DNA from: Pestalotiopsis fici W106-1
Taxonomy: Eukaryota > Ascomycota > Sordariomycetes > Amphisphaeriales > Sporocadaceae
Length of the DNA: 64,000 nucleotides
Reading direction: 5' to 3'
NCBI RefSeq assembly: GCF_000516985.1
Contig: NW_006917094.1
Coordinates: forward strand, 744,001-808,000
In this document: in pieces, positions 1 to 64,000 of the stretch
Numbering within the stretch: the first letter of the stretch is position 1
Layout: each line of letters starts with the position of its first letter
Made by a program: the position numbers and the translations under genes
Notes under the pieces: generated by a model
Seen by the model: only the letters and a program-made list of their open reading frames with translations
Databases searched by the model: none
Told to the model about the DNA's origin: nothing

Positions 1-3000
1 AAAAAAATTGTTGCCAAAAATCAGGTCGTATTCCCCGTCACACTGATATTGGGGAAACAAAGTGCGATACGATATGACATGATATCAGCGCTTGATCCGA
101 TCAGATAACCCTGGCGGAATCGTGGTAGCACTGGCGATCGGTATCATACCCATGCCCATGCCTTCCTTGCCTGCTGCTCTACCATTTCCTTCCTTTTCGT
201 CTTCCTTGGTTTTCTGGCGTGGGAAAAACGGGGTCCAATAATGTACGTACACACACAGTCAAACCCCGAAGTCTGCCGACCGACCGACCCCTACGCCGTC
301 GCTCGGAGGTGGTTGGACATGTTGCATGGAGCATGGGGATGGGGATGGAGAGAGCATCAATGCTTTTTCTCGTTGCGGTCAGGATGGTTCGCGACACCGC
401 CTGTCCTGTGCGTGGGCCCAACAAAAAACCAAAACCGAAAAGAGACAAAAGAACAAGACTAGGACGCCGGGGTATGAAGAGTGGAAGACCAAGGGAAGAA
501 AACGGTCAAGCGATTTACGTCGGCTCCAAGCGGCGCCTGAAGCTCAGAAATGGGTCGCGCTGAAACATTAGACCCTGGCTGGGAGGCAAGCTGGTGCAAA
601 GCGCAGAAGCGATTCAGTCTTTTTTTTTTTTTTTAAACCCTTTCCTGCTGAGATTTGCATGGTTAGGTATGCCCGAACAGCGTTCCCTTGTCTTTGATGT
701 ATCGTGATAGTCGGCCTTAGAAGTCTTCTAGAAGGTTGTCAAATTTCCGGAGAGTGGGTCTCTGCGCCAATGGTAATTACGCTTGCTTCTTTCAGGGCCT
801 TTTGTGGCCTGCCTCAGCTAAAGTTTTTTTCTCCTCTCTCCCTCCCTTTGCCCCAACTTGTCACTAAGCCGCAAAGTCGGGACTGCAGAAGAGTCTGAGC
901 TTCTTCACCGTCCCGGCACTCGAGAGAAGAATCTGGAAGAAAATTTTCCTTTCGTCTCTCTCCAGGTTTTCGAACCGTGGTCCTTGACACGGCGCTTGCG
1001 AAGATCACGAGAAGCGCCCACTACGGTCGCGAATTGGTTGAAAAATAAAAAAGGTCGGGTTAGTACAATATTCTAGTGCACGGTGCAGAAATCTCGTTGA
1101 ATGCGCTGAGGGGTCCCCACTTGGTGAGCTGTCAGTGCCCATGTCCCGAATTTCAGGGTCCTTTTGGCGCTTCAGGCTGTCATGTCAATCAGTCAGTCCT
1201 CTGAAACGACCAAAGCTCGGCTATGACGGTATACGTGGATATGGCCCCAAGTGATAGTCGTGTGTACCATGGAGAGAGAGGCTCAGAGAGCGAACCACTC
1301 GAGCTACTTGACCCTATGAGGACCCCTGGTTGAAAAGTCGTTGTCGCTGGCTGGGGTTCATTATCGTGAGAGTTATTATTAATGAATGAATCGCATCCCT
1401 GAACTTCAGATGCAGCTTTACCCACCAACGAGCATGAGTTAGCCTGGGTCATCAGCGCTTGAAGCGGGCTGAAAATCCCCGTTTTGAGGGAAATAAAAAA
1501 GAAATCAAAGCGAGAGGGAGAGAAAGATGGAAAGGACATTCTGTGAAATGGAGGGGACGAAAAGGCCTCGGCATATTGGTTCGCATTGCGGTGTAACCAG
1601 CATGACATTGTGCAACAAAAGAGAATGTGAAATCAATGCGAATGGGGATCGCATAGCAAAAGTTGACTAGGACGAGCTGTTGTTTGCTTCCATGCCAGTC
1701 AATAGTCAATGGTCAATGCCACAATGTAGACTTGGCACCTCCAAGGCTGAAGCCTGAAAGTCCTTTGATAAAAATGGATATGTATGTACGAAGTACCCGT
1801 CCTACATAGGTATGTACATGGGCGCACTGCCTGTGCTGAGTGAAACATGCATACATTATACATACTGCGAGCTAATTTTGTTTCCACAGCCTCATCACTG
1901 CCAACATCCGTGCTTCCGAATGCTTCCCCAATGATGTATCAGGTAATTGAGACAAGGCTTTTGCGGTGCCTCTCGCTATGCTATAGTGGCACTTCTTTGC
2001 TATGTATAGGATAGGCTGGCCGGCAGAATACGGATGCTATTTACTCGACGTCGGCAACCGGAGTGTATAGTTGTAGTCGCGGCGCCTGCGACGGAACGTC
2101 GGGGCGGCTTCAATTTACCAATTAATGTATTTGAGGATAATTGCCCGGGACCTACATATGCAGCAAGTACGTCTATAGCATGTAGCCACTGTATTGCCGA
2201 CGTCTACACAATATAGGCCACTGCCACCTCCGCTTAGCCCCCTACATATAGACCTAATTATGTAGAATATAACAAAAACCTGCGCACGCGTGATCAATTG
2301 GTGTTTGGCGAGATTATAGAGAAGGATTCGCGTCCAGAATAACTTCCTCATGCAGCACGAGCCCGGAGCCGATCGCTGCCGTGGGGCTCTGGAAACCTGC
2401 AAGAATTTGCCCATGAATAACTTGTTTTCCCCATATGTCAGTACACATGGTACTCTTCTCGGTTCTATTGCCGTGAAAATTTTTTCCTTCTTTCCACTTT
2501 GGCACCAAAAGTTGATCTTTATTCCCTGACCGTTGACGTCGACATTGACCGGGTACCGCTCGGCGTGCACGGCACCGGCGGTGTCCTTCCCTCTCCGCTA
2601 CATTTGTGTTTTTTTTTTTTTTTGGCATTTGGCATTTGCCTACAATGCTGTTGGTGGGATGCGCCAGGCTGGGGATTGAGGAACAATTGCGGCTCCGCCC
2701 CTCCAAGAAAAAAAAAATATTGGCCAGGGTATGGAGGTGCCCTGGTCGGTAAGAAATGGATTGATTGGAATTATCAATTGCTCGCTCGCCTCTTTTCCTT
2801 CCTTCGGGCGGCCGAACATGGAGACGAGTTTCGTCTTAGTACGAATACGTGCTCCGTACTGCATCTAATCTGGACAGCGCAGTGTGACTCACCTTTTGCA
2901 TGGCTCCCGTAGTTGGGCACTTATCGTCACGACCACGCTTTTCTGATATGCAGCTTGTCCGTGACTTTCGGTGAATTCGGGACTACTGAACCCCTCATCG

Positions 3001-6000
3001 TGACAAGACAAAAAAGATCTCAAATGCGGTTGGGCCTTGGTGTGCGTATGTGTGTGTTATCACCCCCGTCTCTGGCGTTGGCGGGATCCAGTCTTCTGCA
3101 GGCGGCTATCACATGGCAGCCTATGGCCTCTCTGGGCGGCCCCTCTCCAATAGCCAAGATGCGCTTGAACTTGTTCCCGTCCTGGGTTGGGTAAAACGTC
3201 TTGTCTATCCGTTCCGACTTTGCACGTGGGCTCGCTACATGCACAGAGTAGGGTAAGCAGGCCTATGTTTGCATGTCTCGATGGGAAGATCACGGCGAGC
3301 ATATTGCCTGAATTGGTAAGACGTCTAGTTCTGACATCCATTCACTCTCCCGACGCCAAGACGCCGGATCATTTTCGACAACATTTTGACGAAAAATGAG
3401 GTGTAAAAAAAGTGCGCGAATAGAAATCTGATCATACTCGCATTTACTACCTAAATAAGTGCATCGTTTTGGGCCGTCAATACAATAGAGAAACCAAAAA
3501 AAAGGGACGGGACGGGCAACATATTGCGAATTGGCGTCATAAACGAATGAGCTGAACGATATTCATGGATGATCTGCCGGGAAGCTGCCGCTTGGCAGTG
3601 GCTCAAGGCGGTACCTGAGTGCATGAAGGTTTGGCTGAGCAGAAACTCTATCTATTAAAGTTCAGCGTGATGTGCACCCACTATGCCACCAAAGGCACCT
3701 GAGATTTCTTTACGAAGTGCGAGTCCCGATGAACTTGGATTAATAATAAGTGACCCCCCAGCAATCAAGCAAGAAGAAAAAAAAGCAAGCAGGGAATCTG
3801 TCGTGCATTTCATGGTCGCCGGCATGTCGGGCCAACACGGGAAAATGTTTAATTGACAAGACAATAATAATTGCTTCTTGTGCCGGTGGTGAAGATTGCT
3901 GGGTTTGCGATCTGACATATTGACAGGTAGCTGTAGTTGCTTTTTACCGTCTGGTGGCTTATCGCTATGCGTTTGGGTTCGCATCGCGTTTGCATCGGCC
4001 ACAATCTTCTCTGCTTGGGGCCACGTCCATACGCAGGACAACGCCTCTGTTCCGCGGATCTTGACCAATGACATCGATACATTTTTAGAAACTAGTCATA
4101 AGAAAAGTTGCAAATCTTCTTTGCAAATTTGAGACCAGTATAATTGGTTCGCACTCAAATGGTGTTATAGTGCAGTACGGAATATATGTAAGATGGTATT
4201 TCGTCCTAAAAAAGCCACTGGCCCATAACTTGCACACGGGCACACGGGCACACCATTTCGTTTACTTGTCTAGGTAGTACCTAAACTCTGCTTCCATAAT
4301 AGCGATCGATGATGATAATAATAATAATAACAATAATAAGCCGCGACGGCGCATGTCGGGATACTCTCTTGATCAAATTGCCCGCTGAGGCTAGGATGCA
4401 GGGGTAAGAGCCAATGCCCGTTCAGGATTGTCTGCCATGGTACGCACACCAGCTGACCAGTTTATCCCTGGGGTGCTTCGCTGTTATGGGGCCAGGTCAG
4501 GTAGTATTGGCTTTGACTGAGACAAGTTGTTTGGACTGTTGCACAAATGCACCTCATCAGACGGACGGAGACCATGTAGTATGTTGTGCTACGGACGTAC
4601 GTATAGATTTTCTGTATGCGAGAGCCTTTTAGTTTCGATCTGGTACCTTGTCCCAAGCCATGTACGTGTACGTGTAAATGTACCTACATTGAGCAGTAGT
4701 AAGTAGTATGACTGGCCACCAAAGTTGAGCGAATCTGCAACAAGACATGCCTACCTACCTACCAATCTACCCACCAACCAAAACACTATCTACACAACAT
4801 ACTCGATTAGTAGTTTGATTCATTTGCCTCACCCACGGTAAACGCGACGTTTGGCATCTTCATTCCACTTCCGGACTCCGGCGCCGGTGGCTTTGGATAA
4901 GGTGGCAGCAAGCTCGACTGAAGCGACCGAAGCACCATTGGCGTAGACCCTGACGGGTGAGAAAGCTAGGAGCAAGTGCGTAACGACCACATCATGCTCA
5001 ACGCAACAGTTTGTCTCGTGAAAATGATGAGATCCACTGTTCTCCTTTGACGGGGCCCATGTCAGTCAGTCAGCAAGCGCGTCAGGACACTCTCTCATCA
5101 GGGCCTTGTCTGTCTTGTCCTTGTCTTGCCTGTACAACCGACAGGAAAGGGCAGGAAAAATCTGCCCACTTCTTTTTCGTACCACGGCTAGCCTTGGACC
5201 TTGGTAGTACGACATCAGCACGGTTGCAGTGTCTGGGGTTTTGGACGAGGTGGATATCACGAATGTTCTACAAGTCTTCTGCGAAGGAGTGGAGTATCTC
5301 ATTCCACTGCTCGCAAAGGGATCCTGACCTTGGCCTGCCTGTCCAAGATCCGCATCCGGAGTAGGCGAGCAGGTGGTGGATTTGCGTAGTTGACACTGAG
5401 GAGTGAGGAGTGGTGAAGGCAGCCGTTCAAAAAAAAAAAAAAGTCGTCGACCGCTATTTTGGGTGGATGGTCCTCGCGTCCCCTGGAGCCAACCAAGCCC
5501 ACCACCTAACCAAGAACCCTGGGAAACCTGAACTGAGCCTTGAGCTTCAGCTTGATGCGCGCAACGTTCAGTCCACTCAGCAGTCGGTCGGCCCCAAGAA
5601 GCAAAAGAGCGATCGACTTTGGGACTCAGATGAAAGTACACGGTACTTGCGCTGATGCGTCAGGGGGGTTGCACCAGTCGAATCGAGCGGCAAGTTCACC
5701 AGGGGCAGCTTGCGCTCGTTTCATTCTTTTTTTTCTCACTTCTCTCGCAGCGCAACAGTGCTGAACCTCCCCCTCTGTGCTCAACGTCCACCGCCCAGAG
5801 CAAGGTTTGTACCCAAGTACCTAGGTAGCGTGCGTGTGGCACGCACCATGGCCCCCAGGCGTCCTGTACACCCCCTGTTCAGGCTTGGCTGCGTCACTGT
5901 GGGTGGCCCTGCCCTGCCTCTTGGGGAGTAATTTTTCTTTTTTGTATTTTCGATTTTTTTAGCTGATTGCAAGGGTGTGCCACACTCCATATCCGTATTT

Positions 6001-6180
6001 TAATATTATGGATACCGATGCAGCTAGTCTCGTCATGTACCTCGTCCGTGTCTGGCGGTGTATTCCTGGCAGCCTTGACGCTAAGCCGACCAGCTACAAC
6101 CCTGGAAGTACCTCCTCAATCTACTTCATCCAACATAGGCCAGTGTCAGGACTATCACTGCCGGCTTCCTACATAAGGCA
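1..6180. other. gene-poor intergenic block, left edge
   Basis: No reading frame here looks like a protein: candidates are under 200 codons, low in complexity or cross poly-T/poly-A tracts, and none has a recognisable family or a credible chain of introns. The block contains homopolymer runs (T run near 618-634, T runs near 2610 and A runs near 2708 and 5430), an ATAATA microsatellite near 4310-4340, and CTACCTACC/TACCTAGGTA-type motifs typical of promoter-rich spacers. The sequence is not strikingly AT-rich, so a RIP-degraded transposon is not obvious. It may be a large regulatory spacer or hold non-coding transcripts; I see no direct proof of either. Confidence 0.5.
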
Positions 6181-6409
6181 GCCTGCTCCCATCGATCCAA
6201 GACTGGTCAATACTCAAACCTCATCAGATCATCTAGCAATCAAACCAAACAAAAGAAGTCTATACTACTACTCTTCTATATAACTTCATCCATTGTCACT
6301 ACTTGCTACCACTACTTAGTCAAGTTGTCACTTTGCTACTCAAACAATACCAACCAACACCAAACACTTACAAGTCTTCTCGACTTACACACACAACACA
6401 ACAATTCAA
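6181..6409 (+). promoter_or_regulatory. 5' leader-like CA/CT-rich tract
   Basis: About 200 bases of CA- and CT-rich sequence, purine-poor and rich in CAAACC, CTACTACT and ACACAACACAAC, run directly into an ATG with A at -3. This is the composition of long fungal 5' untranslated leaders of well-expressed genes, and nothing else in the first 11 kb looks so much like one. A TATATAAC stretch lies near 6278-6285. I infer transcription to the right; the start site cannot be placed from sequence alone. Confidence 0.45.
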
Positions 6410-6526
6410 ATGGCTTCCCACGCTACCTCGGACTACAACATGGACTCGCAAAGACCATCGCAGCTGCCTCCTTGCCCCGGCCCACCGCCGAGCCGGCCTC
6501 TGCCTCCTCTGCCCAAGCGTGCTTAA
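6410..6526 (+). CDS. 38-residue proline-rich small protein (candidate)
   Basis: A short ORF begins at the first good-context ATG after a typical fungal leader (A at -3, G at +4) and encodes 38 residues. The N-terminal third is polar (start MASHATSDYNMDSQRPSQ). The rest is proline-rich with two PPxP-type stretches and ends in LPPLPKRA. There is one Cys, and no signal peptide or membrane segment. Non-coding sequence rich in TTTTGGGAT-type stretches continues to about 7440 and would suit a long 3' UTR. I do not recognise a family. It could be a genuine micro-protein, an upstream ORF of a transcript with a function elsewhere, or chance. The leader is stronger evidence than the ORF itself. Confidence 0.4.
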   Translation: MASHATSDYNMDSQRPSQLPPCPGPPPSRPLPPLPKRA

Positions 6527-9500
6527 GTTGGTATATATCAGCTTGGCAGCTTGGCTTATACGGGCCATCGAACCAAACAACAACTTTAACAACAAATGGA
6601 CGAAAACACATGGGGACATCCAATGGATCGCATAGGATGCACGGCATACAAAGAGGCAACAGGCGCTCATGTCTGAGCAAGGTCTAGTTTCCAGTGTCGA
6701 CTTCTCTTTTTCCGCAGCTTGCCGGGATGCGCATGATATGCAGGGCGCGGCCTTGCGCATGCAGCCTCAGCGAATCTACCTGCATTCCGCAACGACTATA
6801 CTCCGAGCACGCAGATTGGCGGATCCCTTTGCGCGAACATCAATGCAATATATCCAGCCGAACGGCAAGCTGCAATACCACACATACCACCGGAGATGAA
6901 CATCAAAAGAAAGACCTTGGCCAAGCTTGCCCTTCATAGCCTGCCATGACTCTCCAGCAAACACAACCACAAACGATTTCCTTGAGAGCTGGGCTTGACG
7001 GATTTCATATATTCTCTCTCTACTCGAGCCAACCGCCCGCAGCATTGCGAGCTTTTTGGTCTTCGATTGTACTACTACTACGGGATTTTAATATCGGGCT
7101 GTTGCTCTCGACAACAACACCCGCGCATGGAAAACGGTGCTATGGGATTTACAAATGAGTCGATGTTTTGGGATTTTCTTTTTTTACTTGGAGATGCAAA
7201 CGATATGGTGTTCTGGGATATTTTATCGACTTGTACCATTAGAAGCATACTCGGGGCGTCTTTCTGCGGTGGGCATGTTTATGCCGGATACCCCGACGAA
7301 CGATGGGAGAATCATGACTACCTACGGGGACATGCTACGGGGGATCAGGATATCTGCACGGCGACTTTGCGACAAAGTCGACCTGATGCATTGGTTTATG
7401 GCATACACAATATCATCAAATGATACTACAACATTGACATACCACACATGACTTACTTTGCTTGGCTTTGTGAAAACGTGCAATCTAGTAATAGTTCATC
7501 GGGGATTCCCATATCGTCAGGTCTAAATCGTATGATTATTGGCCACGCAATACCCCCGTTTGCAACGTATACTCGTTTGCTCTCGAGATGATGTCCCTGG
7601 AGAGAGTTGACGGGGCCAGTCATATTGCCGATGCCCCGCTGCATACAACGAATTAAAGCCGTACCTTCCGGACGTATGTAGTATTGTAGGTATGGATGTA
7701 CGGTATGCCAATGTTGTTGCAGCTTGATACCTTGCCGCAGATGAAGCGAAATCGATACCAAACCCACCCACAGCCCCTCGATCATCATCTTACTCTCTGC
7801 CCATCTGGCACCTTTCTCCTGTCCCTTACATTTTTCTACACAAAAAGTGGGGTGGAGTTTTGGTTTTGGGGGGGTCACTTTGCATGAGGCCTAGGTTGAT
7901 GATGCGATTGGAAAATAATTAAGCGAAGTCGTCAGCGAAAATCAGCGTGACCCGTACCCTAATGCAAGTGACAAACTTGACACGCAAAGAAACAGTCGAA
8001 AAAATTACATGGCCACGCTGGCAACCGCTGGACCACGCCTTGCAAGTACACTATCCTTTCCCTGATTTTCTCTCTCTCTCCCCACTAAACTACCGATTAT
8101 TTGGCAATTTAGAGAAAAGCGCAAAACAAGTTACATAGTACAAAGGTCATGGACGGAAAGAGACGACAGAGAAAATCCCAAAGGAGATCCGCATAGACTA
8201 ACGCAGCCTCGGAAATGGCGACGGCTCAGAGCGTCTCCACCCGTTTTTCCCATGTCCCTTTTTGGAGGGGGAGGGAAAAAAAAGAGTGGAGGCTGACCAA
8301 CGAGTCGTCACATTGGATTAATTTACCAGTTACATCATGTACTCTTTGACACGCAGCACTTAATCGATCACTTAATACAGCGGAGACTGAATGTTTGCGA
8401 GCCAATTGGCCAGCGCCGGCCCCTGGTTTTGCGACGGAGGCAAAAGATACGATTGCCCATGGAGATGGAGTTTTAGAGAAAACTCCATGATTACGAATGG
8501 ACGACGGGTACAGTACATACCATGTAATAGATCTTGCTATCGTCAATAGCCATTGAGAAGAGTTGAGATGGAGACCCGCTTCGCTGGTACATAGACTCCA
8601 TACACGATTGGCGTAGTGATGCGCGTCTGGGGGGGGGGAGGGGGGAAAAGCTGAAGCGTAGTGTCGAAAATAAAAGTGATGAGCAACAAGATCAAAAAGG
8701 TTCATTACCACCTACAACTCCCACAGGACCACAAAAAATACTGCAACTTTTGGGCAACTTAAAGGTGCATGAAATTGCAAACATGCAAGACGTCTGATGA
8801 CCTGCCAGACCCGCATGAAACTATCTGCGTACGAGCGCCCACGTTGCCTTTGTGCCTGCCCCAGCTCGCCGGGAAAGCCAAAATGGAATAGTACTATATC
8901 GTATGTAGGTAGTCATCGTCAATGACCTGGGCAGTCTTTCTTCTACAAACTTCCGTTGTTGGCTACACTACGTATTCGTACACTACAAAGTACATCAGAT
9001 GTATTTTTTCTTCCTCGTGTGCGTAATGTAGTAGTAATGGTAGTCACGGTAGCTAGACACTTTTAGAGGAACATTTCTCTTAGTCTTGGCCATCAAAACT
9101 TGGAATAACCTGGAACGTTGTTTTCCATTCGCCAGAGCTGGTTTGATGTCCCCGACCATACCGAGCCCAGCCCAGGCTCTCGCTCTTTCGTTGCAATTCG
9201 CACTCCGCCCGGACCGCCGGACTCAAGCGTATAGGCATTTTTAGGTTCGATCGCTCTTTTCTGATGAGATCGTGGGAATATCCCTTTCCTGCCTTTCCTG
9301 GAAGGCCTCACGACTCGTGCTGGTACGAAACAGGCCATATGCGAGTAATCGCTGCGAGACTTACTGCAGGCACAGCTGGTCTACTACTTTAGACCGGCTC
9401 ATCCGGTAGCCGAATTATTCTTGGTATACTGCAGTAGTCAAGTCTGCCCTCTCTTAGTCAACAGGGCAATCCCAAGAAAGAAGTACGTAGAAGATAGTTG

Positions 9501-11488
9501 AAAAGGTTTGTGCAAATCCAGTAACCCGAGGGAGAGGGCGCGCTTAGGAGGGAGGGAGGGAGGGAGGAGATCCTCCGCCGGAGTGTTGAAAGCTCACGCC
9601 AAGTCCTTGAATCCCGCCGGACTTGTTGGAGCTTGAGCCAAGTTTACCGTACCGTACCTGGGGGAAACTACTGCCGTGAGCCGCAAGCACGTTTATCATG
9701 ATGCGTTTCGTGCGTGCTAATAACATGGTAAGAGTAATCGGCGCATCGTCTCAGCCATGGCGTTTTGTCCGACAACCTGCAGGAAGCTTAGCTGCCCAGA
9801 ACGCGATGTTGACAAAACAAGACTTTCGCTTTGCCCAGGTATTGTTTCGTCTGATAGAGAAAACAAGTCGCCAGAGTTACCTCGGCTGAGTGATGAGCTC
9901 TCGGCCCCGTCAGGCAGTTTACCATTTACAAGCTCGACGATAGCCGTGTCCAAGGTTTTGCCGGAGGACTTGGCCTCTGCTCTTTTGGTTTGAGCATGGG
10001 CCGAGCGCATTTGCATTTGGACAAGCTATGCATCACCAATTGGACGAATATGGGCAACTGTAAGAGACGGATTGGGAAATACACAAAACTTGAGAACCGC
10101 TCTTTTTTTTTTTTTCGCTGGTGGCCGCAACCATGAAGCCACAGCCGCAATAACACCTAAAACGCTTTGAATAACGTTGAAAGCTGACCACCATGGCGAT
10201 TATAAAGACGATTACCAAGCAGCACCAATTCTATAGCACCCGCGCCGGCTCACACATCACCATCACCACCACAACCACCATGACCGTTTTGGGTTCCTTG
10301 GTAGGCACTTTAAGCCTTTCCAACAGCCTCTGCGGAATAAATGTCGAGTGTTGATATCATCAGCGGAAATGTCGAGCCAGTCACGGAACTGAGTATCCAA
10401 GAACGTAGGCAGCGCAAACTTTGCGCTGGCGTCTCATCAAAAATTTTGCCAATTGCAACCCAAAAACGAATACGTTCCTTGCGACGATAGCGTTGCACTA
10501 TTCAACGGTAATACCGTGGAAACCTAGCACATATCTCGATTGCCATTTGCCACCCCCTGGACCGTTCAGGAACAGTTGCGACCAAGTGGTGGCAAATATG
10601 CAAAAAAAGAGATTGAAAGTGTGAATACTTAATTTTGAATCGTTTACCTACCAGCTACCTTGTCCTGCTGGACACTAAAATCCCAACCAAGATCCCTTAC
10701 CTGTGTTTCATATCTCAGGGGTTCTACTCCAGTCAAGCCAGTCCGTCCGGCTCCTTTGCAGCTGCTGACTGTGCAGCGTGGCAGCTTGTCACCGGCCAAC
10801 CCGCACTGATCTTCGCGTGACGTCGACGCGTGCCAGTTCCACGTGGTGACAAGCCGCCAATGAGTTGTTAGTGTGCTGGTAGTTATCCATGGTACTTGCA
10901 GTCTCCTTATCGCTTGTACTCCATACAAATTTTTCTGCCCCTCCCCTTCTGGGGCTCTCCGCATCGGCCGCGATAACGAAGTCCGGAAGTGATCCTCGCC
11001 CGTCCGTCGCGGCCGCATTTCCAACGACTCGGACTCGGTGCAAGCGCCCCGGTGCCTTTTCCATCTTTTTCTCCATCTAAACAAGATTTCGACCGATCAG
11101 CTTAGGCAAGGCTCAAAAGTCCTCGGCATTCCTGAAGCGGATTGGGTTCCAGCTCGATTGAGCTTTTCTTTGCCTCGATCTAGCCTTTCAGGGCCAACTT
11201 TGAAAGTTTTTTTCCATCAAGTGCACGCCAATTAGAGGTGCTGCTGCTACTTTTTCTTGGTTTTGAGTTTTTCCGCACCCAGCTGCATTCGGCGCACCAT
11301 CCACACTTTGGGTACCGTTGATGAGCCTTATGGACGGCCCTGCTTAGTGGATGAAGCTTGAACATTGTCCTTAGTCGCAACGTTCGAGTTGTCCAGACTC
11401 ACTCGATAAACCTTCGACCTGGAAGAAAGGTGCATTCATTCGGTAGCCTTGCCCTCCTCCACCGACTATTTCAAGTCGGACCCAAGTC
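6527..11488. other. intergenic region, no supported gene
   Basis: Five kilobases with no ORF that survives inspection. Contents include a GGGA microsatellite near 9548-9575, poly-T and poly-A tracts, and a CA-rich stretch near 10240-10280 that resembles a leader but precedes only a 24-codon frame. The part up to about 7440 may be a 3' UTR of the small ORF to the left. The last few hundred bases are presumably the promoter of the Sam37-like gene. I see nothing else that can be named. Confidence 0.5.
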
Positions 11489-13072
11489 ATGGCTCTCGAG
11501 CTTCACATTTGGGGACCAGCCTTTGGATTACCGTCCATTGATCCCGAATCCCTTGCCGCCCTTTCGTATCTTGGCCATGTAGTTCCCACCGGGGACTGGT
11601 CGTTGATCGCCAGCAATGACGCAGCCCTCAACCCTGATCGTAGGTCTTATTGCCTTTTTGCTAACCGCCATCCCACCCCACGCCGGCCGCGCCATCACGC
11701 GATCCCCTACCCTGACCATCACACACACACGTGTACCTCCCTACCCGTCGTCGGTCCCTTGCCTCTAACTCCATATCGGACTTCACCGCTGCTGATCGAC
11801 CGGGAAAGATGGAAAACTGACCATGGTCTAACAGAAACACTCCCTGCCCTACATCACAATGGCACATGGATTTCAGGGTACACTAATATTGTCGAGTACC
11901 TCAGTCTGCAGAACTCTGCATGGTCGATCGACAGTGCTCTCGGCAGGACCCAGCAAGCTGATACTCTAGCGTACGCATCCTACATCCAGTCGCGCGGATC
12001 AGCTCTCGTCGCCTTCTCGCTCTATGTCTCGCCGAGCGCCTGGGCGGACCTGACCCGGCCGGCGTACTCGGCGCTCCTCCCCTTCCCTCTGACGTGGACC
12101 GTTCCGCTCAAGATCCGCTCCGCGGCTATCGCGAGGACGGAACACCTCGGATTAGACCACCTGGCCGCCGACGTTGACCCGGCAGATGGCTCGTCCGAGT
12201 CCAATAGGTCAACGACGGCGCCGACCACGTCGACAGGCTTTCTCCGCCTCCCCCTCCGCCCAAAGGTGAGCACCACCATGGCGCCAGAGCAGGCCGCCGC
12301 CATACGTCTTCAGAGCATCACGGAGGACTTTTTCTCCGTGCTTGATGAGCTGCGGGGGGATGGCCCGTATTTCTTTGGCCGAGAGACTCCATCGTCCTTG
12401 GACTTTTTGGCTCTCGGATATCTAGAGCTCCTCCGCGTCAAGACGCCGCACCCGTTCATGGATACTTGCATGAGGCGGAGCCAGGCAGGCAGCCGGCTCG
12501 CGCAATTCCTGGACCATATGCATTCCGTGCCCGTGAGGTGGCGAGCGGACAATGAGCAACTACCCTGGGCCTGCCCAACCCCTCGGGGCGTTACAAGGAC
12601 TTTGGGCCAGTTTGCCGAGAACGTGATACAAAACGCCCCTGGAGTCGGCGAGGCATGGAGGCAATGGAACGGCGAGGGCGTCAAGTCACAGGACCAGAAA
12701 CAGGATCCAACGCAGGTCCTCATGACGGTTGGCAGTGTGGTAGCAGCACTCGCAGCCGTCGGCGGAGCCATGCTGTTCCGGTCTCTCCCACCGTTTGGCG
12801 AGCCTACACAACGCTTCGAGGCGCCCAAGCCGCAAAAGAGCGGTCTGTATCGGTTCGGAGATATTGGTGCCATGTTTGACAATCTACCCGACTTTGAGGC
12901 GGTGCCTTCGAGGCCGTCGCCAGAACGCACCGACACAGTGTATCGACGCGATGGCGTCGAGGTGGCCGTCGACGTTGAAGAGGAGGGACTCGGGGCACAG
13001 CCGCCACGCGATGGAAATGTCGCAGAGGTTGGCGTCGGTGTCAAGGTTGGCGACAATGCTCGGAGCCTGTAA
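11489..13072 (+). CDS. Sam37/metaxin-like mitochondrial outer-membrane import protein
   Basis: Predicted Sam37 (Tom37/metaxin family), a subunit of the sorting and assembly machinery that inserts beta-barrel proteins into the mitochondrial outer membrane. The N-terminus (LHIWGPAFGLPSIDPE) and the downstream LPALHHNGTWISGYTNIVEYL region are the family's thioredoxin/GST-like opening; a GST-C-like helical region with PYFFGRETPSSLDFLALGYLELL follows. A single hydrophobic segment near the C-terminus (VLMTVGSVVAALAAVGGAML) is the probable membrane anchor, followed by a low-complexity tail. The frame is open throughout, but family alignment implies an in-frame intron at 11640-11834 (GTAGGT donor, CTGAC branch site, AACAG acceptor, phase 1, 195 nt). 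Removing it joins NPD to QTLPALHHNG and gives about 462 residues. Start chosen at the first ATG that gives the conserved N-terminus. Confidence 0.85.
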   Translation: MALELHIWGPAFGLPSIDPESLAALSYLGHVVPTGDWSLIASNDAALNPDRRSYCLFANRHPTPRRPRHHAIPYPDHHTHTCTSLPVVGPLPLTPYRTSPLLIDRERWKTDHGLTETLPALHHNGTWISGYTNIVEYLSLQNSAWSIDSALGRTQQADTLAYASYIQSRGSALVAFSLYVSPSAWADLTRPAYSALLPFPLTWTVPLKIRSAAIARTEHLGLDHLAADVDPADGSSESNRSTTAPTTSTGFLRLPLRPKVSTTMAPEQAAAIRLQSITEDFFSVLDELRGDGPYFFGRETPSSLDFLALGYLELLRVKTPHPFMDTCMRRSQAGSRLAQFLDHMHSVPVRWRADNEQLPWACPTPRGVTRTLGQFAENVIQNAPGVGEAWRQWNGEGVKSQDQKQDPTQVLMTVGSVVAALAAVGGAMLFRSLPPFGEPTQRFEAPKPQKSGLYRFGDIGAMFDNLPDFEAVPSRPSPERTDTVYRRDGVEVAVDVEEEGLGAQPPRDGNVAEVGVGVKVGDNARSL

Positions 13073-16000
13073 GAAGGGCCTGTGGTTGTCATCATGATGT
13101 CAAATCCGCACATGGTACACTTGTGAAAGAATGAATGGCGTCAATATGCTGTTTTGGTAAAGGGAAAAATCAATCTGTATTACTTGTACTTGTACGCTCA
13201 ATATGATACCAACTCCAATATCATTTCTGCACAGAAGATGGGGAATTTCTTCGCTAGAGGTGCCTATGTGTACGTTGAAGTGAAGCCCGGTAGGTGATTT
13301 TCAAAGGCAAGTATTGATTCTCCATATACCGCACGACGTCAAGCAGTCACTACCCCCATGATACTCGTCAGTCTGTTATAGCTGATCTCGCTATCTAAAT
13401 ATAACGGATATCTCGAGAGCCAGGTGGATTGTTGCTGTTTCCTTGTTTGAAAGAGACTCGAATATGGTGTTGAATCGATTTCTTGTATATACGCAGTGCT
13501 CAAGCCAGCACGACTCACCGTGACGTGTGTACGTCCATTTTTCTCAAGAGACCTCTTGTTCCACACCAAAGTTGGCGCCCGTGGTCCGCGTTATCGACTG
13601 GGACTAGCAATGATTTGTTCGTGATTGCTTGTAGGATCTCGCGCTTTTCTTCTCCATGGTCGTGACGTGTGACAGATGGCTTCCACAATGCCGACACTTT
13701 GCCAGCTCATGTTAGAATCTCGAAAGCCATGGCCCATGTCTTTTTCTTTCCTTTCTATACATGTCAAAAGCTCTGGTAAGAGTGTGCTCCACGAAAGATG
13801 AGTGCTCGATAGCTTTGAGTATTTCGATCCTGGGGGGAAGAGGAGATTGAATTGATCGCGTGAACATTTGGGCTTTTGCTATGGTCGATACAATGGTTAG
13901 AACAAGCACGAAGAGCTTCAGGACAAGAGAGTTGATCACCAAAGTACGAAAGAGACGTGCCAACAGGTTCGTCTAGTGTACCCAGGGAAGTGAAGCACCC
14001 CTGGATACTGCCTCTTACTTTTAGTATAGCACTGACAGGAGTGCCTTTAATCGTCACAATGATGGAGAGTCATTACACGACTAATGAAAACTATTCTTTA
14101 CTAAAAAGCTAAAGTCTTGTCTCTACGAAAGAGGCAAGAAAGCAGAGCTGGTTCTCGTTTGGCTAGGTAGTGATGGATGCTCCTTGCCTACCCGGCGGAT
14201 TATCCCCTGCACGGGTACAAGGTGATCGAATACGGGTTCAGTATCCTCTTGTCAGACTCCTTATGCACAATCATTAGCCATCGGATGATCGTCCACATGC
14301 GGGCCTTCTCACGGTGAATTTGCCCCCTCAGCTGAGAGTCGCGCCGTGCTGCCGGTGAAACGAGATCAGCCAGCTTGCGCGGTTTATTCTTTTTCTATAC
14401 TGGAACTAGAAAGCTATTGGTCATTGAAAACACGATGAGCAGATCGTAGTCTGCATGATTCCCAATGCAGCATTGTTGAAAACGGTGCTGCAATAGTCTA
14501 CAACCGAAAGCAAGGGGGGGCAAGAGGCTTCCATGAGCCTCACTACTGGGGCAGGGTGTCCGAGGTTACCATGAGGGAGATTCTGCATATATTGTGGGTG
14601 GCCTCCATTGGGCTTGACATGTATGCCAGTGCTACATGGATAGAGTGAGGTTGCGAATTCTGGGTTTCGATTAAAAGCTGAATGTCATGCTGTCTTACTT
14701 TGAGAGGGTGTTTATTGGGTGTTGCCCCTGAGTAGACTGCAGTGTGCATCTGGCATGAAATACCGATTTAATATCGAGAAGCCAGTGTAGGACAAAGCTT
14801 GGGTATTGCTATATACTTTGCTCGAGTCCCTCTTCCTTCCTCGGAGTATGTTCTAGGAGATGCCCATGACTGCCCTATGGTGATTTAGCAGTTCTCTTTG
14901 AGACGGAAAGATGCTTGCTCCATTTGGTCTTGTTCATGCAAACGAAATAATTGTTGATTCATGATTTCGTTTGTGGCACCCTCTAGAATGACAATGCAGG
15001 ATAATGCTTCACCAAGGCATCAGACAAATGTCTTTTGATTTGCCAAGACTGCTCTCGGCACGATCTTCCCAAGCTAAGTCCCAATTCAAGAATTGCGATA
15101 GCGATCCTGTAGGCTCTTTTCAGCCAACAAAGTGCGTAGAAACATTCTGGCTTGATCCAGCAAATGAATGGAACACATGCCAACGCCCGAAACGAGAGCA
15201 CTTCTTGTGGCGGACGACTACTTCTCACATCAAGGCAGCCGTGTGGCCGCTGGGTAGTGTAATGAGTATATATCCACCAGTCACAGGCCGAGGATTTTTG
15301 TTTGCGTTTTCCATGATTTCTAAGATTTGGCGCATATGTGGCATATTTGCTCTCGTGTCTAAATGTATTTTTCTCGATTAAACAATGGACAAACCGAAAC
15401 AACATGTACAATCAAAATCATAATCCTGCTACTACTACTACATCTCAGCTCACCTCTCTTCTCCCTGCCAAGGTTGGACGTTGGGCCCTGACTAACCCCT
15501 GTTGAGCAGGATGGAGGAAGACGGCCCGTGTATTCAATCGGTAAAGCGCCTCGATATGCAAACTCCAAGCCCATTAGCGGACTCGAACGATCAGCACCTT
15601 TTTTTTCGTCTCTCTTTTTTTTTCTTGGTGCTCGCGTGTGCATGACACCACCACCTCTGCTGCACTCGGCCGCCCCCCTTTTTGTAGAATGCATTTCGCT
15701 TTGCATGATGGTCTTGATTGGAACCCGCTGCAACGGGTCGGTGTTGTACGATGTATGTCGGTGGATTCGAGCTTTTTTCGATTAAACCCCCAAAAGATTG
15801 CAAAATAAGCTTACACGAGGTAACCCCCCCGGGTCGGGATACCGCTCACTCAGCCAGGGTGAAGGATAGCGCCCATTCCCTTTTTGACTTGCTGGAACCG
15901 AGGGCCGTGTCTCCGAGCGCGTCGTCAGTGTCGCCATGTTAGGTACTGTACGCTACGCCGTTGGTTCAGCCCCTGGTCGCCGCTCTTTTTCGAGGACTTT

Positions 16001-17053
16001 GAGACGCCACCTTTTCTTTCGTTTGGTCTGCTCCAATTTGGCATGGGACAATATGAGTGAATGAGAGATTCATGATCTGCGTAACTCGCTTGGCCCATCT
16101 AGCCATGAGCAGTTGGCAAGTCTTGCGAAAAGGATTACAGCCTTTAGAGGTACCATCTCGAGAATAGTGGCTGCTGCTGAAGCTGTCCGAGGAAGTGTCA
16201 AACTTTTGTGGAGGAATCCATCGAAGCCGCCGATCCGGGGAAAATCCACCTCGTTAAACTTCCCCAGATGCACCACCACCACTACCACACGACAAGTGAA
16301 TAATAAGGTGGCCCATTGATGCCAAACATGGGGATTTCCTCCGGTTTCAAGACCATTGACCGGCGACCTCTCTCTCACTCAGTCCCTTTGCCGACAGCAG
16401 CGGGCCAAGGTAGATACAACAACAGTAGTAGTCAGATCCCACCACCTTTCGGAAGCCAAGACTGGACTTGGCTCATCTAGTACTTGGCTATCCGATTGAA
16501 CATAAGTTTTTGAAACGAACATGCCCGACTATGGAATTTTTGTCTACCCACCTCCCCCCCAACTCCTGCTATTTGTCCTATGAACTACCTTGATTATCTT
16601 CACTCACCCCAGCACCGAAATATAGATTGTGTAAATGGCAAGTCTCTGAGAATTTGGGGCAATCCAAGTGTAATAAGAATCGAAAGGATGGGATAGCCGG
16701 GGCGATCTCGCCAGTGGCATGCATCTATTTCGTATACATGTCCGACAAGGGTTTGGTTTGGCCAACGCGGTTTTCGGATCGCCTTTGCAGCCACCCATGA
16801 ATTTCATTGGCCTTCAGCTCCAAGCGTCCTTGCATGGGTCGTGATATGGTGTAGCTGGGATGGACATCCCTGGTCCTTATTGCTACCATCTGGCGAGAAC
16901 GATTATGAAGAGACTTTAGAGATATAAAGAATGCCTCTGACCTCGAGTCCGGGGATCATACTACTCCCTGGTCTCCTCCAGGTGTCCGTTTGACAGTCAC
17001 CACGCTTTCTTTTCCCTCCCTGCTTTCTTTTCGGGGCTGCTCGCGGCCATTCT
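13073..17053. other. intergenic region
   Basis: Four kilobases between the Sam37-like gene and the sugar transporter. ORFs here are at most about 140 codons, lack any family resemblance and overlap T-rich or repetitive sequence. The right end is presumably the transporter promoter. I see no RNA gene and no repeat family. Confidence 0.5.
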
Positions 17054-17067
17054 ATGCTATATAGCAT
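17054..17067 (+). promoter_or_regulatory. TATA-type palindrome upstream of sugar transporter
   Basis: The sequence ATGCTATATAGCAT is a perfect 14-bp palindrome containing a TATATA core, about 70 bp before the proposed start codon of the transporter. Position and sequence fit a TATA box of an inducible gene. This is inferred from position only. Confidence 0.5.
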
Positions 17068-17137
17068 ATCTTCATTGTACTACCCATCAACCTTGTAGTG
17101 TCTCGCGAGTACGTGATTACGGCTGTCCATCATCATC

Positions 17138-18921
17138 ATGTCGCTCGAAAAGCAAGACGTCGACATCCACACCTCTCCTGAGAAGGTAACTATGCTCGCC
17201 TCGCCCCAAAAGAGAAAAAAAATGCGCCCAATGACTAACAACCATAATTTTAGGAGCAGGTCGAGGTCAAAGTCGTCAAGGGAAATGAAGCCTTTGCCGA
17301 AGCCATGACCAAGGAGCCCCCGAGGGCTTGGACTCGTCCTCAGATGCTGATTTATGCATTCTCCATCATTGGCTTCTTCTGCTCGACCATGAACGGCTAC
17401 GATGGCTCCCTCATCAACAACCTTTTGCAGAACAAGGCGTTCAAGGAGTATTATGGAGTGCAGAGCTCCGGTATCTGGGCTGGAATTGTCTCTTCCATGT
17501 ACCAGATTGGTGGTGTTGTCGCCCTTCCATTCGTCGGTCCTGCCATTGATACCTGGGGCAGAAGAGTCGGCATGGTGATTGGTGCTGGCCTGGTTATCCT
17601 AGGTACCATTATCCAAGGTACTTCTCACGCATCTCAGGCCTTCATGGGCGGTCGTTTCTTGCTCGGTTTCGGCGTCTCCATTGCCGCCGCCGCCGGTCCC
17701 ATGTACGTCGTCGAGATCAACCACCCAGCGTTCCGAGGTACCGTCGGTGCCATGTACAACACCTTGTGGTTCTCGGGCGCCATCATCGCCTCGGGAGCGG
17801 CCCGCGGTGCTCTCAACGTTGGCGGCGACTACTCCTGGCGCGTCATCACCTGGCTCCAGGCCCTCTTCTCCGGCCTCATCGTCCTCTTTGTCTTTTTCCT
17901 GCCCGAGTCGCCTCGATGGCTCTACGTCAACAACAAAAAGGAAGCTGCCAAGGCCATGCTCACCAAGTACCACGGCAACGGCAACGCAGAGAGCCCCTGG
18001 GTCTCGCTCCAGATGCACGAGTACGAGGAGCTGCTCAACATGGACGGCGCCGACAAGAGATGGTGGGACTACCGCGCCCTGTTCCGCAACCGGGCCTCGG
18101 TCTACAGGCTCATGTGCAACATTGCCGTCTCCATCTTTGGTCAGTGGGCCGGCAACGCCGTGATTTCCTACTTTTTGGGCGCCGTCTTGGAGTCTGCCGG
18201 GTATCTCAACAACATTGAGCAGGCCAACATTACCCTGATCAACTCGTGCCAGCAGTTCCTGTGCGCCATTGTCGGTGCTCTGCTGGTCGACCGCGTCGGT
18301 CGCCGTCCCCTCCTCATCTTTTCCTTTACGGCCTGCTGCGTCATTTGGCTCGGCATGACCATTGCCGCTGCCGAGTTTGCCAAGTCGGGTGGTGGCATCA
18401 ACTCGGACGGGACAGCCCGCCAGGGCACCAACCACGCCGCCTCGCAGGCCTCTCTCGCCATGATCTTCATCTTTGGCTCCGTTTACTCGATCGGAATCAC
18501 CCCGCTGCAGGCCCTGTTCCCGGTCGAGGTCCTCTCCTTTGAGATGCGCGCCAAGGGCATGGCCTTTTCGTCCCTTGCCGTCAACGTTGGTGGTCTCCTC
18601 AACCAGTTTGCCTGGCCCGTGGCCATGCAGAACATTGGCTGGATCACCTATGTCATCTTTACGGTCCAAGACGCCATCCAGGCCTTGATAATCTGGATGT
18701 ACATTCCCGAGACCAAGGGTCGCACTGTAAGTTTTGTTCTCTGCCCGAGCAATGCCTCGCTTTCCATTGGTACTCTGTTACTAACCATTACTTTCTTTTT
18801 TTTCCAGCTCGAGGAACTCGATGAGATCTTTGCAGCCAAGAACCCAGTCAAGGCTTCCCTGGCCAAGAAGGAGATTGGACTTAACCAATATGGCGACGTC
18901 GTCGATGTCCACGAGGTTTAA
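17138..18921 (+). CDS. MFS sugar transporter (lactose/hexose-permease type)
   Basis: Plasma-membrane sugar:proton symporter of the major facilitator superfamily. Exons: 17138-17185, 17254-18726 and 18808-18921, giving about 544 residues. Intron 1 (68 nt) has a GTAACT donor and TTTTAG acceptor. Intron 2 (81 nt, GTAAGT...TTCCAG) is a multiple of three and open, so unspliced sequence reads straight through. Family hallmarks are NGYDGSLI in TM1, a GRR loop (DTWGRRVG), PESPRWL after TM6, DRVGRRPLL, and PETKGRT at the end of TM12, just before intron 2; twelve hydrophobic segments fit the family. The first exon adds a hydrophilic N-terminus starting MSLEKQDVDIHTSPEK; without it the frame would start at Met 17305. 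Substrate cannot be assigned from sequence; the closest feel is the lactose/alpha-glucoside permease branch. Confidence 0.9.
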
Positions 18922-19719
18922 ATGCCGTCGGGTTTCGGTACCACGTTCAGCTTCTGCATAATCTAGATCCATCACTTTTGACCTCTACCTGTATAATTCA
19001 ATACCATTTCCATTCGTTTGTCTGATATAAAAACTGGCCCAATTGTCTCCTCTACAATTATAGCTTTTCTGCAATCGTCAATCTTGATCAAAATATTTCA
19101 TCATGATGTTCAAGTCGGCAGGTACTCCAGACAGATAGCAATGGTGAATCTACATGAACCCCCAACAGCAAGCGTCCACTCCGACATGTGTGTCTCATTT
19201 TGCCCTTCAACATCCATGGGTAACCTTGAGCAATTAGTTGACAACTAGTCTCACTCATGACCACAGGTCAGAGCGCCAAGGTCAGTTTTCTTTTGTTTTC
19301 TTTTTTTCCCCCTCGGACGAGCATATAACAGCTTGAGCCTTGGGATGAGACCTGGGGAAACCCGACAGAGTGGCACCGCGGCGGATTCGCCGGAGGCGAC
19401 TGAGACTAGCCCGGGTCCGTGTCTTGGTCATGTATCAAAGATAATTGGCACCAAATCCCAAGACACACTATCAGGAACGCTTACAGGCACCGTCATGTTT
19501 GAGCTCCAGCGCTGTCATAAAGAGTGGTTACTCTGGTGTGTATACATATGAGCTGACTATAGTACATGGCTAGATTGAACATCTGTAATGGAAAGCGAGT
19601 GGATCAAAGGAACGAAATGAAAGGAAGCGGCACAAATCGTCGCAAAGTATCAACTAATGACATGGAAGCTAGTATCATGCACAGCAAATGTCCTCAAGAA
19701 TCTAGACAGAGATGTCTTC
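18922..19719. other. spacer between convergent genes
   Basis: Eight hundred bases between the 3' ends of the transporter (+) and the EEP-fold gene (-). No coding signal; expected to hold both 3' untranslated regions. Confidence 0.5.
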
Positions 19720-20568
19720 CTAGTTGATCCCCAAGTCACCGACGACAGAACGGTGATCGCTAATGTAGACATTATTGACGACATTGTTCAAGACCTCGTA
19801 CCGAACCAGAGCCCACTTGAACTGACTAGGGATGCCCGTGAAGATGTAATCAATGCGCGTCTCCTTGGACGGCTGCGTGGCCGGGTTGAAGCCAGTAAAG
19901 GTGTTGGTGTAGCCATAGCGCGCTGATGTGTTGACCGAGGTGTACAAGTCGGCCAGGTACTTTGTATTGAGCAGCGCCACATAGGCCGAGCCCGTGTCGG
20001 TCGAGTTGAAGTCGCCCGTCAGCACGACGCCCAGCTGGCCGTACGACTGCTGCACGTTTTGGAGGATACTGACGATGAGCTTGATCTCCTGGACCCGCGC
20101 GTCGTCGCTCACGTTGTCCAGGTGCGTGTTGGCGGCGATGAAGCGCTTGCCGCTCGCCCGGTGCTGAAAGATGCCGTACGTGACGATGCGGCGGTGGGCC
20201 GCGCCGAAGCCCGTCGACGGCGTGTCGGGCGTGTTGGACAGCCACTTTGTGGTGCCGTAGACGAGTTGCAGCGCCGAGGGGCGGTACAGGATGGGCCCGT
20301 ACTCGCCGCTTTGCTTTCCGTCCGACGACCCGACGCCCAGGGAGGTCCAGCTGCTACCCAGGCCGCTGAGGATATCGTTCAATTGGTTGAGGAGAACTTC
20401 TTGGAGCCCAAAGATGGTCTCGCCTCCGTTGACAGAGCTCGAGATTATGCTCTTGAGCTGGTTGATGACAAGAGGTGCTCGCTGCGACCAAGGCTTCTCG
20501 TTCGTCTCGAGGTCAGTGGCTGCATAGCGGATGTTGAAGGATACAAAGCGGATTGGGACCGTCGACAT
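19720..20568 (-). CDS. endonuclease/exonuclease/phosphatase (EEP) family protein
   Basis: Uninterrupted 282-residue protein of the DNase I-like EEP fold. Conserved positions are in family order: FNIRY with Asn12, LQEV with Glu57, NTHLD with His149 and Asp151, TGDFNS with Asp186 and Asn188, DYIF with Asp240, and SDHR with Asp271-His272. These make up a complete metal-dependent phosphoesterase site (acidic residues bind Mg2+; His149 and His272 are catalytic in relatives). There is no signal peptide, so a cytosolic enzyme is expected. Fungal relatives of this length are often annotated only as EEP-domain proteins; substrate (nucleic acid, sugar phosphate or phosphoinositide) cannot be told from sequence. 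GC-rich coding sequence produces a long antisense ORF over 20059-20616 that I regard as a shadow. Confidence 0.88.
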   Translation of the reverse strand: MSTVPIRFVSFNIRYAATDLETNEKPWSQRAPLVINQLKSIISSSVNGGETIFGLQEVLLNQLNDILSGLGSSWTSLGVGSSDGKQSGEYGPILYRPSALQLVYGTTKWLSNTPDTPSTGFGAAHRRIVTYGIFQHRASGKRFIAANTHLDNVSDDARVQEIKLIVSILQNVQQSYGQLGVVLTGDFNSTDTGSAYVALLNTKYLADLYTSVNTSARYGYTNTFTGFNPATQPSKETRIDYIFTGIPSQFKWALVRYEVLNNVVNNVYISDHRSVVGDLGIN

Positions 20569-21958
20569 GATGTTGGTTCCTATTTCGTAAAACTTGGTAT
20601 ATATGGTGGTATGTAATTTGTGAACAACTGAGTCTTTGAGAGAGGTGTCTTTATCTGATTGATGTGTTTAATTTTTCTGCATCTTGAAAGGGCATCACAG
20701 CAGCCATTTATATCATAAGCCAACATGGTAGTTGTATTGTTGGTGTAGCTGGAAGTCCGTTCTAGTTTTGACCAAAAGCCATAGTCTTCGGCGACTCCTT
20801 GGATCACGAGGAGGCTCTTTGGATCAGCGGGAAAACCTTAATGCACGTCTCCATGGCCATAACACCAAGATGGTCCAACAGCTTATCAACTATAACAAGA
20901 CTAGTTGTGGTCTGGCTTCCTCAGCCCTACGCTCGGATCTCAGAGGGCTTGGCACGAGTATAGAATATAGCGCTGGCTCTAGACAAGACACTAGCATTAG
21001 CTAGATATTTGTCTTGTGATGACTATGGGATAACTTGAGCGCGAGAACATACGGATCTAGTCAAGCCACTCCATATGATGTAAAGTCTTTGAGTTCATAT
21101 GGGGATTCCCGATGACGGTGGAAGGCAGGCGTGAATGGCAGCGCCGCCACTCTGTAGCACTGCTGGGACCAAGCCAAGGAAATTTATTTATGCTTATGAA
21201 GGGCCTACAGGTTCAAGCGACCAAGTAGCAAGTATTGCCATACTCAAAAGCGAGTACACAATTATGTCGATTCTTTAATGCCCGAAGAAGCGTATTCGAA
21301 GCGGTTGACCGAAGTAGCAATCTGAATACCACAGCCAGCGCAGGCTGCATGTTTGGAGGTTCACTGCCGTAGTGGCTGCGTCATCGCGAAAATGCAATAA
21401 TACCTGCTACATAACCAGCAGTATACTGAAAGAAGGGGAAATAATGGTTGTGGCTCATTGAAAATTTATAAAGAAAAAATGAAAAAAATTTGAGATATCC
21501 CCCTGGTTCGAACCGTGCCCTTTTTGTCGCTGTCATCTTGGCCCCCGGTATACACTGTAAAGTTTGCTCATCTGACGACTGGGCTAGCTCACGGATGTTA
21601 AAATATATGGTTTTTTAAAACTATAATCCTTACTCCCGGAACTCAGCCAAGTTCAATGCCAGCCTGTCCGAGGGCTGCACGTATGTTATTGTACCTTGAT
21701 GTAAATTTGCACTTTCCTCGACAGACTCTACCAATCTTTAGACAGTCCTTTTCTTCGTGAGATGGAAGATGGATGAATACCAGGATGAAAGTTATGCAGA
21801 ACATCATTGTTTTGGTAATCACTACGTACTACTGATTCACAACGCCATCGTGTTGACTATTGCATCCACCACCACTATTTGGACACCTAGGCAGAACGCC
21901 ATCAACGGTGCCCTTCCAACCAACGAGTCCGTTCTACCTTTCCTGACCCTTGATCCTC
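20569..21958. other. intergenic region
   Basis: Fourteen hundred bases with no credible coding frame. It should contain the promoter of the EEP-fold gene and the 3' UTR of the secreted-protein gene. A GGTTCGAAC element near 21505 is discussed and rejected as a tRNA B box. Confidence 0.5.
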
Positions 21959-23115
21959 TTAAATGCAGTACTCGCGGTAGGTGAAGTTGTCAAACACACT
22001 GACAACTAGCAGCTCGAGGGCGGTATCGACAATGGTCTGCAAGGGGCCCAGGGTCGACGTGTCAAGCAGCTTGGGCGTGGTCTGGAACGTGAAGCCCTGA
22101 CCGGCCAGCAACGAGCCCGTGGGCGGCGTACAGGTGGCCAAGGGGGGACCGGCACCGCCGTTCTCCAGGCGGCTCGCGGGCCCCTCGTTGTAGGTGCAGT
22201 TGTAGCTCTGGCCTGCTAGGAGGCGCGCTGGCTCGACTGGCCGGACCGTCACGGTGCAGGGGATGGGAATCACGGTGGCAGCGCCTCCCGCACGGAGCGA
22301 GCAGCCTACATATCAAGAGAATGGTTTCAGTACTTCTTCCCCTTGTTCGTTTAGTGGGTAGATTGGATGGATTGCTAGGTAAGTTTCGCTTGGAAAATAA
22401 AACCCCATATACAGCAAGCGCAAGTGCTATATCAGAAAAATGCGCGGGGGTAAATGAGATAAGAAAACAAGCTTACCGAACTGGAAGCTCTGGAGTCGGT
22501 ATTGTGTCCGGGCCGTTGAGCCTACAATACGTGGAGCCTCGAGAAGCGGCGGAAGCTGGAGGGGGAGGCCTGTCGAGCCCAGGATATTGTTGAGAGCAGT
22601 CCTGTTACAAGGAAAAGTTTTCCAAAAGTCAGTGACTTGTTTGAATGGTTGTTAAGTATGTGGCCAACGTCCAAGCATCGTCCTGGACCATTGAAAGTGA
22701 AAGCAAAAAGTCATTACTGCAGAGCACCCAGCGTTCCAGCTGTGATTTTTGACAGGGTGTAAAAAAGGGCATTATCGGTGTCCGTCTTGGTAATGACACT
22801 GAATCTGGTATAATTGAGGTCCTTGTAGGGGTTGAGCGAGGCCGAGGTCAAGCCTGTATTGCCATCATCAATGGGAAGGGGAGTCAGGTCGTCGTACTAG
22901 GAAATCATCAAACAATCATCAGCACAAATCTTTTGTATTTCCACACAAAAATACGAGAGTAAAAAAGGACAAGAGAATCTAGGGATTGCTTTGAAAGTCC
23001 ATACGGTAGCAACTTTGTTTCCAGGCGTACAGGTCAAAGCCTGTCTTGGCTCAATGGCGAAGCTGGCAACGGCCTGAATGGCACATAGTGCAAAACCCGC
23101 AGTCGAGAATCTCAT
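21959..23115 (-). CDS. secreted cysteine-containing protein, unknown function
   Basis: Four-exon gene: 23115-23005, 22896-22718, 22601-22477 and 22305-21959. Introns of 108, 116 and 171 nt use GTATGG, GTAATG and GTAAGC donors with CTAG, ACAG and GTAG acceptors. All phases join without a stop, giving 253 residues. The N-terminus MRFSTAGFALCAIQAVASFA is a clear signal peptide, followed by IEPRQ and mature sequence. The mature part carries six Cys (CTP near residue 29, then five in exon 4: GCS, PCT, NCT, TCT, YCI) and NYT, NCT and NFT glycosylation sequons. No transmembrane segment follows the signal, so it is probably extracellular or wall-associated. I do not recognise the family; a role at the host or environment interface is possible but unproven. 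Confidence 0.72.
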
Positions 23116-24567
23116 GGTGATTTCGAGTCGACAAAATGACTTGTCTACTAGCTCGTGATTATCGAAAGAAAATGATGCAGATAGAGAATGAGTGATACCT
23201 CTTGGGCGTCTTTCTATTTTCGATATACCAGCGAATGTAAAGACTTTAAATAAACCTCCCGTCAGCCTCTACCAAGCTTGAATTGGACAGAGAAACACGA
23301 TAATTCATGTAATGTATACGTGTAATTTGTTTCAGAGTATCACACATGCAGTTTCGTGAAGCCATTCCCCTCAGCAGCCTTTTTTCTTTTCTTTTTCTCC
23401 AAACTGTCGTGCGTCCTCGATCGGCCATGGAGCCGCCATCTCGATAATCATTTCATCATACTCAATGGCACAGGTGTTTGATCAATAAGCCATATCCTGC
23501 CATGTCTCAAGCCCAGAGGACTTGGACCATCGTGATCAATAGAATTTTGTACATCCGGCCGAGGGTTTCCTCAGCTATGCGGGTGGATCCGGCGTGTGTC
23601 TCAAGACGGGTTATCCCATTACATTGATCTAGAATCTTTGCCGTTGATGTAGATCTTTTTGCTTTCTTTTTCTACAAAACCATAATCAACTTTCATTGGG
23701 TGGACAAGTCAGACATGGTGATCCGTACTCATCTTTGAAATACCTGATTGGCCGCCAAATGCCAGACATGAAAAGAAAATTTACAGAGTACGTTTGCAGA
23801 TCGCGGCCCGGCAAACTGCTAGTCTTACGCGTCGACAACCTTCGTCTATCCCTCTGTTACAAGATCTTTGTCAAGAACGGCAATCAGACATGGTCATGAA
23901 TAATCGGCAGTTGAGTCGATCGACAAGAACTGAGACACGAGGCATCAGTCAGCTGAAAGAAAAATCAATAGGAGCCAGGTCTTGTGTACCCGGTCTGTCC
24001 TGCATGTCTAACTCGCTTGGAAGAACGCATGCTAGCCGCATGGAATTTCATTGATCTTCGACCATTGTAACAATCTTTGCTTGTATTGGCGGCTTCTTAG
24101 GCGATCAGAGAGTGATTGTGATAGCAAGCCACTTACGCAAAATCCTATCACCTCTGGTCTGGGCATCTATCTGTCTATCGGATCTTTGCTCGCCTGGGTA
24201 GAAAGGCAGGTCGGTCTTTCAGCCGAGCAGCAAAACCAAACATGGATCAAAGATCCCTAAAGCTTGCCCTCCGAGAGGATCATGTAATGGCTAGCTTAGA
24301 ACAAAGATTTGGAAGAGAGAAACGTGAAATACAGCTGGCAAACTTGCAAGTGTTGGCTCAGATTATTAGACTAATTGATTCATATCGTTCATGTCCCATA
24401 AAACTAGAAAAGCCTCAATGAAAAGACTCTCAGAGCATTATTACAGGGCTTTAGAGACCACACCTTTTAAAAATCATACAAAGAAAACGCTACCAACTCC
24501 GTGACCAGAGAGGTTCCTCGAGGACTCATTCCATAGTTTTCACAAGATCTCGGAATCCCGCATACTC
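23116..24567. other. intergenic region
   Basis: No ORF longer than about 86 codons and no family resemblance. It should hold the promoter of the secreted-protein gene and the 3' UTR of the SPRY gene. Confidence 0.5.
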
Positions 24568-25755
24568 TCAACCTTGGTACCCCTTCCACTTCCACTGTCG
24601 AGGCGCAAATACAATCTCAAAGCTAACCTTGTCAAAGACACCCACAGCAGCACAGAGATCATGGAAACCCTCGAGCCCATTCACAGGCAAGTCCGTCTGG
24701 GCATCGAGCTCCTCGTGAAGATTCCACCTTCCGACCTCGCGGCCGTCGCGAGTATGGAAAATCTCCACGGCCCCGTCGGGCGCCAACTCCATGCCTAGGC
24801 CCACGGTCTCGCCGCGCCGAAACGGCTGCGCAAAGTCCTTGCCGCCCCACCGGTCATTGATGTACTTGCGGCCGTCGTCGCCGTGCACGCCGACGCTGCC
24901 GCGATGCCATCCCGGCAGCCGAAAAGCCGGGTATGGCGGGGCCGCAAAGCCGAGCGCAAGACTAATCTCGTGTCGACTCTCCTGGAGGATATTGACCTCG
25001 TAGTAAATGGTCTTCTTCTTTTGGGTGGCCCGGGGGCTGTGTGCTGAGACGCTGTAGAGCGGCGGGTACGAGGCAATGTGCGTGTCGCGGCATCCGGCAT
25101 AGCTGTGTCCCTTCCACACGCCCGTGCCCGTCTGCGCCAGCACGCCCTGGAAGGAGGGCGGGGTGAAGAGGTTAATGTTGCCCACCTGCAGCGCATTGAG
25201 AGCCGCGCCGTCTAGCTGCAAGGGGTTATAGAGTGGATTGCGCTGGCACCACCGTTCGCCCTCTTCGGCCTCTTCCTCTGTAGCGTTGTTGGTGGGAGAG
25301 TACTCATGCGCGCCAAAGAAGTTGGGCGGCGGCGGTAGCAGTGCAGTATCCGGCACGGCCTCCTCCCAGGCGTGCTGCTTCTTGCCATCCTGAGGCGGCG
25401 GAGGTCCCGCTGGTGGAGCGTAGTCCTGCGAAGGAGGCGGGCCCGGAGGTGCAGCATAGTCTCCTGGGTACGATTGTTTGGATGGTGGCGGACCCGACGG
25501 TGCAGCATAATCCCCTGGGTAAGCTTGCTTGGAGGGCGGCGGACCTGGAGGGGCTGCGTAGTTATCATTCTGGGCCTTCTTCGAAGATGGAGGGGGTCCT
25601 GGCGGAGCAGCAAAATCGTCCGAAGGTCCAGCAGCTTGTTGATATTGACCCTGTTGATGTGGCGGGTAAGAGCTGTTCGATGCCTTTTGCTCGGGCATTT
25701 GTGTTGGCCGAGGAGCAGATGCTCCGTCGTGCTTGTCTTGGCTGCCGAAACACAT
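24568..25755 (-). CDS. proline-rich SPRY-domain protein
   Basis: Uninterrupted 395-residue protein in two parts. Residues 1-130 are disordered and Pro/Gln-rich, with about five imperfect repeats of (Y/F)AAPPGPPPS-K-Q type, such as YPGDYAAPSGPPPSKQ; the DNA is correspondingly repetitive over about 25390-25610. Residues from about 160 form a SPRY/B30.2-like beta-sandwich: FTPPSFQGVLAQTGTGVWKG, TIYYEVNILQ, ISLALGFAAPPYPAFRLPGW, GSVGVHGDDGRKYIND and AVGVFDKVSFEIVF. SPRY domains bind proteins, and fungal Ssh4-type members recruit the Rsp5 ubiquitin ligase to membrane cargo. This protein lacks the transmembrane segment of Ssh4, so its partner is unknown. The start is the only Met that precedes the repeat region (MCFGSQDKHDG). 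Confidence 0.85.
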   Translation of the reverse strand: MCFGSQDKHDGASAPRPTQMPEQKASNSSYPPHQQGQYQQAAGPSDDFAAPPGPPPSSKKAQNDNYAAPPGPPPSKQAYPGDYAAPSGPPPSKQSYPGDYAAPPGPPPSQDYAPPAGPPPPQDGKKQHAWEEAVPDTALLPPPPNFFGAHEYSPTNNATEEEAEEGERWCQRNPLYNPLQLDGAALNALQVGNINLFTPPSFQGVLAQTGTGVWKGHSYAGCRDTHIASYPPLYSVSAHSPRATQKKKTIYYEVNILQESRHEISLALGFAAPPYPAFRLPGWHRGSVGVHGDDGRKYINDRWGGKDFAQPFRRGETVGLGMELAPDGAVEIFHTRDGREVGRWNLHEELDAQTDLPVNGLEGFHDLCAAVGVFDKVSFEIVFAPRQWKWKGYQG

Positions 25756-26983
25756 GGTGAGGTCGGTAGTGTGACTGTTGACTGGATGTAGTCAAATTGA
25801 CCGCCTTGGAGTTTGAAGCAAAGAGTGTGTTTGTGGTGCGTATATTATATGTGTATAGGCTGACGTGCAGAGATGTGCCTGGAGGCTCTCTAAAGATGGC
25901 CTGAGGCGGTTGCTAGAGACAACTGCGAATCAGAGCTAGGTTACCACGTTGCTGTCGCAAGGTGAAAGAAAAGCTGTATATTTTCGAAACCGGAAGATGG
26001 AACGGTTGGCACGGGTTGTTTGTGCGTGCGTGTGTATGAACAAACAGCTCGTGTTTGATCGTGGGGACTTTTGATGGAATGTTTCACAAGAGAGGGAAAT
26101 TGAACAAGTAAGCATAAATTCTAATCATGAGGCAAATCGAGTCCGCTTTGAGCTTATTGGGAGGCTGTGCCGGCGTCTTGGGTCTCTTGGCGGCTCACCA
26201 TGTATTCCCCTTAGTGTGTGGAATGGCGAAGTTGAGGAATCAATAGTGTGGCGGATTGATATGGTCCTCGGGTGGGAATACGTAGCTCTCTCATCAAATC
26301 CCCGTCGGTGCTTGATGCTGTTTACCGGTTTTGCTCAGCCTCCCTCCTCAGCGATGTTAGCAAGTCCGGATGCGATGAATGCATGACCCCGCTAATCGCG
26401 TGTGACGTCTCGGTCTTGGCCACTATTAGCGTGAGGCGTCAACCTCTTGAGTCCTTCGGCACGCCGTTTCTCGAAGACTTCTAGAATATTGGACATTGAG
26501 CGAATAACCCAGGGCTGTGATGCTTCAATTTAATGGACTGCCTCAAAAGCTCCGCGCGAGTCAATCGAGTTCAGCCATGAAGAGAGAGCCTATAAGGATA
26601 ATAACCAACCAACAAGTCAAGACTAGCAAGAATCACGCACTTTCTGTTTTCAAAAACTTTTGTGTAAATATTGACAAACATTATATTTCAGCTGCATGCA
26701 ATGTTGGGCATGCCTAAGGGCCAAGTTGGCTGGCGGGCCTTGGGTATAATCAGTGTAAAAAAAGACACAATTTGCTGCTGCTCTCCCTCCTCCTACTTCG
26801 CCACCAATTCATCCACCACAATTCATCAGCAAGAAAGCACACGTAGCTCATATCTAGCTGTCGTGTCTACCACAAGAAACGAAAAAGGGGAGGCGTTTGC
26901 CACCACCAAGACGCACCAATGCTTCTGTCACCCTTGTCACAGAACAGCATATAGTGCCACCAAGACTCTCTGACACATTTGTG
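25756..26983. other. intergenic region
   Basis: Twelve hundred bases between two minus-strand genes: promoter of the SPRY gene and 3' UTR of the Ca2+/H+ exchanger. No supported gene. Confidence 0.5.
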
Positions 26984-29242
26984 TTATGCGCCCCATGGAC
27001 TGGCGTCTTGTTCCGAGGGATAGAAGAAGGCAACCACGCCGATGATGATATATGTGGCGCACAGCAGAGCTCCTTCGAGATAGTTGCTCCTTCCGTCCAG
27101 CACTAGGAAGTTGACAATAAAGGTGGACACGAACAGACACACTGTTTCAAACAGTGTAAAGTAGAGTGTCATGGCCTTGTCCATCATCCAACCGAGTATA
27201 ACAACCAGAGGCGTAACGAAAAGGGCAATCTGAATCGAGCTTCCAACAGCAACACCGATACAAAGATCCATCTTGTTCTTCATGGCAACCGTGACGGCAG
27301 TGACGTGCTCCGCGGCGTTGCCGACAATGGGGAGGATGATGAGACCAATGAAAGTTTCGCCTAGTGGACTGTCCTCAACGAGACCATCGATAGAGTCAAC
27401 CATGAATTCGGCACATACAGCAACAAGCGCAGTCGAAATTAGCAGCATGACAATAGCGGCCGTTCTGGACAAGTCATCATCATGTGCTTCAATCGCAGCT
27501 TCTTCGTCAGCCAGGGCAGCTGAAGGCATCTGAGCCGGCATGAGAGCTCCAGGCGCTCTGTACTGCATTTGATTGAGTCTACCGGGAAGCGAGTTGGTTC
27601 GGCGGATACCATATCGTACCCGAGGGACAGAGCCAGCAGCCGGTGTTTGCAGGTCGGCGGCAGCGTTGCGTGTAAAAACCGGAGGTGCCATATTCTTGAC
27701 TGGGATGAACGAAAGACCGCGTACCGCCTTGAATGGTCGCTTGCCTCCTGCTTCAGTGGCACCCTCTGTACTATCCAGGTTGCCAACATTGTCGGCAAAA
27801 TCGACACGGCGAGGTTCGCCATTGGTGTTAGCAGTTGACGAAGCTCCAATCAAGTCTAGTCCGGCAATGTTCTCGTTTGTAGGCGAGGTAACCTTGTCTT
27901 CGCCCAGGGGAGTTGAATTGGTTCTGCGACGATGGTGCTTGCGCTTGGAATGTCTGTGCTTCTTCTTGCTGCGCTTTGTAGACGCCTTTTCAGGTTCCTC
28001 CTCAATAGCCTCCTCGCTGCCCCCAGTTGTAGGGCGGGGAAAGAAGCCAGGGCCAGTCGAGTCTCCAGACTTGGATCCTTCAGCGAGTGGGCTTGCGTTG
28101 TTGGTACCAACAGTGTTTGCGTCCGTGTCGACAGAGGCCAGACTGGACTTTCTGCGACGCCTATTGCGGAGAGCCCGCTTCACGCGCTTGGAAACAGTGT
28201 TTCCAGAGCGGCTAGATCCATCGCTGTCCGAGTCTGATGAAGAGCTCGATTCTGAACTAGATGTATCGAGCCAAGCAGCAGCCGGACCAGGGGTCGACTC
28301 CTCATCAATAATATGCTGGGGCGTTGACTCGTACATGTAGGCATGGGACTTGAGCTGGAACAGCAGATAAATGATGTATACCAGGAGCAAGATGATACTA
28401 GTACCACGACTAATCTTGAGAGACTCTTCATCGGCCTGGGTATCAGTACTGAACGATGCATGGAAGGCAGTAGGCAAGACCAGACTAATGACACTCAAAC
28501 TAAGAAGACAGGCGCTCATCTGCGTGACAGTGCTGTTGTAGATTTGCTCCTGGAATCGAAGACCACCCAGAAAGAAGGCCATGCCCAGAATGAGCAGTAG
28601 ATTTGCCAGGATAGAGCCCAGGAGGGAGGCCTGGACGATACGTATCTTGTTCTGAGCAAGGGCAATGATGAAGATGATCAATTCGACAGCGTTACCAAAG
28701 GTAACGTTGAGGAGTGCGCCAATCGCATCACCAAGCTTTCGGGCCACCGACTCTGTAGCATGACTCAAAAGGCCAGCGAGAGGAATGATGGCAATGGCAT
28801 TCATGGCAAAGACGATGGCGGGGTTGAGACCGTCTACCTGGGCAACAGCGATACCAACGGGCACGAAAAGCAAGAGGACGTTGACCCAGCTGTGGCTTAG
28901 TGTCTTTTTGGTGTTGAGCCAAAATCGAATGGCAACATTTGGTTTCTTTTCCGGCTGGTTGTCTTGGGCTACGACAGGCCCCGTCCCCTCAGCTTGAGAT
29001 GCCGCACCAGTTGCATTGTCGGTGTTTGCGGTATCCTTGACGGTACTGTCGGTGTTGCTGCGTGTGTTGGGAACAGCAGAGTTGCTGCTGGGCAGATTTC
29101 CACTGCCATTTTTCTCTGCATCGACATTGGTCGCAGGCAGAGTATTACTAGGTCGCTTCGAACCTGCATGCGCGTGTGTTCTAGCCCATGAGCGTATTCG
29201 ATCTGTACGATTGGGATTCGAATCAGTTGAGGTTTCCTTCAT
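26984..29242 (-). CDS. vacuolar Ca2+/H+ exchanger, VCX1/CAX family
   Basis: Single-exon protein, 752 residues from the chosen Met. It exchanges Ca2+ for protons, in relatives at the vacuolar membrane, keeping cytosolic Ca2+ low. Both CAX signature repeats are present: GNAVELIIFIIALAQNKIRI at about 183 and GNAAEHV at about 641, each with the acidic ion-binding residue. About eleven hydrophobic segments fit the family. The first ~100 residues are hydrophilic. The central loop between the two halves (about 300-600) is very long, with Ser/Asp runs (SSSESSSSSDSDSDGSS) and a basic KKHRHSKRKHHRRR stretch. Yeast Vcx1 is near 410 residues, so the loop and N-terminus account for the extra length. The frame extends upstream to 29443, but that part is pyrimidine-rich leader; I start at MKETSTDSN. 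Confidence 0.9.
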   Translation of the reverse strand: MKETSTDSNPNRTDRIRSWARTHAHAGSKRPSNTLPATNVDAEKNGSGNLPSSNSAVPNTRSNTDSTVKDTANTDNATGAASQAEGTGPVVAQDNQPEKKPNVAIRFWLNTKKTLSHSWVNVLLLFVPVGIAVAQVDGLNPAIVFAMNAIAIIPLAGLLSHATESVARKLGDAIGALLNVTFGNAVELIIFIIALAQNKIRIVQASLLGSILANLLLILGMAFFLGGLRFQEQIYNSTVTQMSACLLSLSVISLVLPTAFHASFSTDTQADEESLKISRGTSIILLLVYIIYLLFQLKSHAYMYESTPQHIIDEESTPGPAAAWLDTSSSESSSSSDSDSDGSSRSGNTVSKRVKRALRNRRRRKSSLASVDTDANTVGTNNASPLAEGSKSGDSTGPGFFPRPTTGGSEEAIEEEPEKASTKRSKKKHRHSKRKHHRRRTNSTPLGEDKVTSPTNENIAGLDLIGASSTANTNGEPRRVDFADNVGNLDSTEGATEAGGKRPFKAVRGLSFIPVKNMAPPVFTRNAAADLQTPAAGSVPRVRYGIRRTNSLPGRLNQMQYRAPGALMPAQMPSAALADEEAAIEAHDDDLSRTAAIVMLLISTALVAVCAEFMVDSIDGLVEDSPLGETFIGLIILPIVGNAAEHVTAVTVAMKNKMDLCIGVAVGSSIQIALFVTPLVVILGWMMDKAMTLYFTLFETVCLFVSTFIVNFLVLDGRSNYLEGALLCATYIIIGVVAFFYPSEQDASPWGA

Positions 29243-29486
29243 CGATGGGTAGTAATTTGGCAGATGCGACGCCAAGGTCGTAGGAGTTCTTGAATAAAAG
29301 AACAAGAGAAAAGTGAAAGAGTGAGATGGAAAACACCGAGGCGCAGACTGATAAATACCAACAGGCGGATCGCTGTCTCGGAGGTAATGAGCGAGCAAGA
29401 CCAGGGGTGTGCGCGTACGGTCAACAAGACTTTGGTACAACACAACGCGCGTACTGTGTGTGTATGCTGGCTACTGGAGGGCTGAA

Positions 29487-29512
29487 GGGGGGGGGGGGGG
29501 GGGGGGGGGGGG
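29487..29512. repeat. 26-nt poly-G tract
   Basis: Uninterrupted run of 26 G (26 C on the exchanger's sense strand), about 245 bp upstream of the exchanger's start codon. Such a tract can form G-quadruplexes and its length is prone to polymerase slippage and sequencing error. Confidence 0.9.
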
Positions 29513-30257
29513 TGTGGGCGTGGGTAAGGTACACAGTAGACAGACCGTCGTTCGTCAGAGGATAACCCCAGGGCACAACATTGGCCGAAGAGCACATGCG
29601 AGGCGATACTTAGGCCGTCATCATTCCCACCTCAGTCAAGCGCCTTCGGGACGTGGCCACCAGCCGAACAAGGCGCTCAGACCTACAGGGAGCAAGTGCC
29701 GCCATCGTCCCTGTTGATAAGACTTCATCCAGCAAACGGAACAACTTCGACAAAGACTCAACGGACTGCCAAGTTGCCAAGCAGCCAAGCAGCTGGCTTC
29801 CTTGTCTTTCACTCAGGGAGTCCGGCTAAAGCGGCGCTTGCCCTTGCTTGATTTCATGAGGCTCCAGTCGTTGCTTCTTTGGTTTGCCCTGTGCTCAAAG
29901 CCAAAAAGAAAAGTGCTACAAGCTTAAGAAAAAAGAGTTTGTATACCTTCACTCCAGGTACGTGTGGTATGCGCTGCGACTTGCAACCATAGTGTGCTTC
30001 GGAGGCTAAAATGGGGGAATGAACGTGCAATGCCATGACGGTTTGATGGGGAACCTTGGATAGGGGAGGGAGCCAAAGGGAGTCCAGCGTGACGGCTTCT
30101 CCAGCCATCTGAGGCTTGAGTTCTAGGTGCATGGGAAATGTGGCCAAGCGGAGACTTCCGCGCCCAATGAGCCGCTGGAGTTTGCGATGTGAGAGTCTGG
30201 ATTACTGTGCAAGTACAGCACAGATCCAAGATCAATACTGTATGGATAACCAGACTG

Positions 30258-30272
30258 CCCCCCCCCCCCCCC
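30258..30272. repeat. 15-nt poly-C tract
   Basis: Run of 15 C about 750 bp from the poly-G tract and of opposite polarity. Length may be inexact for the usual homopolymer reasons. Confidence 0.85.
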
Positions 30273-31173
30273 AAAAACCGGGCACCCTGGCTGATGATGG
30301 CGAAGCACAGATGTGGAAACGAGATCGCACTTACGCATCTTGACTGCTGCAGATGGCCTATACTCTGAACAGACTGTGTAAGCAGAGAAAGACACACTTC
30401 AGTACGCGATTGGTTCTCCTTGATCAAACAGGTCCAATGGACCGTTTGAGTACTGTGTAGATGGACCTCGTTCAACACGTGGTTCTTTGTCACTGTCTGA
30501 ATAGCTTCGCTCTGACCACTAGGATCTTCCAGCGCTATGCAGCAAAACGTTGAGTGGTTAGCTGGATTCGTCATAATAAAATGTTGGTCACTTGATCACT
30601 CACAAATGGAGTCGTCAATAGACTGTGAGTAATAATTCTAGTGGGCGTGCCTAGAATTCCGTGATGCTTAGCAAACTTGGCTCTCGGGAACTGTGAGGCT
30701 TGTATTGCTGTGACGCAGCTCGGCGTGGCTTGGTTATCGCTGGCGGCTGGGCGCAAACGCGTACCAAACAATTGGTTCCGTCGCTTTCGGTATGCCCAGA
30801 GGTGGTGGCAAAACGTTCTGCGAGCCGCACCAGAAGACGTTCCAACGGCCCGGGAAATAATTACAGTAACAAAAACAAAAATGTGTATGTGTAGGTATTG
30901 TAACAGAGGCGCGATTCAAAGAATAGCTACAGTTTTTTCTCTCCCCCTATTTCTGTAATAAATTTTTTCTCTTTCTTTCTGTTATTGACAAAAGCCTATC
31001 CCAGATGTCAACAGTCCTCGTAACAAAAACTGGGAAAATCTGTTTTTCTCTTCTTCCTTTTTTCCTCATTGGTTTGGTCGCAGAGCCATTCCACAGGTCC
31101 AGGTGTCTTGGCACGGTGCCGCATAGCCGGCGGGAAGTTGCAGTGCCTCTGCTGCTTCTGCTGTTGCATTTTG

Positions 31174-31206
31174 CTGAGGTCTGAGGTCTGAGGTCTGAGG
31201 TCTGAA
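31174..31206. repeat. CTGAGGT tandem repeat, about 4.5 copies
   Basis: Four perfect copies of the 7-mer CTGAGGT followed by a partial CTGA. Short minisatellite in intergenic sequence; no function visible. Confidence 0.85.
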
Positions 31207-32231
31207 GGACTGGGCCACTCAGAGCACAGAGGTACCTGACCTGAGCTGCCGACCCCACACTTTCAATTACCACTGTGGACACGTACAAGGAATTGACGTC
31301 ACAGCACATCGCAGCACCTATGGAAATCTGAGAAAAATACCATATTGGTCGCACCAAATAGCGAAAAAGAAGGTGATAGGCAAATGTCTCCAGTCCCAGA
31401 TTTGTTTGTGTCGCACATTTAGCACATTTCCCACTGTTCCAGATGGCCCAGAATGTCGCAGAACAAGACCAGAAAGCCTAGCGGCTCACACTAGGGAAGG
31501 TTAGCCCTGGGGCTCAGGACATTTTCATCCCAGAGACACTCTGATCTCCGCCTCCCGCATCGTGTGAAGTTGTCGGTCTACAAAGCCCACACCCACCCAC
31601 CCGGACATAGGAAGTATGGTGTCGGACACTCGCAGATAGCAGGAGATAGATTGATAGAGATAGACAAACACCTCTCGGTGGTTGCGTCATTAGTCTACCT
31701 GCTACGACGCCCTACCAAACTTACCCTGGCATCTTGTATCATCATTGATATAGCAAGTAAATGAATATCTTGGCCGTCATCATGACAGAAACGTCCGACG
31801 CTGCACATATCATCCACCAAGTCTTGAAAACTGTTGGAAGTTCTACGAGGCAACTTGTGGGATAGAGCCGCAAAGATTGGGTGGTTTGGTGGGTACGTAC
31901 TTACGTGCTATGTACATACGTACTGCGACATCAGAGTCCGTTATATAGTCGACATGACAGAAATCCTCGATATTCTTTGAACACCTTGAATATGACATAG
32001 AGTCATAAGTTGCTGCATCTTGTGGCCTTAGGCAAATGTTATTTTTGCTGTATGTAACAGAAAGTTCCAAAGATTATACGAAACAAGTCAATATGGAACC
32101 ACATTGATAAAGACTCAAATTCATATCAAGTCAGACCAGGCTGCGCTCCACGTGTTTCGCAAAATTTGATACAGTCAACAAAACAAGGTCCATTTGATAT
32201 TTGATGACATCTACGGGGTAAGAGACATCTG

Positions 32232-33614
32232 CTACCTCATACGCTGACCTGATCCCACCATGGACCGCAAGGCCACTGCAAAAATTACCGAGATCACAAT
32301 GGCAAACCCCGTAAACAGCTGTACCCCCAGATAACCACCCGAGCCCTGCAAGATTGCACCCGCAATGGGCGGACCTGCCAGCGACCCGATGCCCTTCAAA
32401 ATAGACAGGGCGCCGAGCCTAGTACCCAGGTAGGCCAGGTCCTCGGTGATGGAGGTCAAGACGACGGGCTGAAAGGCCACGACGCCGCCCGAGAAGAAAC
32501 CGTACAGCACAGCAAAGGCAATGTTGCCCGCGGCGTTGCGGGCACTGATCCAGTAGAAGACGCTCACGGCGCTCAAGAGGTACACGGCGATAAAGGTGTT
32601 GACGACGCCGAGTTTGCCCGCCGCGGCCGACGGCGCCAGGCGCCCGAGGATGGACGATCCGTTGAGAATGGCGAGCAGGTAGCCCGCCACTGCCATTCCC
32701 GCCATGCCGTGCGCCTCGGCGTAACCCTGGATATAATACAGCGGCTCGAAAAAGGCGATATTGTTGAAGAACACAGCTAGCACGTATGTCAAGTACCGAC
32801 GCTCGCCGAGATTGGCCTCCCGAATAATGGAGCGAATCGAGCGGGCCTTGGCCACGCCGTCCGCCACTGCCGCCGTTTTTTTGTACCGTGGCCGTGTCAC
32901 GAGGATGGCAAAGATGCAAAAGGCAAAGGAAATGAAACCGAGAAGCCTCACTGTCCAGGGGAACCCGATTCTGGATAGTAGCGCCTGGAACATGATCGGA
33001 TACGCCGTCGACCCAATACCAGATCCTATTGTGCTTATGCTCATGGCCAACGCGCGCTTTGGGGGTGTAAAGTACATGGGAACCAGAGCAATCGACGGAA
33101 TGGATAGACAGCTCGTGCCCAGGCCGATACAAATTCCTTGGGCTAGGAATACTTGGTAATACTCGGAGCTGATGCTAGTCATCATGAAGCCAAGCGTGAC
33201 GAGAAATGTTCCGGAGAACAACAAGGCACGAAAATAGCCCGCGTCGTACAACGGGCCGATGAAGACACCAATGCTCATCAGACAGAACGCTTGAATAGAG
33301 CCGATCCACGAGATAGCCGATGGTGAACTGTCACGGAGTAGAGTCGTCTCATAGTACGTCTGAAATACACCAAAGGTATTCAATAGGCCTCTGTGGCAGG
33401 TTGGCATGTCAGCGGGTACCATCTAGAGGTTTTTGGTCTAGTCATCTCACAATGTATTCAGATACAAAGCAAAGCAGCCAGCGACTTGCATCCAAGCCAA
33501 TAACCCTCCATTTGGAGGAGCATCGTCGTTTTGGGCTTGGGCATCGTGAGAATCTGTTGCCTGAGAGGCTGCAGCCTGGTCATCCGCGACTGGCTGCTTT
33601 TCCAAACTCGACAT
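32232..33614 (-). CDS. MFS transporter, monocarboxylate (MCT/SLC16-like) type
   Basis: Two exons, 33614-33451 and 33390-32232, joined by a 60-nt intron (GTGAGA donor, CCACAG acceptor, phase 2), give about 440 residues. The hydrophilic N-terminus (MSSLEKQPVADDQAAASQ...) leads into PPNGGLLAWMQVAGCFALYL, and the splice restores NTLGLLNTFGVFQTYYE, the TM1/loop signature of fungal MCT-type permeases. Twelve hydrophobic segments follow, with a central cytoplasmic loop (RYKKTAAVADGVAKARSIRS) and a short C-tail. Members move monocarboxylates, riboflavin or secondary metabolites by proton symport or facilitated diffusion; the substrate cannot be assigned. Without the first exon the protein would lack its first membrane helix, so the splice is well supported. 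Confidence 0.88.
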
Positions 33615-34289
33615 CGGTTGAAATAAGCGACAATAGTCGCTATAACTTCATTACGCCAGACTGTTTAGAAGCGTTATTTGGCAGTAATTCCACTTATCGA
33701 GGGGCAGGTCCGTTATAAGCTTGTTCGTGGTGGCTTGCCGATCTCGGGAATGACAGGGAAATAAATAACCCCAGGTTTTATTGATTTGCCGAAGGTGCAT
33801 ACCTAAGTCCGAGCTCAGTATCAGTGTCATTCGTAAAGAGCTTTCAATCCACGGTCGGAACTCCGATTATTATTGTCTTTGAATAACAGATGGGCTGTAA
33901 ACTACAGAGAACAGCGTCATGTAACGAGTGCAATAGTACTGACAATTTGTGCATCTACGGAAACAAGACCCTATAGCACATAGGCAATACTTTCTAGGCC
34001 AATGTCAACGAATACCAGAAATCAATTTGTTCGTATAATTCGTGCGTCCACTCGACGTGGAAAACCTCTTGCTCCCAGACGCCCCAGACGCAAGACTTTG
34101 ACACAAGTTCCATAGAATCACATACTCCAACAAGACAAACTGAAGACGCCCCTTTTCCTGCCCTTGCCAATACTCCGGATGCAAATGCCCTTTTCTACAC
34201 TAGCCAAGCGAGCAGAAAATACAACTCTTTGAAAGTAGTATATATATACCGCTAGCCACTCTTCTTCCCCTGATATCTCACGAGAGGAC
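33615..34289. other. intergenic region
   Basis: Promoter side of the MCT-type gene and 3' side of the spindle-pole gene. No coding frame of note. Confidence 0.5.
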
Positions 34290-37196
34290 TCAAATATCGT
34301 CAAGAATACCATCCCATGTCTCATCTCCCAGCATGTTCTCGATGCTATGGACAGTAACATCACACTCGGCTTGAGTCATCTGCTGACCTGTCTGCTTCTG
34401 GCCCTCTATGACATCGTGCATTCGGTAAATCTGGTCTTGCTTGATATCCCGGTAACGTATCAGCTGTTGGAGCCTGGTGCTGATTTGCCTTCGCTCCCGG
34501 CGCGCGAACGACGGGTCCAAAGCGTTGAGTTGATCATTCCTTCGATTGATTGCTACTTTTGTATGTGCGAGCTCATCTTGAAGACCCTTTAGAACGGTGG
34601 CAAGTGCTACGCCAGGGTGCTGTGCAGGCCTCATGGTGATGTCTGCATCTGTAGACTCGGGGTTTGCGACGCGATCGGTAACAGCCACAGGCCGCTCCAC
34701 GGTGATTGTGGTTTTCTTGCCAACCTCCTGTGAATATTCACCCTGGTGCTTGTGTCCATTGATACGCCGGCACACGAAGCAGTTGCGGCAGTCATGGTCG
34801 TGGCACAAGCCGTCAAGGACACGCTTGGCTTCGGTAGACAAGGTTGCGATAGGCTTCTTAGCCACCTTGTTGGCCCTCGAGTCTGTTGCAACTTTTGCCG
34901 ATTGCTTGTTCTTCTCCAGTTGTGCTGCACGCTTGCGCGAATCCAACGTGATGTCATCCATGAACAGTTCAGAAGTCATGTTCTCGTCGACGTCGACATT
35001 GAAGCGCTCGCTGTCCGAGTGGCGACGGTTGACAAATATGTCAGACCTCGTTTCTTGACTGGGAAGGCTCACCCCACTCATGGCAGACTTGACGCTGAAG
35101 CGACCAGTCAGGTCTTGCTCAGTGCCGCGCTGATAAGCGTTGGTGTTCTTCAGAATGCCCGATGGCACCCGCTTGCTGGGGCCTGCGTTGACCTTGCTAG
35201 GGGTATCGCGTTGTGCCTGAGCCAGAAACTGCGGGGGTAGGCTTTGGCTGTCATCAGGCGAGATTCCTGCTTCAGCCTCATCTACCACGTACTCTTCAGT
35301 GGCACTCTGTTGTGTATCCGGCTTAGCCTGGCGCAGGGCTTCTCTCATTTTGTCCATTTCGCCTCCTGGCAAGACATCGAAATCAGAGTCTTGCGTCAAC
35401 TCAAACTGCCGTGTGAAATCTTCTCGCTCCTGGGTCCCCAGTTGATCGGTTGTACTCTTAGCAGAAACCTCGCTAAAGGTGGACCGACTTCGAGTCGTGG
35501 TAGGTTCAAGTATTCTGGTGACCTTGACAGGCTTGCCCTTGCTTGCACTTGCAGGAGGGTTTTGCGCTTCCTTTGAGGCGTGCTGATCTTGCTGGGTAGC
35601 CGACTGCTTTCCAGTGTTTGCCTTGGACAGCTTGGCCAATGCAGTCTCACGACTGACAACTGCAGCATCAATCATGTCGTGCAGCTGCTCATTGTTGTCC
35701 TGGAGATCTTGGACGCGTCGTTCCAGGAGAGAAATCTTTTGCTGCAAAGACTTGTTCTCGATGTAGTACTTCTCGTTTTGGCGTTCGAGGCTCACATGGT
35801 CGACCTCGAGACCATGGTTATGTTCAGTGATTTCGTCCAGCTCCTTCTTCAGAATTTCGCAATCTTCGAGCGCGGCATCGAGCAGACGCTGGAGTCTCTT
35901 CGTGTCATGCAGCAGTTCCCTGTTCTGTTGGCTGAGGCTAGCATTTTGTGATCGAAGGGACCGGTTCTCATCCACCATGGATTTATATTGCGATCGAAGG
36001 GTGATGTTATCATCCTCTCTGCTCTGCTGCTGGGTAATGGTAGCATTGTGGGATCGCAGGGAACGATTCTCCTCCAGCATGGATTTATACTGCGATCGCA
36101 GAGCAATGTTGTCCTGTCGAAGTGACTGAAGCTCTTCGCTGTTCACGGCGGTCCCCATTGTACCGCTATTCCGAACAGCATCGAGCTCGTCTTGCAGTTG
36201 TTCTGCTTGTCGCGAAACTTGGTCATCGTGGGCCTGCAAGGCATGGATTTCCTCACGAATCTTTTCAAGTGATACAAAGATCTCTTGCTCATCCTGCGGC
36301 ACTTCGATGGCGTCAAGCTCGGCATGAAGATCGGGCGAGACTTTCGACTCGCGATCGTGGACCTTTCCGTGCTTTACAAACACGGGAATGCCATTCTTGG
36401 CCGAGGTCAGCTTCAGGTTGCCGGAGACAAGGTCGTTGACGTGTTCGAGGTTCGGCAAAAAGAATGAACGGGCGGTTTGGTTGAATGTGGCTGGACTCGA
36501 CTGGATTTCGCTTAGACGCGACGGCCGATGATTGCTGGATCTTCGCTCAGAACCCTTGGCCTGAGGGGATGACTTCTTCGGCGTTGAGTCTTGGGCAGAC
36601 TGTGCGGCCTTGAGAGTCTGAATAAGGGCGGTCACGTTTCCGCGCTGCGGCTTGAAGGCCGCACGCCTCCTGCTGGCACTTCCTGCCGACATTGCCGAGT
36701 GGATGCTTCCCGAGTGATCAGAATCATCGTCAACACGAGCTTGCATGTGGGCGCGAGTGCCAGCGGTGCCGAAGCTAGCTTTTCTTGCCTCGATCTGGCT
36801 GGGGGAGTTGACGGTGGAGGATGAGGGTGGGATGTTTTCCTTGCGCTCATGCTTCTCATAGTCGCCAGTAACGTTGTAGATGTCGTCGGTGTGATCCTCG
36901 CCGTCCCAGCCTCTGTACTCGGGGAAGTCTCGACCAATGGCCGAAGTGTTCACCTTGAAGGGTGTGTCTGGTGCGCGCTGGACCGCATGCTTGTTTGACA
37001 GGCCTGGCAACATGATGGAGTCGTCGCGTCCCATGCGTCGTGTCGACTCGCCCTCGGGGCTGTAGGAAATATCCGAGGTCAGGGTGACGGTTCCGTGAGA
37101 ACCGGTAGATGAAGGAGGGGAATTGAAAGGATTCTCTTTATTCTGATGCATTTCTCTGAGAATGCGCGACTGGTAGCGACTGGTCTTGGACTCCAT
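34290..37196 (-). CDS. spindle pole body protein, Ppc89/Cep57-like
   Basis: Uninterrupted 968-residue coiled-coil protein resembling fission-yeast Ppc89, an essential core spindle-pole-body component, with a Cep57-type C-terminus. The first ~300 residues are disordered and Ser/Pro-rich with KENPF and KENIPP motifs (KEN-box-like) and SP/TP sites. A conserved block (FFLPNLEHVNDLVSGNL, GIPVFVKHGK) precedes a coiled coil at about 320-560, containing a tandem duplication of roughly 34 residues (LRSQYKSM(L/V)(E/D)ENRSLRS). A disordered stretch follows, then a Cys/His cluster (HDCRNCFVC, HKH), then a C-terminal helical region (PGVALATVLKGLQDELAHTK ... DQIYRMHDVIEGQ) matching the Cep57 microtubule-binding domain. 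Expected role: anchoring microtubule nucleation at the spindle pole. The start is the first Met of the open frame. Confidence 0.87.
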   Translation of the reverse strand: MESKTSRYQSRILREMHQNKENPFNSPPSSTGSHGTVTLTSDISYSPEGESTRRMGRDDSIMLPGLSNKHAVQRAPDTPFKVNTSAIGRDFPEYRGWDGEDHTDDIYNVTGDYEKHERKENIPPSSSTVNSPSQIEARKASFGTAGTRAHMQARVDDDSDHSGSIHSAMSAGSASRRRAAFKPQRGNVTALIQTLKAAQSAQDSTPKKSSPQAKGSERRSSNHRPSRLSEIQSSPATFNQTARSFFLPNLEHVNDLVSGNLKLTSAKNGIPVFVKHGKVHDRESKVSPDLHAELDAIEVPQDEQEIFVSLEKIREEIHALQAHDDQVSRQAEQLQDELDAVRNSGTMGTAVNSEELQSLRQDNIALRSQYKSMLEENRSLRSHNATITQQQSREDDNITLRSQYKSMVDENRSLRSQNASLSQQNRELLHDTKRLQRLLDAALEDCEILKKELDEITEHNHGLEVDHVSLERQNEKYYIENKSLQQKISLLERRVQDLQDNNEQLHDMIDAAVVSRETALAKLSKANTGKQSATQQDQHASKEAQNPPASASKGKPVKVTRILEPTTTRSRSTFSEVSAKSTTDQLGTQEREDFTRQFELTQDSDFDVLPGGEMDKMREALRQAKPDTQQSATEEYVVDEAEAGISPDDSQSLPPQFLAQAQRDTPSKVNAGPSKRVPSGILKNTNAYQRGTEQDLTGRFSVKSAMSGVSLPSQETRSDIFVNRRHSDSERFNVDVDENMTSELFMDDITLDSRKRAAQLEKNKQSAKVATDSRANKVAKKPIATLSTEAKRVLDGLCHDHDCRNCFVCRRINGHKHQGEYSQEVGKKTTITVERPVAVTDRVANPESTDADITMRPAQHPGVALATVLKGLQDELAHTKVAINRRNDQLNALDPSFARRERRQISTRLQQLIRYRDIKQDQIYRMHDVIEGQKQTGQQMTQAECDVTVHSIENMLGDETWDGILDDI

Positions 37197-38716
37197 GTTT
37201 GGAAGGTATCGACGCGTCGTGCGCGACCTTGGTGCTGTGTTTGGTCAAAACACAACGATCGCGCGGCGGGATGAGTAAATGTGCTGCAACTAGCAATGGC
37301 ACATGGGTGCAACTACGAGCCAACGATCTAAAGAATTGAAAGAAACTGAGCGCTTTGAGCTCGAGTCGCAATCATTTGTGCGAAGTCGCGATTCTTGATG
37401 CGGGTAGTGAGGGTGCAAGTAAAGGCGAGGAGCTGATGAGGTTTGGTGGGGAAGAGTGAGTGGTCAGCGGCTCTTTCCATGGGTCCCACGGTCTTGAAAG
37501 TAAACAAACTGCCGCTTCCAGTCTGGGAACGGCAAAGTGGGTCCACGGACACGAAGCGGCGCCAGCTCATATCCCACATACTATGTACTCCAAAGACGAT
37601 TTATACCATCTGATTGGCTGGGTTCAGCTTTGTGCAACTGTTCACAGTTCTTTTCTCCCTTTCCCGTCAAAATACCAGTCAATGCAAGACACGATACTAT
37701 TGGGCTTTGGTGTGAATTGGTCCATATCTTCTGGATCCATTCACTTTTTCTTGCCGCGCTCAGGAGCCTTGTTGCTTGTCCAAGTTCCATCGTTTCCAAG
37801 CTCTGTCCATGGTGCAAAAAGAGTCAATTGTCTATGCTTATTGCAGTGTTCAATGTGGTGTCATGCCCGATGGTATTCATGCCCAGGAAAGAGAAGAAGA
37901 TGAATTGAATAAATGTCTCGTGAACGAGACTCCAAGGCTTGCTCATCACTTAAAAGAAATGACAGCCACGATACAAAGCTTAAGCATTCTTTTAAAGGTG
38001 CTGATAACAACTGCGTTACTAAACCAATATAAGTCATCATTTTACCATAGTCGAACTCTGGTGAAAACATCTGTCTCTATTCTAGAAGATTGGTTCTCTC
38101 TGCAAAACGCCAAATCCTTCATATTGCATAGTAGGAATAAAGGCTTGTGCCGCCACTGTAGTGCGTCTGTTTCATGCCCCCCAAAAAAAGGGGGGGAGAA
38201 AATAACCAGAAATCATAATAAACTGACCATGCATTATTTCCCGGCGTTGAAGCTTGTGCGGGGAGTTCGACTCTCAAAGGGCATCTGAAGCTTCAGTGCT
38301 TAAATGGTTGTGGGAGCAACTGTCGAAATTTCTACACCACAAGACTTCAACACCAAACTTCATCATCCGCACCAACTTTGGCGCAGGGTTCGCTATCCGC
38401 ATACTCTAGGGCGAAGCAGAAGGGCCCTGCATGTAACGTCGCCAAAACCTTCTCCAAAAAGGTTTGAAAGCTGTCCAGTCAAGAATACTTCACGCAACCA
38501 ATGCATCATTGAGCTGACAACACTTCCATCCAGGTACCGCATCGTGGCTCTTTCGGCCACCCAAGATCATACCAACGACATTGCTACTTGGCCACACCTG
38601 TCTTCTGGAAGCCGGCGGCTTCGGCCAAATCATTCTTTTTCGGCCTGGCCCCAAACACTATCGGACTTGCAGCCAGGAATCGGTGCTTATCGCCCAATCG
38701 CGCCCCAAGAAAAAAG
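37197..38716. other. intergenic region
   Basis: Promoter of the spindle-pole gene and leader of the small Cys-rich candidate. ORFs up to 170 codons occur but look random. The final 300 bases include a CA-rich leader-like stretch. Confidence 0.45.
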
Positions 38717-39010
38717 ATGTGTACCCAAACCTACCTCAAATTCGCCTGCTGCCCCTGCCAGCTTCGATTCTGCTTCACCGAGTGTGAGTACGGTCCGGCC
38801 GATCCACGCTGCCGCCATGTCAAGAAGGAGTTTGTCTGGGCCGCCAGCGACTTTTGCCACCACCACCAATGGCGCCTGAAGCAGTCATCTGCCTGGCATG
38901 CCCAGCAGATCCAGCGCCAGGTCTACTACCGCATCAGCAGCTCTTCAGAGTCCACCGACACTTCACCCGGCCGACCTGACGCCAATGGCTGGTCATCACC
39001 CCTGGCATGA
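38717..39010 (+). CDS. small cysteine-rich protein (candidate)
   Basis: A 97-residue frame starting at an ATG in good context (A at -3). The first half is dense in Cys and His: MCTQTYLKFACCPCQ, FCFTECEYGPADPRC, DFCHHH. The second half is polar and Ser-rich. There is no signal peptide, so metal binding or an intracellular Cys-rich role is more likely than a secreted effector. The frame stays open 43 codons upstream, but the leader-like composition and the Cys-rich start favour this Met. I do not recognise a named family, although small fungal proteins opening MCxxTY with CEYGPADPRC-like segments seem familiar. It could have further exons or be chance. Confidence 0.42.
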   Translation: MCTQTYLKFACCPCQLRFCFTECEYGPADPRCRHVKKEFVWAASDFCHHHQWRLKQSSAWHAQQIQRQVYYRISSSSESTDTSPGRPDANGWSSPLA

Positions 39011-40082
39011 TGTCGAGTGTAAAGGAAACCCCATCTTGTGGACCCAGACTGTTCGGAATGCAAACGCTTGTTGGAATACCAGATGGTGGCATGATGGACT
39101 TCAAGTCACGATGGCGATGACAAACTCGAGACGGCAGGGTCGTGGAAGGTGATATTGCAACTTGTCATGATCTGCTACTGTTCGGACTTTGCAGATGGTT
39201 TGGCTGGCAATCAACATTGCACTATTCGCAGTTGGACACTACATTCAGAATACAAGCTGACGGAAAAGAGATGGACTGGTAGAGATCAATCAATGTAAGG
39301 ATGGACAGGAAGACGGACAAAGGCTACATTGCAGTAAAATTTCAACCTAAAAAGGTTTTGCCCTGACCAAACGTTTTCCGCCTGTCTGCGTTTAGTACCC
39401 CGAATCAAACCCTACTCACGAAATGACATAGATTGACAACTATGAGTTGCTCAAAACATGTAGCAGTGCAATCATCACTCGATGTATCCCCACAGACGAT
39501 CGAAATTGGGTGTTAATGTACATCATGCCTTGTCCAAGTGAAAGAACCACGGTGGACTTATAAACAAGTTTGACTATCCAAGATTTCTCACGAAAGGAAA
39601 ATTATAAGAGTCTGAAGTAAGTCCGCGCGTAATACCATTGGCACTCAGCCTGAGGAGGGGAAAAAAAACAGAGCAGCATCAAATGGGCTGGAGGCATCGT
39701 CTCATTCAAGAGGTATGAATATATGCCAGTCGAGTCCACGTCTGTGTAGCAGTTCTTAAGGTTATGGTGCCCGACACCCTGAATCGCCACAATGTGCCTA
39801 CCTTGACAGATAAGAACAAGATACGGACCAAGATACGGACAAATGTCTTCCTAGAATGCTGTAGGGTCTACACCTTGCTGGGAGAGGAACGAACACGCAT
39901 GCTTAAATACACATGCTCTCTCCTGTCTTTGAGCTGAATGCCGTAACCTTGATTCTACTTCAACATTTGTCCCAACTTGTCAAGTCTACCAACACTACTC
40001 ACGCTTCATACAAGAGAAGAACAAAATACCTATTTATCAAAAACCATCATCCCTCTTCTGTCATCATTCCACGATAAAAAAA
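39011..40082. other. intergenic region
   Basis: About one kilobase; presumed 3' UTR of the Cys-rich candidate and promoter of the secreted protein. A TTAAATAC element near 39903 could be a weak TATA box, and CA-rich leader-like sequence precedes the next ATG. Confidence 0.45.
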
Positions 40083-40790
40083 ATGGTTTCCATCACCAAA
40101 CTCGCCGCCCTTGGGCTCACTCTTCTGCGCTTTCGCGGCGTCTCTGCCGCGCCACAGCTGTACGGCCCGTGGAACGACGCATGCTACTGGAAGTCTGGCG
40201 ATCCCTCCAAGATGGGAGTCGCCCCTACTACTACCTTGAGCCTCCCGGTCGACGAACAAGTCGAGCCAACCAATATACGCCAACGAGCCCCGAGTTCCCT
40301 CTGCACCTACTGCGGATTTCCAGACGAGTACTTCACGACGAGAACCAGCACCATGACCGACACGTCCATGGCTACGCCACACGTCGAGGAGAGAAGCATT
40401 GTTGCCACTCCAGCGCCAACAGCTTGGGACGACGGCTCCGCTTTGGGCGTGCCGCCACCCGCCGTCGATGCGTCGAGGATTGAATACCACGACCTCCCCA
40501 ATGAACCCGAGCCCAAGCACAACAGGTCCATCACGCTCATGGTCCACGGCCACCCTTCCGTCCTTGGCTCCCCGGGCCATCACGACCGGAGGGCGCCCAG
40601 CCGCCCGGCCTACTGGAAGCCCTCGCCCCTCGACCAAGCTCAGTCGGCGGCGATCTCGACGGCATCCTTTGGCACTTCCACGGTGACCGTGATACGAACC
40701 ACGACTATCGATGTCGGTAACCTTACTGTGACGCCAACGACAACTATCAAGTCAGTCGTGCCAGCTACTGCCACCCTTCCGGCGGAATGA
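40083..40790 (+). CDS. small secreted protein, unknown function
   Basis: Uninterrupted 235-residue protein. The N-terminus (MVSITKLAALGLTLLRFRGV then SAAPQL) is a probable signal peptide, oddly with two Arg near the end of its hydrophobic core, cleaved after SA. The mature part is rich in Thr, Pro and Ser, has three Cys (DACYW and LCTYC) and ends in a Thr/Val-rich stretch (STVTVIRTTTIDVGNLTVTP) likely to be O-glycosylated. NRS and NLT sequons are present. There is no clear GPI signal or membrane span. The start codon sits in strong context (run of A before ATGG) after a CA-rich leader. No family recognised; a wall-associated or effector-like protein is a guess. Confidence 0.68.
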   Translation: MVSITKLAALGLTLLRFRGVSAAPQLYGPWNDACYWKSGDPSKMGVAPTTTLSLPVDEQVEPTNIRQRAPSSLCTYCGFPDEYFTTRTSTMTDTSMATPHVEERSIVATPAPTAWDDGSALGVPPPAVDASRIEYHDLPNEPEPKHNRSITLMVHGHPSVLGSPGHHDRRAPSRPAYWKPSPLDQAQSAAISTASFGTSTVTVIRTTTIDVGNLTVTPTTTIKSVVPATATLPAE

Positions 40791-41448
40791 ACCATTCCAA
40801 AAACGGCCCATGAGATGGACAACTGAGGTGGTTGGCGAGGGAACGGAGGACCTGCAAAGCATCACTTAGTGAAAACATTCATTTGGATTCAATCCTTGCG
40901 TTCCTTTCATTATTTCTCTCATATCGTTTTGAGATGTCCTAATCATGTTGGTGGTTCGTGCTCGAGTCTATCATAGGATAGGGACGAGCGATAGCACGGG
41001 TGAAACTTGGGCCAAGATACAAATTGTGTAATTTAGTCTGCAATTCGATTATTTTGGTGAAATTTGCCTCTTAATCATACAGTGCCTTTAGTTATCGTGC
41101 CAACGATAATAGTGATATTCTAGAATTCATGTTTCTCTGGTTGAACTAAGCCTTTCGCCCGAGAGATCTAAATATTTAGAAGAGATGAAGGACACGCGGG
41201 AAAACGGAGCCGAGTCTGTAAAATATCGTGACATTGCCTGCAAATACAGACTAGATGACTAACATTAAGCATCTAAAATCCCGAGCCGGGTAGTTCTCCA
41301 CTCCCGTGTTTCTATAAAGACAATGAAGAAAATGAAATAAACCAAACACAACAGACATCTACCAATAGTGGTATTCAATGCTGGTCATCAGACTCTCACA
41401 GAAATGCGAACCCCCAAACTCCCATAGACGCCGCGCTACAACCAATCT
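40791..41448. other. spacer between convergent genes
   Basis: Contains the 3' ends of the secreted-protein gene (+) and the DUF7514-like gene (-). No coding frame. Confidence 0.5.
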
Positions 41449-43399
41449 TCATGTCTCATAATGCGAGGGCCACCCCGGCTTTGGGTTCTCTGCTGGATAC
41501 TTTCTGCCGCTGACACCAACAACTGGACTCGTCCCTCTCTCACGTTCATCTCGTTCTCTCCAACTCCTGCGATGTGTCTCACCGCTGGTTCGAGGTTCAC
41601 GGGGTTCTCGACCATGATCTCTGACACGATCTCTTTCACGTAGTCGGTCCCGTACGTCCCATTCTCGCGATCGCCTCTCTACATCGGCAGCGCTACTGGT
41701 GCGCCTACTAATTCCAGGTCTGAGATGTGCGTGGTCTTTTCTGCTGCGTCTTTCGCGCTCATCTTCAATCTCACGTAAGCGAGCCTTCTCCCTCTCCCTT
41801 TCTCGCTCTCGTTCCCGTTCATGTTCGCGATCGCGATGATAGCGATGTCTCGGGGATACGTCAGAGTCCGAATCCATGGGCGAGAATGCCTCGTCAGAAT
41901 AGCGTTGGTTCAATCGAACTGAGCCGTGCTCATGACGAAGCCGGGCACTGTTCGGGCGGCTATCCGAGTCACGGTCACTGCGGGAAGAAGGACTGCGTTG
42001 TCTGTCATTCGATCCCGATCCCGGCAGGAAAGACATGACTTTCTGGCGAAAGCCAAAGTGTCCAGGCGGCATGCTCCGGCGCCGAGAGTCGGGCTGCCTT
42101 AGTTCTGTACGGTGCGATGACCGAGCTGGGCCTTGCGGCGCTGGCGGGGTGACCGGGGAGTCGGGAGGAAAAACACGAACTGACGCGACCGGAGGTCTGA
42201 CTGGCCTGTGAATCCTGGTGCGCGGGCTCGCCGGAACATCGTCCGAGTCCGAGTCGGAACCTGGAATAGGATCCTGTCGAGGCTGACTGCTATGTCTTCG
42301 AACTGGAGGCGGGCGATGAGGATCTAGATGAACTGAATGGCGGACTTTTTCATGTATAGGGGAAGGGTAATCGGAAAAGCTTCGTCGTCTGCGGGCACGC
42401 TCATCGGGGGAGCTGCTACTGCTACTACTATCAACCCGATGTTTGCGGGTCGACTGGCTGTGATGCACGCCCGGCCGACCCTGGACGTGTACGAAAGGCA
42501 CGCTTGGCCGTGTGCGGTCAAAGTAAGAGTCCATTGCTGGCCCATGATGCGAAGGGCCCGACGCGTGCACATGGTTGAAATGTACACGAGGGTCAGGAGG
42601 GTGCGTTGGCGCTGGTCTGTCAACGGCAGGCGCCGCATCGTGTTTCAACCTCTTGGCGCAGTCCTTGTGCCAGCGATCGATCTCCGGGTCGCAGACCTTG
42701 GGGAAGGCCTCTGCCGGGAGATCAACCGGAAAAGGTGCGCCAGTGACCGGGTGCTTCAACGCCCAATTGCGAACAGCATACTGGATGAAGGGTACGTGCT
42801 CCTCCGGGCCAAGCAGAATCTGTAGTGACTGCCATCGTGCGAAGCCCTTTAGAGTCAGCGCCGGTATAGACGGAGGCTCGAAGTCATTCTCGGTCGGTTG
42901 GAGCGTGTGCTGGACTCCAAGTGCTTGCCAGATGTAAGATATCGACTTGTCGGGCGCCTTGACAAATAGTGAATCGTAGTCGCCGCCAACCGCCTTGTAG
43001 AAGGCTGCGAGTTTGGCCTTGTCGAGGAGCGGCCTGTTCTTGTCGCCTATCTCAGTCTCCTACGTCACGCCAAAGAGTCAGCACAACCTGGCCCACCACG
43101 ATAGCGTCGTTCGTCGCAAGCAACATGGTCGACTGCCGTCATGTACTTGCGCCGCGAGCTGGGCGAAAAGTGAGGGTTCATACAGTATATTTTGCGATTG
43201 CGCGCAACAGATTGTCCAGAAGCGGCTTGGGTGTTCTGTCCTTGTTGAAGAGATATCCGTAGAAAGTCTTTCCATCCACCGGTGGTGCTTGACCCGGATT
43301 TGTAGGCTGGGGACGCGGGGACGTAGGTGGAGATGTCTGTGGAGGGTGAGCACTTGTGGGCTCTTGGGCCTGTGTGCGAGTTCTGGTCTCGGTCGCCAT
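41449..43399 (-). CDS. DUF7514-like protein with charged RS/RE-rich tail
   Basis: Two exons, 43399-43184 and 43059-41449, joined in phase 0 by a 124-nt intron (GTATGA donor, CGTAG acceptor), encode about 608 residues. Residues 1-40 are Pro/Thr-rich. From about 42 comes a conserved globular region (TFYGYLFNKDRTPKPLLDNL, ETEIGDKNRPLLDKAKLAAF, SYIWQALGVQHTLQPTENDF, LKGFARWQSLQILLGPEEHV) that I believe is the fungal domain catalogued as DUF7514. The C-terminal two thirds are disordered: Ser runs, Pro-rich and Arg/Ser dipeptides, then a long Arg/Glu helix-like stretch near 41790-41840 (EREREREREREKARLREI). Biochemical function is unknown; the RS/RE tail suggests interaction with RNA or phospho-regulation. 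The frame stays open 46 codons upstream of the chosen Met, but that part is promoter-like. Confidence 0.8.
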
Positions 43400-44854
43400 C
43401 TCGGGCGTTCCCTTGGCGCGATCGAGGCCGCAGGTGCGATGCGGTAGGGCTGAAGTCGCTCGCTCGCTCGCCTTATGAGCGCGATCGTAATGATGGATAA
43501 ACGGTGGAGGTAGTAGAACGCAGATGGCCAGCAGCAATGATGGGAGACGTCATTTCTTTCCTGGACCGCCAAACGACTAGCACTGGCCAAGGAGGACAAG
43601 TCGAGTCTTGAGCGGGCACCGACGTATGCAGCCCAAAAGCCGTGTCACGATAGTTTTGGCGACAAACTACAAATTTATTATCTTCAAAACGAGAAATAAA
43701 TAAAACCTTTTTTTTGACAGGCAGGATTTTCAGAGGCTATATAACATCTGCGTTATGATAGCAGAGGTAGCAGCAGCAGTGATCAGGCATTAACAAGAGA
43801 AGGAATAAAAGGGGGAACAGATTGCAGTGTATGTATGTAAGACGAACGACCAGACGCAGGCTGCAGCTCGGCACGAGAAAGGAAGAGAAGAAGGACAGCA
43901 GCCAAACGAACCAGAGTGAGTCAAGTGTGCGGAAGGATGGGAATCAGATGCGGATAAAACTGCAACGCTGCCCGTGCCTCTCCTATCAGCAGCTGCGTGT
44001 GTGCGTGTGTGTGTGTGTGCGCTGTGCTTCCAGCTCAAGGCGTCATGTTGCAGATCAACCACAACGAGAATCAGATTATTACCTCAGGTAGGTAGGCTTG
44101 GTAGGCAATGTAGGCATGTACCTAGACAGGCGGAAACACTGGCGGACACGGGCCGTAAAAATGATGTAGGTACAGTAAGAAACAAGATGCACACATATGA
44201 GATGCGTCAAATAGACATGTATCTTATTGCTTGGCACGACCACAGTGAGGCAGCGCAGACAAGGGGGAAAAGCAGGCAGAGTAGGCAAAGATGGCAGTGC
44301 CCAATCGCCTGATGGGGGTTTTGGCTGATGGTTCGCACGTGTCCCCACACCCCGAAACTCCAGCGCCTCTTGCCCCATCTGGAGCGCTGTGTTAGTGGCC
44401 TCAGCGTACCTATTTTGGTCCGCCGAGCTTACTTTCACCTACCTAGGTACGTGCTTCTACTCGTTTCTATTTCTCTATTGCAGACCTTCTTTTCTGAGAT
44501 ATAGCTACGCAAATAATGATGGCTCTAATACGAAGCGAAATATATATACACTGGAAGTCTGGCAACATACACACATCACTCCATACAGGCAGCACTCATC
44601 AGTCTCCCGTCGTGGATTTGAAAAAAAAAAAAAAAAAAAAAAAGCCACATTCAAAGAGACTTTGGCTGGAACATTTGCGCTTAGAAAGTCACAATGCAAG
44701 CTTTAAGTTTGTCACACGCCTAGACCGTCTGACAGTATAATTGAGCTCCTACAATCTACTAGGTTACCTACTCCCCAAACCACAGACGACTTCTTTGCAA
44801 AAAGAGCTTTCAATAGCAACAATGAGGTAGGCCTGCGACATTCTGGAGATTTGT
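43400..44854. other. intergenic region
   Basis: Promoter of the DUF7514-like gene and 3' UTR of the DUF1772 gene. Contains a GT-rich microsatellite near 43997-44020, a TACCTAGGTA palindrome near 44441 and a 23-A run at 44621-44643. No coding frame. Confidence 0.5.
44621..44643. repeat. 23-nt poly-A tract
   Basis: Homopolymer of 23 A. No target duplication or adjacent coding sequence that would mark a retro-inserted copy. Confidence 0.85.
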
Positions 44855-45410
44855 TCAAGCCAAGAGCGTCAACAGCCCGACGATTGCTCCCGAAAGCGGC
44901 AGGGTCAGTCGAGCCACGTTGAGGTACGACCATTTCGTAACCAAGCCCCGAACTCTATCTTCGCTCATGGTCTTTGTTTGGCTGTGCGCCGCTGCCGAGA
45001 GCTCGTTATTGACCGGCAGCAAGACTGCCATGGTGAAGGGGATGGCGGCAACCGTCAGCAGTCCGGCCAGCGCAAAGCCTCGCCAGTGTGGCGATGCCTT
45101 TGCGTACTGGCTATACGAAACCGAGCTGTAGCTCAGCGCTGATAGCAAGGCCACAGCTGGAACCGCCTTTCCATTGTTGTAGATGATCCACCATTGCTTC
45201 AGCATCACACTCGGGGATCCGCCTCCTCCCAGAACCGCGGGGATAGCTGAGATGGAAAATCCCGCCATTGCTCCTATCTCAATAATCTGTATTAGTATGA
45301 ATGCAGATTGTTTTTCTGCACCTTCTCGAGTTTTGTTACGTACCTGCTGCCATTGCAGAGCCGACGACGCCTGTAGACGCAGCAAAGGTTAGGCCCGGTG
45401 ACAAGAACAT
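44855..45410 (-). CDS. DUF1772/anthrone-oxygenase-like membrane protein
   Basis: Two exons, 45410-45344 and 45273-44855, give 161 residues. The 70-nt intron has a GTACGT donor, CTAAT branch site and GATAG acceptor; using GATAG rather than the CAG 13 nt earlier keeps the frame and yields a continuous SAMAAGAMAGFSISAIPAVL helix. Four hydrophobic segments fit the DUF1772 fold, with a W-x5-NNGK-type loop (KQWWIIYNNGKAVPAVALL), the conserved PVNNEL after TM3 and a final hydrophobic helix. Family members include AflX/HypC-type anthrone oxygenases of polyketide pathways, but most are of unknown function. There is no polyketide synthase nearby, so a role in secondary metabolism is not supported by context. 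Confidence 0.78.
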
Positions 45411-46101
45411 GATGGAATGAAATGATTCGTTTTCCACTGTAGATATTCCAAGTATTGTGATAAAAGGAATGAAAATTTATGATGGCGTCCAATCTACTCG
45501 GCAAACTTTAAATACATATCCAGCGAGCTGTATCTTTACCCCAAAGTCTTTCAGCCGCACGACTAGGAGAATCTCCAAGTTACAGTTGTCTTCGCCGCAC
45601 TTTAAACCCAGCAGTGCTGTCTCATCCATGCCCGGCCAACGGTATAAGTGAGATACTTCGACTTTGAGACTCACTTCTTTCCATTTGCCTCGATGGGACA
45701 TTAACATTGCCTTGATGAGATCAATTTCTCCATCTTTTCTGCCCGTAAGCACATTCACCAGTACGAGCACCGTCTACAAAGGAATTATTCACCTCTTAGA
45801 TGGCAAATATTAATGTAAAGCACCACTCTGATAGATTGCATTTTGCGACGTCCTCGCCCTTCCATACTATGCTCCTTGTATAAGAGGCACCTGCCATGGC
45901 AAATAAAGCTGCTGCTACCCAAATTCCCTCAACATGATTACCTCTACCAGATGAGTGCTTACATTTGTACCTACTCCTTTCCCACGTTCTCGAGGGTACT
46001 AGGAGGAGCCTTGCTTTCACAGTTGCAGCACTTGAAGTCCTGCTGAAGAGGTCAAGAGTACGGTGGCAAGTTGCCTACATGGAAATCTAGAGATCCTTCC
46101 T
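45411..46101. other. intergenic region with a coding-like fragment
   Basis: The spacer includes a 97-codon minus-strand frame at 45477-45770 whose residue pattern (KEVSLKVEVSHLYRWPGMDE ... LEILLVVRLKDFGVKIQLAG) looks more protein-like than other spurious ORFs. It has no leader, no partner exon I can join and no family match, so I leave it unannotated as a gene. Confidence 0.35.
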
Positions 46102-46782
46102 TTATTCTTGCCCAAGAAGATATCTAATCAAAGTGATATCTTTTCCCTCGTAACCGATTCGACTGTCTGGCTCCGTCCATGTTTTGAATTTTCGAAATCC
46201 TGTTTTCTCCAGGACGCGCAGACTACCCTCGTTGTTCGCGTCAATGATTGCAGTCAGGTATTCTGGAGCGGGCCTCTGCCCATCTGTCTCTTTATCCACG
46301 TCGACCGAGTAGCCATCGATTGTGATGACGGCTTCCTGTCTCTCTAGCCTCCACCATGAGCCCACAAAGCCTCTCAAGAACTCGGTGGCGTATCCTTTGC
46401 CCCAATACTCGCGCTTCAACATGTATCCAACCTCGGGCCAACCGAGCTCCAACTTCATCTTATGAACGCCTCCCACACCGATAAGCTCTCCCGTGTCCAA
46501 GATGCAAATGGCAAAATTGTATGTATGCGCATCGTTGGGCGCAAGGAACAAGTCCAGCTTGCTCTGGGTTTCGGCGAGGTCCTTGTCAATACAGCCGACG
46601 GCGGTAAAGAGCATGACCTCGGGCTGGGTGCGCAAGAGGTGGTAGCCGTGTAAATCATCCTGCCTGAAGGGCCGGATCGTTAAACGCTCGGTCACAATGG
46701 CGGCGCGCTCCGTGTTTGGTGGCAGTGGGCGGATTGGCAATGTGGTGCGCACTTGCACGCTTGCTGAAGTTTTGGAAGACAT
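46102..46782 (-). CDS. GNAT-family N-acetyltransferase (RimJ/RimL type)
   Basis: Uninterrupted 226-residue acetyl-CoA-dependent acyltransferase. Typical order: TERLTIRPFRQDDLHGYHLL (strand 1/helix 1), NFAICILDTGELIGVGGVHK (strands 2-3), WPEVGYMLKREYWGKGYATE (strand 4 and acetyl-CoA pyrophosphate loop at about 124-133, pattern R-x-x-x-G-x-G-Y-A), then a C-terminal strand with NEGSLRVLEKTGFRK, where the Asn and the VLEKxGF motif are conserved. No targeting signal; cytosolic. RimL-like fungal members acetylate small molecules or protein N-termini, but the substrate cannot be inferred. A linker of about 20 residues (SVDVDKETDGQRPAPE) interrupts the region between strand 5 and helix 4, somewhat longer than in bacterial relatives. 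Confidence 0.88.
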   Translation of the reverse strand: MSSKTSASVQVRTTLPIRPLPPNTERAAIVTERLTIRPFRQDDLHGYHLLRTQPEVMLFTAVGCIDKDLAETQSKLDLFLAPNDAHTYNFAICILDTGELIGVGGVHKMKLELGWPEVGYMLKREYWGKGYATEFLRGFVGSWWRLERQEAVITIDGYSVDVDKETDGQRPAPEYLTAIIDANNEGSLRVLEKTGFRKFKTWTEPDSRIGYEGKDITLIRYLLGQE

Positions 46783-47575
46783 TCTCCAGGCTTACATGCC
46801 AGGAAGCTTGAGAATCGAGCCCAGAAGGTTGAGTCCAGAGGTGCGATCACTCGTGGATTGTTTAGTGTGCTACGTTCCTTTTGATAAACACAGAAAGCAG
46901 ATATGGGTTGAGAAGCGGGTACTGAAGCCGCCGTCTGACTCATTACGGCTCAAAAATATTTCATATCTAGGCAATAGCGTCGTCGGCGCCCGCCGGTAGC
47001 TGGTAAATGTGTATATAATCGACGTTCGTTTGATATATGATACGCCAAGAAACACGATCAGAATGCACAAAATTATAGAGTGAGCATGAACACTGTTTTC
47101 TCAACAAATTTATGATTGATTTCTGAAATCCACAGTGTCTTGTACAATATAGTAGACCACGGTTTCTTTTGGTGGACGAGCAAACAATGCCCGAGTATTA
47201 TATGAAGCTCATATTCATTATAGTGGTATAAGACGGTCCCACTTCTAATGTGTTTTGGTGGAGATGATTTCAGTGTTCTGGTTATGTGAGTGTGGAAATG
47301 ATCAAAGCGAGATGCCGTCTTTTACATATCTCGCCATCATCTGAGTAATCAAGCTTCATTGGAGACTTGTTCTCTCATAACTTTTAGGTGCTTCATATGA
47401 GATTGCCCGAATGGATGTCAATTTTCCGTATGGTGCAAATTATAACTTGTCGCTCATGTCTAGTATCTATAAAGTTTTGCACATGGTCTAAAATTAAGAT
47501 GCCGACCAGCTGTGAAACAAGAGTTTTTGTTGTGCCTACTTCATTTTCGCGTCCGTGTTATCTAGTGTGTCAGCA
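46783..47575. other. intergenic region
   Basis: Promoter side of the acetyltransferase gene, up to the target duplication of the MITE. AT-richer than average. No coding frame. Confidence 0.5.
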
Positions 47576-48018
47576 CTTAATATGAGTGATGCTAGCAGCG
47601 CTATGTCACCTTGGCTAGCAGCGCTATGTACCACTATATCCCGTCATGTGCGCCTGCATACAGCCCGCCAATATTTTATATTTCAAATTCTAGTTACTGG
47701 AAATAGCTTTAGATTTGATTTTTATTTACCTAGGTAGTATCTTAGCCCTTATGCAGTGTTATAGCTGCTGTAAATAGCTGCTGCATTTATTATTATTTTT
47801 AACGATACGGGCCTATTCAAAAAGTAGATCCCTAATAGGTAATCAAGCCAATTACTCACAATGCAACGCATAAGTTAGTTTCCTTCGAAATAGCCTTATG
47901 ATTTCTTACTGTTTTCCTATCTACGGCGGGCTGTATGCAGGTGTAGATAACGGGATATGGTGATGCATAGCGCTGCTAGCCAAGGTGACATAGCGCTGTT
48001 AGCATTACTCCTTAATAT
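47576..48018. mobile_element. hAT-like MITE, 427 bp, with 8-bp target duplications
   Basis: Non-autonomous element at 47584-48010 flanked by identical direct repeats CTTAATAT (47576-47583 and 48011-48018). The ends are GAGTGATGCTA... on the left and, reverse-complemented, GAGTAATGCTA... on the right. The inverted repeats are 86 bp long (47584-47669 and 47925-48010) with about 77 of 86 positions identical. Each arm carries two copies, or a copy and a near-copy, of the 16-mer GCTAGCAGCGCTATGT (left arm 47591-47606 and 47614-47629), which look like subterminal transposase-binding sites. The 255-bp interior is AT-rich and non-coding. An 8-bp duplication fits the hAT superfamily; no transposase is present, so it would need one from elsewhere. 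Confidence 0.87.
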
Positions 48019-48320
48019 GTAATGCCTGGCCTGGCCCCCACACTCTCCCAATCCTTCGCGGCTGTGGGACACCTGCAAGACACAATCTAATTGAGTCATC
48101 ATTCTGCACCACGAGTGCCAAGCGATTGTTTTACCCCCGAAGAAAACTCGTGCAACCTACGCCAGCTCATGATTATATAACCCGGAGAGCTATATACCGG
48201 GGTGTCTCGACGGGCTGCGGAGTACTTGTTCTTGGGGCGCGTACCCGTACCATCTTCGAATTTTGGAGAGACCATCACCAGTAGCCCGCCCCAGGGCTTA
48301 GGCAGTCAATCTTTGTCGTC
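48019..48320 (+). promoter_or_regulatory. promoter region of the Zn2Cys6 gene
   Basis: Three hundred bases between the MITE and the start codon of the transcription factor. Contains TTATATAA near 48173-48180 and GCTATATACC near 48189-48198, plausible TATA elements about 125-150 bp before the ATG. The MITE therefore sits immediately upstream of the core promoter. Confidence 0.5.
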
Positions 48321-50687
48321 ATGGATGCCCTAGCCAATCTCACTCCAGAGTCCAAGGTCGACTCGAATTCGCCCAGTTCGGCGGGACCGGGACACAAGGC
48401 GACATACAAACTCTCTTGTTCACTATGTCGGTCCAGGAAAATCAAATGCGACCGCGTCTATCCGTGCTGTCACTGCGTTCGCTCCGGGTCAGAATGCGTC
48501 TTCCCACAGCGCAAGCGGATGAACCGCCCGCGCAAGACCAAGAACTCGGAGCTGCTCAACCGCATAAGCCGGCTAGAGTCGATCGTGGGAAACGTCAACA
48601 TGGAGACCCTCAGAGATATGGACATGTCTGACCTGCAAGTCTTGACCGAGTTGAAGGCGCAGGTCGTTGCAAATGAGAAACCTCCGGCACAACCTCCCAG
48701 CTCAGAGGCAAGCACGGCGCCCAAGCCTGTTCCTCCCGATACCCAAACAGAGAAAAATCAAGGGCCTAAAGCAGCTATCCATCCTTCGCAATACATCAGT
48801 GGTGATTTTTGGAGCAATCTTGTTGGCGAAGTAGAGGGGCTCAAGCAGGCTCTGGCACAAGACACGGACTCGGAGACTGACGACGAATCGGTTTTTGCCA
48901 GTCCAGAGGCCGTGGCAGCATCGAAAAGGCAGACATTTGCCACTCAAGGCTTGTTGGCGGGATACCCATCACCAGACTCTGCCGGGCCGCTTCTTCATCC
49001 CCCGGCATTTCAAATACAGTACTTGCTCGACATGTTCTTCGACAGAGTGGATCCCATTGTGAAAATACTGCACCGTCCAACAATTCTGAAAATGGTGGCA
49101 AGGGGAACATCGAAACTCTCCTCGGGACAAGAATCTCTCTTATTTTCTATATATTTTTCTGCCATTACCAGCCTGAGCGCCGAGGAGTGCATGTCACATT
49201 TTGGTCAGGAGCAGCTTTCGCTGTTTAAGCACTATCAGATCGAGGTTGAACGAGCACTGGCTGCCGCAGACTATTTGAGTAACAATGAGCTGGAATGTCT
49301 GCAATCACTATTGCTGTACGTTGCTTGCTTGCGAGTACACAATGAAAGTCGCGCCTCTTGGGTGCTGACCGCCATACTCCTGCGTCTGGCGCAAGCCTAT
49401 AATCTTATCCAGGACGGTGACGGCTCCCATCACACATTTTTTGATGCCGAGTTACGGCGGCGTCTATGGTGGCAAGTTGTGGTGCTTGACATACGTGCCT
49501 CGGAGGACAGAGGCACAGAAGCCATGATCGATCCAGATAGTTACAATACCCACCTGCCGCTGAATATCAACGACGAAGATTTCGGACCCGACACCGCTGT
49601 GGCCCCGCCAGAGCGTCAAGGACCAACCGATGTCACCTTTTCTCTCTGCACCGCACAATCGTCGTCCATCTTTCTCTGGGTTGGGCACGCGCAAACTCGG
49701 GTTACCTCGCCAACACGAAATCAAAGCGAAGACGAGATCATTGCCAAAGCTCAAGCCCTGGAGCAGAGATTCATTACAAACCATGACCCGAACCACTTCC
49801 AGTCCAAACTAGCTGCAGGTCTAGTACGCATGATCAACCTCAAGTTGTGGCTCATGATGCAATACCCGCTGCACACGCGTACAAACTCGTCAATCCCCGC
49901 TCCACGATGGCCAAAAGTCAGCCGCGAGGCTATTTTGCAGACGGCCGTCAGCGTCATGGAGCTCCACGAGCACAAGCACAATTCCTCAAAAGAGGGCCTG
50001 CGGTTCAAGTGGTGGGGTTCGACCTACGTCCAGTGGCATCCACTGGCGGTGGCCCTGGCCGAGCTTTGCGCCCAGACGCGAGGACCGCTGGTCGAACGCG
50101 CCTGGAAGATTGTGCAGATCGTGTACCCCAAGTGGGCGTTGGTGGTTGCTGACAGTAAGAGAGGTGCGCTCTGGAGGCCCATACGAAAGCTGTACAAGAA
50201 AGCCAAAAGCGCACGAGCGGCCGCAGAAAGAGAAGACGAAAAAGAACAGGTGGAAGCCTTTCAGAGGCTGGAGTACTTGGCCAGTGACGGAGTGGGCTTA
50301 CCCATTGCCCATAATGCCACTATTTCTGTTCCAGCGCCACAAATATTAGAGCAGCAGCAGCAGCAGCAGCAACAACAACAAGCCGCACCCAACACGATCA
50401 TCGAGCCTAGTATTGATGGCATGAACATAGACACGAGCTACGTCCCCACGGTGGCAGCAGCAGCAGCATCATCATCAGGCGACGGACTACCCAATCTGGA
50501 AATCCCACCGTCGGAACCTCTTCCCTTCTTTACCGAGAGGCTGACCGGCTGGCCGGAGGGTATCAATTTTGACATGCCCATGGGTAACACGGTTGATCCG
50601 CTGAATTGGGACGTCTGGAACGATTTCATCGACGACACCAACGCGGATGCCGGATCGAGAACGGGGTCAAGTGAGGGTGGACTCTGA
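48321..50687 (+). CDS. Zn2Cys6 fungal transcription factor
   Basis: Uninterrupted 788-residue regulator. The binuclear zinc cluster is complete near the N-terminus with six ligands C33-x2-C36-x6-C43-x5-C49-x2-C52-x6-C59, basic residues in the loop (CRSRKIKCDR), then a linker and a short heptad region (LLNRISRLESIVG) for dimerisation. The fungal-specific middle homology domain occupies about 230-560 (QIQYLLDMFFDRVDPIVKIL, RRRLWWQVVVLDIRASEDRG). A poly-Gln run near residue 677 (CAG/CAA tract around 50350-50380) and an acidic, Pro-rich C-terminus suggest an activation region. Target genes cannot be inferred, and neighbours give no cluster context. The stretch TFSLCTAQSSSIFLWVGHAQ departs slightly from the usual FSLxRxE pattern, so a short in-frame intron there cannot be excluded. 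Confidence 0.9.
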   Translation: MDALANLTPESKVDSNSPSSAGPGHKATYKLSCSLCRSRKIKCDRVYPCCHCVRSGSECVFPQRKRMNRPRKTKNSELLNRISRLESIVGNVNMETLRDMDMSDLQVLTELKAQVVANEKPPAQPPSSEASTAPKPVPPDTQTEKNQGPKAAIHPSQYISGDFWSNLVGEVEGLKQALAQDTDSETDDESVFASPEAVAASKRQTFATQGLLAGYPSPDSAGPLLHPPAFQIQYLLDMFFDRVDPIVKILHRPTILKMVARGTSKLSSGQESLLFSIYFSAITSLSAEECMSHFGQEQLSLFKHYQIEVERALAAADYLSNNELECLQSLLLYVACLRVHNESRASWVLTAILLRLAQAYNLIQDGDGSHHTFFDAELRRRLWWQVVVLDIRASEDRGTEAMIDPDSYNTHLPLNINDEDFGPDTAVAPPERQGPTDVTFSLCTAQSSSIFLWVGHAQTRVTSPTRNQSEDEIIAKAQALEQRFITNHDPNHFQSKLAAGLVRMINLKLWLMMQYPLHTRTNSSIPAPRWPKVSREAILQTAVSVMELHEHKHNSSKEGLRFKWWGSTYVQWHPLAVALAELCAQTRGPLVERAWKIVQIVYPKWALVVADSKRGALWRPIRKLYKKAKSARAAAEREDEKEQVEAFQRLEYLASDGVGLPIAHNATISVPAPQILEQQQQQQQQQQAAPNTIIEPSIDGMNIDTSYVPTVAAAAASSSGDGLPNLEIPPSEPLPFFTERLTGWPEGINFDMPMGNTVDPLNWDVWNDFIDDTNADAGSRTGSSEGGL

Positions 50688-51231
50688 TCAGCCGGGGGAG
50701 AGGACATGTAGACTAGATAGATGACTCTTGAGAAATTAGCGGGAGTTGCTTCGTGAATTTATGGAACCCATATTCCACTCTGTCAACATGAATGATTAAT
50801 ATTTATAATGCCATTTGTGCAGGAGTGATCAGAATTTATCTGCCTGCAAGCTGCTTCTCGAGATCAGCCATCATGTCGATTAAAAAAAGAAAAGAGAAAA
50901 AAAAAGTCCATCACCAGGTCAAGGTTGAGGCGTTTCGGGCGCAGGTCACGATGCCACCTAAACGGGAGCATTGACAAGAGGGCCGTCCAAGGACAAGTCT
51001 TACAGCGGGCCTTCACTTTACATAATACAGACGATTGTGATGCTTTGTCATGAACCGTATTGATAGATGGTTTCAGCTCTTTCTACCGAGAGCTTATGCT
51101 AGCGCAAAGACAATTCCGCAATTCCGCATGAACCTTTAGAACACCAGCAGAGGACCTAGACCACCTGCATTTCATTTCCCTGATCGTTTTTCCCTTTCTA
51201 GCTCAGCAGCACACGCACACAAAGAACCCAT
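50688..51231. other. spacer between convergent genes
   Basis: About 540 bases holding the 3' ends of the transcription factor (+) and eL20 (-). No coding frame. Confidence 0.5.
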
Positions 51232-52288
51232 TTATGCGAAAGTCGAAGGGCGGGTGGCGCTGAAGACCTTCTTGTTGCTGATCTTGGGGACGCGGTGGGG
51301 CAGAGGGAAGGACAGGTTCTTGGAGGTGATTTGCTTGATGTAAGGACGCTTGATGTCCTCAGTCTTCTCGAGCTCAACGACGCGGAGGATCTGTGGGTAT
51401 CATGTTAGTTTCCAAGGCGATCTAATTTGCACATCTTCTTTTTTCGCTTTTCGCGGGGTAATTCATACGTGGATGGAGCCGAAGCGGGCACGGTGGCGGG
51501 CAGCCATGTCCTGGTACAGAGAGTCGACAGCGGCGGCTCTCGACAGCTCACGGTACTCCTTGTACATGTTGTGGGTACCGGAGCGCGAGTCGTATCGGAT
51601 CCAGACACCGAAGTTCTTGACCTTCAGGGGGTGCTTCTCGTGGATCTTGTTGAGCGAGACAATCTCGCCGTTGGCCTTCTTGACCTTCTTGAGCTTGGCC
51701 AGGAAGTACCAGAAGCGGGACTTGGCAACAACGTCGTTGGGAGCGAAGATACGCATGCGGTAGAGCTTCGGGGCGGGGTTGGCCTCGTTGGGGAGGAGGC
51801 GCCCAATGACCTGGTACTCTTGAAGACGACCTGCAAAGACGGCTGCGTTAGCAATTCAAGTTCCGCCATCGTTTCCGAGCAACCCCTCTATGCTGGCTAA
51901 GAGTGTCATAACATGCTGCGCGACGGATCCTTTCGAGGATTTTTGGTGACAGTTTCCGTGCTCCCCAAAGTGAGACAATCGATGAGAAAAGGTCGAGAAT
52001 CAAAGCTCTGTTTGCGGATTCAAAGTTGGCAGGTGAATGTCTATCCACAGCGCAACCCAAGACTTGCCGTCCCCAAGGGCCTGTTCATCGACCGAGACTG
52101 CATCTGCCAATTGCTATCGCGTTCGAGGGCCTGGCAGCCTGTAGCATGTGCCTGTCGCCATGGCTGAAAATTGCGATCGCGAGGTCGTTTTCGTTTCGGT
52201 GGTGATAGATCCGTAATCGCAGTTGCCCGTCCTCCGCCAGCAATTCGAGGTGCTCCAAATCCGGAAATGAAAATTACTGCTTACCCAT
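51232..52288 (-). CDS. RPL20: 60S ribosomal protein eL20 (L18a family)
   Basis: Cytosolic large-subunit ribosomal protein eL20. Three coding exons: 52288-52285 (only ATGG), 51830-51469 and 51390-51232, encoding 174 residues, the normal length. Intron 1 is 454 nt (GTAAGC donor, TTGCAG acceptor, phase 1) and intron 2 is 78 nt (GTATGA...CACAG, phase 0). The sequence is unmistakable: [85 protein letters not shown] and the C-terminal RPSTFA. The 4-nt first coding exon is supported because the splice gives a GGT Gly and the expected M-G-R-L-Q-E-Y start, and no in-frame ATG lies closer. Long first introns are common in ribosomal protein genes and may carry regulatory sequence. It is divergent from the CSN12-like gene. 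Confidence 0.93.
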
Positions 52289-52910
52289 CTTTTTTGGCAA
52301 TTGTCAGTACAGGTCCCAACGAACGTGTGAGGCAGAAAGAAGGACCTACTTTGCCTGTTGTGTGGTCTCGGTTAGTATGCCGGTCGAACTTTTCGGGATG
52401 AGGTGATGGTGTTGCGAATTTCAACCAAAGTCCACACAAAGAATTCAAAATTTCCTGTGGTGGGCGGGTCGGGTTCGAGATGGTCCGTGTGTCTCCCGCC
52501 GCTCTCAATTTTCAGGGCTCGAGAGGGCCAAAAATGTGGCTGTGGCTGAGCTGGCGCCGGCTGCCTGGGGGCAGTGTGGCTGAGATCCAATCGAGATCAA
52601 AAATAAGTGGATCTCTGCCCAGAACAATCCAACGCTACCGTCTGGCTGCCGCATGTGGACCTTCTGGCCAATCAACAACAGCCTGGGGCATCACTCAAGA
52701 GGAAGTAACAGTCGATTCTACCTCGATTTCCTTGATGGCATGTGCAGCCTGGTGAGTATTCAAAAAACAGAACCTATTATCTTCATGGACAGTGATCTAA
52801 CAAGCCACAGGCCGCGACTCTGAGGAAGAACGACGTTTGCAATTGGTAGCAGGCAGAAATATCTGAACAGCTAGCTGCCTGCCTTGTGTGTGTGCCAAGT
52901 TGCATCAACG
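52289..52910. promoter_or_regulatory. bidirectional promoter, eL20 / CSN12-like
   Basis: The 622 bp between the two divergent start codons must contain both promoters and leaders. No obvious TATA box. On the right, a GTGAGT...CACAG pair (52751-52811) looks like a 5' UTR intron of the CSN12-like transcript. Confidence 0.55.
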
Positions 52911-54749
52911 ATGGACGCCCTCGTCAAGGAGTTCCGGAAGGCCTACGCCAATGAGCGTGGCAACGATCTAGCCAGCACACTCACGCCTGACCTGTCCACG
53001 TCTCCAGAAAGGTTATTGGCCGTTTGGGAAAGCGGCAGAAATGCCCAGGCCATCAAGGATGACCTCCGATTTCTCTTTGTCCAGGACAAGTCAGCACAAC
53101 TCCGAATGTCACGTGAGGAGGCTCAAGGTTGGCAAGAAGTCTACTTGGCCTATTGGAAGGCCATTGGTGAGATTCTGGCGGTGGAAGGCCGACGACATGA
53201 CGGTGCAAAGGTATGCAACCCAGTCTCGACAACTCATGATTGAGGGAGATGTCGTACAAACGAGTCACAGGCCACACTGATTTTGAACTGACAAGTTATC
53301 CGCAAACAGTCAACATGGACCAAAGTATACGAGTCTTGGAAGGATCTCACGTCTCAAATAATTCGAGGATACACCAACTATGACTTTGAAAATTGGACCA
53401 TTCCATGCCTGTACGTGGCTGGCAAGTACATGAGACTGTATGCAATCCGCGCAGACGCTGAACGAAACACCAACGACGCCGGCGATGATGCACTTACCAA
53501 CTTTCAAGATGACTTTGATCCCGAGACCGAGAAGAACAAGTCGCTGGAGGACTGCGCACGGCAGCTGAACCGCATATTCAATACGTGTTTAAGTGACAGG
53601 TCAGTACTAAATGCTTGGTCACCATGGGTGGAAACCTTCCTAGTACTGATATGTCGTGCGGATCAGAGCACCTCTGGCCGAATCCCGAAAATGGGGCATC
53701 TATTATGCTATAAACCTTCTCTTCAAGACATACTTCAGACTTAACTCGGCATCCCTATCGAAGCACGTCTTGCGGTCATTATCAGCTGGACGCGGAGATA
53801 TGCCTGAGCTGGACAGCTTTCCCAAATCACAACAAGTCACATTCAAGTATTATGAAGGTGTACTAGCATTCCTCGAAGAGAGCTACGTTGACGTATGCTG
53901 GACCGATGCCATCGCTCTTGGTCTTCAGGGGGCTAACATTTGAATAGGCCGAGCAACACTTGACTCAGGCTTGGGAAATGTGCCACAAGGATGCGACCCG
54001 AAACCTAGAGTGCGTATCATCATCCACAATCTACAACAACTCTCATATCACGGGCTAACTTTCTCTAGATTGATATTGACCTACCTCATCCCATGCCATC
54101 TCCTTACTACGCACACCTTACCAAGTGCCAAACTCCTCCAACACTTTCCACGACTACAAAACCTGTTCCTCAACTTGGGTGTCGCTATCAAGAAGGGCAA
54201 TTTGCAGGCCTTTGATCAAGCCCTCACTGACGGTGAAGACGAGTTCATTAAACGAAGAATCTACTTGACGCTTGAGCGCGGCCGTGATATTGCACTGCGC
54301 AATCTTCTTCGAAAAGTTTTCATTGCCGGCGGATTCGAAGAGCCCAAAGATGGACAGCCTCCCCTGCGTCGAACCCGAGTGCCAGTTGCAGAGTTCGCCA
54401 CAGCCATTAAGCTCAGTGGAGGACGACCGATTGACACGGATGAGGTTGAGTGTCTACTGGCAAACATGATCTACAAGGTATGTCATTCTTGTTTCTGATG
54501 ACTGGAATTACAAGATGGCCACGCCCTTTCTTCCTCTGTTTTCCCTTTCTTGCCCTGAGTCCCCGTATAGAGAGGGTCTTGTAAGCCGATGGATTACTAT
54601 TCCACTGATTATCGTCGAACACCATCATATGAGAAAGCAGGGGCTAATGATGTCTGTTGTAACAGAACTTAATGAAGGGTTATATTTCCCATGAGCGTGG
54701 TATTGTGGTTCTCAGCAAGAACGGTGCTTTCCCTGGCACGGGAGTGTAA
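52911..54749 (+). CDS. CSN12/Thp1-like PCI-domain protein
   Basis: Six exons: 52911-53210, 53310-53599, 53667-53892, 53948-54009, 54069-54477 and 54666-54749. Introns of 99, 67, 55, 59 and 188 nt are canonical and all phases agree, giving 456 residues. The N-terminal half is helical repeats ([59 protein letters not shown]). The conserved [12 protein letters not shown] segment and the PCI winged-helix region ([40 protein letters not shown]) end in [18 protein letters not shown], diagnostic of the CSN12/PCID2/Thp1 family. These proteins act in the TREX-2 mRNA-export complex or associate with the COP9 signalosome. TREX-2 versus signalosome cannot be decided from sequence. The ATG at 52911 begins [20 protein letters not shown]. 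Confidence 0.9.
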
Positions 54750-57462
54750 AGCACTCGACTACATGATGACATTGAGACGAAGATACGCTTCACTACTGCA
54801 TATAGCGGATCAAGGTACCAGAGAATCCGCCAAGCAAAATTGTGTCCAGCATTGGATTTCATCGACTTCAACGACTCGCAGATCCATCACTTAGGGTCCA
54901 TCCAGAGTGGGAGAGCGAGAATTCATGTTGCAGCGTCACACATCCGCTGATCGAGACGCCGTGTTTCGGCTCCCAACCTATGCAAGCGAATAGAATCGTG
55001 GGCCCAACAAAGCGGCACGACATGCTCTTTGCCAATATACACTGTGATTGGGAGTCCAACAAACTGTCCTTATTACCATTGCCTTGTGCTGCCGGATAGG
55101 TTCCGGGTCGTATATCTGTTATGCTTGCTCAATCCCTGGACACCGCTTGATTGTGTGCCATTCGCCAATTATTTTGAAGCAGTCATATATGCTGAAAACA
55201 CAGGGAAGTCTAGCACGGAGTGGTACACGGAGTAGAGCCTCCTCCCATGGGCTTGGGAAGCGACCGTTACACCTAATACGGCATTCCCGAAAGCCGCGCG
55301 GCGGCGGTAAGTAACAAGGGAGGCATGTCGCCTAACCAAATAAAGTTGCATGAGGTTCGTAGAAGAGCCAGGCTCTGGGATTCTTGGTCGATGTCATCCT
55401 TGATCAATGCTGGACAAACAGAAAAAAATTTCTCTTGACCGTCAATCACAGAAGGCCGTTGTCTCTCTCTGCTTGTTGCAAGCCTGTGAGTCACGGACCC
55501 GGTAAGCCCCGGCTAACCAGGATGGCACGGTGATGTGGATCGGGTCTAAACAGTTTACAGGGGTGTTGTAGCGCAACCAAAGGCCAGCGAGGTCCTTAAT
55601 TGGAACTTTTTTTCTTCTCTTTCTCTCTCTCTAAAGATAGAAGGGATAAGTTGACAGGGCTTACAAGCGATGAAGACTTTTCTCTTCTCTCCCTTTTTTC
55701 CTCCCTTTCGACCGCCGCTCATCATTAATGGCAAGCAGGGAAACCAACACTAAGAAAGGGGGACCCTTTCTTTTTTTGCCGCACTCAATTGTCTGTTTTT
55801 TGCTCTCTCTGAGATCTACTGGACACTCACCGCAACTAAAGGACACTGTGTCGGTAAGGTCTCTCTGCTGTGGCTCCTGTGGCTGCTGCTTGCTCCTGTT
55901 TGCTTGCTTGCGAGGACGCTAGGTTTCATGCAACGCGGTGTGCAAGAACAGGATTTCACACTTTTGAGTTAGTAGGGTCTTTTTTTTATTTTTCGTTGGT
56001 TTCTGTAAGCACGGTGTGGTAAAGTGGATGCCAAATGGCTTTTTTATTTTGAGATCGTGGTCTTGCATTGCAGCAAGCATCCACAATGCTGTGGTGTTTT
56101 TACCCTCTCTCTCATCCTCCGACCATGCTTAGTTGGGGTTCCTCTTCCGCCATGGCTACATTGTTGGGGTAGACTTTTCCTTGTGTCCCATGTCTAGTTG
56201 AAAAAGAATTGTGGCTCTTGTTCTTGTGACAAAAAAAAAAGAGGAGAGAGTATATGCCTCAAAACAAACCAAGTAAACAAATAAACAAACCAACCACAAA
56301 AAAATCAAGATCTTGCGGCATGCTCGGATCATGAAGAGGCTTCTTGGCATTGAAAGGATTTTGAGTTGTGGAGTTGTACACAGTATGATCGCAGACAGGA
56401 TCGTGCTTCACGGCAGAGAGACCAGGAGTGGATATTTTGTTGTTGTTGTTTTGCAGATGCGCAAAAATCTTGTTGACACAGACCAGGTGGATATCTCACG
56501 ATGTTGTTCTCATCGGCTAGGTGGATATTCTCCAAGCGGCTCTCGAGTCTCGCCCTCTACACAGTATCCATCAAGGTTTCTCATATTTTTGGAAGAGCTC
56601 GGTACATACCGCACTGAGATGATATTCTACAAATTGCACTGTTCATTCATTGAGATGTATTTACCAATCACTGAGCATTCTGTGAGATGTTTTTTTTTTA
56701 TGGGCTTGTAGTCCTCGTCTGTCCACTCAAAGTGAACAGGGGAGAAATTTTGCTATGAACGAAAGTCTAGAAGGGTAGTAGTACATTGAAAAATGATGAA
56801 AAAAAAAAGCCCAAATGTTTTCCGAGGTTTTTGCAATCTAGCCGGGTATCCTTGACTCTCCGAGCTCTGCCAGAGAGTCGCTGCCTGTTGTCATGAAACT
56901 AAAAGAAATAAAAGATCTTATAACAAAAAAACGCTGCTGCTGCTTCATGCCATTTTTCTCCCTTGCGTGAGTCCGCAACAAAAGAATATGAGGTATCGTC
57001 CAGGAAAAAAACAAACTCCAAGCTCAGAACATTCGTGAGAATGAATATTGTACAAGAGACGTCAACAAGGAGAAAAATAACCAAATGAAGCAGAGGGGGA
57101 ATCAACCAAAGATGAAAACAGAAATCAAAACAAGAAACTGAAAATGCCAACAGGAAAACCAAGGACCCAGGTAAAAGAAAAAATGTTGTAAGGAAAAAAA
57201 ACGCCCCGCGTTGCTGTCATGTGGTATCCCGAGTCATTATTTTTTTAGCCTCCAACCTTTGAACCCAAGTCCTCCAACAAAAGAGAAGCAAAGAAAACGA
57301 GACGCTGATCGTGAGGGGTATAAGAATGACCGTGCTACAGAAATGAAATGAAAAGCAGTATAAGTGCTAAAAACAGAGTGGTGTGCGTGGATGAGTGAGG
57401 TCGTTGCTTTGTGAACGAAGGGATGAGAGGTGAGAGATATTAAGAGACAAAAAATAAGTGGT
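54750..57462. other. intergenic region
   Basis: Spacer of 2.7 kb between the CSN12-like gene (+) and the BTB gene (-). Rich in pyrimidine tracts and A-runs; no reading frame with family character and no RNA gene recognised. The right part, near 57463, will include the BTB 3' UTR. Confidence 0.5.
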
Positions 57463-58505
57463 TTAGAACAAGTGTCGGTTGCTCCGAGGGGTGTTTTGGG
57501 AGCTGGAGATGTCGTCGACGTGGTTGCTCAAGGCCACGAAGAGATCAAAAAAGAGCTGAGTTCCACCGTTGAGCATCTCAAGCTGCATGGTTCCACTGCG
57601 CTTAAAGGTGCTGCGGCTGCGAATGATGAGAGCGAGGTAATGGGCACGGAGTTTCGAGTCGGTATCGGGTGTGTTTGCATAGGCGTAGCGGGCGGATGCC
57701 AAGATGGTGCTGCACTGGATACCAGATTCTATATAAGTGGAGTTTTGTGTTAGTACTGCATATACTTGACGTAGCGGTGTAGAGTATACTGCGTATGGGG
57801 AAATGCAGCAGGGACCCACGCATTGGGCACTTACGCAGACCTTGCTTCCTCAGAGCCACTTTCTTGAGCTCCTCCAAGCCAAACTTCTCAGCGGCACAGT
57901 AAATGACGGTATCTTTGAGGATATCGCCGTCGGTAGCGTGGTGGTAGATGGTCGCCTCGAGCGCATTGCGTCCCTCGTCGGGTTGTTCGATTTCCCACGA
58001 GTTTCTCTTCTTGTTGTGGATCAGGCGCGGGTAGTAGTCACCCTTGTACATGTACTCGAGGATTGAGCTAAAGATTTCCGGCTCCTCATCTGGGAGATAA
58101 ACTCTTCTGCTGCTGGAGGAAGCCGTGTCCATGAACATGGACGACAGAGTCTTTTGAAACCAAGGCGAGGCGTGCAGGATATCTTCGTGGGCAGCGAATA
58201 TGCGTTGCTCTTTTCCGACAATTAGAGTAATGATGGATGGTGAGAGGGAGCTGTTCAAAAGGCCAGGTTAGTATATCGTAATTGTTGATGATGATGATGA
58301 CATATAATAAAACCGGCTTGGACCCTTACCCGCTGGGAGATTGAACTGGGTTGATGGAAGATACTGTCGGGCGTCTGGGACGACTCTCGTGCCGGCTTTT
58401 CGATACTCCAGAACTGCTCTTGCTGAATGACGCACTTCTTCCCTTGCCAGTCTTGGATGAGATCTTGGTGAGCGGAGGCCCTTGATCGGTTCTTCGGCCG
58501 AACAT
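57463..58505 (-). CDS. BTB/POZ-domain protein
   Basis: Three exons: 58505-58330, 58250-57835 and 57728-57463. Introns of 79 nt (GTAAGG...AACAG) and 106 nt (GTAAGT...TATAG) give 285 residues. Residues 1-58 are basic and Ser-rich (MFGRRTDQGPPLTKISSKTG). A BTB/POZ fold follows: SIITLIVGKEQRIFAAHEDI, LHASPWFQKTLSSMFMDTAS, RRVYLPDEEPEIFSSILEYM and YKGDYYP. The C-terminal half is helical (DTVIYCAAEKFGLEELKKVA) and lacks MATH, kelch or zinc-finger partners. BTB domains mediate dimerisation and often adapt substrates to Cullin-3 ligases; short fungal BTB proteins like this have no assigned substrate. The frame upstream of the chosen Met (to 58607) is probably leader. Confidence 0.85.
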
Positions 58506-61500
58506 CTTGATGGTTGTGTGAGATGGTGGGGAGGTTGTTCGATTAACTAGGTGGATAGAAATCGGATTCGTATGCTGATGTATATCGATGGTGATGTTTC
58601 GATTCACGTTGATGGTTGGTGAGTTGTTGGAATGTAGGCTCGATGGGCTTGAAAACTTTCAAGACCAGATGATAAAAACAAATAACGGCGGACTCCTGAT
58701 GCAAAACTGAAGGATAATACAAAAGACTATGAGAAAATGAGATGAACTCGTCCTGCCTACCTGCGTTGTCTGTAATGCCAAAAAGGAATCGAGTGAAGTT
58801 TTGGATGGGATGAGGCTTCCTTAAGTACAGTTCAGTCACAGTCCCTCCCCGTTTGGAGGCACCCATGGTATAATGGATACCTGAGCAGGGTGTCCATTTT
58901 TTTTTCTTTCGGATAACTAGAGGTAAACTAAGCTAAGAAGCTAGGCAAAGCAACGTGCGAAGGAAGACCCATTCATGATAGTCGGCTCCGGGGAACGCGT
59001 GAAAACGGGGCCGTGTTCCACCCTCTTTACACGAGAATAATGCGAGTGCACGTGACATCCCGGTCGACATTTGGGGCTAGTCCGCCCAGCGCCTCCCGAC
59101 TTTTAGCGATACCGCCTGGCTCGCCTGGGACTTTCTAGCGGCGAGGACGCCCTGGAGGCAAGGAGAACAGCAGAGCTCAACACTTTTGTAGCGGGCTACA
59201 GCGTACCGCGGGAATGCCAAGACAGCCGTGACAGGGCCTCCTGGAATGGCCAGGGCAGGGATGGTCATGGTGCTTGGGCTGGAAGAGGTGTTAGACTCAT
59301 TGCTAACCACCAGGGATCGTCCGTTACACCTTCAGGATGCTAATCACAACTGAAGAGTCATTCATCCATGGGAAATGGTCCCCTAGCTTCAGGGGCTTGA
59401 TGGTCTTTTTTTTTTCTTGTCTGGGATTACCATGGTAGTAGTTCGCATGTGCCTAATCTTGTGGCGGGATCGCAAAGACAAAGGTTCGTGGAAAACTGAT
59501 AGGTAATTGCAGGCTGCGATGCAGAGCATTCCCGCCCGTCGGGCATCTGGCATTCTGGCGCTGCTAGCTAGCTAGCATCTGATATTTGCGGTGTATGACA
59601 TACGCGTTGCTGAATTCGCAATCGGTGAGGTAGCCGGGGTCACGATCAATATGACTGGACAGCTTCAACTGGAGCGCAACTGGAGTAGATGTCTGTCCCA
59701 GTCTAACGGTAGGCGCCGATGCACCTCCAAGTCTGCGGGCCCTCCAGTTGTGTTGTCACAAAACGGATCCTCTTGGTTGCGTTGTCAAGGACCAACCTCT
59801 TCCCAAACGCCTGGTTTTTTTTTTCCTCTCTTCTCCTCCCTTGATTTGGAAGGAAGGGGAAAAAAAAAAGCCCCTCCTTAGAACGGAGCCATGACCGAGA
59901 CAAGGAGCATTGGAGCAGATCGGTTATCAGAGTGAATGTGAAAAATTTTGCAGTTTGTTCTCTCCTGTTAATTTACCCTGTTAATTTGGGAGAACAATTT
60001 GAATCTCCCCCTGTTCACGATTGTCACAGTCGACCCGAGGCTTTGTTAGTAGAAACGTGGTGGGCCCTTGCCAAGACGTTATTTCGAAGGCTTCTCGAAG
60101 CCCATCAGGTAGGTAGCGCCAAGCCTGTCACTATCAGCTCTAGCAGCCGGATGTTCACAGAACCATCCGCGAGTGTGAACCAAAAGCACATGGAGTGAAC
60201 TACCACTTACAGGCTCTATCCCGAGTTGCACACAAGCACTGACCACAGTATGCAAGGATCGACACCATCCCGGCTCTAGTTGAAGCCTCCAACGTTAAAT
60301 TGTACGCACTGTGAAGCAGCAGCAGAAGGAAAAGAAGAACTTTTCTTTAATCAATATCTTCTAATTACGTTGCCGTATATACGGAATTCCGATTTGAGCT
60401 TACGACTCTGGGTTGTCGGGAATAGACAGCTACTAGATAGTTCAATCTCCCTTTCACTTACAAGACACACTTGCCTGCCGACTATTCCGCCTTGATTTCA
60501 AAAGGGTCATGAAATGCTTTTCTTCTTCCTTTTGCCTGTTACAACTTCAGTAGTCAAGAAATTAGAACAAGGAGAACAATCCTTTACTGACTCGCTTGTT
60601 TTATTACATCTGCAACTATTCTGAAAAATTTCTGAACATCAAATTTTAATATTTGCAAAATCATCTAAATTGTGCGACAGCAGGGGAGCCAATCCAAACA
60701 ATGCTTGAGGGTCGAGTTACCTCTAGCCCGTGAGCCCGTGCCAAATGAAGGGGTCCATCGCATTGGCGTCCCGAGTTCCAGGGCCCAAATGATCGGCGTT
60801 TTTCGAGACCAACGTCAAAAGAAAAGGAGTCCACTTGATGGAATCTGTCAAAATGTACGGTTTTGTCATAGTACTTCAACATTGACCCAGAAAAAAAAAA
60901 GAAAGGAAGAAAGCCCATCCACACCACCACGCAAATGCCATGCGGTCTGCCTGCCGCAACGTACATCTTTCAGCCCGAAGGCGGAGAGCGTCCCGTCGGT
61001 AAAACTTGCGGTGGCCAGGGTTGGACAAGGTGAAGAAGAAAAACCGGAGCCGGCACAGTTTTCCGGAACGGCGCTTATTTTTGACAAGTCGTTGAATTAT
61101 TTTCATATATGAAATGGATTGGCCAAAAAAAAAAAAGAATTGGCAGCTGGAATATGAGTTTTAAAAGTCGTCTTATTACACAGCAGTCGTTGATACGATA
61201 TACTATTGACTAAACCATATCCTGGCCCCACATACGTACTCTTGATTTAATGAGCTTTTCGTAAGGTAAACGTGTATTTTTATAGAAAGCATGAATATCT
61301 TATTATATGGAATATGAATTTGTATTGGGACCCAAATGCACATGGGACTTGGGCTGCTGGGATCATTGGTGCCAATTGACTCTGATGGCCACCCAGTTGA
61401 ATATGTCGGTGTATTACGTCTCCTGCCTCCACAGCCTCCCAAAACGCTGAAACACTGAAACACTGGGCCAGTCCACGAACCAATCGGTACACCTACTCGT

Positions 61501-61559
61501 CATGTGGGATTTGACGAGGTGGCCTAATGGGAAAATCTCAAAATTCCATCACCAGCTCT
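58506..61559. other. intergenic region
   Basis: Three kilobases with no supported gene, between the BTB promoter and the 3' end of the repeat-peptide gene. T- and A-runs and small ORFs only. A GCGCTGCTAGC stretch near 59560 echoes the MITE end but without flanking structure. Confidence 0.45.
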
Positions 61560-61844
61560 TTACTCCTGTCCCTTGTGCAGCTGGGGCACTCCGTGGGCGT
61601 CAATGGGCGCTGGCGGCTCGGCTCTCTTGCGGCGAGCATCTCTGTGCTTTTGGTCCTTTTCTCCCTCGGTGTGGAGCTGGGGTACGCCATGAGCATCGAT
61701 GGGGGCAGGAGGCGAGGCTCTCTTGGCTCGGGAATCTTGGTGATTGGTGTTTATTTCGATGAGTGTCCCATCACCCAGAGGCACCGTGGCGGCCATGGTG
61801 AAGCCGAGCGTCATGCTGGCAAATATAACTTTTGTGAAATGCAT
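61560..61844 (-). CDS. secreted Kex2-processed repeat peptide precursor (KEP/RiPP-like)
   Basis: Uninterrupted 94-residue precursor. MHFTKVIFASMTLGFTMA is a signal peptide, followed by a pro-region (ATVPLGDGTLIEINTNHQ). Two near-identical 16-residue units follow: ASPPAPIDAHGVPQLH at residues 43-58, preceded by DSRAKR, and AEPPAPIDAHGVPQLH at 75-90, preceded by DARRKR. Lys-Arg before each unit is a Kex2 cleavage site, so processing would release two peptides with A-x-PP starts; the last ends KGQE at the stop. There are no Cys, so it is not a disulfide-rich effector, and it does not resemble Sordariomycete alpha-pheromone cores (WCxxxGxxCW type). The plan matches fungal KEX2-processed repeat proteins, some of which are RiPP precursors; no DUF3328 or tailoring gene is visible beside it. 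The peptide's role is unknown. A shorter start at Met11 would truncate the signal peptide. Confidence 0.78.
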   Translation of the reverse strand: MHFTKVIFASMTLGFTMAATVPLGDGTLIEINTNHQDSRAKRASPPAPIDAHGVPQLHTEGEKDQKHRDARRKRAEPPAPIDAHGVPQLHKGQE

Positions 61845-61876
61845 GTTTCCGAGTATTCTTGAGTATACTTTTCTTT

Positions 61877-61886
61877 TATATATATT
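61877..61886 (-). promoter_or_regulatory. TATA box of the repeat-peptide gene
   Basis: On the minus strand TATATATAAA lies about 32 bp before the proposed start codon. It is a strong TATA match and implies a very short leader, as in tightly switched genes. Confidence 0.55.
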
Positions 61887-61889
61887 GTT

Positions 61890-63370
61890 TCCAGATAAGG
61901 TTGATGAATTAAGGTTTAGTTGGGAGATGGAACTTAATTGCATGTCAAGGGGCGTGGGCCACTCTTATGGCCATCATGTCAACGAGAAGCAGTGCAAGTG
62001 GCGTTGTCAGGTTCTAATGAAAAGTGTTGGAGTAAACTTCCTTTGAGCAATATTTCTTTTCTTTCTTTCCTTTTTCCTGTGACAATGCCATGGGCAGGTG
62101 TGCAAGTTGTTTTGTTCCGAAGAGGGAACAAAAGGGCCAGCCACGTGACGGGCTGTCTACATTCATTGTTGCCATTTTTGCTGAGGGACAATATTTACAC
62201 ATCAATCTGGCGAGGTTTACTCAAAGTAGTACTCTGATATGCTTTCACGATAAATTTATACCATGCTAGAGTTAGAAACACGGTGCTCCTTGAAGGAAAA
62301 AAGAAAAGTCTATGGTTACCTACAAAGTGAAAGTGGGCAAGGCGGGAGTCAGTGACTCGCAGGAGAAGCATAATCGAAACACTCTTGGAGGAGGTTGGCG
62401 TTGATGCCATAAATACTCTCGTACCTAAAATCAGGTATGTAGACAAAGGGTGTAGCTCTTTGGTGGCACTCGAGGCACAGAGATGGCTGCACTTGCACAA
62501 CTGTACCTGATCAATCTTGCTGTTGCTGTCATGACCATGCCATACCGTTAGTCGGCCGGAATCACAGTTGAACATCTACTGAATTCATGAAGATCATGAC
62601 ACCAGATATGAGCTCAGAAGAGGGAGGCAAGCACAATTCAAGTCAATTTCTGGATAGCAAAGCCACAGCAGAAGACGCAAAAACAACAATTAAAGATACT
62701 CAAGACTGGACAACTTCCGTGCCTAACTATGAAACATTCATGTCATGGCCATGTGACCTTATGATTCTGGATGTCCTGCAAGAATATTCCCGTGCAATGG
62801 GCCAATGGAACTGGCAGAGGGTGAATTTTCCATTCGGCAATCATCTTTGACCTGGCGTGTTTTGCCAGACACGTGTGACGCGGTGAACGCGTCAAGTGTG
62901 AAATCAGCATCAGGCTGCACCAGCTGCCTTTTGGATAATAATCAAACAAACGGACAGAGAATATCAAGAAGCTCTTTTCAGTGGGCGGCTGATTCCGTGC
63001 CCTCACACTGCTGCGTCCGCCAGCCACCTGCCCAAGCCGAAAATGCAAACGGAGACAACCTCAACTGCACAAATTTTCTCCCCCGCCATGGATAAATTCA
63101 CCTGAGCAACCCGAGCTCAGTACTCCCGTTTTCCCACAACCTGGGTGAATTCTTTAGCTTGTCCTGTCAGCTCGTGCCTTCCTGGTCGGCGACTTCAAAC
63201 ATCACAAACTTTCATCTCCAACTGCCCATCTTCGACAATTGCGTCACAACTTTCACCAGATCAAACGAGATCTTCCCTTTCCTGGAGGTTCTTGGACTAC
63301 TTTGAACGCGAAATCTTGTGCAATCGTCATCCGGCGCCGAACAAGAAAGCGCGACTATCAACCTCAACTG
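61890..63370. other. intergenic region between divergent genes
   Basis: Promoter region shared between the repeat-peptide gene (-) and the last gene (+). ORFs under 130 codons without family character. The right part (from about 63130) is CA/CT-rich and looks like the leader of the last gene. Confidence 0.45.
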
Positions 63371-63441
63371 GTATGCCACCATCTCTATCCCCTCCTCGGG
63401 TTACCGTGATCGCCATTGAGATGGGACTCTAACTGATCTAG
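63371..63441 (+). other. probable 5' UTR intron of the last gene
   Basis: GTATGC donor after CAACTG, CTAAC branch site near 63428-63432 and a TAG acceptor (63439-63441; the CAG ending at 63444 is an alternative) lie in leader-like sequence upstream of the next start codon. All three splice signals are correctly spaced for a 71-nt fungal intron. Confidence 0.55.
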
Positions 63442-63593
63442 CAGCAGTTTGAGCATTCTCACGCGCATCTTTATTGCAAAGCAAACTACACGCTCGAGGC
63501 TGGATAGCTGCGCTCCCTACCATCCTTGCCTGTTCCAATATTCACGCCGCGTTGATTGAGAGCTGCGACTGAAGCAGTCAACTCCAATGTATC

Positions 63594-64000
63594 ATGGCTA
63601 GCATCAAAGCTTCAGAAGGAGAGAGATCTCCTTGCCCAGACAGACTACCTGACACGCCTTCTTCCAACGATACACTTGCCAGATCCAAACGCAGCATCAC
63701 TCCTCGCGGACCTCTCTTTCCCAATCTCGACGAAGCTCATCGGAGGATTACTGCTCGCGCAGGACCCCACAATCCCTTCCAGAAGCCAACTGACGAAGGC
63801 TACTCGAGTCCCGACTCAGTTTCGCAGGAGCGACTGACTGATATCGCTGCCCCTGAATTTGACAATGTCGACACGCCTCTTCAAGCCCATGGACAGGCTC
63901 CAGAAATTGTCGTGCCTCAACCTCTGCGTCTCATGGCAGGCCGATCTTTGACCAAGTGGCAGAACACTTCAAAGCTGCCAAAGAACTCTGCTGCGAACAA
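63594..64000 (+). CDS. N-terminal part of an unidentified protein, runs off the edge
   Basis: An open frame of at least 135 codons begins at ATG 63594 (A at -3, G at +4) and continues without a stop to the end of the window. It starts MASIKASEGERSPCPDRLPD and is polar, Ser/Pro-rich and probably disordered, with SP and TP sites; the last visible part (EIVVPQPLRLMAGRSLTKWQ) begins to look folded. Codon use and a leader with a spliceable intron support a real gene. The family cannot be recognised from this N-terminus. Competing frames over 63556-63837 end in stops and have random composition. Confidence 0.68.
   Translation, partial: MASIKASEGERSPCPDRLPDTPSSNDTLARSKRSITPRGPLFPNLDEAHRRITARAGPHNPFQKPTDEGYSSPDSVSQERLTDIAAPEFDNVDTPLQAHGQAPEIVVPQPLRLMAGRSLTKWQNTSKLPKNSAAN

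Follow-up and report, generated by a model that had tools for sequence, protein, structure and literature searches.

A putative Kex2-processed precursor with two copies of a 14-residue core in Pestalotiopsis fici

Layout of the putative precursor gene

The window analyzed here is a stretch of 64,000 nucleotides from the genome of Pestalotiopsis fici (51.7 Mb in 20 contigs), a member of the Sporocadaceae, Amphisphaeriales, and Xylariomycetidae. On its minus strand, a complete ORF of 94 codons plus a stop codon runs from position 61844 to position 61560, and the plus-strand reading of 61560–61844 does not contain the repeat that is seen on the minus strand. An earlier note on this DNA, in which the strand was not given, had placed at exactly these positions a 94-residue protein with a hydrophobic N terminus and two near-identical units, each preceded by a Lys-Arg site. 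The ORF agrees with this description, as it contains two exact copies of PPAPIDAHGVPQLH and the two Lys-Arg sites, RAKR and RRKR, are both of the R-x-K-R form (Table 1).

Table 1. Features of the precursor ORF (window positions)
Feature	Residues	Position	Strand	Basis
94-codon ORF with stop		61560..61844	-	Three simple donor motifs sought, no matches
Hydrophobic N terminus, probable signal peptide	~1-19	61788..61844	-	Hydropathy; cut point inferred
Pro-region, last four residues RAKR	20-42	61719..61787	-	Sequence
Kexin-type site 1, R-A-K-R	39-42	61719..61730	-	Sequence
Core copy 1, PPAPIDAHGVPQLH	45-58	61671..61712	-	Codon comparison with copy 2
Linker, TEGEKDQKHRDA	59-70	61635..61670	-	Initial residues poorly conserved compared with the other unit
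Kexin-type site 2, R-R-K-R	71-74	61623..61634	-	Sequence
Core copy 2, PPAPIDAHGVPQLH	77-90	61575..61616	-	Silent differences from copy 1 in 10 of 14 codons
C-terminal tail, KGQE	91-94	61563..61574	-	Sequence

Both units follow the same plan, in which R-x-K-R and the predicted cut are followed by A-[S/E] and then by the core, with Ala-Ser ahead of the core in unit 1 and Ala-Glu in unit 2. The repeat period is 32 residues (96 nt). Two further elements recur with it: His-x-Asp-x-Arg-x-Lys-Arg ahead of the core, and a Glu at the fourth residue beyond it. The core has no Tyr, Trp, Phe, Cys, or His-His, which is in line with the Cys-free peptide and Tyr-free core of the earlier description.

The best 10-residue hydropathy of the precursor N terminus is 1.99, which places it in the top 9.7% of 175 Met-initiated ORFs ranked by hydropathy only, and secretion is probable. 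The protein prediction for this gene in the database begins at Met17, a start at which the hydrophobic segment would be lost. A single-sequence AlphaFold model of the precursor was poor (mean pLDDT 63.9), and an N-terminal helix is absent from it. When three simple splice donor motifs were tried within the coding sequence, there were no matches. A TATA-like stretch ∼40 nt ahead of the precursor ATG was set aside, because its distance from the start is ambiguous.

Divergence between the repeat copies

When the two copies of the 42-nt core are compared, there are 10 synonymous and 0 non-synonymous differences, all of them at third codon positions. In a simulation of random sets of ten substitutions, the core protein was left intact in 0 of 200,000 sets at each of four transition biases. 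Because the core was picked as identical in protein sequence, a 76-nt repeat defined on DNA alone provides a fairer test. This repeat contains 20 differences, 13 of which are at third codon positions. Of the synonymous sites in its 25 codons, 12.5 out of 18.5 differ (sd/S 0.68), compared with 7.5 out of 56.5 for non-synonymous sites (nd/N 0.13; P = 4e-5 in a one-sided Fisher test on rounded counts). The third-position bias argues that the repeat is old, that it has not been recently homogenized, and that the protein has been under selection.

Based on the silent-only divergence of the core and the low nd/N relative to sd/S, the ORF is very probably translated and its 14-mer is very probably important, and the two core copies appear to have been kept identical by selection even though their DNA has diverged. 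This evidence for selection comes from one repeat pair in one gene, as no relative was found, and it is internal to the precursor since each copy serves as the control for the other. The same silent-divergence test is applicable across fungal genomes, where it could point to real two-copy peptide genes that have no homologues.

The repeat within the precursor exceeds chance. Among window frames of 40 or more residues, identical 8-mers with at least five different letters recur in four, namely the precursor, a frame with a SPRY domain, a Cep57-type frame, and a 120-residue frame antisense to the latter; among frames of the same minimum length, none recur in the 50 kb to the right of the window or in 10 Markov-resampled windows. 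The SPRY-domain frame has 407 residues (24571-25791 of the window, minus strand) and contains YPGDYAAP at residues 91 and 108.

The synonymous codon usage score of the precursor is 0.065, compared with 0.002–0.2 for 14 neighboring frames, and a score at least this high is found in 9 of 215 open frames of 80–140 residues. Two other frames over the same stretch score 0.050 and 0.048, and the precursor frame is thus poorly separated by this measure. Codon usage, which is weak evidence here, is compatible with coding.

Relatives and genomic surroundings

The precursor had been described as an orphan, and no recognizable relative was found in the databases searched (5.77 billion proteins, its own genome, and viral and prokaryote contigs). 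With the 94-residue protein as query, the protein database returned its own prediction as the only relative out of 3 candidates. An artificial 268-residue query of repeated units found no longer relatives among the best 7994 candidates by shared words. The same database includes Ste2 proteins from P. fici, Neopestalotiopsis, and other Pestalotiopsis, so an annotated orthologue of the precursor would probably have appeared and an unannotated one would not. “Orphan” here therefore means without an annotated relative, based on protein searches plus the DNA of the fungus's own genome.

A search of that genome with the precursor gave one match, the precursor itself, and no paralogue. There are 53 near-matches of DAHGVPQ in the genome compared with 35 for the reversed control, and two of the 53 are the cores. 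The six places with one mismatch, the group whose context was examined, were rejected as relatives, since they lie in unrelated frames with no kexin sites beside the match; the other 45 have two mismatches. A frame at C2:239022-239042 contains DGHGVPQLN, core-like letters with no adjacent kexin sites, and is probably a chance occurrence. The Pleosporales-type motif PYGxPxG had no matches in the small part of the genome that was searched for it. Pattern matches in viral contigs (9) and prokaryote contigs (130) included no relatives, a Pfam scan of the precursor protein found no families, and five words of the core are absent from the 5.39 million published papers searched, a coverage that excludes supplementary tables. 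The single match in the PDB, a ribosomal protein (E 0.44), was dismissed as chance.

For the surroundings, Pfam scans covered 37 frames picked from the longer ones, 23 in the window and 14 in the adjoining 50 kb on the right. In the window, these scans identified Tom37, sugar transporter, exo/endonuclease-phosphatase, SPRY, Na/Ca exchanger, MFS, Cep57-type, DUF7514, GNAT, Zn-cluster factor, L18A, BTB, and anthrone oxygenase families. In the right flank, they identified a CAF1B/HIR1 propeller, an ABC transporter, an aspartyl protease, WLM, PAS and histidine kinase domains, MMM1-type, PIP5K, and IF4E families, and an AMP-binding enzyme. None of the remaining scanned frames has a family above the Pfam threshold, and no RiPP tailoring family, methyltransferase, or tyrosinase was found among the 37 frames. 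The earlier note had proposed inspecting the right flank for DUF3328, methyltransferase, or peptidase genes; its 14 scanned frames are ordinary genes or have no family. The anthrone oxygenase frame (PF08592) is at 44858-45388 of the window on the minus strand, and there is no obvious biosynthetic cluster among the scanned window frames. In the flank itself (C4), a run of 100 N at positions 961-1060 is a possible assembly gap.

A genome-wide search for UstYa/DUF3328 gave 51 exon matches, 48 of them above the family cut-off. The only one on the contig of the precursor is 324,459 bases away, which upholds the statement in the earlier note that no DUF3328 gene is visible nearby. UstYa-type exons are clustered at C1:6662381-6669948 and C10:223256-241187, which are possible dikaritin-type gene clusters. 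The genome also contains a kexin gene with S8 and P domains (C11:969906).

Proposed products and alternative explanations

Our preferred explanation, in which we have moderate confidence, is that the gene encodes a secreted, Kex2-cut prepropeptide, and that its product is most probably a linear, unmodified peptide that signals extracellularly to the fungus itself, and not a cyclic toxin. The putative signal peptide would send the chain into the secretory pathway, kexin would cleave behind RAKR and RRKR, and Kex1-type trimming would then take off the basic ends, releasing two linear peptides, ASPPAPIDAHGVPQLH-TEGEKDQKHRDA and AEPPAPIDAHGVPQLH-KGQE. Cutting at KR would yield a 32-mer from unit 1, or a 28-mer once its basic end is trimmed, and a 20-mer from unit 2, so the earlier expectation of 16–20-residue products does not fit unit 1. 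The computed [M+H]+ values are 2091.06 for the 20-mer, 3001.49 for the 28-mer, and 1448.76 for the 14-mer, with 1606.83 and 1648.84 as two further candidate masses.

These two products would have their first 16 residues in common save for the Ser/Glu difference, and their tails are unlike. The shared 14-mer would be the active part and may be read by a specific partner, which is proposed because silent sites have turned over and 0 of 14 residues have changed. Conservation falls just past the final His, suggesting either that the tails are cleaved off by a second protease or that the target reads the N-terminal part alone and ignores them. The mature C terminus is ambiguous, since neither core has KR immediately behind it. 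A linear product is favored because the core has no Tyr and UstYa is not nearby. Action on the producing fungus through a receptor is a candidate chosen among several options.

The precursor resembles the Kex2-processed repeat proteins (KEPs) in its hydrophobic N terminus, its pro-region, its repeated 14-residue core after KR sites, and the presence of a genomic kexin with S8 and P domains; dibasic sites (RAKR and RRKR) precede both of its repeats. It differs from them in having two repeats, a long unit 1 linker, and no dibasic site straight after the core. The two published KEP surveys (PMC6339444 and PMC7329392) both demand at least three repeats, and PMC7329392 considers repeats of 8 or more residues between kexin sites. 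The precursor mechanism is thus KEP-like with one repeat fewer than these surveys require, and two-repeat precursors as a group sit under the cut-off of both. According to PMC7329392, most KEP types occur in a single genus, and of 7878 KEPs, 2560 stand alone, so the “new class” that the earlier note had raised is too strong. Instead, the precursor is apparently a lineage-restricted instance of a broad, already known type of fungal peptide precursor.

It is unlikely, although the best placed of the alternatives, that the peptide is host-directed and belongs with the Kex2-cut apoplastic effectors that contain repeats. Pestalotiopsis is known for plant association, and the closest relative of the encoded Ste2 is that of P. 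fici, a species of this plant-associated genus. In Ustilago Rep1, the number of repeats exceeds two. Kex2-cut effectors of this type do exist, as described in PMC8528282, and the precursor resembles Rep1 and these repeat-containing effectors in plan, through its kexin-cut secreted repeats, but it has fewer repeats. Mimicry of plant CLE peptides was ruled out: the core has 3 identities to CLE 12-mers, and this number was attained by 17,462 of 20,000 shuffles.

A slightly smaller chance is given to an alpha-type mating pheromone, that is, a Ste2 ligand in a lineage without the usual Cys-containing form. The Cys-containing W-C-x3-G-[Q/E]-x-C form is usual in Sordariomycetes. It is doubtful, to the same degree, that PPAPIDAHGVPQLH, perhaps trimmed to IDAHGVPQLH, is a Cys-free alpha-type Ste2 ligand in Pestalotiopsis and perhaps in some other members of the subclass. 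The genome does encode Ste2, with a single match (C2:261724-262647, 181 bits) that has 95% identity to P. fici Ste2 in the protein database and 75–79% identity to the Ste2 proteins of Neopestalotiopsis clavispora and of two further Pestalotiopsis isolates. Xylariales is a sister order that has its subclass in common with Pestalotiopsis. PMC7407469 describes the receptors of Xylariales as distinct and their MAT regions as divergent or missing.

The precursor is like those of ascomycete alpha-pheromones in its prepro plan, its kexin sites, and its short repeated peptide, which in alpha-pheromones has 9–14 residues (PMC10569646). The central Gly of the core is also found in most Ceratocystidaceae alpha-pheromones, which have one to thirteen copies per gene (PMC13037118). 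Unlike these precursors, it has no Cys or Trp motif in its core and no KR straight after it, and the dipeptide right behind the kexin site is AS or AE, not the Ste13 form XA or XP, with PP and AP coming next. In addition, Pestalotiopsis is among the 14 genera of one published KEP type (PMC7329392), which also argues against this explanation.

Among the places examined with five motif patterns, the genome contains no tandem, KR-flanked precursor of the Cys type, but such patterns miss other sequences, introns, and variants. None was found at the 11 of 11 places for C-x3-GQ-x-CW (reversed control 1), at the 20 of 20 places for WC-x3-G-[Q/E/K]-x-C (control 4), at 10 of 14 places for G[Q/E]PCW (control 12), or at 15 of 47 places for a variable-spacing Cys pattern (control 12), and WC-x3-G-[Q/E/K]-x-CW has 0 places (control 0). 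The tested codon is a stop at 4 of the WC-x3-G-[Q/E/K]-x-C places and the tested reading is present at 16, some with a stop elsewhere; one place follows KR, and it is single and overlaps a 534-residue frame on the opposite strand. The closest two variable-spacing places are 19.8 kb apart and therefore are not tandem copies. Beyond the examined places, the variable-spacing pattern has 32 more, 20 of which are in frame as judged by length, and G[Q/E]PCW has 4 more. Three of the Cys-type patterns outnumber their reversed controls (11 versus 1, 20 versus 4, and 47 versus 12), which weighs against this explanation. The 14-mer supplies a concrete synthetic peptide candidate for Ste2.

It is improbable that the gene encodes a dikaritin-type cyclic RiPP precursor whose UstYa and tailoring genes are located elsewhere, and a linked dikaritin-type RiPP is unlikely. 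The overall plan, a secreted repeat precursor with KR sites, is that of the ustiloxin, phomopsin, and asperipin precursors (dikaritins, or ust-RiPS), but the precursor differs from these in having no nearby UstYa, no core Tyr, and no visible tailoring genes, with zero methyltransferases or tyrosinases in the 37 neighboring frames. PMC7329392 places DUF3328 genes near 22% of 7878 KEPs, at a mean of 3.09 genes, compared with the 324 kb that separate the precursor from the sole UstYa match on its contig; in the same survey, nearly all mating factors are without a nearby DUF3328. In three of the seven abundant KEP types linked to DUF3328, His-His or Trp with Pro stands in place of Tyr (PMC7329392), but the core also has no His-His or Trp. 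For the RiPP with unlinked tailoring genes that the earlier note had suggested, the UstYa genes elsewhere in the genome are the one positive finding.

Least probable of all is that the ORF is an untranslated, chance open frame on a DNA repeat, which would fit the recovery of its own prediction alone from 5.77 billion proteins and a codon usage near that of two other frames in its stretch but not the bias of the repeat differences to the third codon position (P = 4e-5).
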